From Echinarachnius parma (Eukaryota; Echinodermata; Echinoidea; Clypeasteroida; Echinarachniidae): a stretch of 64,000 nt of DNA. Position 1 is the stretch's first letter, and each line of letters opens with the position of its first letter. The notes below the pieces were generated by a model that worked only from the letters and a program-made list of their open reading frames with translations, did not search any database and was not told where the DNA came from. Positions 1 to 64,000 of the stretch are shown one piece after another. The stretch lies in contig JBAMJV010007761.1 in assembly GCA_037951105.1 (NCBI GenBank), positions 1 to 64,000 of the forward strand, given 5' to 3'. The translations under genes and the position numbers were made by a program.

Positions 1-316
1 AATGACCGTGTTACATATCCTGAACCTCGCGGTGTTTGGTATCAGATTATAGGAAATGTTATTGTCTTTAATATGATTGCAGAATAATGTTGATATAATG
101 TGTCGTTTGGGAAATCTTGCCAATTATCTATAGCAATACAAAACGGCTGCCTTTTGGACGCCATCTTGGATTTGGAGGTGTTCGCAACAAATTGTTTGAG
201 GTAGACCTCTGAATTATGTTGTCTCATTAAAAATACTTGCAATTAGAATCGGTTTAAACTTGTTGTGGAGATCTGGCAACCTGAAGTTACTTTTTTCGAC
301 ATTGGCCCTCCCCTTA

Positions 317-790
317 CCCAGATAACAATGCTACGTAGGCGGTCATGTTGGGCCAACGTCAAAACGTGACGTCTAGCCCACGTCATTCTTGCCGCTGGGC
401 CCTCGTTGGCCCAACCCCCATACGCCAACGTCAATTGCCAATGTTGAGCCAACGTTTGCCCAACCATTTATTTTGCTATTTCTGACGTCAAGCCAACATT
501 GAGCCGACTAAACCCCAACGTTAATACGACTATATAAGTCAATGTCGGGCCAACGTTAAAACGTGACGTTTTGCCCACGTCATTCTTGCCGCTGGGCCCT
601 CGTTGGCCCAACCCAACAAGCCAACGTCGTACAAGTGTTGGGCCAACGTTTTCCCAACCCTTGCCCAACCTTTCAGTTGGCTAATTATGACATCGGGCCA
701 ACGTTTAGCCAACTTTGGGCCAACCTTGAGCCAACCTTGAGCCAACCTTGAGCCAACGTTGAGCCAACCTTTAGCCAACAATACGAACAA
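317..790 (+). mobile_element. Word-array element, GCCAACGTT family
   Basis: The left terminus is CCCAGATAACAATGCTACGT. The interior is dense with GCCAACGTT, GAGCCAACC and their complements. A second copy of the terminus, inverted, lies at 5916-5938. Whether the two ends belong to one nested element of 5.6 kb or to two elements cannot be settled here. The long readings in this region are repeat artefacts. Confidence 0.6.
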
Positions 791-1070
791 TAAAAAAAAA
801 AAAGATTAATATGCTTGCATTGTGTTACAAATTTTACACTTCCGTCATGCAACCACTAAATCCTACATCCTACACCTAATCCTATACCTATCATTCTATC
901 CTATCCTATCGTCTTAACAATATACTATGCAATCGACTTAGTATATATATACCTATACATAATATGTACATTTGTTAATAGTTAGTAATTGCCGAGAGTA
1001 GATTCTAAAATAATCAGCCTTTGAATCATATTCATAAGACTATTATTCAGGTGTCATTTATAGTTTTATA

Positions 1071-1914
1071 AATTATATAGAAAAACAAGGACATGATAAC
1101 ACTGTTTTCAATACAAATAATAGCAAAAATAGGAATTTTTCTGTTCACTATTATGATCGTTTATAATCGATCATGAACCCCGATAGCAATTCTGCGTTGG
1201 CCCAATGGGTGATTTCAAGTATGGTGTTTAGGGCTGGTGTTAGTGTTTATAAAACTGGCGTGTGTGTGTAATAAACACTAACACCGGCCTTAAACACATA
1301 CTTGAAATCACCCATTGTCGGCCCACTTACGACGCATTGGGATCGATTGCGGAACGAACCTTTACCGATCATAAATCACTAATTAATAGGTGTATCAAAG
1401 TGAATAAAGAGGGGGCTTTGCACCCCCAATATTTTGTTAATAAAATTGAATTTAATTGTATTAATTTACCAATTAAACAACATAATATAATGTACAATAT
1501 TTCACAATTTCCCGTCATTTATTAAAAAGGATAGACATTGCATAGTATATTAGTCAAAACTAGCCCTTGAACAACTATATAAACAATACAAGTATATACT
1601 GCACATTATATTATCGATAATATTACAACAAATTATATAGAAAACAGGGACATGATAACACTGTTTTCAATACAAATAATAGCAAAAATAGGAACTTTTC
1701 TGTTCACTATTATGATCGTTTATAATCGATCATGAACCCCGATAGCAATTTACAAATTTAACAAAATCATATAATGTACAATATTTTACAATTTCCCGTC
1801 ATTTATTAAAAAGGATAGACATTGCATAGTATATTAGTCAAAACTAGCCCTTGAACTCCTATATAAGCAATACAAGTATATACTGCACATTGTATTATCG
1901 ATAATATTACAACA
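1071..1914 (+). repeat. Tandem duplication A-B / A'-B' with an extra insert in the first copy
   Basis: A (1071-1191) matches A' (1631-1750), and B (1484-1631) matches B' (1769-1914). In the second copy A' and B' are only 18 bases apart, while the first copy has about 290 bases between A and B. Confidence 0.75.
1196..1327. mobile_element. Hairpin MITE inside the first A-B copy
   Basis: About 54 bases starting GTTGGCCCAATGGGTGATTT are repeated inverted, ending ACCCATTGTCGGCCCAC, around a short GTGTGTGTG loop. Confidence 0.65.
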
Positions 1915-2223
1915 ATCCAAAATGTTCCAAAAACGTTTTCATACATTGTTGGTAGAACATAATTAAAATATATTTTAATTATTGTACAATTTAAGAAATC
2001 CATATCGTGACATTGTACATTTTAAGTCGCATGGTGGTTCATCTAAAATTACTGCCCCAATGTATGAAATGGACTGTTTCCCTATATCTGTCTTGATTTA
2101 GCTATCTTGCATTTTGTTAATCAATTTTCCCCGTGAAATATATAGCAGTGGTTCAATCTTTTTTTCGTAATATTTGTATCTATATTACTACAAATGAAGT
2201 GCAATCCACTTGTGTTTTCATTG

Positions 2224-2749
2224 AAAGGATAGTTGAGTTTTGATAAAGAGAGTTCAGCTTTGGTTAACCTGAGCTTTAGTAACTAAAACCTGCATCATTA
2301 CATTACAAACAAACAGTTATAACTTACTCCACCATGCTCGAAATTAATAACACAACAAATTACAAATGACTAAGTAAAAAGCATGTTTCCATTAAAAAAG
2401 AGACGTTAAAACTCAGGAGGATGCTCATTAAAAACATATTGGTTTTAACCATTACAAATAAATCAACAATTATTCAAAAACATCTTTAATAGTACCTTTC
2501 TAAAAAGAAGAAGCAATTTTGAAATTTGTTAGCGGCCGATTCAAAGTTATATTGTCCGTTCCCTACAATTATTAAAATGTTAGGTTTATGGATATCTTAG
2601 GCTTTTCTGAAACAATTTTGATCAAATTAAGTTTATTCTGTCATTACAATTGTATGCTCTTTCAAACTCGACACTCCGTTTTGTATTATCTCACACAAAT
2701 ATTGTGTAACGGCCTCTATATACCAAAACTCAACTCAACTATCCTTTAA
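2224..2749. mobile_element. MITE family K, copy 1
   Basis: Terminal inverted repeats AAAGGATAGTTGAGTTTTG / CTCAACTATCCTTT. Related copies lie at 7020, 15870, 39627, 48985 and 54236. Confidence 0.75.
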
Positions 2750-3672
2750 TACGAATCCTTGATACCAAAAAACTGTTTTGTCGGTAACGATTTCTAAAAA
2801 GCATGAATTTGGTATAATATATTTTCTTTACACCTATATGAAATGCGTCAATATTTGACCTCATTACATTTAAATCTATGTGTAAATACTCTCTAAAAAG
2901 TGAGAAACCGGATAAAAATCATCTGCAAACAATCCCAAATGGAAATAATAATTAACGTAGGTTTGGAAATCGTTTATACAAATGCGGAAAAACGCTGGTA
3001 CCACTACAGATCATTTTGAAACTCCATAATGTAATCGGTAATCAAGAAGAAAAAACATCATAAGTTAGAGTGATATCGGATAAATACCCCTTGACCACGG
3101 GCACCGAGTTGGATGTGTACAAAGTCTATGCGAATTTCATGAACATGAACGCATGCACTATAGGGAAAAGTGTTGTTAGTCCTTTGCGAAATCTAAGAAG
3201 ATTCTGTTTGTAACACTTCCAGCATTTTTGTCACTGATTCGTACACAGTTGATGAATTAAATTGATCAATGCTATAAACTTCGCACTCATCAGCCTGCTC
3301 TAAAACCATACTGGTGTAGTGGTGTTCATAATATAATAACATAACTTGAACCGTGAACATTTGTAGACGTGGTGTGGCAAAATTTTCGCGTTCTCGTTTG
3401 TCCTTAATTAAGCAAGACAATTAATCCAATATTGCTGCGTTCTACCATTATATCGTGGACTGCGCCCTATTGACCAGCATGCCTTGCTCCCAAGGGATCA
3501 GAATGTGCACGTGTGGATTGATTGTGAGTGTGTCCGATGACACCCCGATGACCGGGGTAATAATATCTTTATTAGGCGCTATATAAATCGAAACATTATT
3601 ATTATCTTATTTGTATTTTCATTATAAATTATAATTTCATCAAACGATTATTTGGCTGCACATTCGTGAATG
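2750..3672. other. AT-rich intergenic stretch
   Basis: No gene or clear repeat seen. The only open reading, 3193-3420 minus, has no recognisable domain or splice context. Confidence 0.4.
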
Positions 3673-4077
3673 CTACCCAACTAACAATTGAACGTTTTCT
3701 GAACGTTCTAAACAGGTTCAAAGTTGGTTATTTGGACGGTATGTGAAAACGTTTTAAAACGTGTATTTGTGGAAGATTGAAAACGTTTTTAAAACGTGCC
3801 AAATGGACCTTTTTAAAACGTTGTTTAAACGTTACCAAAAAAACAATAAAAAACCTTTCATGTATTTGCTTTCAAGTGCAAGGACCAGCAGAAACCCTGT
3901 CGGACGCTGGAGACGTTTTAAGAACGTTTTTTAAACGTTGATTAAAGACGAAGACCTACGTGACCTAATACAAACGTTTTGTAAAGGTTTTGTAAACGTT
4001 GATTAAAGACGAAGACCTACGTGACCTAATAAAAACGTTTTGTAAACGTTTTGTAAACGTTTGTGTTTGCTGGGTAG
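3673..4077. mobile_element. Word-array MITE, AAACGTTT family
   Basis: Short inverted termini CTACCCA / TGGGTAG enclose many AACGTTTT / AAAACGTT words. A 61-bp internal unit (GATTAAAGACGAAGACCTAC) is repeated at 3940 and 4001. Confidence 0.65.
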
Positions 4078-4299
4078 ATCCCGTAATTAATGTACTCGGG
4101 TGTCTATTCACGAAAGCTTATGCGTATGCACTTATTCGGAATTTGAAAGACCGATTCCAACAATTACACGACAATGCGTGAATTTGAATGATTTCGATTG
4201 AAAAAGTGTCCAATTGAGCGGGAAAATGTTATGATTAATAATAAGTATTCATCAATTGTATCATAATTCTGTTGCTATCATTTCATCGTTGGCCAAATC

Positions 4300-5938
4300 T
4301 CATTCAACCAACCAATAACGACACTACGTAGTAGGCAAAACGTTGGCCTAACGCTGGCTTGCCTACCGTCGAAATGTGGTTGTTTGTTAAAGGTTGGTTT
4401 GACGTCAACTAGCCAACCAATATACAACGTCGCTCATTAACCGAATGTTGTAGTAGGCGAAATGTTGGCCTAACGTTGGCTTGCCCACCGTCGAAATGTG
4501 ATTGTTTGTTAAAGGTTGGTTTGACGTCAACTAGCCAACCAATATCCAACGTCGCTCATTGACCGAATGTTGTAGTAGGCGAAACGTTGGCGTAACGTTG
4601 GCTTGCCTACCGTCGAAATGTGGTTGTTTGTTAAAGGTTGGTTTGACGTCAGCTAGCCAACCAATATCCAACGTCGCTCATTGACTGAATGTTGCAGTAG
4701 GCGAAACGTTGGCCTAACGTTGGCTTGCCCACCGTCAAAATGTGGTTGTTTGTTAAATGTTGGTTTGACGTCAACTAGCCAACCAATATCCAACGTCGCT
4801 CATTGACCGAATGTTGTAGTAGGCGAAACGTTGGCCTAATGTTGGCTTGCCTACCGTCGAAATGTGGTTGTTTGTTATAGGTTGGCTTGATGTCAACTAG
4901 CCAACCAATATCCAACGTCGCCCATTGACCGAATGTTGTAGTAGGCGAAACGTTGGCCTAACGTTGGCTTGCCTACCGTCGAAATGTGGTTGTTTGTTAA
5001 AGGTTGGTTTGACGTCAGCTAGCCAACCAATATCCAACGTCGCTCATTGACCGAATGTTGTAGTAGGCGAAACGTTGGCCTAACGTTAGCTTGCCTACCG
5101 TCGAAATGTGGTTGCTTGTCAAATGTTGCTTTGACGTCAGCTAGCCAACCAATTTGGAACGCCATTCATTGACGTAATTACGTAGTAGGCGAAACGTTGA
5201 CTCAACGTTGGCTTGCCTATTGTCGAAATGTGGTTGTATGTCAAACATTGGTCTGACGTCAACTAGCCAACCAATATCCAACGCCACGCATTGGCCGAAT
5301 GTTGTAGTAGGCGAAATGTTGGCCCAACGTTGGCTTGCCTACCGTCGTAATGTGGTTGTTTGTCAAACGTTGGTTTGACGTCAACTAGCCAACCAATATC
5401 TAACGCCACTCATTGACCGAATATTGTAGTCGTTGGCCCAACGTTGACTATCATACCGTCGAAATGTGGTTGTGTATTTAACGTTGGTCTGACGTTCACA
5501 AGCCAACCAATATCCAACGCAAGTCATTGACACAATTTCGTAGTAGGAGAAACGTTGGTATAACGTTGGCTTGCCTACCGTCGAAATTTGGTTGTTTGCC
5601 AAACGTTAGTACGACGTCAACTAGCCAACCAATATCCAACGCCACTCATCGACACAATGTCGTAGTAGGCGAAACGTTGGCCCAACGTTTGTTTTTCGAC
5701 CAAAGAAATATGATTGTTCGTCCAACTATCACCCAACGTTGTTTCAACGTACATTTGCCAATCAGTTTGCCAACAGTCAACAGACGACGTTGGCTTAACG
5801 TCGTTTTAACGTCAGCTCGCCGACTGCAAAAATGTGGTTGTAAATTTACCTTAGGCCAACGTTGGCTTAACGTTGTTTTGCCAACCGCGACGGTGCCGAC
5901 TATAGACTACGTTGGGCCAACGTAGCATTGTTATCTGG
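4300..5938 (+). repeat. 122-bp tandem satellite
   Basis: CGCTCATTGACCGAATGTTG recurs at 4431, 4553, 4675, 4797, 4919 and 5041, exactly 122 bases apart, then continues with more divergence to about 5900. That is roughly 13 units. Each unit contains AACGTTGG and TTGACGTCA words. The array ends in ACGTAGCATTGTTATCTGGG, the inverted terminus seen at 317. Confidence 0.9.
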
Positions 5939-6128
5939 GATTATTAATGCATAATGCACATGGTACTAACATCCTCCAGCCAAGATTGTGACGCTGCGCA
6001 CATTAGTCAATGATTGTTGAACAGACAACGGCTATTGTCCGGTTCACATGGTTTTATCATATTCACAGAACACCACGACTCCAGGCAAACTTCAGCAAAA
6101 CAGTTCGTATATTAGTTAAGTTATTATA

Positions 6129-6334
6129 CACTCTAAAAACACCCGGGTCAGAATTGACCCGGAAAAGAGTCCGTTGGGGCCACACTCCGTTCAGGGTCAA
6201 AAATGACCCGGAATAGGGTCATGAAGACCCGGAATGGGGTCACATCTGACCCCATTCCGAGTAATTTTTTGACCCGGAATGTGGTCCCAACGGACTCTTT
6301 TCCAGGTCAGTCTGACCCGGGTGTTTTTAGAGTG
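6129..6334. mobile_element. Hairpin MITE with TA target duplication
   Basis: Near-perfect inverted halves start CACTCTAAAAACACCCGGGT and end ACCCGGGTGTTTTTAGAGTG, flanked by TA on both sides. The interior repeats GACCCGGAA words. Tc1/mariner-type, non-autonomous. Confidence 0.85.
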
Positions 6335-6379
6335 TAGTATATTATCTGTTTACCTAAATCGCATATAGCCAGAAGCCAT

Positions 6380-6600
6380 AATCCTGAGTAAACCCTTTTA
6401 AGCCCGTGTTCTGCTTTTTGCCCAAATATCGCCGTTTTCAAAACTCTTCAGTAGCATGCAGCCTCCTAGATCTTTTGAACGAAGTGGACATTTGAAAAAC
6501 CGAAAAATGTCCCATGCTTTTATTGTAAAAAACAAGGTATAAGGAAACCGCCATAATTCCAATTGGATTTTTAGGATTTGAACAATGTTACTTAGTCCCT
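6380..6600. repeat. Repeat X, partial copy
   Basis: GTCCCATGCTTTTATTGTAA and ATTCCAATTGGATTTTTAGG are shared with 18435-18610 and 45360-45484. Confidence 0.6.
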
Positions 6601-6787
6601 TTAAAGTGTAAATTCATTGAAACCCGACGTAAGTTGAATTATACCTTTGTAGAAAGCTCAGCCAATGCAGAATATGAATATAGTACTTTCCAAGCACTCA
6701 CTCATCATATTCTATATGATCTTAGCTATCTGTAGAGGTATAATTCAACTAATGTTGTGTTTTTCAATGAATCTACACTTTAAAGGT
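6598..6787. mobile_element. Hairpin MITE
   Basis: Termini CCTTTAAAGTGTAAATTCAT / ATGAATCTACACTTTAAAGG, with a second inverted pair around AGTTGAATTATACC. Confidence 0.75.
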
Positions 6788-7019
6788 CGCACGGGTGAGG
6801 AAGTTGTTAAATACCGAAAATAAAGGCAACTGAAATTGTGTTGTTTTTATTTTATATGAGAAATGTACCGAATGATTTTGTTCGGACATGTAAATAAAAG
6901 GGAAATACAGGTATCGTCAAACATAATTTAAGTAATTAAAACGTTCAAATTATCATTAGAAACAGACAGTTATAGCTTGATAATGCTTGAATGGAAGTAA
7001 CAAATTAGTATAGGCTGTT

Positions 7020-7475
7020 AAAGGGATAGTTGAGTTTTAGTAAAGAGAGTACAATTTTGGTCAAATTGAATTTTAGTAACCAAAACCTGCACCATTACAT
7101 TACAAAATAATAGTTATAACTTCACCTTGCTAGAAAGGAATGACAAATTACAAACGACTATCTAAAAAGCATGTTATCAATAAAACGAAAGGTTAAAACT
7201 CAAGAGGGCGCTTTCTAAAAACTCATTGGTTTCAACCATTTTAACTAAAATATTGTACATGTGATATTTTGTTTAAATAGTGATTAGATAGAGAGATAAT
7301 CAACTAATTAAAGACCTCTTTTGTACATTTATTAATAGAGTTTCAAGAATGGTAAAAATTGTTTTAACGGCTGGTTCAGAATTATCGATTTATTGTGGGG
7401 ACCCACATTTATTACAAATGATTATGTTTATGGATATTTCAGCCATTTCTGATCAATGTGATTTTGGTTTAAATA
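7020..7475. mobile_element. MITE family K, copy 2 (one end lost)
   Basis: Starts AAAGGGATAGTTGAGTTTTA and includes the family centre GTGGGGACCCACA. The far terminus is missing. The reading at 7349-7573 is part of this relic. Confidence 0.65.
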
Positions 7476-8107
7476 GTATATTGAATCGATCGCACATTTA
7501 CTCTTCGTATGTCCTGTGGAAACTTATCAATTTATATCACAGTTTCAAATACACACTTAAATTTAACTTATGAAAATATGGGGACGTTAACAAACAATAT
7601 TGTTTTAATTTCTGGAGGTTATGTCTGCCATTTATATGTTGTTATGTACGCATAATACATTGTAATTACATTCTCCACTAAGTGTAATACTGGTAGATTA
7701 TTATTAGAACTACACGTACTTAAACACAGTTGACGTGCCATTATGACATTATCACCTTGAAGGAATAATTCATTAAAAACAAGAACGGTTTGTTATATTT
7801 CTTTTTTAATGGAGAGAGTTGATGTACTATCGATTTGAATTAGTTCATATTAAACATTTACCTGCTTGATATTGCTGTGGAGTGCTGATTTTATATCAAT
7901 CATGTATGCCATATTTTGTACTTGCTTTGAGAAATCGGAGTAATTTTTTATTTGAAAAAATGTTATGGTGCATGTGCAAAAAGAAAGCCCACAGATAGCT
8001 TGCTTACCTTTCTTCATAAAGTATCCACGAAACACAATCGAACAAGAAGTAAGTGTTACTTAGAAAACACAGTGACCAAATTTATCAGGCTGTGACTAGG
8101 TTAACAA

Positions 8108-8201
8108 AATGGCAGAAATGGGAACCTGACATGGTCTCACTTAAAACGTCCTACAGCAAAAACTACGGTGCCCCGTTACGGTTTATTGGGGTCACCCTGC
8201 A
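8108..8201. mobile_element. Fragment of CAGGGTGG mariner MITE
   Basis: CCTGACATGGTCTCAC, GTGCCCCGTTACGG and GTCACCCTG match one end of the intact element at 43262-43801. Confidence 0.65.
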
Positions 8202-8450
8202 TAGCCCCTGTCTGGAGGCTTTTGATATATAAATGTGTGTACGTGTGGATTAAAAGTAAATATTTGCAGTAGATGCAGTAGATCTATAATCAATAATTAA
8301 TTAATTGATAAATATTCATCAATGCATAACTAAGGAGATAATCTGTTTACCTAACTTGATAGAGAGACTTAGAAAGCTGGCTAACATGTTTTATAAATCG
8401 CAGTTGTTACTATGTTGTACTATTGTATTTATACATCAATCTGCCCATTA

Positions 8451-8535
8451 AAGTGATTCAGGTAAAGTGTCAGATATTGCACAAAATGACATTTGAGACT
8501 TCAATCCTATATCAATATCATTGTAAAATACAATT
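8451..8535. repeat. Half copy of the AAAGTGATC element
   Basis: GTGTCAGATATTGCACAAAA and TGACATTTGAGACTTCAATC match the inverted right end of the element at 45737-46198. Confidence 0.65.
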
Positions 8536-8639
8536 GAAAGATTTGTGAAAGTTTGAAAGAAAACGAAAACCGTTTACCTCGTGAAAAAAGGGAATATTGA
8601 TTTCATATTTTATCACCGAAAACTGATGGCTTACCGTAA

Positions 8640-8830
8640 ATTTGTCACAGGAATGATGGTCCGCGGCCGTTGATATGCGCACCCGTACATGTACACATCG
8701 GCTCAGCTCAACAGTCGCGGGTACATCGACTCGTTGAATTGCGCTGCCGTGTCTATCTGGGAGGTTCAGCCCGTGATCGCGTTGCCCGTTGCGCGCCCGC
8801 CGGGTGGCCTGGGCGTGAACGTAATAACTA
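8640..8830. other. CG-rich island-like stretch
   Basis: CpG-rich against an AT-rich background. A minus reading spans it, but without recognisable protein features. It could be a promoter or an old element. Confidence 0.3.
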
Positions 8831-9307
8831 CAGCTACCGTAGCTACCAAATAAAAGCATCTCCACGTACGCATATTCTGAATTTCCATTGTTCTCTTTCA
8901 AATTTTCTTATATAACTACTCACTCTCCCACTCTCATATAGTAGGCAACATCCGCCATATTGTGTATTCATTTTCATGGAGACAATGGAATAGCGGGTCA
9001 GACTGAAAGGGGGCACACCGTATATTTTTTTCTACAGAATGTTCCCCCTGTATAATACATTATTGGCTTTCTTGCAGTGGCATGACTATTTTGAAAAGTG
9101 GGGGTGGGGTCGTGGAAGGGAGCAGGGATGGTGGATGGTGTGGGAGGGGTATCGCACTATCGACCCTCCCACAGTAGGGAGCTTTTGCAACTTTTCACTC
9201 GAAAAAATGTGCAGTGTGTTCCTTACCTTGGAATATACTAGAATTCAAGAAAGCACGACCTCGGGACCACATGATTGAAACCATTATAGAAACAGGCATA
9301 CACCCTA

Positions 9308-9605
9308 CATGCATGTCTATAATATATAGGCTACATTTGGGGAGGGTATGTGGGTAGACTTTTTGTATGTATCACCTCGGAAGTATGCTAGTTGTGCAAA
9401 GGATAGATATCCCCCACCATTCACCCTGTCATACCCCCAATCTATTCCTGTGATGTTTATATGCATGTCTATATATAGGCGACATTTGGGGAGGGTATGT
9501 GGGTAGATTATTTGTATGTATATCTTTAGAAGTATGCTAGTTATGCAAAGGAGAGATATCCCCCACCCTTCACCCTGTCATACCCCCAATCTATTCATGT
9601 GATGT
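9308..9605 (+). repeat. Tandem duplication, about 150 bp twice
   Basis: GACATTTGGGGAGGGTATGT and CCCTGTCATACCCCCAATCT occur in both halves (9308-9463 and about 9462-9605). Confidence 0.8.
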
Positions 9606-9814
9606 TTTGTATTTTTATGGCAAATTATTAGGGGGGATGCGCCCCCAGGCAACATCACTGCATGTAGAGGTTGCTCCCCATGTACTCCTTATTTTTTAAT
9701 AACACAGTGAATGAAAAATATAGATTTTCAGACAGTGTGAGCACATTATTTATCTTTTATGTCAACCAGTTGCAAATAACTACAAGTCTGTTTTGTGTTA
9801 GTATCTAACATGCG

Positions 9815-9840
9815 CACACACACACACACACACACACTCA
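9815..9840 (+). repeat. (AC)n microsatellite
   Basis: About 12 AC units. Confidence 0.95.
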
Positions 9841-9890
9841 CACATACTCTGCGGATACATCACTACACAGAGCCCACATTTACATTCAAG

Positions 9891-10062
9891 TACAGTCAAA
9901 CCTGTTATAGCAGCCACCTTTTTATAGCAGCAAACCTGCCTATAATGGCCACCAAACATGATCCCTTGCAGAGAAAAGGAATGTAATGGAACCTGTCTAT
10001 AGTGATCACCTTTCTACAGTGGCCACTTTGATTGGCAGTCATGGTACACAGGTTTGACTGTA
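9891..10062. mobile_element. MITE with CAGTCAAACCTG termini
   Basis: TACAGTCAAACCTGT / ACAGGTTTGACTGTA with TA duplication. The interior has ATAGCAGCCACC / GTGGCCAC words. The ends resemble pogo/Tigger-type elements. Confidence 0.75.
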
Positions 10063-10412
10063 CATTTTCATGCTTCTAGCCGTTTTCCCCCTTTACCTGG
10101 TACTATGTGTGCATTTTTTACATTTCAAACTAACAAAATCGCCTGTTTGTGTATGCTGGTAAATTGTACTTTTTTGAAGTAGGATTTACATTCCTGAAAT
10201 TTGAAGCAATGCAAATGGTTGAATAACTTGTGTATTTACACAGCATTTTCACATTTTATGAAAATCAATTATATAACAATATGCAATTATTGTTATTTGG
10301 ATACTTTGTATTTAATTTTTCAATAAATGCAGAAGCAACTGTTACAAAAAATGAAATACTGGGTGATTGATTCAACTTTTGGATGTGTGCAGATCATGTA
10401 GTGTCTCTGTGA

Positions 10413-10445
10413 ATTTATTTATTTATTTATTTATTTATTTATTTT
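10413..10445 (+). repeat. (ATTT)n microsatellite, possible LINE tail
   Basis: About eight ATTT units. The AT-rich 10446-10740 segment follows. On the minus strand this could be a LINE 3' end with an (AAAT)n tail; no protein sequence remains. Confidence 0.7.
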
Positions 10446-10740
10446 GGTATACATTTCAAACTGATCAGCAGCAGTGCTGAAAGGATCAGTGTACATTGAA
10501 CATCAAAACATACATAGTATAAACAATACAATATAGCAATTGTTACATTCGAATTTGAATGAATTGGAACAACAAAATTTACAAAACTAAATCACTATAA
10601 AATAAACAAAGCTACATTACACAAAGAATAAATATTAGACCATTGTGCATAATTGTGTCTCATACATTGTCCACCTAGCCATTTGGTTGATCCTGATCTA
10701 TGAAAAATACAATTGAGTTGGCCGACCCTTCAATACCCTG

Positions 10741-13380
10741 CACATAATAGGGGAAGCCTCTGTGAATCCAAGCAAAAGGAGGGTTAAAAGGACAATTGGC
10801 ATAGTGATACACACTCACATTTCTTCATGGGTGTTATTAGCAACTTCAATCATACATTATATCAATAACCTTGTACAATTATTCTGAATCATATTATTTA
10901 TTAGTATTTCATCTGAGAAAAACAATGGTTTGTTTGAGTTTTAAAAAATGATAAATTTATGTCATACACTATACAGGGAAACCCCGTTTAGCTCGCTTAT
11001 AACGAGGTACCGTACTGCCCACTGATTTGAACTACAAATTAAAAACATCCTTTTTCATTAAATCATAATTACCTTTATCACATGTAATAGGGAAGACATG
11101 AAAGATATATTATCAAATTTATTTTGATTGAATTTGAAAAAGATAACAGATTGTTGCTATGAGCACTATTCGGTCATTGTTACTTCCCGCAACAAAACTT
11201 ATCTTTGTTGATACAGTGGAACCTCCTAACAAGAGGTACCGGATACAGAAATGATAATTTTACACGTCAAGGATCTTTGTATTTTATTATTTTTAAGCCC
11301 AGACACAAGATACCCGACATAAGGTATTCAATCCAATTGTGCCCGAGGTGCTTGTTATAATAAGGTTTTGTTAATTTTTGCCAAAATGTGTGCGTGAATA
11401 ATTCCATGCTAAAGAGTTGTATTTGAGAAATGAACGGTGTATGCTATATATCAATTTGAAGGCCTTATCGGTAGGGCCTTAACCCCTTGACCACAGGAAC
11501 CAAGTGGGTTGTGTACAAAGTCTATGGGGATTTCATAAACTCGTAGGGAACGGGTTAATTTGGCATCAGCATGGTGAGGGATCTGTGGGCAATCACTGGC
11601 CGAACATCCCTGCCACTTCCCACGGTCGACGTCCACATCTAACATGTCTCATACGCTAGAAGTCCTGCTCCAATATTATGGTGTTTTCGCTCAGCGACGT
11701 ACAGAGCTTTCAACGACGCAGGGAGCGATCTATTGCCCCGTTCACCGCGCTCAAATAACTTTCGTTGACAAGCAGTTTCGCTAATTTGGTGAAGGCGGAC
11801 GTACATTCGTAGACTGCATGACGTCACATCTCGTTGTCACAAGCAACGTATAGACAACGCATGGCTGGCTTGTATTGTTAACACGCCAACTAATTGTCTA
11901 TGTACTACACATGATAGCAATGTGCTGAATGTTTACCTCGCTACAAGCATGTTGATTGGTTGACCATAGAGCTGTATCGTGCCGTCGCATAATAACCGGA
12001 ATAATTCTGACCAAAGTGTGTCGCAGATTTAAACCCAAGAACGGTCGGCCCGCTGTTACTGTAGGAAGTTCTTGATTTTGCACACGAACTGCAGGATTCC
12101 CCGTTTGCAAAAACCTGCTAGCTTAGTTCCTTGCTAATGGACGTTGTGGGTCCGTTTCCCGCAGGGTATGAGCATGGCGACTGAAGGGTCTGCGAGAACT
12201 TGGGTGTTGGCGGCCTGGTTATTTGTTCTGGGTGGTGTGGTATAGTGGGTGTGTAGAATCTTGATGGGTCTTGAAGAAATCTATAGAGAGGGTGAGATTT
12301 GTGAAAAAAGGAATGCAATCAGATAAATAGTAATGTGTAAGTCATGTGCACTTATTGCACAAAATGAACCACAAACATGTATTCATGTAGTAAAAATAGG
12401 ATTTGATTTCTAATCAACATGGACCAAATTTGTTATTTTCCCTTCAGTTTGTTATTCAGCTGTTAGGATCGAAGCTACACTATAATTATTGACTCTAATT
12501 TTATTCCATTGTCAATTTTTCAGTAGCAGTTTTCATCTGTTTTTCAATCGGTATACAGTATACAGTATGCCTAATGCATTTGTCTCTAATAAGCAAAATA
12601 ATAAATCTAAGGTCCACATTCTGAAAATATTGCAGAGATACAAAATAAAATCATGCTAAAATAATTTTCATCATTCTGAAAATGGTGTAAGGGAATGCAA
12701 ATTCTACAATGCATTGTGAATCTTTTCTCATGTCCAGTAATGTCGGCCCTTGTTTATTGAGATTTTCTGTTATATAACATAACAATCAAGCCCATGATAA
12801 GTTTTCAAAATATGCGCTCAATGCACATTCTTTCCTCCTCTGACATTTATCTGTGTTGTTTTCCCATTTTCGAATCCCAGTGAGATCACTTTGTGCAAGT
12901 ATAGCAATTGACACACAATGGTATGCCAAAATAAACTCTCATTGATTTTGCCTGCTAATTTGAAGATGAAATTCTAGTTTCAGAACACAGATCTATCATT
13001 TATCTCTGTCCACAGTCCAAGAAAAAGGTTCTCAATGAATTACCTTAACCATAAGTCAATCGGGGTCACCACCAGCACAAATCGTGTGAGTCGTGTCAGC
13101 ATGCAGATTGCATGTCCATTCTATCGGTACTCGGAAATCCTCTATGTATAATGTCGAAGAGAACAGCCACATCCAATGCTATAAAATGAGGATAAAAATC
13201 AAAAAGTTGCTTAATGATGGCAATTGGTATGGAAAGTCAATTGCCTTATGTAAGACAAAAAGAAAACACTGATCATCCAAGGTTTTTGATTGCCAAGCCT
13301 AATATCTAATCATTAGACTAATGAAAAAAACTTGTCCTGAAGTAAGAGATTTGCAGATTAGCCGGAATTTTCCATGGAGG
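10741..13380. other. Stretch with no supported gene
   Basis: 10972-11345 contains diverged repeat pieces (TACAGGGAAACCCC, TACAGTGGAACCTCC). 11450-12320 is richer in CG and has short open readings on both strands, but no domains. A plus reading from ATG 12168 looks like a leader but ends at a stop without a good donor. Confidence 0.4.
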
Positions 13381-13382
13381 CG

Positions 13383-13427
13383 GAGGGGGGGGGGGGGGGG
13401 GGGGGTGGGGGGTGAGGTGGGTCACAC
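13383..13427 (+). repeat. Poly-G tract
   Basis: Run of G broken by two T and a few A. Confidence 0.95.
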
Positions 13428-13891
13428 AAGGGAGCAGAGCTATGCGGCTTTGTACGGCAACAACATGGGCGGCGGGCCGGTACAGAAAGTTTGACATATT
13501 TGACGTAGTCGTACAACATTTCCGAAGCCGAGAGTATGATTTAGTATTGGTTTAAAATTTTCGACATTTTCGAGGCCGAGACCACGGTTCTTCGTACTTT
13601 ACGAGGTCAAGACCGTGAAATTGGGAGGTGGATCAATCCACCCAATGCACCACCTGACCACCACAATTCACAATGACAATAATTTTTTTATTTTGCAACA
13701 TTTCACTTTTGTCTTTTGAGTTAGACCGAGTACTACACAGACACAGTGCATTCCAGACCATAGACCTAACATTATCAAAAATGAGCATCGATAAAAAAAC
13801 ACAAAAAACGGATTACCCATTCTATATCAAATTTGAGAAGGCCCATCATTTCATAATCGTAAGTCATAACAAAAGAGATATCAACATAACT

Positions 13892-14008
13892 AGATCGGCA
13901 AATCTATTGCTTTCATGGCCTCTTTGACATGATTATCATTGTCATTTTCACAGTGAAAAGACAATAATAATGTCAAAGAGACCATGAAAGCGATAGATTT
14001 GTCGATCT
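13892..14008. mobile_element. Hairpin element
   Basis: AGATCGGCAAATCTATTGCT / AGCGATAGATTTGTCGATCT, with GTCAAAGAG arms around a short AT-rich loop. Confidence 0.75.
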
Positions 14009-14065
14009 ACACTCAAACTTGAATTGCTGATTCTGTAATTGGGCTCTTGACTTGGGAGGACGTAC

Positions 14066-14137
14066 CTTAGACGGGGCTTCGATCGGCGCTGAGCTGTCCC
14101 GGCCGTGCATGACCGTGCGTGTCGTCTCTTCGATCAC
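14066..14137 (-). CDS. Possible coding exon of an unknown gene
   Basis: The minus strand has a strong donor CTAAG/GTACGT, preceded by an open phase-0 reading VIEETTRTVMHGRDSSAPIE then APSK. Composition is CG-rich compared with the surroundings. The acceptor (AAGCTGCAG) is poor; the frame stays open further upstream, to about 14160. The opposite strand is also open here. No family was recognised. Confidence 0.3.
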
Positions 14138-14509
14138 CTGCAGCTTCTCAGACTCACCTCTGCATGCATCTCAATTATCAACCAAATTGTTGTTTTTTCT
14201 TCTTGATGAACCTCTAGATCTCCTCCCAGGCCGCATTCTCATTCGCATTTTATTTGTAGATTCTCAAACGGTTTCTTCAACAAATTTGCTAGTGGTATTT
14301 AGTACACAATGCAAATATGCACAGTACTTCGCTCACTACTACATCTGTAGCTGTACGCGTATCGTACACGTATTACGTACGTACCGGCTCTCTACGAACG
14401 TACGTCTATGACTAGCTGTATGCAATATAGCCGGGCGGGGATCGGACACAATATAGCAGGCACGACAAGGTCAAAGGTCACCTAAGACGTTGATTAACGC
14501 TTTAGAAAT

Positions 14510-14692
14510 AAAAGATTTAAATGATAATTATCTTCATACTAAAGGGACATTTGAAAAAATCGAACCCTATTTTATTCCTCTCTTACCATAAGCTAAACAA
14601 CACGGTAGAAGAGAAACGAGTAAGCTCCAAGTCATTTTCGTGGATTTGGACACTTTACATGATTCACTTTAATAATGACATCTTCTATTATC
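14510..14692. repeat. Repeat shared with 45737-45900 (inverted)
   Basis: GATAATTATCTTCATACTAA, TTACCATAAGCTAAACAACA and the end GATTCACTTTA are shared in inverted order. Confidence 0.7.
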
Positions 14693-14699
14693 TACAATA

Positions 14700-15869
14700 A
14701 TCATTATCGTGACCAAAACGTTTTGACCTGACTTGCTAAATTACGTCTATAAATAGAATTATTATGTTAGGCAAAATGGTTCTTATAATATAGGCCTACC
14801 GTATGTGGAATATCTCTAATTAATTGAGCATTCGAGGCAAAACAGAAGAACCTATTCATTTCTTTATAACACAATCAACTCTAAAAGATATGAGCATTCT
14901 ATCTGATCTTGGCCATATAATGTGTGTGTTGTGTGCATAGCAGTAGTTTTTAACGTGCATTTAACCGGTTGCTTCCGAAAATAAACGCATCTATCGACCC
15001 CGAAAACGAGATTCTTTTCACTTAAATACGAGCCAAGGCCTCCACACAAAAGACCAGCGGCCGTGTGTGCGTGCAGAGAAATCGATTTTTTCGGTTGTGG
15101 TGGTGCACGCACAAAAGGCCGGTAACCTTGTATAGAAATGTATTCTATACCACAGTGAAGATCCGGTTAGGCAGCTGTATACAGCTCTGTGCATACAGAA
15201 TCACGTACAATCTCTATTGGCATGGCGCGCACGCACGGAATATTTCGCTGCCACTATTATTGTACGCGTAATGGGAATACTGCCTGTCCAAGCGAAACGC
15301 AATTTCTCTAAATTTTGGCTGTTACATCGTACATTCACCACTGTACGAAATTATTTCAACTTTGTAAGTAACATTACATACTTTATACAGTTACCAATTG
15401 CTGTAAAACTCATGATACGTCACAAGTCTGAGATATTTCGATAGCTTATTTTATTAGCTTTCAAGTGATATAACAAATTCAGTATGTCTGCATTCAGAAT
15501 ATAGCTTTTTAGACGATTAAATAGTGTCATGAGTGTGGTATTTTCGGAACCGAGTATAGTCGGTTCCCGGGTGTGAGTGTGTGACACGGGGCCCGTATTA
15601 ACTCGGTTCCAGGAAGAAACGGTTTAATAGGAATGTTTTTAATTTTGTAGATTGTATAATTTGCATCAAAGATGTCATTTTGTTTCTACACTCTGAATAA
15701 AAGGGTGCTTATTGATTTTGCTTTATTTGTTCCTACTTTATTGTGTCAGCTCTCCTATATACTTCGCCATGTTTTTAATACTGCACTGCATGATTGGTAT
15801 ATGTTTTTTTTTATGTATTTGTTATTGTATGATTCAAATAAATAAAAAATAATTGAACTAAACCGAACT
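14700..15869. other. No supported gene
   Basis: Short overlapping open readings at 14864-15444 on both strands show no domain, leader or splice pattern. 15200-15240 is CG-rich. Confidence 0.4.
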
Positions 15870-16418
15870 TAAAGGATAGATGAGTTTTGGTATAGAGGGC
15901 GCTACACAAAATAATATTTTTGTGAGATTATGAAAAACTGATTGTCAAATTTGAAAGAGCATACAATTTTAATGACAGAATAAACCTTATTTGATCAAAA
16001 TCGGTTAAGAAATGGCTGAAATATCCATAAACATAACCGTTTGTCATAATTGTGGGGCCCCACAATTATTCGATAATTTTGAACCAGCCGTTAAAAAAGT
16101 CTTTAAATGTTTCCTCTTTTTAAAAATTTACAAAAGAGGTTTTTAAATAGTTGTTGATTATCTCTCTAATCACTATCTAATCACTATTTCAACAAAACAT
16201 CACATGCACAATATTTTCTTTAAAATGGTTTAAACAAATGCGTTTTTAAAGCGCCCTCTTTAGTTTAAACGGCTCTTTTTACTTTTGTAATTTATCATTC
16301 CTTAGCATGGTGGAGTTATAACTATTAGTTTGTAATATAATTGTGCAGGTTTTTGGTTACTAAAATTCGGTTTGACCAAAACTGTACTCTCTTTACCAAA
16401 ACTCAACTATCCCTTTAA
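15870..16418. mobile_element. MITE family K, copy 3 (near full length)
   Basis: AAAGGATAGATGAGTTTTGG at one end, AAAACTCAACTATCCCTTTA at the other, and the central palindrome GTGGGGCCCCACAAT. Confidence 0.85.
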
Positions 16419-16839
16419 CTTAACTGAATTTGTTTATAAATCATTTAAGTGATCTAGCAAAGGATTAAGGAATAAGTGTCATATTTTTAAAATCAATATT
16501 GAAGGTGAAGGAGTTTGGTAATTCCTGTTAAGTAAGGCCAACCATAGTAAATAACTTTATAATCATACTTTAACTACGTACATAAATAAAAGGTATATGA
16601 AAAAATTATGAAAACAAGATTGGTGATTGATAGATTGTTTTTCATTCTGAAGCCATATACCATGTATAACATCTTTATTTTTAAGTGATTATTATCCATG
16701 TTGACAGTACCATGGTAAAGTTGCTCTTTTTGTCGGTTGTTTATTTTAGTAAGTAGGTACATTTTTTTCTGGTGGGACAGGGAAGGGAAACAATCGTTCG
16801 AATGGTGATAGCATGCATCCTATGGGGTTCACTAAGGGG

Positions 16840-16862
16840 GTGTTGCCCCCCCCCCCCCCCCC
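16840..16862 (+). repeat. Poly-C tract
   Basis: Run of C at the edge of a GGGGGTGTTGCC sequence. Confidence 0.9.
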
Positions 16863-17204
16863 ATCTGTAGAGAAATCTTAAATGATTCCACCTTTTTCGA
16901 GGAGCATGTAAGACACAATTCTAATCAATAATGACAAAAGTTGTATGCAACTCCCATCTATCATATACACGAATAATTTGAATGTTGAAAGTAAAAGGCA
17001 ATATTGGTGGAAATTTTATATTTGGTGGAAGGATTTAAATCACGATGCTGACGTATGTAACAATTTACAAGGGCTAAAGCAATGCGGTATCTGTGATTGT
17101 ATACGTCCACTGAAGGATGTTTGAAAATCATATATGTTAAATGAATGTCGTATGGCCGATTAATAAGCAAACATGAAATGTGACGTTAACCTACTTATAG
17201 CCAT

Positions 17205-17350
17205 TAGTTTGTACAAAGTTGAAATCATCCCCGGATTTGTTTATATTAAAATTATAATATCCCAATAACAAAGAGACAATCCATTTGAAGATGGTTTTAT
17301 ACTTCTATTAGTAAGGGGGAAACAACCAGGCATGAAAGAACCACTAGAGA
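17205..17350 (+). repeat. Repeat shared with 52065-52205
   Basis: Both copies contain AATAACAAAGA, then TATACTTC(T/C)ATTAGTAA and CCAGG(C/T)ATGAAAG in the same order. The first lies just upstream of the LINE fragment and may be part of it. Confidence 0.5.
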
Positions 17351-17419
17351 TAGAAGTGAATTCTAACAATTCAGACAAAGTTTACACTAATACTTCCGTA
17401 CATAGATTATTGTTGCACT

Positions 17420-17839
17420 GTGTGGGGTTCTCTAACAAAAAGAGACATGTTGAGGATACAAAGATGCCAAAACAAATACGCTCGAATGATTTTGAAAGCT
17501 GACTATAATACTCCATCATTGGGACTCCTTCACTCACTGAAATGGCAGCCCGTTGAACAAAGAATACATTTTCATTATTATGTTATGGTGTATAAGTTAT
17601 TGCACAACCTTGCCCCACAATACCTTTGTAATTTAGTATATAGGCGTAATGCAGCATATTGTACTCGTTATACCATTTCTAGCCAATTATACTTGCCAAA
17701 ACCTAGAACTGAATATAGAAAACGCTCCTTCTCGTATGTTGCAAGTAAACTTTATAACGCACTACCTATGTATGTCCAAATATCTCCCACATTAAGCATA
17801 TTTAAAAAACGCCTTCGGCAACACCAGTCCATTATATGA
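17420..17839 (+). pseudogene. Non-LTR retrotransposon reverse transcriptase, C-terminal fragment
   Basis: The 139-codon reading begins WGSLTKRDMLRIQRCQNKYAR. It matches the region after the RT domain of CR1/Jockey-type elements, where a Trp-Gly is followed by KIQxxQxRxAR. Later parts (HSLKWQPVEQRIHFHYYVMV, then TEYRKRSFSYVASKLYNALP) are typical of their C-terminal ends. It is 5'-truncated. The 3' side runs to about 18210 and ends with an ATC-rich tail (TTATCATCATCAT), as seen in such LINEs. Confidence 0.75.
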
Positions 17840-18434
17840 TATCGCAATAACTATCGCAATTTGATTTTTTATACACTTAAGTTGAAATTTTTATTCTGTC
17901 ATACCTCCGATGTAACTTTGTTTAAATTGCCAAGTTTTTAAAATGATTTTTTATTATATTTATGTATTTATGTTTTGTATGTATGTATATCTTTATGCTG
18001 TGTTTTTCAATGTAAACGTTGTAATTTCTATCTGAAACAGGGCCCTCTTGTAAAGCAGGCCTTTGCGGCACTGAATGGGGCTACCCTGTGTTTTTTAAAG
18101 AAGACTGAAATAAATAGTAGATCCCTTGAATGTGGTTATCACTATTCATCGTGTTAGATGTTCACCCCTGAGTACTTCGTAATCCCCGTATATAAATTAT
18201 CATCATCATATACATGTTTGTTTACATGACATGTTCGAAATGGGTAGGCAACATGAAACCAACTAAATACTTTTTTTATAATACAAGTTATAATCATGCT
18301 GACGTAATAGACAAGAGATGGCGCTAAACTTGAGAACTCGTCAGTGATACTTTGGGTATAATCAAATGATATTCTATTTTTTGATACAGTCTTCTTGACT
18401 ATTGACCAAAACCACTAACTGTCCTCACCTTAAA

Positions 18435-18800
18435 GGGACTTAGAAACATTGTCCAAATCCTCAAAATCCAATTGGAAATGTTAGCGGTTCCCTTTTACCT
18501 TGTTGTATTCGTATTAGCAACGAAAGCATGGGACAGGTTTCGGTTTTTCACATTTCCATTTCGTTCAAAAGATATTTACGATTGAAGTGTTCGGATATGA
18601 AATTATCTACGAGACTTTTTCAGCCGTGCACAAAGTAAGTGCAATGAATAATTGGATGTCACTTTTGCTCATTTCTCGGGCAAATAAAATCCAATTAACT
18701 TGACATTTTCACACATTACTTTCTGGGCATATCAGATCACACCAATACACATGTTATTAACCACGCATCACTTTTTGCACTTGTCAACAAATTTACTAAC
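18435..18800. repeat. Repeat X, longest copy
   Basis: Contains CAAAGTAAGTGCAATGA, CACATTACTT and TTTTGCACTTGTCAA. Inverted in 45130-45484 and partly present at 51105-51265. Confidence 0.75.
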
Positions 18801-18984
18801 AACTGTTTGCACTGGCCGGTATTTTACTAAATGCTAGACTAAAAAGACAGATATTACCAGTAACGAGCTAAACTATTTTACAACTGTGAATTTTGACTAA
18901 CTCATTGATTGTTGTCAAGTTGTCTAGAGATATTCTTATTGTTTCTCCCCAGATTGACATTCAAGTGAAACGGTTAAACTAGTT

Positions 18985-21130
18985 ACCCGTAATATTATGT
19001 CCTTTTAATCCTCGTATCAAAATGACATGATATTAATGGTGACATTTTAAACCACTTCCCTGGAATGTCAGGCATCTATTTCTATGGATGCGTGATCAGA
19101 TGAGGAGAAACAATCAGAGGTAGTAAGTGGATGACAACCATCAATGGGCCAGTCACATTCCACTGGTGTGAAATGGTTTATCTGATTACTGGTAATTATG
19201 TCATTTTTATGTTAAGCTTAAATTGATAAATTCAGTAGAATACGGGCTACTCAGTTTGACCTTTCTCAAACTTAGGTTAATATAAGGAAGCACACACAGT
19301 CACATATACATTCACACACACATAATCATGATAATAGCCTAGACAAATACAATATAATTTAACACCCATCACAAAACACACCTCAAACAAAATATTAAAA
19401 AACGCGGACGTTCAAGACTATTGATTCTAAAATCTTATTTATTGTATTGCCTGTTTAGAAGCTGAAAGTGCCAGCAAAGCCGGAAATCATGATAAATAAA
19501 TCCATGAATACTAGAAGATCACAAGTATTAACAATGCACTATCGTGTTATCCATTTACGCAAGCGCTTATTGGTCTTCTTTTAGGTATTTTAGAAGGACA
19601 TTATGATCTTTTGTTACATTTTACATAATCATTAATTTAAAATTTCATTCAGACACAAGGAATATAATCACAAATAATCATTCAACTAATCCGTCTATCA
19701 CAACATTCTAATATTCTAATATTGGATAACAATCGATCACATTTTCTAGCTACTCATTTTAAATTGATTAGAAGATAATGATGTAAATTAGGTTTCATTA
19801 AAAGACAGTTACACATTCAATGGCCTTTTATATCAATACTATCATAACCAACGAATCACGTTACTCCTATATGCATGGTCACATCACTAATACTATAAAT
19901 GTTTCATTCGTGTTATTGATTCATAATTGCTTTTCTTTAAAAATGCATTATTTAAAAAAAAGATATATCAAACCAATTTGATGATGTTCAAATAGTGACA
20001 ACTGACGTTAACTACAGTACGTAGAGGACCACTTTGATTAGATAACATAGTTATTGTAAAGCCGGACATTAATTGCGTCAATACTTATCCGGCTCATCAT
20101 GGAAGGACATTGCAATCTCTGGTTACATAATTTACATAGTTATTTCATCCACACACAAATTTTCATTCCACAAATCCATCTATCACAACATCCTAACAAA
20201 TATTGGATAACAATCACTACAATTTCTGGCTTCGTTACATAATGGTATTTCATAATATCATTTTAAATTGAAAAGTATTTCTTAGCAGGTTACATTAAAA
20301 TACATTAAAACACATTTAATAGCCTTGCTATCATTGTCACACATATTAACAGATCACGTTACTGCTAAATGCATGTTAATACAATAATAGTATATTTGTG
20401 TTTAAATCCTGTTATTGATTTATAATGTCTTGCATTTAACATGCATTAATAAATGAATGAATTATCAAAACAAATTTGATTCTTTTCAACTAGTGACAAC
20501 TGACAATCCGTGCGTTAACTATGTTAACTCATGTACGTTGAAGAACGCTTTCATCAGATCATGATTCAAGGGTTTACACAATTGTTATACAATTAGTTCC
20601 AAATTCGAAAGTTCATTGCGTCAATGCTCATCTGGCTCATTGCGAAATCAAATGACATTTCTGCATGACAAACGTTGTTGCTTGATCCCCCCAAATAATA
20701 TAATTAAAATTAGTTGATCCCATGAAATGGCAAATTTCTAGTTATCATGGGTGGTATTCTAATAAATTTATCAACTTAGGCTGGACTAAATTGACATAAA
20801 TTACCACTAACCAGTAAAAACCATTCCACCTCAGTGGAATTTTACTAGCACATTTATTGTTGTCATGTACCACAAGAGTTAAACCCTATTGTTTCCCCTC
20901 AGACTAACATTACAATGAAATTGTTTAACAAGTCACCAGTAATATTATGTCCTCTACTAAAAGGACAGTAGAATACTGGAGACATCTTAAACCATGTCAT
21001 TGGAATGTCAATAATCCCATTGTATGGATGTCTAAAGACAAGAAAAAATCACAAGTGGTGCATGACAACCATCGGTGTGATTGTTAAATTCAACTTGTGT
21101 GAACTAGTTTAACTGGTTACTGATAATTTC
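18985..21130 (+). repeat. Old diverged segmental duplication
   Basis: 18985-19140 matches 20925-21075 (GTAATATTATGTCCT, TGGAATGTCA, GGATG, ATGACAACCATC). 19575-19750 matches 20100-20225 (GAAGGACATT, ATCTATCACAACAT, TATTGGATAACAATC). Order differs between the copies, so rearrangement followed. Confidence 0.6.
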
Positions 21131-21692
21131 TGTATTGATTCGTCTACCCTAAGTTGACGAATTTAGTAGAATGCCGCCAGTGTGCTTAGCGCTCTAAAAC
21201 ACCCCTTTTTAATATAAAAAAATACAAGCCCAAAGAAATTTAATTTGCACTAATTACGCTACTGTTCGTGTCACCCTTGCTCATTCTCTGTCTGTCGTCT
21301 GTCTGTAATCTTTAACAATTTATTTCTTCGGGTCGTAATTCTTGCGGTAATGTTGGACTCTGCGGGTGGACATGATACAATAATGACAATTAGAGTGATC
21401 CATTGCACTTTGTCAAATTCAAGCAAATTCACTTGAAACTTTCACATTTACTTGTACGTTGTTGTCGGTTGTTTGGTTCATAGGGACGAAATAATTAAAT
21501 GAGTTTTGATTTGGCAACCCATATTTAAGGAGATATTCATGATCGAATGCTTTTCAATTGCATGATAATCAATCGGCAGTAGGTTACATCAATTTTGACT
21601 TGTTTCACTATAGGTACTTGTTTCACATCTTATATGAAATTATCAAACATCATCAGAGAATCTTACAATACATTCCCTTTAAACATCCGTAA

Positions 21693-21936
21693 AGCCTTGT
21701 CACATATCAGCGGATAGCGTTAATGAACGCCCGACGGAGAGCAAAATTTTCAATCCGTTCGTATGCGTTTCTTGTTCTTGTCTTGTTCGGCGAATGCGTT
21801 CGATGTTCGTTGTTTTATCCGGCGGAAAGTTTTGTGCATGCGGCAATGGAGACAACTTTCACCACCGGATAATTCGATTTCGCAAATGTTCTATCTGTTG
21901 GGCATCCGTTTACGCTTATCCGGGATATGTAACAAC
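21693..21936. mobile_element. TIR element
   Basis: Imperfect inverted ends TTGTCACATATCAGCGGATA / TATCCGGGATATGTAACAA, with CG-rich content. The reading at 21763-21948 lies within it. Confidence 0.55.
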
Positions 21937-22262
21937 ACCATACACTAATGATATATAGTTGTTTTATTAAAACGGTTTACATTCGTTTGAAACCCTGTAA
22001 ATTCTACTTTTTTTACACTAGTTTAAATGAGTATTGAGCCTTGATTAGTATTTAGTATGTCCCCAGTACACCTGGACCGGCCAAGGTATAAAGGAAATAT
22101 ATAAGTACAACATGATAAAAAGAGTGTGCCTCCAATAGGTGCCGCATGCTCAGTGGCCTAGTGTCAGGAGGGCACACCTATGTATTGCTTTATTTAGTCA
22201 CATATTTTCCTCTTAAGTTTGTTTTTATTTTTTTGTCAAATCATTGGGGGACAAGTGACTCC

Positions 22263-22320
22263 GCCACCCCCCCCCCCCACCCCCCCCCCATCCCTAGGTA
22301 CGCCACTGGCGCATAGGTAT
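22263..22320 (+). repeat. Poly-C tract with TACGCCACTGG end
   Basis: C-runs followed by GGTACGCCACTGG, the recurring terminus of a C-tract repeat family also seen at 30040 and 48535. Confidence 0.7.
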
Positions 22321-22739
22321 CTCAAATTGCCCAATCAATCAGAACATGCCTGAATAAATTATAGGACAAGAAACGTGTGATCGAGTTACAATACCTGAAA
22401 CCCAACCGCCAGACATATAAACCAATAATATCCATGATTGACTTTATCACATTTAACGCTTTTTAACTGTTTTTATAATATATTATGACAATATACATTT
22501 ATATAGCGCATATTTCAAAGAGCCTCTAAGCGCTTAAACAATTATCTAATTATTATTACCCAATGATTACACAATGATATTGCGTACTTTCTTAACTCCC
22601 TGGGGAGCATACTAGCCGAGCTGCCACTGATGATGGCGCTAAGGCTAATTAACACCCGACTATGGTACTCATTTATACACCCGGGTAGAGAGCAGCAATT
22701 GTGGATTAGTTGTCTTGCTGAAGGACAAACGCAGTGGGC

Positions 22740-22812
22740 CTATAGAGTTCTAACTTGGGATCTAACGATCGGAAAGCGCGCGCTCTACCAATCTTGCCAC
22801 ACCACGTCCACG
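22740..22812 (-). repeat. tRNA-derived SINE head or tRNA pseudogene
   Basis: The minus strand reads ATTGGTAGAGCGCGCGCTTT, an A-box-like motif, then AAGTTAGAACTC, a degraded B box (GGTTCGAATCC). It does not fold as an intact tRNA. Confidence 0.45.
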
Positions 22813-23121
22813 TTTTATTATGATCGTACCATTTTCAAAGAAATGTTATCAATTATAAATTTAGACTTATTTATTAATTATTTACGTCATAATATACGGA
22901 ATTGTCTGTCATTATTTTTACCCTTATAAATTAACTGTAAAATTATTAGTTACTTATAAACGTGTTCAATATACTTTATTATAATTTTTTTACTATTGCA
23001 TAATAATGATAATAAAATTCCATTTTCATTATCCATTTTTCATTATACTTATGATTATTATTATAAACTATATCAAAAGTTATAACTGAAGACAAACATA
23101 ACTGGAATAATTAAAACTTAC

Positions 23122-23139
23122 GTTTGGATCATCGCTCAT
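23122..23139 (-). CDS. Microexon 8 (MSDDPN)
   Basis: Acceptor TTCGTATTTATTTCAG; donor CCAAAC/GTAAGTTTT; 18 nt, phase 0. No further exon toward lower coordinates was convincing. Confidence 0.7.
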
Positions 23140-26100
23140 CTGAAATAAATACGAAAAAAACAAAGAATTTATTTTATTATTAGCACAATACAGTGTTCAT
23201 AAACAGTGGATGGCGTAGCCAAGATTTCCCAGTGGTAAAGCACTAAAGGTACCTTGCATATTCATTAGGAGGCATATGTTTTTATTTGACAAGCAAACAA
23301 GAAAAAACAGTTTTCAACATTGTTGGTGCCTCAAAAATATGATATTTACCTTAACACCCCATTCATACTTGCGACAATCACTGGCCTGGCACTGGCATGG
23401 CACTGGCCTGAGAAAAGATGTCTACCCATTCATACTAGGCATCAACAGTGGACAACGTAACGAGCAAGTATGAATCAAACAGTGTCCTGGATGGCTCTGG
23501 GCATGCGCACTGTGTTCATATGATGTAATTGGTAAATGACGTAGTACACTCATATTGTGACGTAACATTGGTTAAGCTAATTATGTGCGTGCAAGACCAT
23601 AATGCGCATGCGCAACGTTGTGCCAGCTAGTGTTCTATTCACACTTGCGATAACAGTGGCTGAGGCTGAGGCTAGACAATTCCATTCATACTTGCATAAA
23701 CAGTGGTTCGGCACTGGCTAGACAGTGACGAGCCAGTTCTAGACCCAAGTATGAATGGGATGTAAGAAAGACATGAATGTTAAGAGTTTTATTTGTCAAT
23801 GTATTGTTTCTCCGTCAACATGATTTGTTGGTGAGGAAGGAGGCAGCTGAAGGCATGGGCAATTTCTGGGGCCACATGCCCCCTAGGTCTCCCGTAGCTA
23901 TGCTCAGGTGCATACCTGAACGAAATGCCAAAAATCATATTAAGCTACAATCCGATATTTTGATGTAAAGGAAAGGAAATAATACCATTACTTTATAAAA
24001 AATAGTGATTACTCAATTATATGGATATAATAGTTGACCAATAGTTGTTCAACTTCATAGCAAATTAACTGTGTCCCTCATTTATCTCGATTGATAATTG
24101 TATTTCTATAATATCATAGTAAAACAATGAAGCTCTGCGCGATTAGTTGTGGTGATTACAGTTGTTGAGAAATCCTTACTGAGTTATGACTTTATACAAT
24201 CATTAAGTTTTGCGATCACCTTCATTGTTATATACATTGGATTAAAAACACATATCTTACCGATTGTTCAGCCTGTCCGCGTGGCGACGAATTTGTGTTT
24301 AAAATGAAATGGAAAATTAATTTATTAATGTGATACATTTCTTTAAAAATATAAAAATGGTTAATAATCATGTATTCTAAAATTGCAACGTTTGTCAAGA
24401 ATAACTTAATAATTAAATTATTTAGCTACCGTAGATGAATCATGACTTGTGTGTGTTTTATTTGCTATTTTCAGGGTGCCGTTGATGGGAATAATTATGT
24501 GAATCTAAATCATTCAAGTAATTTACGGGTGAAAAATATTGCTCGTTACACAATCACCGTGATGTCAGGAAGGAGGTTTTAAATGACAACTATTTGATTG
24601 GAATTTCATTATAATATTTACTATTTTTATTACATAATTATTATAGGGATTAGGGGCAAATATTCCTGCCGCAAAGAAGACACATCCAGCAGTGTAGAAT
24701 GAACACACTGGAAATATCACCTTATTTAATCACCAGTGTGTATACAGAATGTGTGATTCTCAATACAATCATGTTCATTGTTATAGTAGTCAGCACACTG
24801 GGAGCAGACTGCTATCACACTGCGATACATGCCGTGTACACAGTGGTATACACAGTATAAGCACAATATGATGCAAACTATGAGAACACTGTGTATCACG
24901 CTATATAGACAAATGATGTTTAACGGCGAAATGAACACATTGTGATGATTGTCGAAGATAATTTAAATGAAACTAGCTAAATGTAGCCTGATCCACGCAT
25001 CGTCACGCTACACATTTTTTGACGGGCAATTAAACTCCCACTTCCCTGGTATAACGCTTCTATTTGGCATGCATCATTCGAATGTCAAATATTACATGAA
25101 CGTTGTAAGGGTCAACACTTAGTTATAAGCTTTCGTTTTCGTTATAAATAAAACACATCAATGTGTGCGGTGTACAACTAAAATGACTAAGGAAAAGAGT
25201 GTGAACCGGTGAAAAGCTTTGTTGGTTAATGGTTACTTTTAATGCCCTATGAGTTCGTCATCAAGCAACATTATAAGTAGGCCTATGATTGAAACTTTTA
25301 ACCAAAAACATGCCAACTTTTGGGGGATTTGAAAGGAATTTATTGAAAAGCATATGCCCCACACCTGAATATTAGGGTGTGCACTGAACAATATAGTCAC
25401 CAATTACGTATGCAATGTCACCGCATAATACAATCATAATGGGCATGGTCACGTAAACTATTATCACTGCGTTCAAGAATGCACGTGGCATCCACACAGT
25501 AGCTGTAATGCAAGAACTTGGCACGTTAGGTGTTAATATTTCGTATTTGGTTTGTTCAATTCTTAACATGTTTTAAGATGTGAAAAACTCACCTGCCAGT
25601 CTCCCTGTTGTGATTTTATTTTGGGAAACGGAAACAAAATAATAAGAAAGTTACATAGTTACTACCCTTCTCAAAATAAAACAAAATTCTATTGTAGTAT
25701 CCGTATGATAAATTATTATAATCTTTAATAAAAACATGTCATTTACAAAAATGTAATTTGTTAAACAATTAATGAACATAATCAACATTTCAAGGGGAAA
25801 ACTTATTTGGCAAGTTGCTCATGTATACATAGAAATAATCTACTTGACCCAATCCTTTAAAGAACGAATATGAATTTACTTATAAACGTCCACAATAAAT
25901 GCATATAAATATGATTACGATTTATTCATAGCTTATCTATTAATAATATTGTGTACATTCCAGAACAACTCAACGTTACAGAAAAAGGCTAAAGAGGGAA
26001 CAATTTATTAGTCTTAATTTCCACCAGTACTTGAAATACCACGTTTACATTGTGTATCTTGTTTGAGTTTTTTTATCATTAGGTAAGCATCGCCTATGAG

Positions 26101-29100
26101 AACACAAATATTTGCAAATTATGTGTGGACATTGGTAATAAAAAAATCTTAGGCAATTATACTAGAGTGTTCCACTACTTTGTTCCACTATGTACTTACA
26201 AGATTTCCGTACTGCTGGACCTGAGAAAATGGGGTACAATAAGGTAGAATGTTGACATGAAAACCCGTCGTCATGGTCGTGGTTATGTATGCATATTATA
26301 TTTCATATCCAATCATATATACGCATTAAGTTATTATTGAAATTGTTAACATGTCACCTAACAATGTGACCTTATCATGTATTTTATTTGAATTAATATA
26401 TTCGCGTTCGTGGTAACATCACACATAAAAAGCAAATCATGCATATTAACATAATTGTAAAATCAAATTTCACAGAACATATCTTTCATAATATGTAATT
26501 GTATACGCATTCACTATTTTGTACCATCAAATTTTACAAAACATATCTTGCATAATTATGTAAATGTATACGCATTCATTAGTATGTAACATTAAATTTC
26601 ACATAGCTGCCATGTCATGCATGTTATATGACTGTATATATATATATCATGTGCAATTAATACGCATTTCTCAAATATAACATCGCATGTTCAACAGGAA
26701 TACGGTAGAACACTGTTTATTCATAGTTGTTTTAAGTGCATGGCAGCTTTATTAAAATAAATGTCGGTGAAGATTACGGCGGTAATTATTAGTTGCACAA
26801 TGAACGTGATATGAGAGCTAGGAACATCTGAAAATAATCAGTCATTATTAGTCCACGCTATTTATACATTTTGGACTTTGGCATTGATACTGATTTCATA
26901 TACTTGAAAATAATCAATACTTACCAATCTCGCGTACTCTTGACGCTAAATATCAAGACACAAGCAAACACAATATAATTATCGACTGACAGTTAAATAT
27001 CAACATTAACCTAACAACCACCCTTTTGTTTAGACGAGGGGTTAGAATAAAGATGGACAAAATGGTGATAATAAGGAATAGATAAATAATATATATTTAA
27101 ATAAAAACATGCAATACGTTTGTTCATTTTTTCGCTTATCTTGATGTCTTTTATTTGTTTGTGTACAATGATAATGATATTGAAAAAAAATATATACCGT
27201 AGTGGATCTTTAAAGGGAAGCATCTCACTAACGTTTTGCAGTAGTTAAGACGGGGTAATAGCGTCGAAGCGACACCTTCATGATTTACTATAAGCAAAAA
27301 TATTCGGAAATTAAGAATAAATTGCATTCCACAACGTTTTTCATAGCTCTTTTGTAGATTGGTAATCAATCTAATTCAGTTACGTTTATTGCATTTGTAT
27401 ATATAATTTAAGGTTTACTTTCAACTCCGAGCAGATATGTCCGTTTACATGTATACATACGTTTCATCGCATCAAACACCTTGATTAATGATACCGAAGC
27501 CTTTATAGTTTTGTATCGAAGAAAAAACTTAATGTTCTTAATCATTTTAAGGTGTTTGCTTTTTATATTCTCTAACTTTATCAAATATGAGAATAATATT
27601 TACTTAAACTTACCGACATCCCATTAAGCACTGGAGGCTATAGGTTCAAGAGAAATGTGAATATGACACAAACTAAATATTTGAATATTGAATGGATAAT
27701 AAAAAAAAATACTTTAACCAATAGTGGACTATAATGCGCATTAGGTGTATACATTCAGTTAATTAAATTCAAAATAATTTGCTGACATAAACGTACAAAT
27801 GTAAAACAAAGCAGATATCGATATCACAATCATTAACAAAATTATAAGTCACAGTTAAAATTGAGCATAAGTTAATTACAGATGAGCTGTACAACATAAC
27901 GTTGCACATTATTTGTAATTCTCACTTTCCTCATACAGATTTCAACCCTAGTCCTATGAAAACCTGGTGAGCTCTATACAGGGTAGCCACTCAAAATGCA
28001 GAATAACATACTTATCAAATATTTGGGACAGAGAGACTAGCTAGGTTCACCAGATGGGAAATATTCTACTCAGAAAAATGATACCGAAATCTGCAATTTT
28101 TTTTTTCCTTCCTATGGGCACATATTGTGAGCCCATGTCAGGTTTCGAATTCTGGAGATTCCATAAAAACTTTGGCCTGATATTGTGCATCGTTCGCTTT
28201 TCATAGAAGTGCATTCCGGAGTGCAGAAATGCAATCCTTGGCCAAAAATATTTCGAAACCTGACATAGACCTATGCATTTACAGAAAGAGATACAATCGA
28301 TTATTAGTCACAATTGATTAGTCAGGAAATTTGCGGGGTTTCGACCAATCATATTTGCGTATTTAGAATTCATGATCTTTTTTTTTTTAAGGCAGATTTA
28401 TTTCTGCATTTAATAACAAAATCAAAATAAAATATACAAAGAAAAAATGTACATACATAATAATAAAACAATGAAATAGAAATAGTTATATAATCATATA
28501 AATTAATGTGACAATAATGTATGTATATTATTACAACAAATAAACAAATGCAGCAGACCAACCATCATAAGCAGGGAGCTTGAGTGGATTGTGGCCTGGG
28601 AGTGGGAGGGGGGAGCTACATGGTGCCAAAAAAGTGTTATATAACAATTACTAACTCGTCACTTAAATGAGCAATCTAAAATAGAATAAAATAAATTAAA
28701 AGCGTGTTGAGTTGTCAACAGTGCAAGTGCAAACGTATGTTTATTCCATATTGTATTAAAATAAAAAAAGGGGTGCATGTATATTGTACGTGCTGGTGCA
28801 GGTGCAAAACACACGTTTTTCTCTATAATGTCGCGCCATAACAATTACTAATATTAAACAATGTACCTGACCTGACTTACAACTGATTGTAACTTACAAT
28901 CGATTGTAATTATTTATGTCGACGGGCCCCGCTGTCACAATATACATCATATAAAGAAAACTAATTGACGACAATTGATGATTTTAGCATTATTTCGTCT
29001 GTATAAGATTTCAAAGGGAAGTATGCCGACCTGTTTATTGGTGCAATCCTTTATTAACTTTAAGGATTTTACCAAATCTAGTAAGGACAATTAAAGGTTA

Positions 29101-30276
29101 AACTTACCCGTTTCTCGTAACTTGGAAAGTTCTATTTTGGACAATAAATTGAAAAAAATATTTGAATTTAGTTTCATTTATTTACACAAGTAAGACAACA
29201 AAGCATACCAAAGTCATATATAATCTAAAATAATTAATGTAATTAAAGAACAACAACATCTATGAATAACAAATTTCAAAGTTACTTGTAGTTGCCAAAT
29301 GAAATATAGGTTGTCAATCTACAAAACCTTGCACTTTCACAATATTAAGACACTTTCAATCTTATCAAACTTAGATGGTTTATGTTATTGTATTCCCAAA
29401 TGGCAGATCATAGCTTATGTGCACTTTTCACTGCATAACCTTCATTACATAATTAACTTTATTCATTATCATGTATTTATAATTACGAGTGCAGCAAGTG
29501 CGTTGTTCAATACAAAGCATCGGGTGCAAAAAGCTGGCCAACTAATTTCAAATGCATATTGTATGACTGACAATTATTATGTAGAAATTATAATTAAAAA
29601 CTGACAGCGAGATATTTAATGCACAGGCTTGTGTGTAATGAGGTCCCAATCGTTCATCCATAGGCCTACAAAAAAATATCCCCATGTTTATTACCGGCAA
29701 CTAATACGGTATTTGTTTAAAAATACCATTTGATGATACCATTTTAGACAATAAGAGAGTCTACAAATCATTTAACGGCCCTATTAGTGTTACCATTCCT
29801 CATTCATAATGTTGTATACAATGTCGACTTGAAGAATATGCATGAAAAGCATATTATAAGAACAAAACTGTAAATAGTAGTTCAGAAACATGACGAGGTA
29901 TAAATTAGCAGAAGCGTAACGCGATTGGACTGATTGAATGCACTCAAATAATTTAGGGGCATTCCTAATGTATTTCTTAATATTTTCCATAGATTTTCCC
30001 CTTACGTTTATATATGTGTCAACTTATTGGGGGCACAGACCCTTCGCCCCCCTCCGCCCCCTCCCCCACCCCCCCCCCCCCGTAGCTACGCTACTGCATT
30101 AATATCATACGTATGTATAATGTATCGAATGCTGATCAAATATTATGCAGGAAAAAAATATTGATTTCTTTGATATGATAGAGGATTTTACAATTTGTCA
30201 TAATGATGATTTGGTTATAATTCAACACATGAAATGAAAATTTGATCAAACTTACCGTCATGATGACTTTTGTCTG
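23122..30276 (-). CDS. Microexon gene, eight tiny in-frame exons (partial model)
   Basis: The exons are 30276-30256, 29131-29108, 27637-27614, 26945-26925, 26220-26200, 25604-25593, 24272-24261 and 23139-23122. Their lengths are 21, 24, 24, 21, 21, 12, 12 and 18 nt. Each is bounded by an AG acceptor and GTAAG or GTGAG. All lengths are multiples of three and all are open in phase 0, giving QTKVIMT, NFPSYEKR, PPVLNGMS, RQEYARL, VQQYGNL, GDWQ, AEQS and MSDDPN. The exons were chosen by splice sites before the frame was checked, so the shared phase is independent support. Introns are 0.6-1.5 kb. Known parallels are micro-exon genes of schistosomes and neural microexons. The start and end exons, and any function, are unknown. 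Confidence 0.68.
23351..23768. mobile_element. TIR element, CCCATTCATACTTG termini
   Basis: CCCATTCATACTTGCG / CAAGTATGAATGGG. The interior repeats CACTGGC and CATTCATACTTG words. Confidence 0.75.
24261..24272 (-). CDS. Microexon 7 (AEQS)
   Basis: Donor CAATCG/GTAAGATATG is strong. The acceptor GCGGACAG is the only AG available nearby and its pyrimidine tract is poor; 12 nt, phase 0. Confidence 0.55.
24475..24582 (+). CDS. Possible terminal exon with LamG-like sequence, opposite strand to the microexon gene
   Basis: The acceptor TTTATTTGCTATTTTCAG opens 35 codons ending at a TAA. The reading GAVDGNNYVNLNHSSNLRV resembles the first strands of LamG/concanavalin-type domains (DGxxYVxLxxSxxL). 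It lies between microexons 6 and 7, antisense to them. No upstream partner exon and no polyadenylation signal were seen. It could be an orphan exon, a pseudogene fragment or chance. Confidence 0.3.
   Translation, partial: GAVDGNNYVNLNHSSNLRVKNIARYTITVMSGRRF
25593..25604 (-). CDS. Microexon 6 (GDWQ)
   Basis: Acceptor AAAATCACAACAG, with a TTTCC-rich stretch further upstream; donor GGCAG/GTGAGTTTTT; 12 nt, phase 0. Confidence 0.65.
26200..26220 (-). CDS. Microexon 5 (VQQYGNL)
   Basis: Acceptor CCCATTTTCTCAG; donor ATCTT/GTAAGTAC; 21 nt, phase 0. It carries a second YxxL motif (YGNL). In the spliced message this would follow YARL after three residues. Confidence 0.72.
26440..26640 (+). repeat. 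Short tandem array, about 80-bp unit, 2-3 copies
   Basis: ACATATCTTTCATAATATGT and TGTATACGCATTCA recur about 80 bases apart, with a degraded third copy. Confidence 0.65.
26925..26945 (-). CDS. Microexon 4 (RQEYARL)
   Basis: Acceptor TTGTGTCTTGATATTTAG; donor GATTG/GTAAGTATTG; 21 nt, phase 0. It carries a YxxL motif (YARL). Confidence 0.7.
27614..27637 (-). CDS. Microexon 3 (PPVLNGMS)
   Basis: Acceptor CTCTTGAACCTATAG; donor ATGTCG/GTAAGTTTAAG; 24 nt. A second AG seven bases in would give 17 nt and break the shared frame, so the longer form is preferred. The phase-1 reading hits a TAA, which helps fix phase 0. Confidence 0.65.
28275..28360. repeat. Diverged copy of the GGGCCCCGTTGCAG MITE
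   Basis: ACAGAAAGAGATACAATCGA and CGACCAATCATATTTGCG match 37900-38010. Confidence 0.6.
28380..28560. other. AT-rich microexon-gene intron sequence
   Basis: Very AT-rich, with no exon-like splice pair between 27640 and 29100. Confidence 0.4.
29108..29131 (-). CDS. Microexon 2 (NFPSYEKR)
   Basis: Acceptor ATTGTCCAAAATAG after a T-rich run; donor AAACGG/GTAAGTTTAA; 24 nt, phase 0. Confidence 0.68.
30030..30100 (+). repeat. C-tract repeat with GTAGCTACGCTACTG end
   Basis: C-rich run ending GTAGCTACGCTACTGC, as in the family at 22263 and 48533. Confidence 0.65.
30256..30276 (-). CDS. Microexon 1 (QTKVIMT)
   Basis: Acceptor TTGTTTCTTCTCTAG with an excellent pyrimidine tract; donor ATGACG/GTAAGTTTG; 21 nt. 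An alternative AG three bases further in would give an 18-nt exon in the same phase. Confidence 0.7.
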
Positions 30277-30454
30277 CTAGAGAAGAAACAATAGTGAATA
30301 CTTATCATAATCATCCTAAAGTTTAAAAACACATAGTCCAAGTATGGAATAATATCAACCAACCGGGGTTCGATTGTGTATATTTTTAAATAAATAGCCT
30401 ATGATGTGCAATGTTATACACTATAATAAATTAGGAAAATGGGCAAAGAAAAAT

Positions 30455-30522
30455 AGGCTTCGCCGGGAATCGAACCCGAGACCTCCGGATTGCTAGACCG
30501 ATGCTAAACCATCAAGCCACAA
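30455..30522 (-). repeat. tRNA-derived SINE head
   Basis: The minus strand has TGGTTTAGCATCGG (A-box-like) and CGGGTTCGATTCCCG, a perfect T-arm with B box. The middle is TCTAGCAATCCGGAGG. A related, more decayed copy is at 39066-39145. Confidence 0.6.
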
Positions 30523-30953
30523 AGACCCTTGAATGGGGGACGTTCCCATGCAACCCTTTGTGTTTGATTCCATCATAATAATAGAGAATAGCATAACGTA
30601 ACATGACCAATGATGTCATGACATGCTGGGCATTCGTATACCGCCTATATAAAGCGAATAAAATGGAAATACATGTTACATTCTGGTAATTAGATATAAC
30701 TCTAAAATAATGCAATTTGTAAATATGCTTATCAATAACTCAAATATAACTTGTACACTTAAATATTACCTGTGAATAAATGAGAACAATAATGTGTACA
30801 AATTGAACAAACTATAAGCTTGCATAGTAATGTTGTATTCCAAAGTACAAGGTTTCGTCACACATGTTAATATCTATGCAAGTGTACATGATATTATATA
30901 CATGTGTGATTATCATAAAGGAAGGTTAAAATTATACAGATGTTTAAACTTAC

Positions 30954-30968
30954 ATATACCTAGTAATT
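30954..30968 (-). other. Candidate 15-nt exon with very strong splice sites
   Basis: A long T/C tract ends in TTTTTTTTACAG, and the donor is TATAT/GTAAGTTTAA. In phase 0 the 15-nt form contains TAG. It may be a 5' UTR exon of the microexon gene, or the inner acceptor ACTAG may be used to give a 6-nt exon (VY). Confidence 0.4.
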
Positions 30969-31749
30969 CTGTAAAAAAAAGAAGAAAAAAAGTACTTCTA
31001 ATTCCTGTTTGAGAAAGGCTGATCTTGAAAAGCACAGCTCGATCCCCTTTTGAACAATTTTGGGGAATGACTTACATGCAGTGCTGCTCTCTCAACACAA
31101 GGGTATATGAATGGCTAAAATGTTTAGGCTGTTGTGCCAGTCAAGTTTTGTTCTGTGAATCTGTAGTGAAAATGATAGTTGTGTGAACGTATTTCTACGG
31201 GAACGATTCAATAGGAAATATATATTATTGTATGCATGAACCCATTGTGAATTGGCTCTGAAACTGCGAATCAATAGACAGACTCTTTCACAGTCAACAA
31301 TTGTGTTCCATTCCAAAGTATAGCAAAGAGTGCATATATTTGCTTATATGTGTCACCTTTGTATTTAACACAAAATATTTAAAGTATACCTTCGTTTGGT
31401 GTGATAGATTTATTTGTATTTTAAATATATTTGTAATTTATTCAATTTGTGGACATCCTTATTGTGTTGTTGGCGTGTTGCTTAATATAATATATAGTTT
31501 TCGATCACTTGTGTTAGGATTTGGTTTTTGATATGGGAAAGGTTTTTGATATGAGTTAGTATGGGGCAGTATTGACCTTCCCTTGCCCCCGCTTCATCAT
31601 CTAAGACACTGCTTGAAGCGGATTATCAAATCACCACTAAATAACTCGCTAATACCACTTAAATCTAGTCGAATAAAACACGATATTTCTTAATGCTATT
31701 CAAGAGAGTTTACAGGTAGTTTGGACCGTAGAATGCTTTCTTACCCCAG

Positions 31750-31995
31750 TTGGCAACTAGACGACCCAGTGTGAAATTCACATTGACTATATTGCCAATT
31801 GAAAATTACCAATTGAAATTGGCTCTTTTGACTAAGCTTGATAGCATAATGGAAGATGAATCACATCCTCTTCATGAAGAGGTGACCATTAATAGATCTG
31901 GTAGAATTGGACTTCCAAAAACGAGGACCGAGAGATACAGACGGTCATTTTTGATTTCAGCAAGTAGAGCTTTTAATAGTAAGTTTAAAAGATGA
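31750..31995 (+). pseudogene. LINE ORF C-terminal scrap
   Basis: SGRIGLPKTRTERYRRSFLI then SASRAFN resembles the C-terminal LPKTRTERYRRSF stretch of the fragment at 17700-17760 (LPKPRTEYRKRSF). It sits upstream of an RT-domain scrap in the same orientation, the reverse of the normal order. Confidence 0.55.
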
Positions 31996-32142
31996 TGTCA
32001 TGTTTTCACTTAGTCAATGGAGCATATTGCACATGTCTTGGAAATATAGTCATTATGTAATTAACATACAACATGACAACATGTATGTATAGGAATATTC
32101 ATATTATTTATTTTAACTTGTTTTAGTTAATCTCTCACGTAT

Positions 32143-32500
32143 TTGTTATATATAATCATTAAGCATTTGGAACAGACTAAGTCATATGACAGAGTATTGT
32201 ACATTGATTTTTCTTCTGCTTATACCATTGTACCAGAGGTTTTGATTGAGAAGCTACACTATGTCATGAAGGTTAATTTATATTTGTCCCTGTGGATGGG
32301 TGACTTCATGTCAATAGGTCACAAAGAGTTCGTTTGGGGGAAGTATTTTTGGATTGTAGAACACAGAATGTAGGCTCACCACAGGGTTGCATGCTGTCTC
32401 CCATTTGTTCACTCTGTTAATTATTTAGTGCTAGTCTAGTAAGCCCATTTTGCCACACTGAAATATGCAGATGAGGTCATGTTTTCACTCATTTAATGGA
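32143..32500 (+). pseudogene. Broken reverse transcriptase core
   Basis: SYDRVLYIDFSSAYTIVPE matches the RT finger/palm strand (xxxDFSSAFxxxxP). After a frame shift near 32365 the reading GSPQGCMLSPICSLC gives the GxPQGxxLSP motif. At about 32462 KYADEVMF is a mutated YADD active site. The frame breaks and the damaged catalytic motif make it inactive. Confidence 0.7.
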
Positions 32501-32786
32501 GTATATTGCATTTGTCTTGGAAAAATAGTCATTTAATTAACACACAACATGACAACATGTATGTATAGGAATATTTATATTATTTATTTTAACCAAGTTT
32601 TAGTTAATCTCTGGAAGTTATTGATTTAATAGAGCATGTTGCACATGTCTTTGAAATTATTATAAATTGAGCTTTTAAACTTCAATAATTTATTTATTAA
32701 CTTACAAGGTACAGGTACTCATGGGCAGGGTTGGTGATCTAACCGAAGGCAATTTAGATCGTTGTTCGGATCTTCTTTCTCTCTTC

Positions 32787-32848
32787 TTACTTTCTTTCTT
32801 TCTTTCTTTCTTTTTTTCTTTCTTTCTTTCTTTCTTTCTTTCTCTCCT
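32787..32848 (+). repeat. (CTTT)n microsatellite
   Basis: About 13 CTTT units with interruptions. Confidence 0.95.
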
Positions 32849-33179
32849 TCTTTAGGAAAAATGAAATAAAACAAAGGTAATATATCACCAACTCTGCTCA
32901 TGGGCAATTTAATTCAGTTTAAATCCCTATTCAATATTTAATTACGTGTATCTTTATGGCCCCAAAAATATTAGTAAAAGTTCAAGTACTGGCACAATTT
33001 TTTGACAGCAGGTGCCCCTTGTGTGTGCCTTTCGACCCAGGTCACTGCCAACCACACATGAATATGTTGATTTTTAGTCAACATCACGGAGGTTCGTTTT
33101 ACATTTGATCACCTTGCTTAGCTGTTTTGTAATACCCCTAGATATTATATTTACTTCTACCCGTGCAGCGTTGACATTA

Positions 33180-34780
33180 TACTATAGGAAGGCAAACCCC
33201 AAGATTATGATTGTGCACAGTCGCAGGCCTACAAGCGAAAGAAAGCTGTTCAAAACATAATGGTAATAAGGGGGTATATGGCGCAATAACAACATTTCAA
33301 CCGAAGGTCTGAGTGGAAACTGTTGCCCCACCCTCTGCAAAACTTGAGACTGTCGGCTCCTCCTCTGCTGCAGGCTTTGAGACTGTTTTCTCATCTGCCT
33401 GTCGGATTTAAGTCCAACTAAATGGCTGTATGACGCCAGTTGTTTGAAAAGAAGAGGTACATCACAAAGGTCGTCAGCTACTTGCGAGAGGATAGCTACA
33501 TGCTTTACAATATTGACTGTATTACGAAAAAGCAACGAATACATGCATACCCCTCTTCCCCCCCCCCCCTCAAAAAAGAAAATAAATAAATAAAATAATA
33601 ATAATGATAATAATGATAATACGATAATAAATACATAATTATATCATAATTTATGCCTGATGTGCAAAGCTGCAATATCCAGCCCGTAAGTATGCAGATC
33701 TAGAGAAAAACACATTTATTATTATGATGACGTATGAATGGGTTTTCAAAGCATCTCTGCTTCAATCTGTTAATAGTGCCAAATTATGTGGTATCGTTTG
33801 AAATTATATCTAGCAAGGGATTAGATTTGTTTGAATTTTTCCATTTAATAGAGATTGTAAGATTTATGCATTATTTTGATGACTTCATCGTAATAATATA
33901 TAATATTGGCTGTTTTGTTCTTTCTTGATATATCAAAAATATTGTTTTTGCTAGGATCATTATAATATTATACAACTAAATTTCAGCTCGCGCAATATTT
34001 ATAATAAACCATTCAAGGTCAACATTGTTCTTAATTCTAATTGAAACATTAAAACCGATTGGAGGTTAACAATTAGGAAACGAGATGTGGGTCAGGAAAC
34101 ATCGGAATTAACTATCAACGTGATTATTTGAAAGATTTAACTTTGACATATTAATGTTATAAAATAATTTATAATCTCTGCAAATTAGATTTAAACAGTT
34201 AGGCTTTAAAATGATTGTTTTTATTATAATAATTATGCGATTGGTTTTACATTCAATTAAAATATTCTTTCTAAATATAATAATAAAATGCGATAATAAA
34301 CACATATAATATGTTTAGCGTATATATTTAGCGTAATGGTTTCTATGTCTAATATTTCTTTATACAAAACATATACATGTATGATCTAAAATGCAATCTA
34401 TATGTATTTATTTAAGAAATAAGTTATACGAGTATATTATTTACTTTGCTCATGGCTTTTGTTACCCTCAGTTTGTTTTATGTTTTGTGAAAATGCATAT
34501 TAGCAATTCAGCCATATAGCTGGAATAGATAAATATATGTATTTTCAATTAATAAACCATATACGAATTGAATCGAAATATATGTACAACATACACAAAC
34601 CAAAATAACAGTTTATATATTATGGGTCTCCCAAAGTCAAAATACATCTTAATTATATATGGCAAGGTTTGAAACGTGTGATAGGCATATATGTTTGCAC
34701 TTACGTTATGTTGGCACTTACATTTATTTATGTAATTAATTGACTCGAGATGGGACACTTGGGTACCACTATAGGCAATT
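33180..34780. other. No supported gene
   Basis: A minus reading at 33182-33544 and many short AT-rich readings lack domains or splice context. (ATA)n-like low-complexity sequence is present at 33575-33640. Confidence 0.4.
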
Positions 34781-34783
34781 CGA

Positions 34784-35906
34784 GAACGTCCGTGAAATTA
34801 ATACGAACGTCCGTGACATGAAGACTCATGTGAGAAACCGTATTCTGGTAACTGGAAAATGGTCTTTATTTTGATAATACATGTTATTTATGTTTGCAGA
34901 AATGTTGTAATATCATTTATTTAAAGAAGTATAGTGGCATTTCTGTTATAGAGTGCCCAACCGGGGAAAGCCGGTGTAAAATTAGGGGTTACGATTTCCA
35001 CAGGTCCACTAAGAGTGATAGTTAAGTAGCAGACATGTCATTATAATTAATTCAGATAGCTAAAATCATATCAACTGATAAATTTTTTTTTTTTATTGGT
35101 CTGGAGGAGATTCAAATAAATGTTGTCATCAATTTCTGTAAGACTGTTCAGGCAGAGAACGTCCGTGAAATTGTAATTAAAAACAATATAGTAAGAAAGA
35201 GGGACCAGGCGACTTGGAAATGCTACTTTTATATCTGACTAGGATGTATACATTGTCTCTAGCTTAAATATAATAGGAATAGATAAAGTATTATCATCAT
35301 ATTGTTCTATAAGCATTAAATCAATTTAAACCAATAATAGGACTCGTTATAACGACCAGGTCCATGTAAAAACCAAACCATTTTTAAAGGTTTATTGCAA
35401 TGTTCAAGTTTGTTTCTATAACGACCCTGTTTTAAAGCCATTTACGAAGAATAGAAACTCTTTTTGATGAGATCAGATCATTCTGCCAGCATTCTTGTTT
35501 CTGGCGAACGTCCGTGAGCGATATGGGAACGTCCGTGATGAAAACTATACTCTCTTTGGTCATGTAATTATGTAATATATGATCTAGACAGCAATTGATC
35601 CTATTAACATGCACATTAAAATATGTGATACGGGAATACGAGCGTATATAGGTGCGTTCCTAAAAAATGCGGCTAAAGAAAACCAAAGGTTCCGAATAAT
35701 ACATTATTTAAAAAGAAATATAACAATTCAGTCAAAGTTTGGACGTTTGTATTTTCTATTTGGCAAATAAAACACAATCCACGTTTGGCATACAGAGAGA
35801 AGCAAGTCTTAGAAGTAAATTTTCCGAATATAAGCTGTATATGACAGAAAATAAATGAGATATATGGGTACTAAATCTATATCTACATAATCCCTCACGG
35901 ACGTTC
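34784..35906. promoter_or_regulatory. Cluster of six exact GAACGTCCGTGA 12-mers
   Basis: Plus-strand copies start at 34784, 34805, 35157, 35506 and 35527; one minus-strand copy is at 35895-35906. Two pairs are spaced exactly 21 bases apart with unlike sequence between them. No other copy was noticed in the window. The cluster lies 1.3-2.4 kb beyond the 3' end of the receptor gene. The role is unknown: candidate binding-site cluster, or relic of a repeat. Confidence 0.5.
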
Positions 35907-36570
35907 GCCTTTTGGAGATGGGTTACTTCAACAGTGAATAAAAACGGAACCACATGGAGTTTCCCAGTATAATGGGGTACGCCTGAAAGCTAGGATTGCA
36001 TACTTTCACATTAGATGTCTTTAAATTTAAAAAAAATATTGAATTTTACCCTGTTTGGGCCGAAAAGTGCACTTTTCAAAATTCTGACCCAAATACGTTT
36101 TCTGGTGACCTATAATATACATAAACCATAAACAATTACTGACTAACCAGATTAAGAATTATGTAGAACAACTTCAGCTTAACCGATTAATTATCTGTTA
36201 TTTTAATCAAATGTATCATCTTCAGCCGCTGATATTAGTTGATTCAAAGTACATCTTCTACTAAATACTATACAAAAGCAATAGTTTGCGAATGAGTAAC
36301 TATACAAACACTTGATTTACGAATACGCACAATGGGTCATAAGTTATATAGTTATCTTTAAAATATGGTCACGAATTATGTTCTGTTATTTCCTTCAAAA
36401 GGATCGTAAGGCGGAATAGAGGACATATCAAAGATAACAAGGGTATTACCAACTTAACTATAAATTTCTTACAACTGTAACGTCATTCAACACAAATTAA
36501 TAAACATCATCTTCATAATATTGCAAACAAATCAACAAAGCTATATCATGTTCAGTACATTAATATATAT

Positions 36571-37011
36571 TCAGTGGCGGATCTACGGGGGGGGGGGGGG
36601 GGTTGAGGGGGTTTACCCCCCCCCCCCCCCCTCCCCCTTGGGCTGCCAAGTGAAAATGTGATGTGGAAAACATCACTTACGGGGGTTGAAAATAGCAAAA
36701 ATAAATCGTGTACGATGCTCCGCATCGTCATTGGGTCAAACCCCCCCCCCCCCCCCCCTTAGCAAAAAGACATCACTTACGGGGTTCAAAATAGCAAAGA
36801 AATCCCCGCTTCGCGGCTCGTGGACGATGCTCGGCATCGTCATTGGGTCAACCCCCCCCCCCCCCCCCTTAGCAAAAAGACATCACTTACGGGGGGTCAA
36901 AATAGCAAACAAAAATCGCCGCTTCGCGGCTCGTGGACGATGCTCCGCATCGCCATTGGGTCAACCCCCCCCCCCCCCCCCTTAGCAAAAAGCTAGATCC
37001 GCCCCTGATAT
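36571..37011. mobile_element. C-tract TIR element with internal tandem units
   Basis: TCAGTGGCGGATCTACG / CTAGATCCGCCCCTGA ends. Inside are three to four units of about 120 bp with CATCACTTACGGGG, GATGCTCCGCATCG and a poly-C run. The proline-rich readings here are artefacts. Confidence 0.75.
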
Positions 37012-37195
37012 TAACATGTAATGCAACTTTCCACAATATTACTGATTCTAAAAAAAGACATTTTCATCGTGGCTCCATCATTGTTCATGTAAGGTACATT
37101 GGTGTCTACAGTCCTGAACAAATAGTTACAACAATAATATGCATAATGAGCCTTTAATTTTGATTTTCTTGACTCGTAACATAATTATTGAAGTA

Positions 37196-37201
37196 TTTAT
37201 T
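37196..37201 (-). terminator. Polyadenylation signal of the receptor gene
   Basis: AATAAA on the minus strand, ten bases past the TAA at 37212. The short 3' UTR supports 37495-37212 as the last exon. Confidence 0.6.
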
Positions 37202-37211
37202 CGTTCTTTTC

Positions 37212-37495
37212 TTATTGAATACGGACACGATGATTGTCCAATATTTCTCTCTCTCTTTCTTTTATCTTCAGACGTGTATTAAATGTTTCACTTTCTCTGA
37301 TGCATTGCTTGATCAGTCGAAGGATGGCAAATCGGCTAGAAGGTTCGACCTTCGGTTTATTCTTCCTCGCATTCTCGATGAAGAAAAGTCGATCGCTTTC
37401 AATAGTGAAGAGGCGCTGCATATGTTCTTCAACGCGACCGACTTCAATCTCGCTGAGCATGTCAGCGTGGGTAACAACTATAATTGGATCACGAC
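37212..37495 (-). CDS. Receptor exon 9: GTPase G4 region, C-terminus and stop
   Basis: The acceptor is TATATTCATAG, entry is in phase 1, and a TAA stop lies at 37212-37214. DPIIVVTHADML forms the G4 strand with THAD where canonical GTPases have (N/T)KxD; IFI44-like proteins also show THxD-type variants here. DRLFFIENARKNKP then resembles their G5-side strand and VxNY-like turn. RFAILRLIKQCI is the final helix, and the tail is basic. No internal donor is convincing, so I take this as the terminal exon. Confidence 0.85.
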
Positions 37496-40400
37496 CTATG
37501 AATATAATATAATACACAAGAGCAGGTCATAAGTGTAATTTCGGTGTGTGTGGTTTAATAAATAATAATAATAATAATACATAATATTGATATTGCGCTT
37601 CATACTGGTGTTTCTAAGCGCATTTCAAACAAAAAATAATACAACTAATACGGAGTGCGCCTGGGGGAAAAAATATATATACATGCCAATACCAATATCT
37701 AAAGTATTAACGCTACAAAATATAACCAATTATAAAACAATATTATGTAAAACTGAGACAAATCCTACGGTTGATTTAAAAGGTAAATTTTAAGGAGTGA
37801 TTTAAATGAAACTACTGTGGGGGCATCTTGGATATGATGGGGACGCTTGTTCCAAAGGGTTGGAGCTATTGTGGAAAAGGCACGGTCACCATATTAGGGC
37901 CCCGTTGCAGAAAGAGATACAATCGATTGTAAGTTGTGATTGATCGTAAGTCAGAAAATTTACGCGTTTCAACCAATCAGATTTGCGCAACTTACAATCG
38001 ATTGTATCTCTTTCTGCAACGGGGCCCTAGTCGTATTACGGGGTCCATGGAAAAGCTGCAGTGTTGAGGAGGAACGGAGATGTCTGGATGTAGATGTTTG
38101 GATGAAGAACAACATCCATTCAACAGGCTGAATATACAGACTGTCCCAGATAAAACGAAACCGGGTTTCATGGCAGAAATTTTCTGTCATAATGAATAAT
38201 TTCCTTGATGATATATATATGTCTGGAAAGCTCTGTGTCTCTTCTTTCATTTGATGTACAACTTATGGCACATAATTCAAGCATGACTGAATTAGAACAA
38301 TGGAAAGTGGTGTTACCAATATTTAATTTGCACGCATACATTTTAAGTTTGGGTGAGTTTTAAGGGTTGTAAACGGACTTGTTTTTAAAAAGGACAAACA
38401 CCACATAAAAGTTCATATTTTTATCTTTTACATGACACCTCATGCTAAAAAATTAAATGATTTATGCCAGAGAACAAGTACAATGAAAACATTGACTGAT
38501 TTCTGCCCAAATGAGTGAAAGTTGAGTAAGAAGTCGCTCAGCTTTCCTGAATTAGCAGCTGACAATGGACTTTGATGCATGAGTGAATTTACACAAACGT
38601 GGGGATCAGGGAAACAGGCTAGATCAGGAAAGTTACTCATTTGGGCTGGAATCAAGCATGTTTTCATTGTACTCGTTTTCTGGCATAAATCATTTATTTT
38701 TTAATCATGAGGTGTCATATAAAAGATAAGATTATGAATTTTTATGCGGTATTTGTTCTTTTTCAAAATAAGTACGTTTACTACCCTTAAAACTCACCCC
38801 AAAACCTCACCCAAACTTGCAATATCTGCGTGCAAATAGAATCTTGGTAACACCACTTTCCATCGTTCTAATTCAGTCATGCGTGAATTATGTGCCATAA
38901 GTTGTATATCAAATGAAAGAAGAGACCCAGAGCTTTTCAGACATATATATATCATCAGGGAAAGTATTCATTATAACATAAAATTTCTGCGTTGAACCCC
39001 GGTTTCGTTTTTTCTGCGACAGTCTGTATAGACGTGTTTGCCTCTCTGGAAGTATGAACTCATTACAGAATCGACCCCGAGACATCCAGATTGCTAGATC
39101 GGTGCTCTAGCCATAATAACCATTGAGCCGCAAGGCCGCAGTCCTTCATAGAAACCCGTTTAAATCCTTGAACCGGTCAGAAGCTATTTTAAGCCTAAAA
39201 TATGAACAACAAAAAATACTCAGACACACCGTCCCCCTCCGTATGTCCCTCTCAGATATAAAGAAGATCGAACCCTATATTTTACCTAAATCTTGTAGGT
39301 AATCTTGAGAAATCCAAATTACAACGGTGATACGCTGCGTCTGTGACTGCCTACATGCATGAGATATCTTATATTAGGATACACAATCTTGTAGTAAACA
39401 TACCTAATCCACGTCTTATAGTATTTCGTAGCTTCTCGGCTCCATCATCATCCATTGTGTCCAAACACGTGCTCCCTCTGCAAAACAAATATATAACAGA
39501 GTAGAATATAATTTAGTGTAACATGCACGATGACTCGATGCCCTCATGAATAATATTAAAAGTACGCTTTATCAAGGGTAACTCTTCCGTATTTCCTCAA
39601 GCCGCAATTTAATAATATTGATATTAAAGGGATAGTTCAGCTTTGGTATAGAGGGCGCTACACACACTAATTGTGTTGTGAGATAATGAAAAACTGAGTG
39701 TAAAATTTTAAAGAGCATACAATTTCAATGACGGGATAAACTTTATTTGATCAAACCTCAACTATCCCTTTAATCACTGGTGTGGGAGGGGGGGGGGGGG
39801 GGGAGCTTGTGGCACCCCCCCCCCCCAAATACATTTTCAATAATAGCTTATATCTAATTCGATACCAGTGATTGAAAAAAGGGTATTTCTTTAGACATGA
39901 TAACTCAGATTTTACTTCATGTCAATTCAAATTTGTGTCCTAAGTATGTAACAGATTCGATAATTTCAAGTAAAACATTGCAAAAACACCCTTACCGTGC
40001 ACGGACGGACACTCCCCTACGATCACACCCTCCTATCACCCTCCTCCCTCTCGGTCGCTTCGCTCCCTCTGGAATCGGTCTTGTCAACGACTGGAATACT
40101 TTGTTCATCTTGTTGTATCATACATAATGTGGCTTTTGGTGCAATGTTTGAACTGTATATGTCACTTTGCGATTATTATTTTGGGGGTGCATATTTTTTT
40201 TCTCAAATAAAACCTCTTTTTTGCGGTCGGTAGAATCATGACGCACTTACCCACATTATAGTACATGTCGTCAAGTCCGAATTTCCTTTCTAGGTATGCG
40301 TCAGATTGCACAGCTTGAAGTCCAAAAAGCAAAAGCCCCCTACCGTGGGAGGGGGGACACCCCCCTCCCACACCCTCCCGCCGCTCAGTCGCTTCGCTCC

Positions 40401-43400
40401 CTCGCAATATGCGACTGCGAATTTGGTTTTGCCTCCAAAAGTTTTTACTCATTACGCCAGTGCCTTTAATTATGTAAACTGACTTGAATATGTGTTTACA
40501 TATTAAGAAAATGCACATTTGTATTCCGCCTTGTACAAAATAACACAATCTAAGCGGGGGAGGTTGATACCTATGTTGTTCCAAATTAAAATTATTGCCT
40601 ATCATATTGCCTTTCAGTATAACTTACTTCAAGACGAGGATAGCATTTGTCAATTTAGGGCTCAGTTCCGGCGGGGGGTTCAGAGGGGATAGTTCAATGT
40701 CCGTAGTCATGGTAGCACCGTTGGCTGTCTCTTCATTACGATCCAGATCTCCTTTCCAGTTAACATCCTCCCAACCTGACGCAGTCCCATCTGTAGCATA
40801 ACCAAACAAACATCATATCACGAGGTTTCATTTGCATTCGGGAAGCAGGTTTAATTGTGTTAATACTATGTGTTAAATAAAACTCTTGGCGCGCTTGTCT
40901 GTGAATTATCATTTGAAATAAGGCATTACATAGCTGGAAGGTGTGACAATCATGTTTGTGTGTGGTTGTGTAACATATTTATTTGTTATTTCCAAAAGTA
41001 TATTGCAAAAACTCCTGTACACAGCAATTGGTCTATGACTGTTTACGCGGCTCCTGATAGTACTTGATCTTAAATGTGTAGGACAAGCATCATTATATCT
41101 AGGTAGAAAGGAGATTTACAGAACTTTAGGGAAACCACCACCCACAACCTTTTGCTTATAAATGAACGAGAATATATACTCCGCAAAAAAAGAAACTGGA
41201 CACTTGTATAAGTTGAAATATTTAATATTAATGTACGATAAAGTGTACATGATCATATATCAAATTAAAGGGAATTTAGTCCTCTACATGGAGGGTATAA
41301 CTTAAATGTGTAATCGTTCATGCATGAAATGCCATGGTCAATTAACACTAGCAAGGTCTGTTTTCAAAAATAGCAAAACAATGGAGGACCACACCATTCG
41401 ACTGAAATGATAGTAAGCGTTTCACTTATAACAAGATGAGCGGGGCAAGTAAATTATGACATTATTCAATTTTATTGTTATGAACAAACTCTGGAAATAC
41501 AAATTTGTCAATAAAAACAGGGTCAGGTTATGAGAGCATTATCATACTGGTCTGTATTACAGGCATGAAGCTTGTCTATTTCATGTGTCCCCTGCAATTT
41601 TAACCATAGTTACCTAGAGAAATGTCATGTTAAAGACTGCCCAAATGTTTGACCAAGGGTGACTTCAGGTTTTGAGGATCTTTGGACTACGGTATAATTC
41701 TTGAGAAGAATTTATACCATTTTCATGCTGAAATAAGGGCACAAACTGTGGTTTTGACTAATAAAGCTTTGCCATGGAATTCCCTATTTTGTTACTTTTG
41801 GATGAAAATAACACCTATAACGTTCACAATTTGTCTTCATTTATACTCTTTATTGAGATGAAGATAGAAAAGGTCACATTTGTAATGAAAAATTATGCCA
41901 TCTCATGAATATAACGTTTGAGATTATGCTTATCAACATTTATATGGTTGAGTGGATGATCCATTTTTGCTATTTTTGAAAACAGACCTTGGTATGGTTA
42001 ATTGACCGTGACAAGTCATGCATGAATGATTTCATCTGGATTTCATGCGAATTTTGTAGAGGGTAATTTGATCTTTAATTTGATATACAATATCATATAT
42101 TTTATCGTTAATGAATACGAAATATGTGGTCTCATACAAGTGTCCAGTTTCTTTTTTGCGGAGTATATTAAGTAGTCCATTCCACCTACAAGTTCTAACA
42201 CATAGGTTACCAGCAAAATCTTATCATGATTCAAAACTCGTCATCAAACTCAATCAAGTTTTCATGGATCTGCAGAAGAAGAGTAGTTCTAATGTATATA
42301 TCAATTGAAGAAATTGATGTCACGAATTATAATCATCCATGCAAAAATAAATATAGTTCTTTCTGACCAACCATAACAAAACGTGTTGTCACTTGTTCCA
42401 TACGAAACATAGTATCTTACTTATCTGTGCTTCAAGTTCTTTCCAAGCATTTTCATTTGTCCAGTCATTCCAACCTCGATTGTCCCGGATGGTGATTTGT
42501 TGAGTAATTTCTACAGGTTCTCGCCACTGTGTGTGTCCTCCCATGTAACATATTGGTGCAGTAGCAGCTTTTTCGACAAACAACTCTTGATAATCTGGCG
42601 ATAATCCGAAAAACATTCGAATCATGCTGTTTTTTGCTCCCCATGAACCTGGATTCCTCCCACCAATTACGGTCAACACAGTGTTGATTAATGAAGATTT
42701 TCCAACTGATGCCTCTCCAACTAAACCTATCTGCGTAGGCGTGTCTCCTACATATTGCAAAATGTTTGACTTCAGGCGATATATTTCTTGCACATCTAAA
42801 GTTAGAAAGAAAATTACAAGAAGTATACTCGTCAAATAAGCATCCAGGTAAAAGTGTTCAACTTCTATTTCCAAGTTATTTATTTTAATTTACCTGTTGA
42901 GATTTGATCAACGTAAGTCAGTTTCATTTTCGGAAAGTCATCGAATAGGGAAAGACCAAAAACAAACAAACATGCAACTTTAGGAACCTACGTTTTATAT
43001 CTTTTACCTGCATTCCTGACTTCCCAATGGAAAATTGTATTCTCTATTACTTAATTGCGACTAATTTATTAAAGGGACAGGGCTTTTTTTTTCAAAACGT
43101 CTGAACAGTTTCCAGTTGACGGATGGGGATAAATGTAACACACACAACACAAATCAGATCGAACCGCAATGTAATTTGGATTCTACGAATGAAAAACGAA
43201 TGCGTCCCTCCATCAAACTATATATCGGTCAATAAAGGAGTTTAACTAATTTAGCATAATACAGGGTGGACCAGAAATAACGGAACGGGGCACTTCCCAA
43301 AATAAAGTATCAAAATGAACATGTCCATTGGATAGGGTGTCCTTTCCAATGAAGAACGATACCAAGAAAATTAATTTTGGACGTGTAGTTTTTGTTTTAG

Positions 43401-46400
43401 GGCGCTTTGAGTGAGACCATGTCAGGTCCCTATTTTTGTCAATTTTTACCAAGTCAGTGCCTGATAAATGAGACTTATTGCCCTACATACCACTGAACAC
43501 GCGAGTATTCCGCGCGCAATTGTTAGTGTGCATTCAGCTGTGTGCCGAGCGGTGCCGAGAGAATGGACATAATTATGGCGGGCAGTAGGTCTCAAATATC
43601 AGACACTGACTTGGTAAAAATTGACAAAAATAGGAACCTGACATGGTCTCACTCAAAGCGCCCTAAAACAAAAACTACACGTCCAAAATTACTTTTCTTG
43701 GTATCGTTGTTCATTGGAAAGGACACCCTAACTGATGGATATGTTCATTTTGTTGCTTTATTTTGGGAAGTGCCCCGTTCCGTTATTTCTGGGCCACCCT
43801 GTATTACAACAATATTTTACTTATTCTTGTAAAGGTATTGTGAAGCCGACATTGGTAAAGGTATGTCACGGAAATAGATCTAAAAAATGAAGAATATATA
43901 ATAACATGTAGTCAGTTTAAGCGAGGTTTGGTTATTTTGTTTAGTATTCGCTCATGCCGTTGTATATCAGTACGCGGGTCACGTAGCAGGCGCGGGTCAC
44001 GTAGGGCCACGCACAGCACCGTGGTAATCCGTGGAATCTGTGTGCGAACTTTCTCACCGGGTGAATACACGAAAAAGAGATTTCAAGCCCTAATTTCTTC
44101 AGGCATGCTGTTCATTAAATTACATTTTCTTTCTTAAAAGACAATAACCTAGCAACTTTTGGAATTCGGCTCGCAAAAGAGGGCCTGACCCTTTAACATA
44201 TTATTTGCTATTTATTCTAGTTTATGCAATTAATGGACACACTTTTATCTTTTTTCGAATCAATGAAAAAAAAAATTAGTTGTGAATTTTGAAGAGCCTG
44301 TTTATCCTTATGTTTTCTATTGATTTTACTCCCTTTTGTGTGTTTTTCTACTTATTATGCATTTCAATACATTTTTTTTCGAGCGATAATTCAATAATTT
44401 TAGCACTAAAATTACATGTAAATGGGAAAAGTCAAAATTACTTATGTTTTTAGATGTTCTTATACCAACAAGTTATAATACACAAATCACATATGAAGAC
44501 ATACAGTCTTATAACTTCGTGATGGTAGGTCCGATTTTCGGAATTGTAAACATGAGCAAGACTTAAAAGAATAAGGAAGCGAAGCGGGGGGTGGCATCTT
44601 CACGCTTTGCCGAGAAATCGCAAACAAATCGTGGAGGGGTGGGAAAATGGGCATTATGACCTGTGGCCTTTTTAGTTATAAATGATGAGCTAGACAAATG
44701 AAAAAGGAAATTTTGATGTTTACCTGGATATGGTATGGACTCACGGAGAGATCCAAGCCATTATAAGTAAGAGTTAAATTTACCATTTGTTGTGTTTCCG
44801 GCATGAAGAATGAAGCATCTGACACCAATTGCAGTAGCAGAGAGAAGAATCAAAACGATCATCAGAACGGTTACGACGATGAGCCGTGTACCACTTGGCG
44901 AGTTTACTGTGGAAGAAAGCAAAACAATTATGAACAGAACATTTGCATTGTTGATACTGAATAAAACAACAACAAAAACTATTCTAAAATGTTCGTACTT
45001 ACCTATATTAAAGAGCTCAACTGCACATTTGTTCTCTCAAAACACACAATTCAATACATTTTTATATCAACCCATTCATTTACTCGTCAATACTTTTCCT
45101 TTTCCATTTAATGAGATCTAGTATCTCTGTCATGTCTGTTGACAAGTGCAAATAGTGATGTGTGGTTAACAAATGTGTAGTGGTGTGATTTGATATATCC
45201 CGAAAGTAATGTGTGGACATTTTAAGTTAATTGGATGCTATTTGGCCAAGGAATGAGCGAAAATTGTAAAGTCATATTCACTTACTCCTTGCACTTACTT
45301 TGTACACGGATGAAAATGTCATGTAGATAATTGTATGTCCGAATATTTTAATCATAACTATCTTTTTAACGAAATGGAAATCTGAAAACCCGAAACCTGT
45401 CCCATGCCTTTTTGTTAATACGAATTAACCTCTAGAATTCCAATTAGATTTTCAGGATATGTACAATATTGCTAATTCCCTTTAAGGTGAAGGTTTTCTT
45501 CGTTAATGATTTGTTAACTCCGGCGGTCTTTTTAATAATAATAATAATAATATCAAGAATAAGAAGATCTATAATAATACTAAAATATGCATTAAGATAA
45601 TACCACAAATGTTCGATTGCGCTGATGGTCGAACTTATGGGAGTAGGTAAGTTTTCAATAAACACTGAACATAAACAACATTAAAATAGTTAAACCATTG
45701 AATACTTATTTCGGGACCTTCATCTAATTTGTCTTAAAGTGATCCAAGTAAAGTGTCTAACTACACGAAAATTACTTGGAGCTTCCTCGTTTCTATTCTG
45801 CCGTGTTGTTTAGCTTATGGTAAGAGACGAATAAAATAGGGTTAGATTTGTTAAAATGTCCCTAGTATGAAGATAATTATCATTGAAAATCATCATCTCA
45901 AAACCGTTGCTCAACGCTTTTGGTAAAAAGTACAATTGCCGTAGCTGAACACGTCCGGCCGGCGCGCCACGCGATCGATGTACCCAAATTCTGTACCGTC
46001 TGTATACACGGGTGCGGATATCGTCAAACGGACGATTTTTACTGCAACAAATCTACGGCAGGCCATCAGTATTTTTTCACTAGGTAAACAGTGTTCGTTT
46101 TCTATCTTTCAATTGTATTTTACAATGATATTGATATAGGATTGAAGTCTCAAATGTCATTTTGTGCAATATCTGACACTTTACTTGGATCACTTTAATG
46201 CACGTCAATTAGTTATATTGTTGTACTCATTGAGAACATCAAAAATATATATTTGATTATGTTTTATACTATAGGTCCCCGTGATATATTTCAAGAAGCT
46301 TTATTTTCATTCTCTGTAATGTTTTAATTTCACAATCTCCGGTAAGAGTAATTACAAGTTATTACAAAATCGTATGTACATATTGTTTTACCTGTAACTA

Positions 46401-49400
46401 ACTGGATGGTCGTTCCGGATCCATTCAATCCCACTCTGCGATCGTATGACAAGAAGCACCCAAGTGTTTCGGTTTGAGATGTGACAACGGAGACTGTTAT
46501 TCTTAACGTGGATGTCGCGTCTCTGCTCTTAGAGACAATTATGGTTGAATGTGAAGGAATTATCATTCCGTCTTCCCCTCTCCATTCTAAAAACGCGTAT
46601 TTCGGAACGTAGGAGCTGTGAATTTTACATGTGAGATTTTGGGCAACGTTCTTCTGTGTACGATACATGCATTTTCCTTGTTCAAAAGACTGCTCGCACT
46701 GCAGAATTGTAGGAGCTATTTCTTCCGTTGGAACTAAAAAGATAGAGAGGGAGAAATACGATAAGCCGTCTAAAATATATAAATTAAACATGTTCCTGTT
46801 ACAACTTGTAATAAAAGCTGACATAGAACGCTAGAGGTTTCAATGTCAAATTAGTTTGTGGTACCTAACCATGTACATTCATTTCAAAAAGTACGCAAGG
46901 ACGAACAAAAAAAAGTTTATGGTTTATATTTACACCCCGACGATGATTCCCCTTTCCAGAATATCCTACATAAAACGTACCCGCTAATAATTAAGGGCCG
47001 GTCATACTTACGGTAGTGGACGTAGTGATCCGTAGGGTAATTTAATGTGGGTCAGACGCGGGGTAAGTACGTTAAACTAGGTTAAACTAAGTTGAACAAC
47101 GTGGAACTACGTTGAATTACGTTAAGGTACGGTGGATGGCCACGGAAGGGTACGGATATGTACGTTTAAGTACATTAAACTACGCTAGACTACGCTAATG
47201 TGGGTACAGCTTTCTCACGGACAGGTACGGAGTGGTACGTCCGACTACGCTTGAGTACGGGAGACTGCGGTAGCCACTACGCTGGACTACGCTAAAGAAC
47301 GTCAAACTACGGTAAATAGCAACTCCGCACGGAGTATAACAGCCAACCGGTGGTGTGGTACGGCCATTGCGCTTTACGGCCATTGCGCTTGTTTTTCAAA
47401 CATAGCAGGTCTGTGAAATTTGTCTTATTTTTTTAAATTAAAAATATCTGGATCAAGACTGTCGATGCTGGTTTTGTGCACGGTAAAGTACGTTAGAGTA
47501 CGCTAGAGTACATTTAAGTACGTAACGAATTACGTTAGACTACGCTAGACTTCGTTAGACTACGCTAGACTTCGTTAGACTACGTTAGACTGCGTTAAAC
47601 TTCGGTTTAGTACGTTATTACTACGGATGCCTTTAACGTACCGCTCTTTTGAACATGTTCAAAAATTACATCGAAGATCAAGGCTCCCCCGAGTTAATAC
47701 CAAGTTAGCATCACAGACAACTACGGTACGATACGGATGCTAGTACGTTCAACTACCTTCAACTTCGTTCAACTACGATCAACAACGTTAGCCACCACTA
47801 CGTTCAACTACGTCCACTACCGCAAGTATGACCGGCCTGTTCCCTAGCTTCATGAACCTCAACATCAACCGATATTACCCTGAAATACAGAAAGGAATTA
47901 AATATTTGTAGTGGAGGTGTTGTGGAACGATCGTATAGCTAGGCGCTTAAGTACAAACCACGGAAGCCGATTTCGAACTAAAGTCAAAGCCCCAGTACAG
48001 CACCCGGTCATTAAGCAAAGCTGCTCCCCACCGAGGTGCAATATGGATACTTGGCATGAATGGGGGGCTTATGCCGAAAGGGTGGGTAGCGTCGCGTCGC
48101 GTCGCGTTGACTGGAACGCGACCATTCGTCCAAAGCCCCCCCGGTTTTGCCGAAAAGGTGTGTTGGGGGCGTCACGTTGCGTCGCGTTGACTGGAACGCG
48201 ACCATTCGTCCAAAGCCCCCCCCCCCCCAGTTTTGCGTTGGAAGCACTGATTTCCCGTTGACAAAAAAATCATGCGATTCGGCATATCTCAGCCAATTCT
48301 TAACATAATTAATTGATTTTGGGGGTATTTGGACATTATGTTGTATTCTCTTTCGGTAAATGAAGTTCAAATTTGAAAATTAAACAATTAAGATTTGTAT
48401 GACGTCATATCTTGTGTACTCAGTTTGCTCAAGAGTAACCATCGAAGCCTTGGAATAGTTCACCTTCGGATCGAATTAAATTGTGTGTAATCGAAACTTG
48501 AAATGACACAAACCTGAATGATGGTGGTCAGACCAATGGCGTACCCAGGATTTTTTTCAGGGGGGGGGGGGAATGTCGTCTGACAAATTTATGTAAGCAG
48601 GGGGGGGGGGGGGGGGGAGTGGCCGTATACATTTTTTGAAGCCGAGACAAAGTACATTTACAATTTTCGAGGGCTTATATGTGGTCTCGAGACCAGCTAC
48701 AAATTGTAAAGAAGGGGTTCAAACCCCCAAAACAGTCATTATTTGGTCAAAGGAGGGGGGGGGGGGTGGGAGTTGAACCCCTTCCCCCCCCCCCCCCCAA
48801 AAAAAAATATATATATATATAAATAAAAATCCCCTCCTCTGGGTACGCCTATGGATCAGACTCAAATTAATTAACTCCGATGGTAAACTATTCCAAGTCT
48901 TAGATGTAGAATCTTTAGTAAATGTCTATTTTGATACAAATTAGGCCCTTCATAAGTTTGTTATACTTTCAGTTACACGTGTTACACATAATAATTGTTT
49001 GTAAGATAATGAAAAACTGGGTGTCAAATTTGAAAGATCATAATATTTTAATGACATAATAAACTTGATTTGATTAAAATCGGTTCAAAAACGGCTGAAA
49101 TATCCATAAACGTAACCATTTGTAATAAATGTGGGGCCCCACAATTATTCAATAATTTTGAACCAACCGTTACAAAAATATTTAAAATGCTTCCTCTTTT
49201 CAACAATTTTAAAAAGAAGTTTTTTTAAAATTCTTGATTATCTCTCTATCTAATCAATATTTTGACAAACCATCACATGCACAATATTTTATTTTAAATG
49301 GTTGAAACCAATGAGTTTTTAGAGAGCGCCCACTTGCGTTTGAAAGGCTCTTTTTGAATGATAACAGGCTCTTTACTTAGTCGTTTGTAATTTTATATTC

Positions 49401-52400
49401 CTTTCGAGCATGGTGGAGTTATAACTATTAGTTTGTTATGTAATGGTGCAGGTTTTGGTTACTAAAATTCAGTTTGACCAAAACTGCATTCTCTTTACCA
49501 GAACTCAACTATTCCTTTAAATAGATGTAGCGTCAAATGTAACTTGTTGCGTAAAGCTCGTAATAATTCGCGTTTAAAACTTAACAAACTGTGACTAATC
49601 GTGATTTAGCGGAAGGTAATTCACGTCGTACCTTACTCTTTGTAGATTAAAGTGTGAAACTGTGGATTGTGAATGTGACAGATTGTTGCAAGCAATTGCC
49701 AATCATATAAATGTACGTGTATAATCCCAATTAGCCCTCTTGTGTCATTTGTGATCTTGGCGGATACTCTAATATACAGTATCTGTGCACAAGACCAAAC
49801 AAAGCTGCATCTGCATTTACCACTCAGTGCTGTTACCTGCGATCAAATAAATTGAAGATCCACTATGTTTCACTCCACTCTCTGATAGGTAGGCGACGTT
49901 GCACCAAAAGCATTCAGGCACCAACACGCTGACATTTAAAGAACACTGCAAGGAATACGTGTTGTCATCATTTCTCGCGGGAGTTGACGTTTTCGATAAT
50001 GCGGAAGCATCACCTTTTCGTCGCCACTCCATTACTGCTTCATCTGCTGGGTAGAAACCACGCATCTCACACGACAGGTATTCAGGCTTCCCTGCCGACA
50101 CGGATATCTCACAGTCCGCCAGGGGCCCTGAATCATTGCACTGGTTGATGACAGGATTTGGATGGACCGGTGGCACTTTAAAGGAAACAAAAAAATCTTC
50201 TCAGACAATATCATAAGTTTTCGTTTTCATATTAATGAACCATATTTTGCTTGTGAATTAAAACACACAATACAAATTCAGAGGCTGAGAAATATTCGAA
50301 CAAAACAATTTAATTGTTTGGTCAAAACCATGTCCTATTCGAGCAAAATAATGGCATGATATAGGACAAACTGTATATACAGGGTGGCCCCCCCCCCCCC
50401 CCCCCAAAAAAAAATAAAAAATAAAATAATAATAATAATAAAAAATAAATAAAAAATAATAAATAAATATATATATATATTTAAAAAACGGAACGGGGCA
50501 CTTCCATTAGAGGCAAAATTGTCACTTTTCAAAAGTCACAAGAGTCATGTGACTTTTGAAAAGTTCCAATTTTGCCTTTAATGTGCGCTCACTCATGCAT
50601 GACTCACAGGGAAGTTAGTCAATTAATGTAGAAACAATCCTGCCAAGTTATTTTGCTCCAAATTTGTTTGTTAAAAAGTTACGCTATTTTGATTAGGGGG
50701 GACTTACTTTTTGTTGTTGTGTTTATAATGTATGTTTCCGTAAACTACATGACTTTGCCCTATATGTAGTTGCCCTATACAGGGTAGCCCAAAAAAACGG
50801 AACGGATCACTTCCCAAAATATTAGTAATACAAAGTTATGTCCATTGGATAGAGTGTCCTTTCCAAATGATACCAAGAACAGTAATTTGGACGAGTAGTT
50901 GTAGGACCATGTCAGGTTCCCATTTTTGTCATTTTTACCAAGTCACTGCCTACGGAGGGACTTACTTTTTTTGTTGCGTTTAATTGATCAGTATTGTTAC
51001 AAATTAATAAACCCCCCCCCCCAAAAAAAAAAAAGGCCCTCCCTAATCAAAATAACGTAATTTCGATAATAACGATAATCAAAATAACGATAATTTCATC
51101 CCTGTACAAAGTAAGTGCAATGAGTACGTAAATATCACTTTGCTTAGTTGCTCACATCTCAGCCAAAACACATTTAATTAACGTGACATTTCCACACATT
51201 ACCTTGTGGACATATCATATGACACCAATACTCATCGTCTTTTGCACTTGTCAAGAAAGTTAATAGATCCCTTTAACAGCGTGAAGGGATTATCATTATA
51301 TTCCCATGCATGCAATACTTACCACACTAAGTGTATGAATATTATTTGGAAAATCCGTATAATACAAGAAAAATGAAGGGGCATTTTTTGTCATGCCAAA
51401 AAGGGCAGAACATGGACAATCTTTCATTTTATTTCAGGGATCATAAATTAGGTATAGTATGCATTTCGAGATACGAAGACTTGATAGACTCCACCTTATT
51501 AAGATCAGCCTTAAAATTTATTTGAACGTTAGTCATTACGTATTATAGTATTTAGTGAATTTCTCCCAAATGTATATAATGTATATTCTGTATATTCTGT
51601 ATATAATGTATATACTTCTCGCTTATAATGTATATTCTGTTTATACATTTTGTGATATTATTATGTTAATGCCTAATATTGTGAATACTTAATATATAGC
51701 TGGTTCATGTAGTCATAGTTTATTTACTTACTTAAATGAGCGAATATTATTCATCACATCAGCGATAGTTCTTATGTCTGCTTTACCAATTTCTATGTGT
51801 GTTAATATTTCTTATCATGACTGTGTTCTTGTTATCTTTGAAGATTTGGTAATACAGTTATTCATTCATTAATTGATTTCCTTGAATAGAATGCACATCA
51901 ATTTAAATTAAAATGTAATAAGCAAAATCTGAAAAATGGTAGATGCAACATGTATTTCAATGTTCTCCTATGTCAACTAGATGATTTGTGAAAATCCCAT
52001 GTTAACTGAACATGACGTAATAAGGAAATAATAATTGTTATTTTTATAATCCATTGTCATAAGTTTGTACACGGGTAAAATGATCCATGGGATTTTTCTA
52101 AGTATATCTATTCAAATTATATATATTCAAATAACAAAGAAAGCATTAACAAATCCAAAGGTATTTATATACTTCCATTAGTAACAAAGAACCAGGTATG
52201 AAAGGATCACTATGTAAATTTAGTTGGTATGTAGACGTAGCTCTATGGACGGTTTTGGAGCACATACCATGTCTCAACTCTCAACACATAATGTACGCTC
52301 CTAACAACAATTTTTATGATTTGGTTCATTGGCTGACTATAAGAACACAACGAAATTACTTCAAAACGAATCAAATCCAAACTCTATACGAATAGCATTC

Positions 52401-52802
52401 GACTCTGAAGTTTAGAATATAATAATTATTCTTACCAATAACACGTAACTTCGTAAACACATCCAGTAGTGCTGAGGCGAACACGGAGCACTTATAATAA
52501 CCGTCATCTGACAGGGATAGATTCCTGATGATAAGCGTTGGCAAGTTGTCGTCTAAATCGACACGATTAGATGAATAGCCATTTCCATAAACCATAGATT
52601 CTCCAGAAGTTTGTTGTATTACGAAGTCCCAGACTGCTCCATTCTGATGGAACCAAATAGTTGATGTAACTTGTCCGAACCCATATTGGCAAGGTAGCTC
52701 AGCACTATCCCCTTTCAAGAATGAAATGACTTGTCCGATTTCTTCACAATTAACAAGAACCGTTAAGATGAGCGCTGTAAGTAAAATGTTGAAATTAAAC
52801 AT
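37212..52802 (-). CDS. Ig-superfamily transmembrane receptor with cytoplasmic IFI44-like GTPase, nine-exon gene model
   Basis: The exons are 52802-52436, 50175-49837, 46733-46392, 44906-44784, 42977-42894, 42795-42421, 40790-40628, 39477-39404 and 37495-37212. They join without a stop into 2151 nt, giving 716 residues. Domain order is signal peptide (about 1-20), V-set Ig (about 21-122), C-type Ig (123-235), C-type Ig (236-349), transmembrane helix (358-378), linker, then a P-loop GTPase (about 419-716) with GEASVGKS at 445-452, DNRG at 523-526 and THAD at 631-634. The first seven exons, through the P-loop exon, all end in phase 1; the last two junctions are phase 2 and phase 1. The family comparison for the GTPase is interferon-induced protein 44 (IFI44/IFI44L), recognised from motif spacing and not from a database search. 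A role as an innate immune surface receptor is inferred. Exon 5 is the least certain piece, and leaving it out keeps the frame. Confidence 0.82.
37897..38029. mobile_element. Hairpin MITE, GGGCCCCGTTGCAG termini
   Basis: GGGCCCCGTTGCAGAAAGAG and its inverted copy enclose a 40-bp loop. Both arms contain the palindrome CAATCGATTG. Confidence 0.9.
38137..39026. mobile_element. Foldback element with long arms and TA duplication
   Basis: Ends CAGACTGTC / GACAGTCTG flanked by TA. Arms of over 300 bp match inverted (CATTTGATGTACAACTTATG, GGAAAGTGGTGTTACC). It lies in intron 8 of the receptor gene. Tc1/mariner-like. Confidence 0.85.
39066..39145 (-). repeat. tRNA-derived SINE head, decayed copy
   Basis: Shares CTAGCAATC.GGA.GTCTCGGG and a following TCGATTC with 30455-30522. 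It lies in intron 8 of the receptor gene. Confidence 0.5.
39404..39477 (-). CDS. Receptor exon 8: short helical GTPase exon
   Basis: This 74-nt exon has acceptor ATATTTGTTTTGCAG and donor GGATTAG/GTATGT. It enters in phase 2 and leaves in phase 1, exactly what exons 7 and 9 require. It encodes GSTCLDTMDDDGAEKLRNTI and a few further residues, an acidic turn and a basic helix between the ILVLK strand and the G4 strand. There is no diagnostic motif; the support is position, splice sites and frame. Confidence 0.78.
39627..39772. mobile_element. MITE family K, internally deleted copy
   Basis: AAAGGGATAGTTCAGCTTTG / CTCAACTATCCCTTT, with only the first 100 bp of interior left. Confidence 0.8.
39785..39827 (+). 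repeat. Poly-G / poly-C tract
   Basis: Long G run, then a C run after a 14-base spacer. Confidence 0.9.
40000..40410 (+). repeat. Repeated GGTCGCTTCGCTCCCTC segment, two copies
   Basis: Copies at about 40000-40080 and 40335-40405 share CCTACCGTG, CACCCTCC and CGCTTCGCTCCCTC. The readings across it (40162-40605 minus among them) are repeat artefacts. Confidence 0.6.
40628..40790 (-). CDS. Receptor exon 7: GTPase continuation
   Basis: The acceptor is GGTTATGCTACAG and the donor TTGAA/GTAAGTT. It enters in phase 1 and leaves in phase 2. An acidic, Trp-containing stretch (SGWEDVNWKGDLDRNEE) is followed by a proline-rich turn and LTNAILVLK. The last piece is a hydrophobic strand, probably the one before the G4 region (IFI44 members have a similar HCVVFV-type strand). 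It was placed by splice sites and frame continuity. Confidence 0.8.
41175..42167. mobile_element. Foldback element, ACTCCGCAAAAAAAGAAAC termini
   Basis: ACTCCGCAAAAAAAGAAACT / AGTTTCTTTTTTGCGGAGT next to TA. Further inner arms match (GACCTTGCTAGTG-like and CAAAAATAGCAAAA). About 1 kb, in intron 6 of the receptor gene. Confidence 0.85.
42421..42795 (-). CDS. Receptor exon 6: P-loop GTPase core (G1 and G3)
   Basis: The acceptor is TTTCTAACTTTAG and the donor ATAA/GTAAGA, phase 1-1, 125 codons. QIGLVGEASVGKSSLINTVL contains a textbook Walker A/G1 (GxxxxGKS). TIRDNRGWNDW supplies a DxxG G3 motif after an extended strand, at the spacing expected of IFI44-like and septin/dynamin-related GTPases. 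VQEIYRLKSNIL before the P-loop matches the helix that leads into this domain in IFI44-like proteins. The domain should lie on the cytoplasmic face. GTP binding is likely; hydrolysis is unproven. Confidence 0.88.
42894..42977 (-). CDS. Receptor exon 5 (tentative): juxtamembrane linker
   Basis: The donor CAACAG/GTAAAT is strong. The acceptor CCTAAAG is weak, with little pyrimidine tract. With these sites the exon is 84 nt, phase 1-1, and open. It contains LFDDFPKMKLTYVDQIST, a polar stretch of the kind that precedes the P-loop domain in IFI44-like proteins. A different acceptor, or skipping of this exon, leaves the rest of the model unchanged. Confidence 0.5.
43071..44194. mobile_element. AAAGGGACAG element interrupted by a nested MITE
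   Basis: Ends AAAGGGACAGGG / CCTGACCCTTT. Flanks inside it (CAGTTTCCAGTTGACGGATG, GGTCACGTAG, GAAAAAGAGATTTCAAGCCC) match 59908-60543 throughout. The 43262-43801 insert is absent there. In intron 5 / 4 of the receptor gene. Confidence 0.85.
43262..43801. mobile_element. CAGGGTGG mariner-type MITE, intact, nested
   Basis: CAGGGTGGACCAGAAATAAC / GTTATTTCTGGGCCACCCTG, with arms of about 190 bp and TA on both sides. The homologous site at 60085-60100 reads straight through as CATAATATTACAAC, confirming ends and target duplication. Confidence 0.92.
44784..44906 (-). CDS. Receptor exon 4: transmembrane segment
   Basis: This short exon has acceptor TTTCTTCCACAG and donor AAATG/GTAAAT, phase 1-1, 41 codons. 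The translation begins NSPSGTR and runs into LIVVTVLMIVLILLSATAIG, about 20 uncharged residues. VRC and a polar stretch ending GNTTN follow. The Arg and Cys after the helix suit an inner-face stop-transfer and palmitoylation. It follows the Ig exons directly and precedes the GTPase exons, so the topology is type I. Confidence 0.85.
45130..45484. repeat. Repeat X, inverted copy
   Basis: TGACAAGTGCAAA through TTCCCTTTAA matches 18435-18800 in reverse. Confidence 0.7.
45737..46198. mobile_element. TIR element, AAAGTGATCCAAGTAAAGTG termini
   Basis: AAAGTGATCCAAGTAAAGTG / CACTTTACTTGGATCACTTT. Internal parts are shared with 14510 and 8451. In intron 3 of the receptor gene. Confidence 0.85.
46392..46733 (-). 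CDS. Receptor exon 3: second C-type Ig domain
   Basis: The acceptor is CTCTCTATCTTTTTAG and the donor ACAG/GTAAAA, phase 1-1, 114 codons. Cysteines at positions 13, 22 and 36 and Trp at 51 match exon 2 exactly. The distal Cys is at 93 (LGCFLSY) instead of 92, which marks the two exons as a tandem duplication. It lacks GFYP, with SSYVP in its place. STLRITVSV forms the predicted E strand. N-glycosylation sequons occur at NLT and NGS. This is the membrane-proximal ectodomain. Confidence 0.87.
46995..47842. mobile_element. Word-array TIR element, TACGTTAGACTACG family
   Basis: GGGCCGGTCATACTTACGGT / GGTAGTGGACGTAGT ends, inverted at ACTACCGCAAGTATGACCGG. The interior is dense with TACGTTARACTACGCT words. 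In intron 2 of the receptor gene. Confidence 0.85.
48085..48235 (+). repeat. Two-copy repeat
   Basis: GTTGACTGGAACGCGACCAT and TTCGTCCAAAGCCCCCC occur at about 48105 and 48188. Confidence 0.8.
48533..48860. repeat. G/C-tract repeat with GGCGTACCCAGGA ends
   Basis: CCAATGGCGTACCCAGGA and, inverted, GGGTACGCCTATGG bracket several G and C runs. Confidence 0.75.
48985..49521. mobile_element. MITE family K, copy 5 (one end decayed)
   Basis: Central GTGGGGCCCCACAAT and terminal AACTCAACTATTCCTTTA are clear; the left terminus is lost. Confidence 0.75.
49837..50175 (-). CDS. Receptor exon 2: C1-like Ig domain with GFYP motif
   Basis: The acceptor is TTTCCTTTAAAG and the donor GCAG/GTAACA, phase 1-1, 113 codons. 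Within the exon, Cys is at positions 13, 22 and 36, Trp at 51, and the partner Cys at 92 (FWCNV). The segment CEMRGFYPADEAVMEW closely follows the Cys-x3-GFYP-x7-Trp pattern of C1-set domains such as MHC alpha-3 and immunoglobulin constant domains. TYSLQCSLNVSV resembles their E-F strand region. An N-glycosylation sequon (NVS) is present. The extra Cys13/Cys22 pair, shared with exon 3, suggests a second disulfide. It could also be a C2/I-type fold that has converged on GFYP. Confidence 0.88.
50380..50580. mobile_element. Decayed CAGGGTGG MITE end, low-complexity run and palindrome
   Basis: TACAGGGTGGCC, then a C run and A/T-rich low complexity, AACGGAACGGGGCACTTCC, and the hairpin CAAAATTGTCACTTTTCAAA / TTTGAAAAGTTCCAATTTTG at 50514-50575. 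Confidence 0.65.
50780..50960. mobile_element. CAGGGTAGCCC MITE, truncated
   Basis: The left terminus with TA, AACGGAACGGATCACTTCCC and ATTGGATAGAGTGTCCTTTC match 43262-43440; the right half is missing. Confidence 0.7.
51105..51265. repeat. Repeat X, partial copy
   Basis: ACAAAGTAAGTGCAATGAG, CACACATTACCTTGTGGACA and TTTTGCACTTGTCAAGAAA. Confidence 0.65.
51266..52200. other. AT-rich intron 1 sequence of the receptor gene
   Basis: TATAATGTATAT-type low complexity at 51565-51640. No extra Ig exon was seen in this intron. Confidence 0.4.
52436..52802 (-). CDS. Receptor exon 1: signal peptide and V-set Ig domain
   Basis: The exon starts at ATG 52802 with a hydrophobic leader (FNFNILLTALILTVLV), so the protein is expected to enter the secretory pathway. 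The Ig fold shows Cys38 (LPCQY), Trp50 (TIWFH) and Cys105 in DDGYYKC, the classic DxGxYxC of V-set domains. It ends ATTG before GTAAGAATA, phase 1. A good acceptor (TTTTACTTACAG) lies inside the leader at 52776/52775, also in phase 1. The leader may therefore be split, with a separate upstream signal exon and an exon start at 52774. Ligand unknown. Confidence 0.85.
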
Positions 52803-54233
52803 GGAGCTTTCATTTGCAGACTATCTGTGCAATGGTAAATTTGTTTTAAAAAGAGTTCACATTATTACTACTAACAAACAAACTATTTATGATAAAAGAA
52901 AATGCTAACATTATTGGCGGGCAGTAGACTTCAATATTATGTGCAATATTGATATTTAATCACCTGTCATGCCTAGAAGTAAAGTGCATTTAACACGATA
53001 ATGACTATTTAATCGTTTTAAATTAACTCACTTACATATTTGTGGTTATTTATGCAATATTATAAGGTCATTTAATCCATATTTGTATTCATACATCATT
53101 CATTCTTGACATATGAAGAAGGCGCTAAATCCACTTTTCATTAAAAAAAACATATATCAATACTTTTAGAAGCTACGCACCTATCTAGATATCCTACATA
53201 TGTGGACAAAATAAACAATAAGATACAGATATATTGAACTTATTTTCGTTTTCCCATAGATATGTGTACACAGTTCGACAAGGAATCCTGCTATTCTCCA
53301 AAGTTAAAAAAGTGGATTTATCTCTTGTGATATTGACAATATTATCTTAAAAACGAGATTTTTCACTTCCAATGATGTAAAAGTTCCGGAGTCGCAAAGA
53401 CATTCGACAAGTTGTTTTACTACTTTAGTATGATCATTGACTTGTTTGTGATTATCTTTATCTTCACCTTACAGTTCACCATTTGAACTATGTCAGCTTG
53501 AAACTTAATAATTAATAATATGAACATTGGAATGTTAGTTGTAATGAATTTTTTTTTTTCAAGTATACACACGCTAAAATTGTAATAATTTCGATTCGAA
53601 ATATGAGTACCTTATTAGCTCATAACGTATGCAGAGGCACATAATTGTTGGTCAATGTAACGTACACTCTTTACTTCAGTTTCATTATCGCACCCGTCGC
53701 GGCCAGACTGTAAATTGTTTCACACCTCATGGTAGCATAAAACTTACTTTTCTTTTATTGTTCATGCTATGAGGAAACCTGACAGTTTAGAGAATGGTTT
53801 GTACGTTTATTATATCTCCTTTACAGTGGACCAATCGAGTGACAACATATCTAATTTAGGTGCTAATTTTCTTCATGTGGCCAATTACTACGTATTCATA
53901 TTTGTTGTGATGGTGTGTTATTTTGTATGTGGTTTCCTTAAGGCGATATATTTAGAGCTTAATTCATCAAATTATTTAATTCATTGACTTATTAATCGTA
54001 GTCGTGGTGAGTATAATATTGTTTGTTTTAATACTTTGCAATAATGCGTTATGCTATATATAAATTCTTGAATAAAGAAATCCCCTTGCCGTCTCAAGAA
54101 TTCGGCTTTCACTTTGCATACAATTTGTATATTGCTAAGTAATTATTGTAATGACAAATTTATCCCTAATCATGGCTGCCTTACTCTGAATGTACGATAA
54201 CTAACAGTTAAATATAATATGCATTTATGTTTT
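52803..54233. other. Upstream of the receptor gene
   Basis: AT-rich. No second V-set exon or other gene recognised. The reading 53769-53987 plus has hydrophobic stretches but no splice or start context. Confidence 0.4.
52880..52895 (-). promoter_or_regulatory. Possible TATA-like element of the receptor gene
   Basis: The minus strand reads ATCATAAATAG about 80 nt upstream of the ATG at 52802. The region is AT-rich, so this may be chance. If the signal peptide is split by an intron, the real promoter lies elsewhere. Confidence 0.2.
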
Positions 54234-54235
54234 AA

Positions 54236-54779
54236 AGGAATATGATAGTTGAGTTTTGGTATAGAGGGCGCTACACCAAATAATTTTGTTGTGAGATAAT
54301 GAAAAACTGAGTGTCAAATTTGAAAGAGCAAACAATTTTAATCACAGATAAATTGTATTTGATTAAAATCGGTTCAGAAATGGCTGAAATATCCATAAAC
54401 ATAACCATTTGTAATAAATGTGGGGCCCCACAATTATTAGATTTGTTTTTGTTGATAATTTGTTTGTAATGATTCCTCTTTTCAAAAATGTACAAAAGAG
54501 GTTTTTAAATAGTTGTTGAGTATCTCTCTATCTAATCCCTATTTCAACAAAACATCACATGCACAATATTGTATTTAAAATAGTTGAAACCAATGAGTGA
54601 TTAGAGAGCGCCCTCTTGAGTTTTAACGGCTCTTTTAAGTCATTTGTAATGTTTTATTCCTTTCGAGCATGGTGGAGTTATAACTATTAGTCTGTAATGT
54701 GATGGTGCAGGTTTGGGTTATTACATTGAGTTTTACCAAAACTATACTCTCTTTACCAGAACTCAACTATCCCTTTAAG
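54236..54779. mobile_element. MITE family K, copy 6 (full length)
   Basis: GATAGTTGAGTTTTGGTATA at one end and CAGAACTCAACTATCCCTTT at the other, with central GTGGGGCCCCACAATTATT. Confidence 0.85.
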
Positions 54780-54888
54780 AAAAGAAATATTTTTTTTCAA
54801 AATCAACGGTCAATTATTATATCAGGGTATTATTATGTTGCTAGAAAATGTATAATTATACCTAATGCTGCACTATAAACAGGCCGAC

Positions 54889-55957
54889 CCAGGAAGAAAA
54901 CCCGATTGCAATTACCAATTGAAAACCAATTGAGTATATGGAAAATGAAACAATTGGTACCAATTGAAATTACCAATTGAAATTACCAATTGAAACGAAT
55001 TGGTACCGATTGAAAATTCCAAATTGGAAACCAAATGAAATCCCAATTAAAACTAGTCGGCAATTCGGAAGTATATGGGAAATGTGGTCCAAATCATGTG
55101 GGATACATTGACGTCAATGTATGATCAAACACATGTGGTCTATTTAGACTTCCTAAAGTGCAATGTGGCTGTGCCAGGTTAGGAATGAATTCACAATATA
55201 CATACATCATATTGCGAATGTATATCACATGTGTAGTATACACACAAAGTATTTATGAAGAAAAAAATTAAGTCAAATTCCACAGAAAATCAATTGTATA
55301 ACATGGTAAACATGTGATGCAAAGTTTGTCATAATAATTTGTACATGAAACAATAACGATTGACACATGAATAACGATAGAATTGTACTTCAAAACTGAT
55401 ATGTATTCATATTTCGTATGTTGTTGTTGAAATCAGTACACAAAACGGTTTCAATCGGTCACTATTGATTTCAATGGGTACATGAATACCAATTGCTTTC
55501 AATGGGTACCAATTGGTTTCAATGGGTACCAATTGGTTTCAATGGGTACCAATTCGTTTCAATGGGTATTGTGTACCAATTGGTTTAAATGGGTACCAAT
55601 TGGTTTAAATGGGTACCAATTGGTTTCAATTGGTACCAATTGAAACAACGATACCTATTAGATTTCAATTGTTACCAATTGAAACTTTGATACTTATTGA
55701 ACTGGTTTAAATTGGTACCAATTGAAACTACGATACCAATTGAAATTCAATTTGTACCAATGAAAAATTTGAAACCAATCGAATTCAATCAATGCCAATT
55801 CAAATTAATAGATGTGTTTTAAAATGTAACACTGGAATTACAATTTCAAACTGGAAAACTTTCATTATAACTGGTTTCTAATAAAAAACAAACAATTGGA
55901 ATTAGGTGATACCAATTGAAATTACCAATTGATTTCAATTGTTTTTTTCGTCCTGGG
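54889..55957. mobile_element. Word-array TIR element, ACCAATTG family
   Basis: CCCAGGAAGAAAACCCGATT and, inverted, CAATTGTTTTTTTCGTCCTGGG mark the ends. The interior carries dozens of ACCAATTGAAA / GGTACCAATTGG words. Confidence 0.85.
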
Positions 55958-56619
55958 GATATAGTATTGTAAAACATTACAAGTTTGATTTTAATTTTAT
56001 TTTATATTCAAAAACAGACGGCCGTATATGTAGTGTTTGTATGCATCAGGCAAACATTTAGCAGCATCAACACTAACTGTAGTGTGCTGATAGTTGCAGC
56101 TATAAAATTCATCTCTCCAAACTCGTGTTTTTTAATATGTATAATGGAGGATTCCTGGAAACAAAGAAATTCTGCTGGATGTACCCAAACAGTTGTTGGG
56201 TTCGAAAGAAATATTGATGTGTTGATTTTATTGTTTGCAACGTTTATGGGAGGACGTACAATCAGTTAAATCAGAAACGCAATCCTAGTTTAATTTGATA
56301 TTATAAGTTATGTTTAATGTGAAAAAGCAAATCGTTATTCAATCACTCACCCGTCAATCCAATTATGTGCAATTTTAAATACATATTGTTCATTCTAAGT
56401 TCAACTAAATCACAATTCCCCAATTGGAAACGATGTTACATTATTTTGTATCTTATATACTAAGATAGAACAGCTTTTCGTCCAGACCTGTCGAGAAACG
56501 TTATTATCAAGTAGACTATGATACTTAATTGTAAGGAGGCATCTGGCGCTGGTGTAAAATAATTTCACAGTGTGGGTTAAACTAACATGTTCGGAACTCT
56601 CATGTATATTTCGTTAACG

Positions 56620-56900
56620 ACTACCATGCCAATACGAGTGTGCGCGCGCACGGTGTCGTAGCTACGGTATACATGGGGCAGGTACCCAAGATAATTCGTT
56701 CCCCCGCAATAGGACAGTTTGTGTAAACATAGATAAATACATTACCCCAATCATACACGCCTCCACAATCAGTCATACTACTACGCAATACCACTGCGCG
56801 CGCACACACACTATCGATGACACAGACACATAACCAAACATTCACGATCCTGTAAACGAACACTAGATCTATTTGCATTGATAAACCGTCCTCGGCGAGT
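56620..56900 (+). promoter_or_regulatory. Probable promoter region with local CpG enrichment
   Basis: CG-rich words (CGCGCGCAC, GTGCGCGCGCAC) cluster just upstream of the coding exon at 56918, against an AT-rich background. No TATA box is evident. This is inferred from position and composition. Confidence 0.35.
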
Positions 56901-56917
56901 AAATTTCAGTTTTCACG

Positions 56918-57185
56918 ATGGCGTTCACAGTTGCCGTATGCTCAATATTTCCCTTGGAAAAAATTCAAGGTTTATTACATGTTTTACAGGACTCATCATA
57001 TACTAGTAATGTGGAAGTACAATATGAATCAATCAAGAACTATCTAAAAGAGATCCCGCAGCATCTTAATAAATATGATGCAGCCATTTTGGTACATTCT
57101 GTACACGATGGGCGCCTTTCAATCACCGACGTGGATGGCGCGAAGTACACGAAATTTCTTCCAAATCTCAAGAAAGTACTAGGCG
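56918..57185 (+). CDS. First coding exon of an unidentified alpha/beta-type protein
   Basis: ATG at 56918 (TTCACGATGG) opens 89 codons ending GGCG/GTGAGT, phase 1. The translation begins AFTVAVCSIFPLEKIQGLL. It continues with YESIKNYLKEI and the hydrophobic strand YDAAILVHSVHDGRLSI, then KFLPNLKKVLGG. The alternation of strands and amphipathic helices suggests a Rossmann- or flavodoxin-like, or caspase-like, fold cut by the intron before its next strand. I do not recognise the family. An acceptor-like TTTCAG nine bases upstream hints at a 5' UTR intron. The gene diverges from the Ig-GTPase receptor 4.1 kb away. Later exons were not found and may lie beyond the window. Confidence 0.6.
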
Positions 57186-57719
57186 GTGAGTAATTGCATT
57201 TAATTGAATAAGTTGTATTGTTGTTTAGTACCTGTATGGATTCAACATGCGGGCTCAATTTAATCTTTTGGTTGATGAATATTGACATAATATGGGTTAA
57301 AAATCTCTTGTGAAATGTGGAAGACTGAACAGTTGATGAGACGTGTCACCTGGGTGACCTGGGAGGGCCGCTTTAATAATCCCCTTTTCAACAGCCGATC
57401 GGGCCGCTCCTAATACCTCAGTCACATTTGCCACGGCGGCGGTACAGTCTGAAATATATACAGCCAATAACATTTATAGGGCCGCCGTAGCATTTCTACG
57501 GTCACATACATTAGTAGTCACATATGTTAGGGTAGCCGAACGGCGTAATTTGAATTTGTGGAGACAGAAAATCTGTGGCTGCCGTTCGGCCTTTGAAGTG
57601 ACGACGCACGGTCGCCTTAGGGCGTTCTTCCGGTGGCCGTAGGTTTTTTACAAGTACCAAGGCAGACGCAAGGGGCCCACAAGGCGGCCGCAGGAGGACC
57701 GTATCAAAATAAGAAAAAA

Positions 57720-58320
57720 ATGGGTCAAATCTGCACCCTTTTATTGCCACACTGGCAGCACCTTTATAGGTGCTCATTTGCACCTTTATATTAACAATAG
57801 AAGTTGCACTTTCGGGTGCAACGTAGCACCCTAACAATGTCACTCTGACCTCTTTGTGTTAAACGTTGCACCTTTAATCTAAAGTGAAGCTTTACACCCT
57901 ACCTACAGGTGCAAAGTTGCACTTGAATATGCTGCCATCGTTGCAAATAAATTTCACCTGTAAAGGTTTAACGTTGCGCCTTTTTTTAAAGGTGCAGAAA
58001 AAGGTGCCAACAAATAAAGTGCAACCATTTTTTACTAAATTTATTTTTTCACTTCAAATTTTGCTAATCGAGTAATATTTGTCTCAGCGATAACTGGGAG
58101 CACCTTAAAAGGTGCAACTTTACACCTTCTCGCAAATTGATTTAGCTGCACCAAATAATTTTAAGGTTAACAGTTTATAACTCTAAATTTGCAGAGTTGC
58201 ACCTATATGAGGCAATTAAGGTGCAAACTGGCAATGTGCATCTTTACACTTTCACCTAACAGTGGAATTATACACATTTAAAGGAGCAACTATGAGTCAA
58301 GCGGTTTGCACCTTTTCAAT
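57720..58320. repeat. Word-array repeat, AAAGGTGCAA family
   Basis: Many TGCACCTTTA / AAAGGTGCAA words at irregular spacing. The related array at 62690-62985 has the same word. Confidence 0.75.
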
Positions 58321-58321
58321 A

Positions 58322-58719
58322 CAGGGTACCCCCCAAAAAAAAAAAAAAAAAAAAACAAGAAACAAACAAACAAACAAAACGGAACGAGGGCGAGGGCACA
58401 TCCCAAAATATATAACAGAATGATGATATCCATCGGATAGGTTGCATGGCGCGCGTATTGCTCGTTGTTCGATTCTAAGACGGGCAGTAAGTGCGATTTA
58501 ACAGGCACTGACTTTTTTTTACCCAACAAAAAAACCTGACATGATGTGATTCACAGCACCCTAAAACAAAAAACTGTCACGCCCAAAATTACTGTTCTCG
58601 GTATAGGTTTTTTTTATTGGAAAATGCACCCTATATACTACCGATGGATATGTTTTTGTAAGTGCCCTGTTCCGTTTTTTTTTTTTTTTTTTTTTTTTTG
58701 GGGGGGGGGGGGCGCCCTG
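58322..58719. mobile_element. CAGGGTACC MITE of the 43262 family
   Basis: TA-flanked CAGGGTACCCCC / GGGCGCCCTG, with ATCCATCGGATAGG, CCTGACATG and CACCCTATATACTACCGATG arms. Poly-A/poly-T runs have expanded near both ends. Confidence 0.85.
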
Positions 58720-59338
58720 TATAGTTTGAAGAGCGTCATCAACCCCCAATAATAACAACATACATACATCTGGGGGTGTATTCTGAAAAATGTCTTATCT
58801 TTTGTCATAATTCCATAAGATAATACAAAGCTAAAATTGTCATAAATCGGTATTCTGAAAATTGTCTTAAGGGTATCTTTTTTTTCCCTGACCACGCCCA
58901 TAAATGCTGAGTTAACCAATCAAAATCGTTGTTACAAAATGTTAATGTTTAAAGTTCAAGAAATTTATATTTGTTGGTCAAAGGGTATTTTTGTATGGAT
59001 AGGAGTAATGTTTCATATGGTTAGAATTGTAATGACATTTTCTCCCCCTCAATCTCTTTTTCTGATTTTGTTCTCCCATACACACACTCACGCATACAAC
59101 AAACATGGGGAGCTCTTCAAAACCTCAAATAAATATCTTGAAATATTTTTAAACAAGATATAACAAAAATAAAAGACAGCCCCATATGTCTCAGCATATG
59201 AGTACAATAATGATAAGTTTTTGATGAGATAAAAGAAAAGACATTTTTCAGAATACAAAATAACACACCTTTGCCTGCGCAAACGCGTGGCAAGGCGCGC
59301 CAGCTGATAGAGGCTAACAAACTGTCAGTAGCTGCGTT

Positions 59339-59850
59339 CACACGATAAAAGCCAATTTTGTGGTTATCTTGTGGTTATCTCGTGGTTTGCAATCTTAGAG
59401 GCATCTTGTGATTATCTTGTGGTTAGCGCTCGTTTGAACACGCAAAACTCGTGGTTATCTTGTGGTTTCCAAACCACAAGATTACGCGCACTGCAAACTA
59501 TGCGCAATTTTGTGGTTATCTTGTGGTTTCCAAACCACAAGATAACCACAAGATACTTGTAAGATTTTGCGCAGAATGAGCGCGCGATGAGCGCGCGACT
59601 GACCGCAGTCTATTTTTTGTTACCGTCTGAACACAATCAGCTTCGAGACTCGTAGTTTGGGTTGACCTCATGACAGAGATATGCTTCCGGTGTGAAAACA
59701 AGTCAAGTGAGTGCGCGTGACCGCAAATTAGAAAGGCGCGCACACTACTTCCGGTTTTAATTCTTAAGAATTGCAACTCTCGAGAATTGGCATCGTTTGA
59801 ACACACATTTTGCAATTCTTAAGAGTTGCAATTCTTAAGAATACCACCAT
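59339..59850. repeat. Word-array repeat, CTTGTGGTTATC family
   Basis: CTTGTGGTTATC/GATAACCACAAG words fill 59350-59550, and CAATTCTTAAGA words lie at 59760-59840. Confidence 0.65.
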
Positions 59851-59907
59851 CGCGCGATCATATCCCCCCGCCCCCCTCCATCATTCCCAGGTCCCCGCTT
59901 AACTCTT

Positions 59908-60543
59908 AAAGGGACAGTCCCTCTTTTACAAAACGTCTGAACAGTTTCCAGTTGACGGATGGGGATGAATGAAACACACACACACAAAATCAGATCGAAC
60001 AGCCCTATAATTTGGATTCTACGAATGAAAAACGAATGCGTTCCTCCATCAGACTATATATCGGTCAATAAAAGAGTTTAACTGATTTAGCATAATATTA
60101 CAACTATATTGTACTTATTCTTGTAAAGGTATTGTGAAGCCGACATTTGTAAATGTATGTCACGGAAAAAAATCTCAAAAATGAAGAATATGTAATAACA
60201 TGTAGTCAGTTCAAGCGAGGTTTGGTTATTTTGCCTAGTGTGTGGTCATGCTATTCTTACTTGTGCGCGGGTCACGTAGCTAGCGCGGGTCATGTAAGGG
60301 TCACGCATAGCGTTGTGGTACTTCGTGGAATCCATGTACGAACTTCCTCACTGGGTGAATATACGTATAATGCACAATTAAAATTGGACGATGGTTTATT
60401 AGTTTCAGGTCTATAATTCCACGAAAAAGAGATTTCAAGCCCTACTTTTTCAGGCATGCTATATTAAATGACATTTTCTTTCATATAAGACAATAACCTC
60501 GCAACTTTTGAAATTTGGCTTGCAAAAGAGGGAATGTCCCTTT
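59908..60543. mobile_element. AAAGGGACAG element, uninterrupted copy
   Basis: AAAGGGACAGTCCCTCTTTT / AAAAGAGGGAATGTCCCTTT. Homologous along its length to 43071-44194 and lacking the nested MITE. Confidence 0.88.
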
Positions 60544-60970
60544 AAAGTGCCAGGGATTGTAATGCTCTATGGCATTTGTGTGTATTGTAACTCACATAAA
60601 TGCGAGGCTGGCACTCAGGGAGTTAAGCTCCGCAATTGTATCCAGGGCCCAGATATCAGCTGAATATCAGCCGAAGTACAATGAGAACATCATAAGCAGA
60701 GTTTTGTTAATACATGTAGCATTTAATCAGTTTTTGGACAAATACAATCATAATACGACTCTATGAAACACATTTGAAGGGGAGTGTCTAGAAAAATATC
60801 CCTTGTATCATTGTAACCTCTACCCATTGTTCAGGTTTCTCAACAACATTTTGAACCATTTCAAGAACTCAGGATTTTGTGTATGTTTTAATGATGTTCA
60901 TATTTTTGGTAAATAAATTATTCCAAAATGCTTTAGAAACAAGACATGGTAGTTATCATTTGTTTATATA

Positions 60971-61568
60971 AACCGAACACAAAAAGTAACTTCACCCCTA
61001 AGCAATTGCCCTTAATTTCATAACCAAGAATCGTTTCAAGATTTCGTCTTGCCAATATATCCATATGGTAGTTAGGAAAACGATGTGTACAAATAAGAGG
61101 TAACAATTAATCCATGGTTGAGTGAGCACACATTACAGAAAAAATAGTCATATTTCAAAAATTCGCACAATTATTATCATCATTACAAATTATTGAGAGT
61201 TGGAAAATTAAAAAATGCACTGTTTTACAATTGCAATTAATGCATTTTACCACATGTGCCATCAACTAATCAAAATGAATGGAATATCAAACAGCATTGT
61301 TTCATATACCATGATCAATGCATTCCGCCACATGTGCGGATTCACAACAATGTACAGACACGCGCAATACCTTGTGACTTTTTGAATTCGGCCATTTTGT
61401 CTTTAATCTGTGCTCATTCAGCCATAATGTAATGAATATCTATGATTTTCGCACATATCGAACGTAACGACTGTGCCAATATTGTGGTAAGATGACATCT
61501 TGAAACAATAATCGGTTATGAAATTATGGGCAATTGCTTAGGGGTGAAGTTACTTTTTGTGTTCGGTT
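60971..61568. mobile_element. TIR element with 50-bp arms and TA duplication
   Basis: AACCGAACACAAAAAGTAAC / GTTACTTTTTGTGTTCGGTT, with arms continuing through CACCCCTAAGCAATTGCCC. Confidence 0.9.
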
Positions 61569-61664
61569 TAGTAACTACACAAATATCTCGAGAGAGCGAT
61601 CCATTGTAGAAATACCTTGGCGTTGTCACATGCTGTATGAAATTGCAATTGGTATTATCAGAAA

Positions 61665-61847
61665 TACAGTCAAACTTGCATAAGTTGAATCTGCTGGTAC
61701 TGATGAAAACATGAAAAAGCTTTTACTTACAAATTCAACTTATATACCAAAAAAACAAAAAAAACAATAGATAATTTAAAATAGAGGCCTTTTGAATATC
61801 TTCAACTGAGGCAAAGTTTCAGCTAAGTGTGAGGTTGACTGTAGTTC
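61665..61847. mobile_element. MITE with CAGTCAAACTTG termini
   Basis: TACAGTCAAACTTGCATAAG / GTGAGGTTGACTGTA, similar in ends to 9891-10062. Confidence 0.7.
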
Positions 61848-62309
61848 TTATAGACAAGTACATGTACATTCGAGGTTTATTTCAGGTAGACCTTGTTTAT
61901 GGTTAAATGTTTAAGATGGTTAAACATTTCCATTATTTTTAGAGGTTTAATTGAGAGCAATTGACGTAGACCTTGTTTAGGGGTATGTTTTAGGGGTAAT
62001 ACTTGTTAAGGGGGCAAAATTTTCAAAAAAAAGCACGCGAAAATACTTAAATAGGGGATAAATTTGACCAATGGATAAAACTTGTTTAGGGTGGGTTTGA
62101 AAAAACCTGTGGTCGCGCGTTTGTACAGCAATATAGTTAAGTGCCCCCCCCCCCCCCCCCGGGATGGTCCTACTGCACGCATGGTTTTATGTAGTCCTCT
62201 ATAAATACACGATTCGTAAACTCTATGACATTCATCAAATGTATCTCACACTATTATGAGAGTGTAATATTATGGTTTTAAATGAATATGTGCCACATAA
62301 AAACTAATG

Positions 62310-62672
62310 TATTATATCCATCGGATAGGGTGTCTTTTCAAATGAACAACGATACCAAGAACAGTCAATTTGGTCGTGTAGTTTTTGTTTAAGGGCGCTG
62401 TGAGTGACACCATGTCAGGTTCTCTTTTTTGTCTATTTTTACCGAGCCAGTGCTTGATACATCGCACGTACCGCCTTTCATAGCGTTGAAGAAAAAATGG
62501 GCAACTGGTCACATGGTCTCACTCACAGCGTCCTAAAACAAAAACTACACGACCAAATGTACTGTTCTTGGTATCGTTTTTCATTGGAAAAAACACACTA
62601 TCCGATGGACATGAACATTTTGGTACAATATTTGTTGGAAGTGCCCCGTTCCGTTTTGTTTGGGCCATCCTG
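62310..62672. mobile_element. CAGGGTGG family MITE, left end lost
   Basis: CATCGGATAGGGTGTCTTTT and CCGATGGACATGAACATTTT arms; right end GTTTGGGCCATCCTG followed by TA. Confidence 0.8.
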
Positions 62673-62689
62673 TATAGGTGCACACCGTT

Positions 62690-62985
62690 GCTACACTGGG
62701 TACACCTATATAAGTGCAACACTTTACCTTTCGGTAAAGGTGCAGAGTTGATCCTTCACCGTTTTGCACCTTGAAGGTGCAATATTGCATCTTAAGGAAA
62801 AGGTGTGAAGTTGCACTTAAAAGTAGATGTTAGTGTATAAAGTGCTGGTGTAAATGTAAGTGTTAAGTGTAAATGTAAGTTAAAGGTGCAAAGTTGCACC
62901 ATTTGCGAAATGTGCAAATATTCCATTGTATGGTGCAACATTACACCTTTGAGTAAAGTACAAAGATGCACCAAAAATGGTTAAA
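62690..62985. repeat. Word-array repeat, AAAGGTGCAA family, second copy
   Basis: AAAGGTGCAGAG, AAGGTGCAATATTGCA and TTACACCTTTGAG words, as at 57720. Confidence 0.75.
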
Positions 62986-63239
62986 AGTTGCGCTGAGTAT
63001 TTGATTTGAATGTATTCAACCATTAAAAACAAACAAATATATACAGCAATGATACATGCATTACAAAATGATATAAATTAAGTCGATAATGGTTAGGGCC
63101 CTTTAAAAGCATATAAGCTTGTCAGTAAGGACCTGTTAAATTATACAAAACGCAAAACTATTCTATTTGTTTATGAAAGTAGTTACCGTAAACTAAATAC
63201 TGTAAAATTAAATACAAAGAATTTACAATAACAAAGAGC

Positions 63240-63277
63240 ACCCTCAACCCCCTCCCCCCACCCCCCCCCCCTCCCGA
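63240..63277 (+). repeat. C-rich tract
   Basis: CCCTCCCCCCA and adjoining C runs. Confidence 0.85.
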
Positions 63278-63493
63278 TCCCACACTCTTAACATGTCAAT
63301 CTAAAAAGCGCATCATAAAAGACCATTAGTGACACAATACCGGCTGTTGTGGCTATTCATTTGGGAGCGTGTATACTGTTAACAATGTCCTTTTTAACTT
63401 AGTTTTAAAAGGTTGATAATGAAACTGACTGTCTAATACATTTATCAATGGAGTGCCATGTATCTGGACCACTATGCCTAATTGATCGTTCGG

Positions 63494-64000
63494 CTATTTG
63501 GGATTTAGGATTGACCAAGTGAAAGTCCGCTGAATTTCTAGTGTTGTATTTATGCACTTGATCATCACATAAGAACATACATTTAAAATATAAAGGAAGT
63601 AAGTTTGCGTTAATTTATACATAAATGTAGCAGTTTGTACGAAAGTAATATCTTCAATTTTCAAAACACCAAGCTTATAAAATAGTGGATTTGAATGAGC
63701 AAGGTACGAAGAATCAGTACATATACGCATTGCTTCCTTTTGCAAAATTAACAAGGAATCGATATTCTTTTTACTACTTCTACCCCAAGCTATATTACAA
63801 TATGACAGTCTTGAGTGGATCAAAGAATGATACAATAAGGTGAGAGATGATAATGGTAATGTTTCTTTAAGTTTACGTAATAGTCCTACAAGTCTAGAAA
63901 TTACGGATACAGTGTTCTGAAAGTGGACATTCCAATTTAAATGATTGTCTAAAGTGACACCTAGAAACATTGTACTATATTTTCTTTGTATAGAGTATCC
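63494..64000 (-). pseudogene. Non-LTR reverse transcriptase C-terminal region, running off the right edge
   Basis: The minus reading is open from the window edge through FLGVTLDNHLNWNVHFQ, the conserved FLGVxxDxxLxWxxH motif downstream of the RT active site. LLYHSLIHSRLSYCNIAWG and LQKEAMRI follow, all typical of Jockey/CR1 elements. It ends in a stop near 63494, short of the usual C-terminus. The upstream part is outside the window. Confidence 0.78.

Follow-up and report, generated by a model that had tools for sequence, protein, structure and literature searches.

A multi-locus gene family of Echinarachnius parma predicted to join immunoglobulin domains to a cytoplasmic TRAFAC-type GTPase

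Described systems of related layout

Immune GTPases (GIMAP, IFI44, GBP, and IRG) are known from the cell interior. Known members of the GIMAP/AIG1 and septin families are cytosolic or tail-anchored and are not immunoglobulin (Ig) receptors, and domains of these types dimerize or oligomerize. IFI44 and IFI44L are also cytosolic, with an N-terminal TLDc domain and a P-loop GTPase that has a TH-type G4 motif. Butyrophilins join Ig domains and a transmembrane (TM) segment to a folded cytoplasmic domain (B30.2), and SIRPs have a V-C-C-TM layout and signal via ITIMs or partners. For GTPases within receptor chains, one report describes two Aplysia TLRs with ROC-COR GTPase domains (PMC9334734). The closest published design found is the Apostichopus japonicus (sea cucumber) protein AjNLRC4. 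This echinoderm membrane protein is described with a pair of extracellular Ig domains, two TM segments, and an intracellular NACHT domain, and is reported to bind microbes, oligomerize, and drive phagocytosis (PMC8699970).

The locus described here lies on the (-) strand of an Echinarachnius parma contig (JBAMJV010007761.1), of which positions 1 to 64,000 were analyzed; this whole stretch is referred to as the window. The layout of its predicted product is similar to that of SIRP-type V-C1-C1 receptors (PDB 2wng, 4i2x), but SIRPs are not known to have a GTPase. Coding exons 3 and 4 have profile matches to SIRPalpha (E 4.5e-7) and SIRPgamma (E 2.4e-5) among many antibody chains, and no ITIM-like motif was found in the receptor. 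Butyrophilins share the arrangement of Ig domains, TM segment, and folded cytoplasmic domain, with B30.2 instead of a GTPase; a Pfam search of the joined protein up to E 1 gave no B30.2/SPRY match. The Aplysia TLRs are also receptor chains with a GTPase, but they are TLRs with ROCO-type domains from a mollusc (PMC9334734). With AjNLRC4, the product shares an Ig ectodomain, a TM segment, and a cytoplasmic P-loop domain, a comparison of layout and not of sequence, and differs from it in having a predicted TRAFAC GTPase rather than NACHT and one internal hydrophobic segment rather than the two TM segments reported for AjNLRC4 (PMC8699970). No NACHT family was among the Pfam results for the joined protein up to E 1. 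A preliminary description of this DNA knew of no described receptor that combines Ig domains with an IFI44-like tail; this statement has to be qualified, as AjNLRC4 follows a comparable layout in which the P-loop NTPase is a different one (PMC8699970), and as the two Aplysia TLRs have ROC-COR GTPase domains (PMC9334734).

Gene model

The preliminary description placed nine exons between 37212 and 52802. Eight were found in this interval (367, 339, 342, 123, 375, 163, 74, and 284 nt, counted from an ATG at 52802), and the ninth exists upstream of it as a leader exon (56393–56351) that is predicted to be spliced to 52774. With this correction of the 5' end, the described gene is confirmed as real. 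The features are as follows.

56918..57190 (+): first exon (91 aa) of neighbor X, at a distance of about 0.5 kb to the leader exon; outside the receptor gene
56452..56459 (-): TATA-like box ahead of the leader exon, assigned from sequence and position
56351..56393 (-): coding exon 1, leader, encoding the initial part of the signal peptide (MNNMYLKLHIIGLT); phase-1 donor GTGAGT
52436..52774 (-): coding exon 2, end of the signal peptide and V-set domain; phase 1-1; Pfam V-set 39.6 bits (cut-off 26)
49837..50175 (-): coding exon 3, constant-type (C1-set-like) Ig domain; phase 1-1; Pfam C1-set 28.5 bits (cut-off 21)
46392..46733 (-): coding exon 4, third Ig domain; phase 1-1
44784..44906 (-): coding exon 5, stalk and TM helix; phase 1-1; homologous exon in paralogues
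42421..42795 (-): coding exon 6, first half of the GTPase; phase 1-1; found in paralogues
40628..40790 (-): coding exon 7, middle of the GTPase, with a likely beta strand (TNAILVL) at its end; phase 1-2; found in paralogues
39404..39477 (-): coding exon 8, GTPase; phase 2-1; found in paralogues
37212..37495 (-): coding exon 9, end of the GTPase, charged tail, and TAA at 37214–37212; present in paralogues, 5/5 of which have the stop
37196..37201 (-): AATAAA polyadenylation signal

As originally described, the exons on the (-) strand join into a reading frame without an internal stop, the eight-exon sum of 2067 nt is a multiple of three and ends in TAA (37214–37212), and AATAAA is located at the gene end, at 37201. 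Two junctions had been described as not phase 1; six of the seven in the eight-exon set are phase 1, and only 40628/39477 (phase 2) is not. With the leader, the coding sequence has 2082 nt and 693 codons for amino acids, with a single terminal stop. The proposed order of a V-set domain, two C-type Ig domains, a TM helix, and a P-loop GTPase also holds, with V-set and C1-set above their Pfam cut-offs and the G1 and DxxG motifs present. Coding exon 4 resembles exon 3 (local match with E 1.6e-7, tblastn against the window) and reaches 15.2 bits for C2-set_3, under the cut-off of 27. Two hydrophobic segments are present in the product, one at the N terminus and one internal, and the TM helix has a Kyte-Doolittle mean of 3.0 over 19 residues. 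By an approximate vertebrate matrix, 13 of 14 splice sites score at about the 88th percentile or above, whereas the last exon's acceptor reaches about the 75th. Each of the five exons of at least 93 codons has a chance of 0.0015–0.0059 of being open in a given frame in this window; much stronger than these odds is the recurrence of the exons in the same order across the genome, which indicates that the set is more than chance.

For the start of the protein, the leader exon offers an ATG at 56393 and an alternative one at 56384. Its counterpart is present in five of the six paralogue loci examined (C3540, C2551, C7725, C1654, and C2213) and was sought but not found in C5340. Counterparts of the TATA-like box are TATA-like in C3540 and C2551 and read GTATGTAAG in C7725 and GTATCTAAG in C1654 and C2213. 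The acceptor of coding exon 2 has an AG at the matching place in 5/5 paralogues. The ATG at 52802, 28 bases upstream of the first base of coding exon 2, is in frame in the window, and C3540 and C7725 have an in-frame ATG nine codons before the point where exon 2 starts. Three of five paralogues (C2213, C1654, and, within the stretch covered, C2551) have no in-frame ATG at this place; therefore, the leader exon is the better start, and the ATG at 52802, although it could be an alternative, is unlikely to be the main one. Ig superfamily receptors typically have a split leader exon and phase-1 Ig exons, and both are present here.

Recurrence in the genome and gene unity

The family was searched for in the window's own genome (1.2 Gb), the COX1 of which is consistent with the echinoderm mitochondrial code. 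Among 27 exon clusters, some of which lack single exons, 19 (the window included) share one order of Ig and GTPase exons along a single strand, and none has another order. Five further full sets retain the splice sites that were seen as well as the stop codon, and the GTPase exon starts with a phase-1 acceptor in 5/5 paralogues. Four assembled paralogue coding sequences (one without the leader) are open and 74.6–84.2% identical to that of the window. Mean Ka/Ks values are 0.43, 0.38, and 0.39 for the Ig exons (10 pairs), 0.47, 0.31, and 0.33 for the GTPase exons (10 pairs), and 0.74 for the TM exon (9 pairs); some individual pairs come near or exceed 1 (third Ig domain up to 1.23, TM up to 1.00). 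The mean values indicate purifying selection on the coding blocks of the family. The receptor belongs to a multi-locus family that divides by similarity into about three groups. In at least one diverged copy (C2213:13658-13972), a stop lies inside TIRDNRGW, so not every copy is intact. No homologue outside this genome was found at E 0.001 or better in databases that may be poor in spliced animal genes.

The Ig and GTPase exons are almost certainly one gene. Two adjacent genes, one for an Ig-TM receptor and one for a cytosolic GTPase, that were always duplicated together are a highly improbable alternative. Segmental duplication would hold such neighbors together, several contigs resemble copies of one block, and candidate start exons are present in intron 4, the gap between the TM exon and the first GTPase exon (44784/42795 in the window), of both the window (14 codons) and C3540 (20–23 codons). 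However, these two candidates are unlike each other, and intron 4 has none in C2213, C5340, C7725, C1654, or C2551, the last with an intron of only 264 nt. A start exon common to the copies was not found in intron 4, in agreement with the single gene proposed in the preliminary description. Furthermore, the TM exon closes with a phase-1 donor rather than a stop and the GTPase exon opens with a phase-1 acceptor (5/5 paralogues), and a TM exon remains upstream of the GTPase exon in five of eight diverged loci, from groups that are about 51–57% identical in the GTPase exon, in a scan that covered phase 1-1 exons. In one diverged type (L031), GDTQIGLVG appears to be the beginning of the GTPase exon (acceptor read by eye), which would make the TM segment and G domain nearly touch.

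Skipping of the TM exon would give a soluble Ig-GTPase, and skipping of Ig exons would give shorter receptors. The phases permit this, with five of the seven internal exons being 1-1 and the remaining pair (1-2 and 2-1) jointly frame-neutral; nevertheless, that the locus mainly yields such products is very unlikely, considering that the leader and TM exons recur among the paralogues.

GTPase domain, proposed function, and neighboring gene

The predicted protein consists of a signal peptide, three Ig domains (the first V-set and the second C1-set-like), a single TM helix, and a GTPase that would make up nearly the whole cytoplasmic part. Coding exon 6 encodes the P-loop GEASVGKSS (G1) followed by TIRDNRGW (DxxG, G3), an order kept in paralogues, and coding exon 9 has VVTHAD at the G4 position and FFIEN at the G5 position. 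GxxSVGKSS and TIRDNRGW are present in all six members of alignment A3, and VVTH[AS]D in all five that cover this part. In the profile search of the joined protein that had been proposed, the V-set and C1-set domains exceeded their cut-offs and the GTPase remained below every Pfam cut-off shown (MMR_HSR1 19.5 bits versus 21.9; AIG1, PF04548, 11.2 bits versus a gathering cut-off of 27). Against PDB, it had no relative better than E 0.016. Weak AIG1 signals were obtained for 5/5 members of A2 and 4/6 of A3 (best E 0.0019), and weak septin signals for 2/6 of A3 (best E 3.9e-4). The likeness to GIMAP/AIG1 (PF04548) and septin (PF00735) domains consists of such weak profile signals, and the domain may best be described as a TRAFAC-type GTPase that is weakly AIG1/septin-like. 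No IFI44-named family or protein was among the profile and sequence search results, and a TLDc domain was not among the Pfam matches of the joined protein (E up to 1). The IFI44-like label of the preliminary description is a candidate assignment, and the family-level signals, weak as they are, lie on the AIG1/septin side of the TRAFAC GTPases.

The gene structure, its recurrence, the kept splice sites and stop, the purifying selection, and the G1 and DxxG motifs are established at the level of sequence. We consider a single-gene type I Ig receptor in which clustering drives GTP-dependent assembly the main reading, at a probability of roughly 0.6, with the functional part inferred. The Ig domains would bind a ligand carried by a microbe or by another cell, and binding would cluster the receptor. 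The crowded G domains may then bind GTP and dimerize or oligomerize, and their assembly could recruit effectors, e.g., for uptake or cell-autonomous defense. With almost nothing else in the cytosol, the G domain is the likely output.

Alternatively, the domain may be a pseudo-GTPase, a nucleotide-insensitive scaffold that recruits, e.g., actin, as reported for the NACHT domain of AjNLRC4; that study reports binding of beta-actin via the intracellular domain (PMC8699970). The G4 place reads THAD instead of the usual [NT]KxD, which makes GTP specificity uncertain, and the scores under the Pfam cut-offs shown point in the same direction. However, with the G1, G3, and G4 motifs invariant in the aligned members as given above, this explanation seems doubtful. 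It is also rather unlikely that the protein is a self/non-self (allorecognition) or cell-adhesion receptor instead of a microbe receptor. Copies resemble one another most in the V-set exon (mean Ks 0.13, mean Ka 0.053), in contrast to a pathogen-binding domain that has diversified, but this similarity may simply reflect homogenization by gene conversion, and low V divergence also argues against diversified allorecognition.

If clustering of the receptor indeed drives GTP-dependent assembly, a GTPase as the receptor's own tail would link extracellular recognition to GTP-driven intracellular assembly with no adaptor, and recognition and switch would be united in one molecule. The design, which would be the second echinoderm Ig-TM-NTPase beside AjNLRC4, opens a direct test of ligand clustering switching a GTPase. 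The odds are about even that the family represents an undescribed class of echinoderm immune receptor, a "receptor GTPase", in which Ig domains are joined directly to a septin/AIG1-type GTPase as the only signaling module, at multiple loci and head-to-head with a conserved second gene that may cooperate. This second gene, neighbor X, was absent from the stretch examined at C5340 and was not seen for C7725, the contig of which begins about 0.5 kb before its leader exon. It lies upstream of four of the five paralogues with at least 4.7 kb of upstream DNA covered, with 57–75% identity.

Structure of the receptor gene

Eight exons on the minus strand of the window join into a spliced frame of 2067 nt, with no internal stop and GT/AG at all junctions. 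This agrees with the preliminary description, which had the exons joining without a stop at good splice sites. That description also counted nine exons and two junctions outside phase 1. The stop-free joining holds, but the listed exons number eight, and only one of the seven junctions is in phase 2, the other six being in phase 1. The G+C content is 0.44 across the exons overall, compared with 0.31-0.41 in the seven introns.

Elements of the receptor gene (exons from the spliced reading frame; TATA-like box from the window sequence)
56459-56452, minus strand, TATA-like box
52802-52436, minus strand, V-set Ig exon, including the ATG first proposed
50175-49837, minus strand, second Ig exon
46733-46392, minus strand, third Ig exon
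44906-44784, minus strand, transmembrane (TM) exon
42795-42421, minus strand, first GTPase exon
40790-40628, minus strand, GTPase, coding exon 7
39477-39404, minus strand, GTPase, coding exon 8
37495-37212, minus strand, last GTPase exon, coding exon 9

An AG lies directly before the hydrophobic stretch of the V exon in all five paralogues compared. Of these, C3540 and C7725 have an in-frame ATG nine codons upstream, like that at 52802; C2551 (fetched stretch), C2213, and C1654 lack it. A short upstream leader exon with a phase-1 donor starting GTGA is found in the window and in these five copies; none was found within 4.7 kb upstream of the C5340 copy. Splicing the leader exon to 52774 yields an unbroken hydrophobic signal peptide and a coding sequence of 2082 nt (693 aa).

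Leader peptides
Window: MNNMYLKLHIIGLT
C3540: MFLKLHIIGLT
C2551: MFLKFHIIGLT
C7725: MKYMYLRVIGLT or MYLRVIGLT
C1654: MKNVYLELHITGLT
C2213: MKNVYLGLHITGLT

The domain order V-set, C, C, TM, and P-loop GTPase proposed earlier is supported. In the joined protein, V-set (39.6 bits; Pfam cut-off 26) and C1-set (26.3 bits; cut-off 21) are above threshold, and the TM candidate, a 19-residue segment with a mean hydropathy of 3.0, is the sole internal one above 1.6; the third Ig and the GTPase fall below cut-off. Scanned by itself, the second Ig exon scores 28.5 bits for C1-set, and the third gives only a sub-threshold C2-set_3 match. The third exon matches the second by tblastn (E 1.6e-7; 25% identity in global alignment), and a profile of the two C exons matches SIRPalpha (E 4.5e-7) plus many antibody constant domains. 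Both C exons have a second pair of cysteines, which is retained in the four assembled paralogues. C1-set matches are not rare among invertebrates; one report lists 162 for a sponge genome (PMC12909245).

In the GTPase part, G1 (GEASVGKSS), DxxG within TIRDNRGW, and VVTHAD follow in order in the joined protein, where MMR_HSR1 scores 16.2 bits (cut-off 21.9). Five paralogues all match AIG1 (best E 0.0019) and MMR_HSR1 (best 0.0025). In a broader set, MMR_HSR1 is matched by six of six (best 2.1e-4), AIG1 by four, and septin by two (best 3.9e-4). Given these paralogue matches, the G domain is predicted to be a TRAFAC-like P-loop GTPase, the window's own domain being below each cut-off shown, and it perhaps belongs on the septin/AIG1 side. 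A PDB profile search with the GTPase gave no match better than E 0.016. The G4 motif (VVTHAD) is unusual, so the domain may or may not hydrolyse GTP; its TH may resemble the G4 motifs of IFI44 and Toc34.

The gene structure recurs in the genome and is constrained

A search of the assembly to which the window belongs (as C7749:1-64000), with 1,200,326,526 bases in 14,790 contigs, found, among the best candidates scored, at least 69 exon matches to the GTPase part and at least 76 to the Ig-TM part. All 69 of the former and 60 of the 76 latter were clustered by contig and strand, with a new cluster begun wherever the exon order reversed or a gap exceeded 30 kb. Among the resulting 27 clusters, 19 (including that of the window) combine Ig with GTPase exons arranged as expected, and six, again including the window's, have all eight exons. 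Of the 19, C7186 is weak (a single GTPase exon plus two partial Ig matches), and C10443 and C2551 plus strand are stretched, some 24-25 kb separating the V exon from the one that follows. GTPase exons occur alone on C3495, C3752, C443 (starting at its contig end), C5776, C7380, and C7518, and Ig exons alone on C4039 and C8067. C1654 minus is the sole contig strand with two clusters, and since the break there is a gap of about 159 kb, none of the clusters has a reversed exon order. Some contigs could represent haplotypes or recent duplicates, which leaves the number of genes in the family uncertain. C1654, C7725, C2551, C3540, and C2213 each have two copies, one closely related to the window gene and one diverged, in convergent orientation with about 32-42 kb between their 3' ends; these two-copy contigs may be haplotypes or segmental duplicates.

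In the close relatives on these five contigs, the donors at all seven junctions, the TAA stop, and six acceptors are at homologous places in all five; the six belong to Ig exons two and three, the TM exon, the first GTPase exon, and coding exons 8 and 9 (the C2213 TM-exon boundary as printed lies three bases off). Coding exon 7 has its acceptor likewise placed in all four copies covering it, the C2213 stretch ending before it. Length differences among copies preserve the frame. The four assembled coding sequences (C2213 excluded for its cut exon; C1654 without leader) are all open and 74.6-84.2% identical to the window protein. Mean Nei-Gojobori Ka/Ks over 10 pairs is 0.43 for the V exon, 0.38 and 0.39 for the other Ig exons, 0.47 for the first GTPase exon, 0.31 for exons 7-8, and 0.33 for exon 9; the TM exon has 0.74 (9 pairs). 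Single-pair maxima reach 1.23 in the third Ig exon and 1.00 in the TM exon. The V exon (52436-52774) is the least divergent between copies (mean Ks 0.13 versus 0.26-0.50 in other exons), which suggests homogenisation, as if by gene conversion, over diversification. Not all copies are intact: in a diverged one, at C2213:13658-13972, a stop interrupts TIRDNRGW.

One gene or two, and a putative mechanism

If the GTPase were encoded separately from the Ig-TM gene, it would need its own start, expected in intron 4 between the TM exon (44784) and the first GTPase exon (42795). The window's intron 4 does hold one weak candidate start exon of 14 codons, and that of C3540 holds a different one of 20-23 codons; there is none in C2213, C5340, C7725, C1654, or C2551, and intron 4 of C2551 is just 264 nt long. 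A new start before the GTPase exon was the case that the preliminary description had set against a single gene, and no candidate start is common to the copies in this intron. The window's intron 4 has no sequence in common with that of C2213 or C7725, and with those of C5340 and C1654 it shares no more than short stretches (69 and 33 bases). Moreover, in all five paralogues a donor, not a stop, closes the TM exon; a scan for hydrophobic phase 1-1 exons in the diverged groups placed one upstream of the GTPase exon at five of eight loci; and in the L031 type of the family, the GTPase exon seems by eye to start a few residues before the P-loop. Taken together, these sequence patterns leave little room for two genes.

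In a single Ig-TM-GTPase receptor, ligand binding would cluster the receptors, the predicted G domains, with their unusual G4, could then undergo nucleotide-driven assembly at the membrane, and the assembled domains may recruit effectors. The closest experimental precedent found for such a clustering-type mechanism is AjNLRC4, which reportedly binds microbes via Ig domains, oligomerises, and binds actin for phagocytosis through its intracellular domain (PMC8699970). No Ig-TM-GTPase receptor was found among the papers listed by searches of one open-access library. The receptor is best called an Ig receptor with a folded intracellular signalling domain, a known plan in new form.

Neighbouring gene and other elements

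Other features in the window
56918-57190, plus strand, first exon (91 aa) of a head-to-head neighbour, about 0.5 kb from the receptor leader exon
43257-43806, intronic fold-back (inverted repeat) element
38133-39030, intronic fold-back element
41186-42157, intronic fold-back element
37895-38029, intronic fold-back element
46996-47837, element of about 840 bp with 40-nt inverted ends, 88% complementary

The neighbour exon has no Pfam family above cut-off and recurs, 57-75% identical, beside four of the five paralogues for which sufficient upstream sequence was fetched. In the PDB it matches a flagellin hook protein (6xi1) over 20 residues (E 3.1e-9), for no evident reason. The fold-back arms are at most 235 nt long and 75-100% complementary, and the interior of the 840-bp element is, by eye, rich in TACGTTAGACTACG-like repeats. 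An open frame at 17360-17839 (plus strand), without a family match in a Pfam scan, resembles by eye the final part of a reverse transcriptase from a retroelement. Finally, the mitochondrial code is that of echinoderms and flatworms (table 9), an echinoderm being the likelier source: COX1, on contig C14600, gives a sensible protein when AAA is translated as Asn (one codon only), AGA as Ser (three codons), ATA as Ile (16 codons), and TGA as Trp (12 codons).
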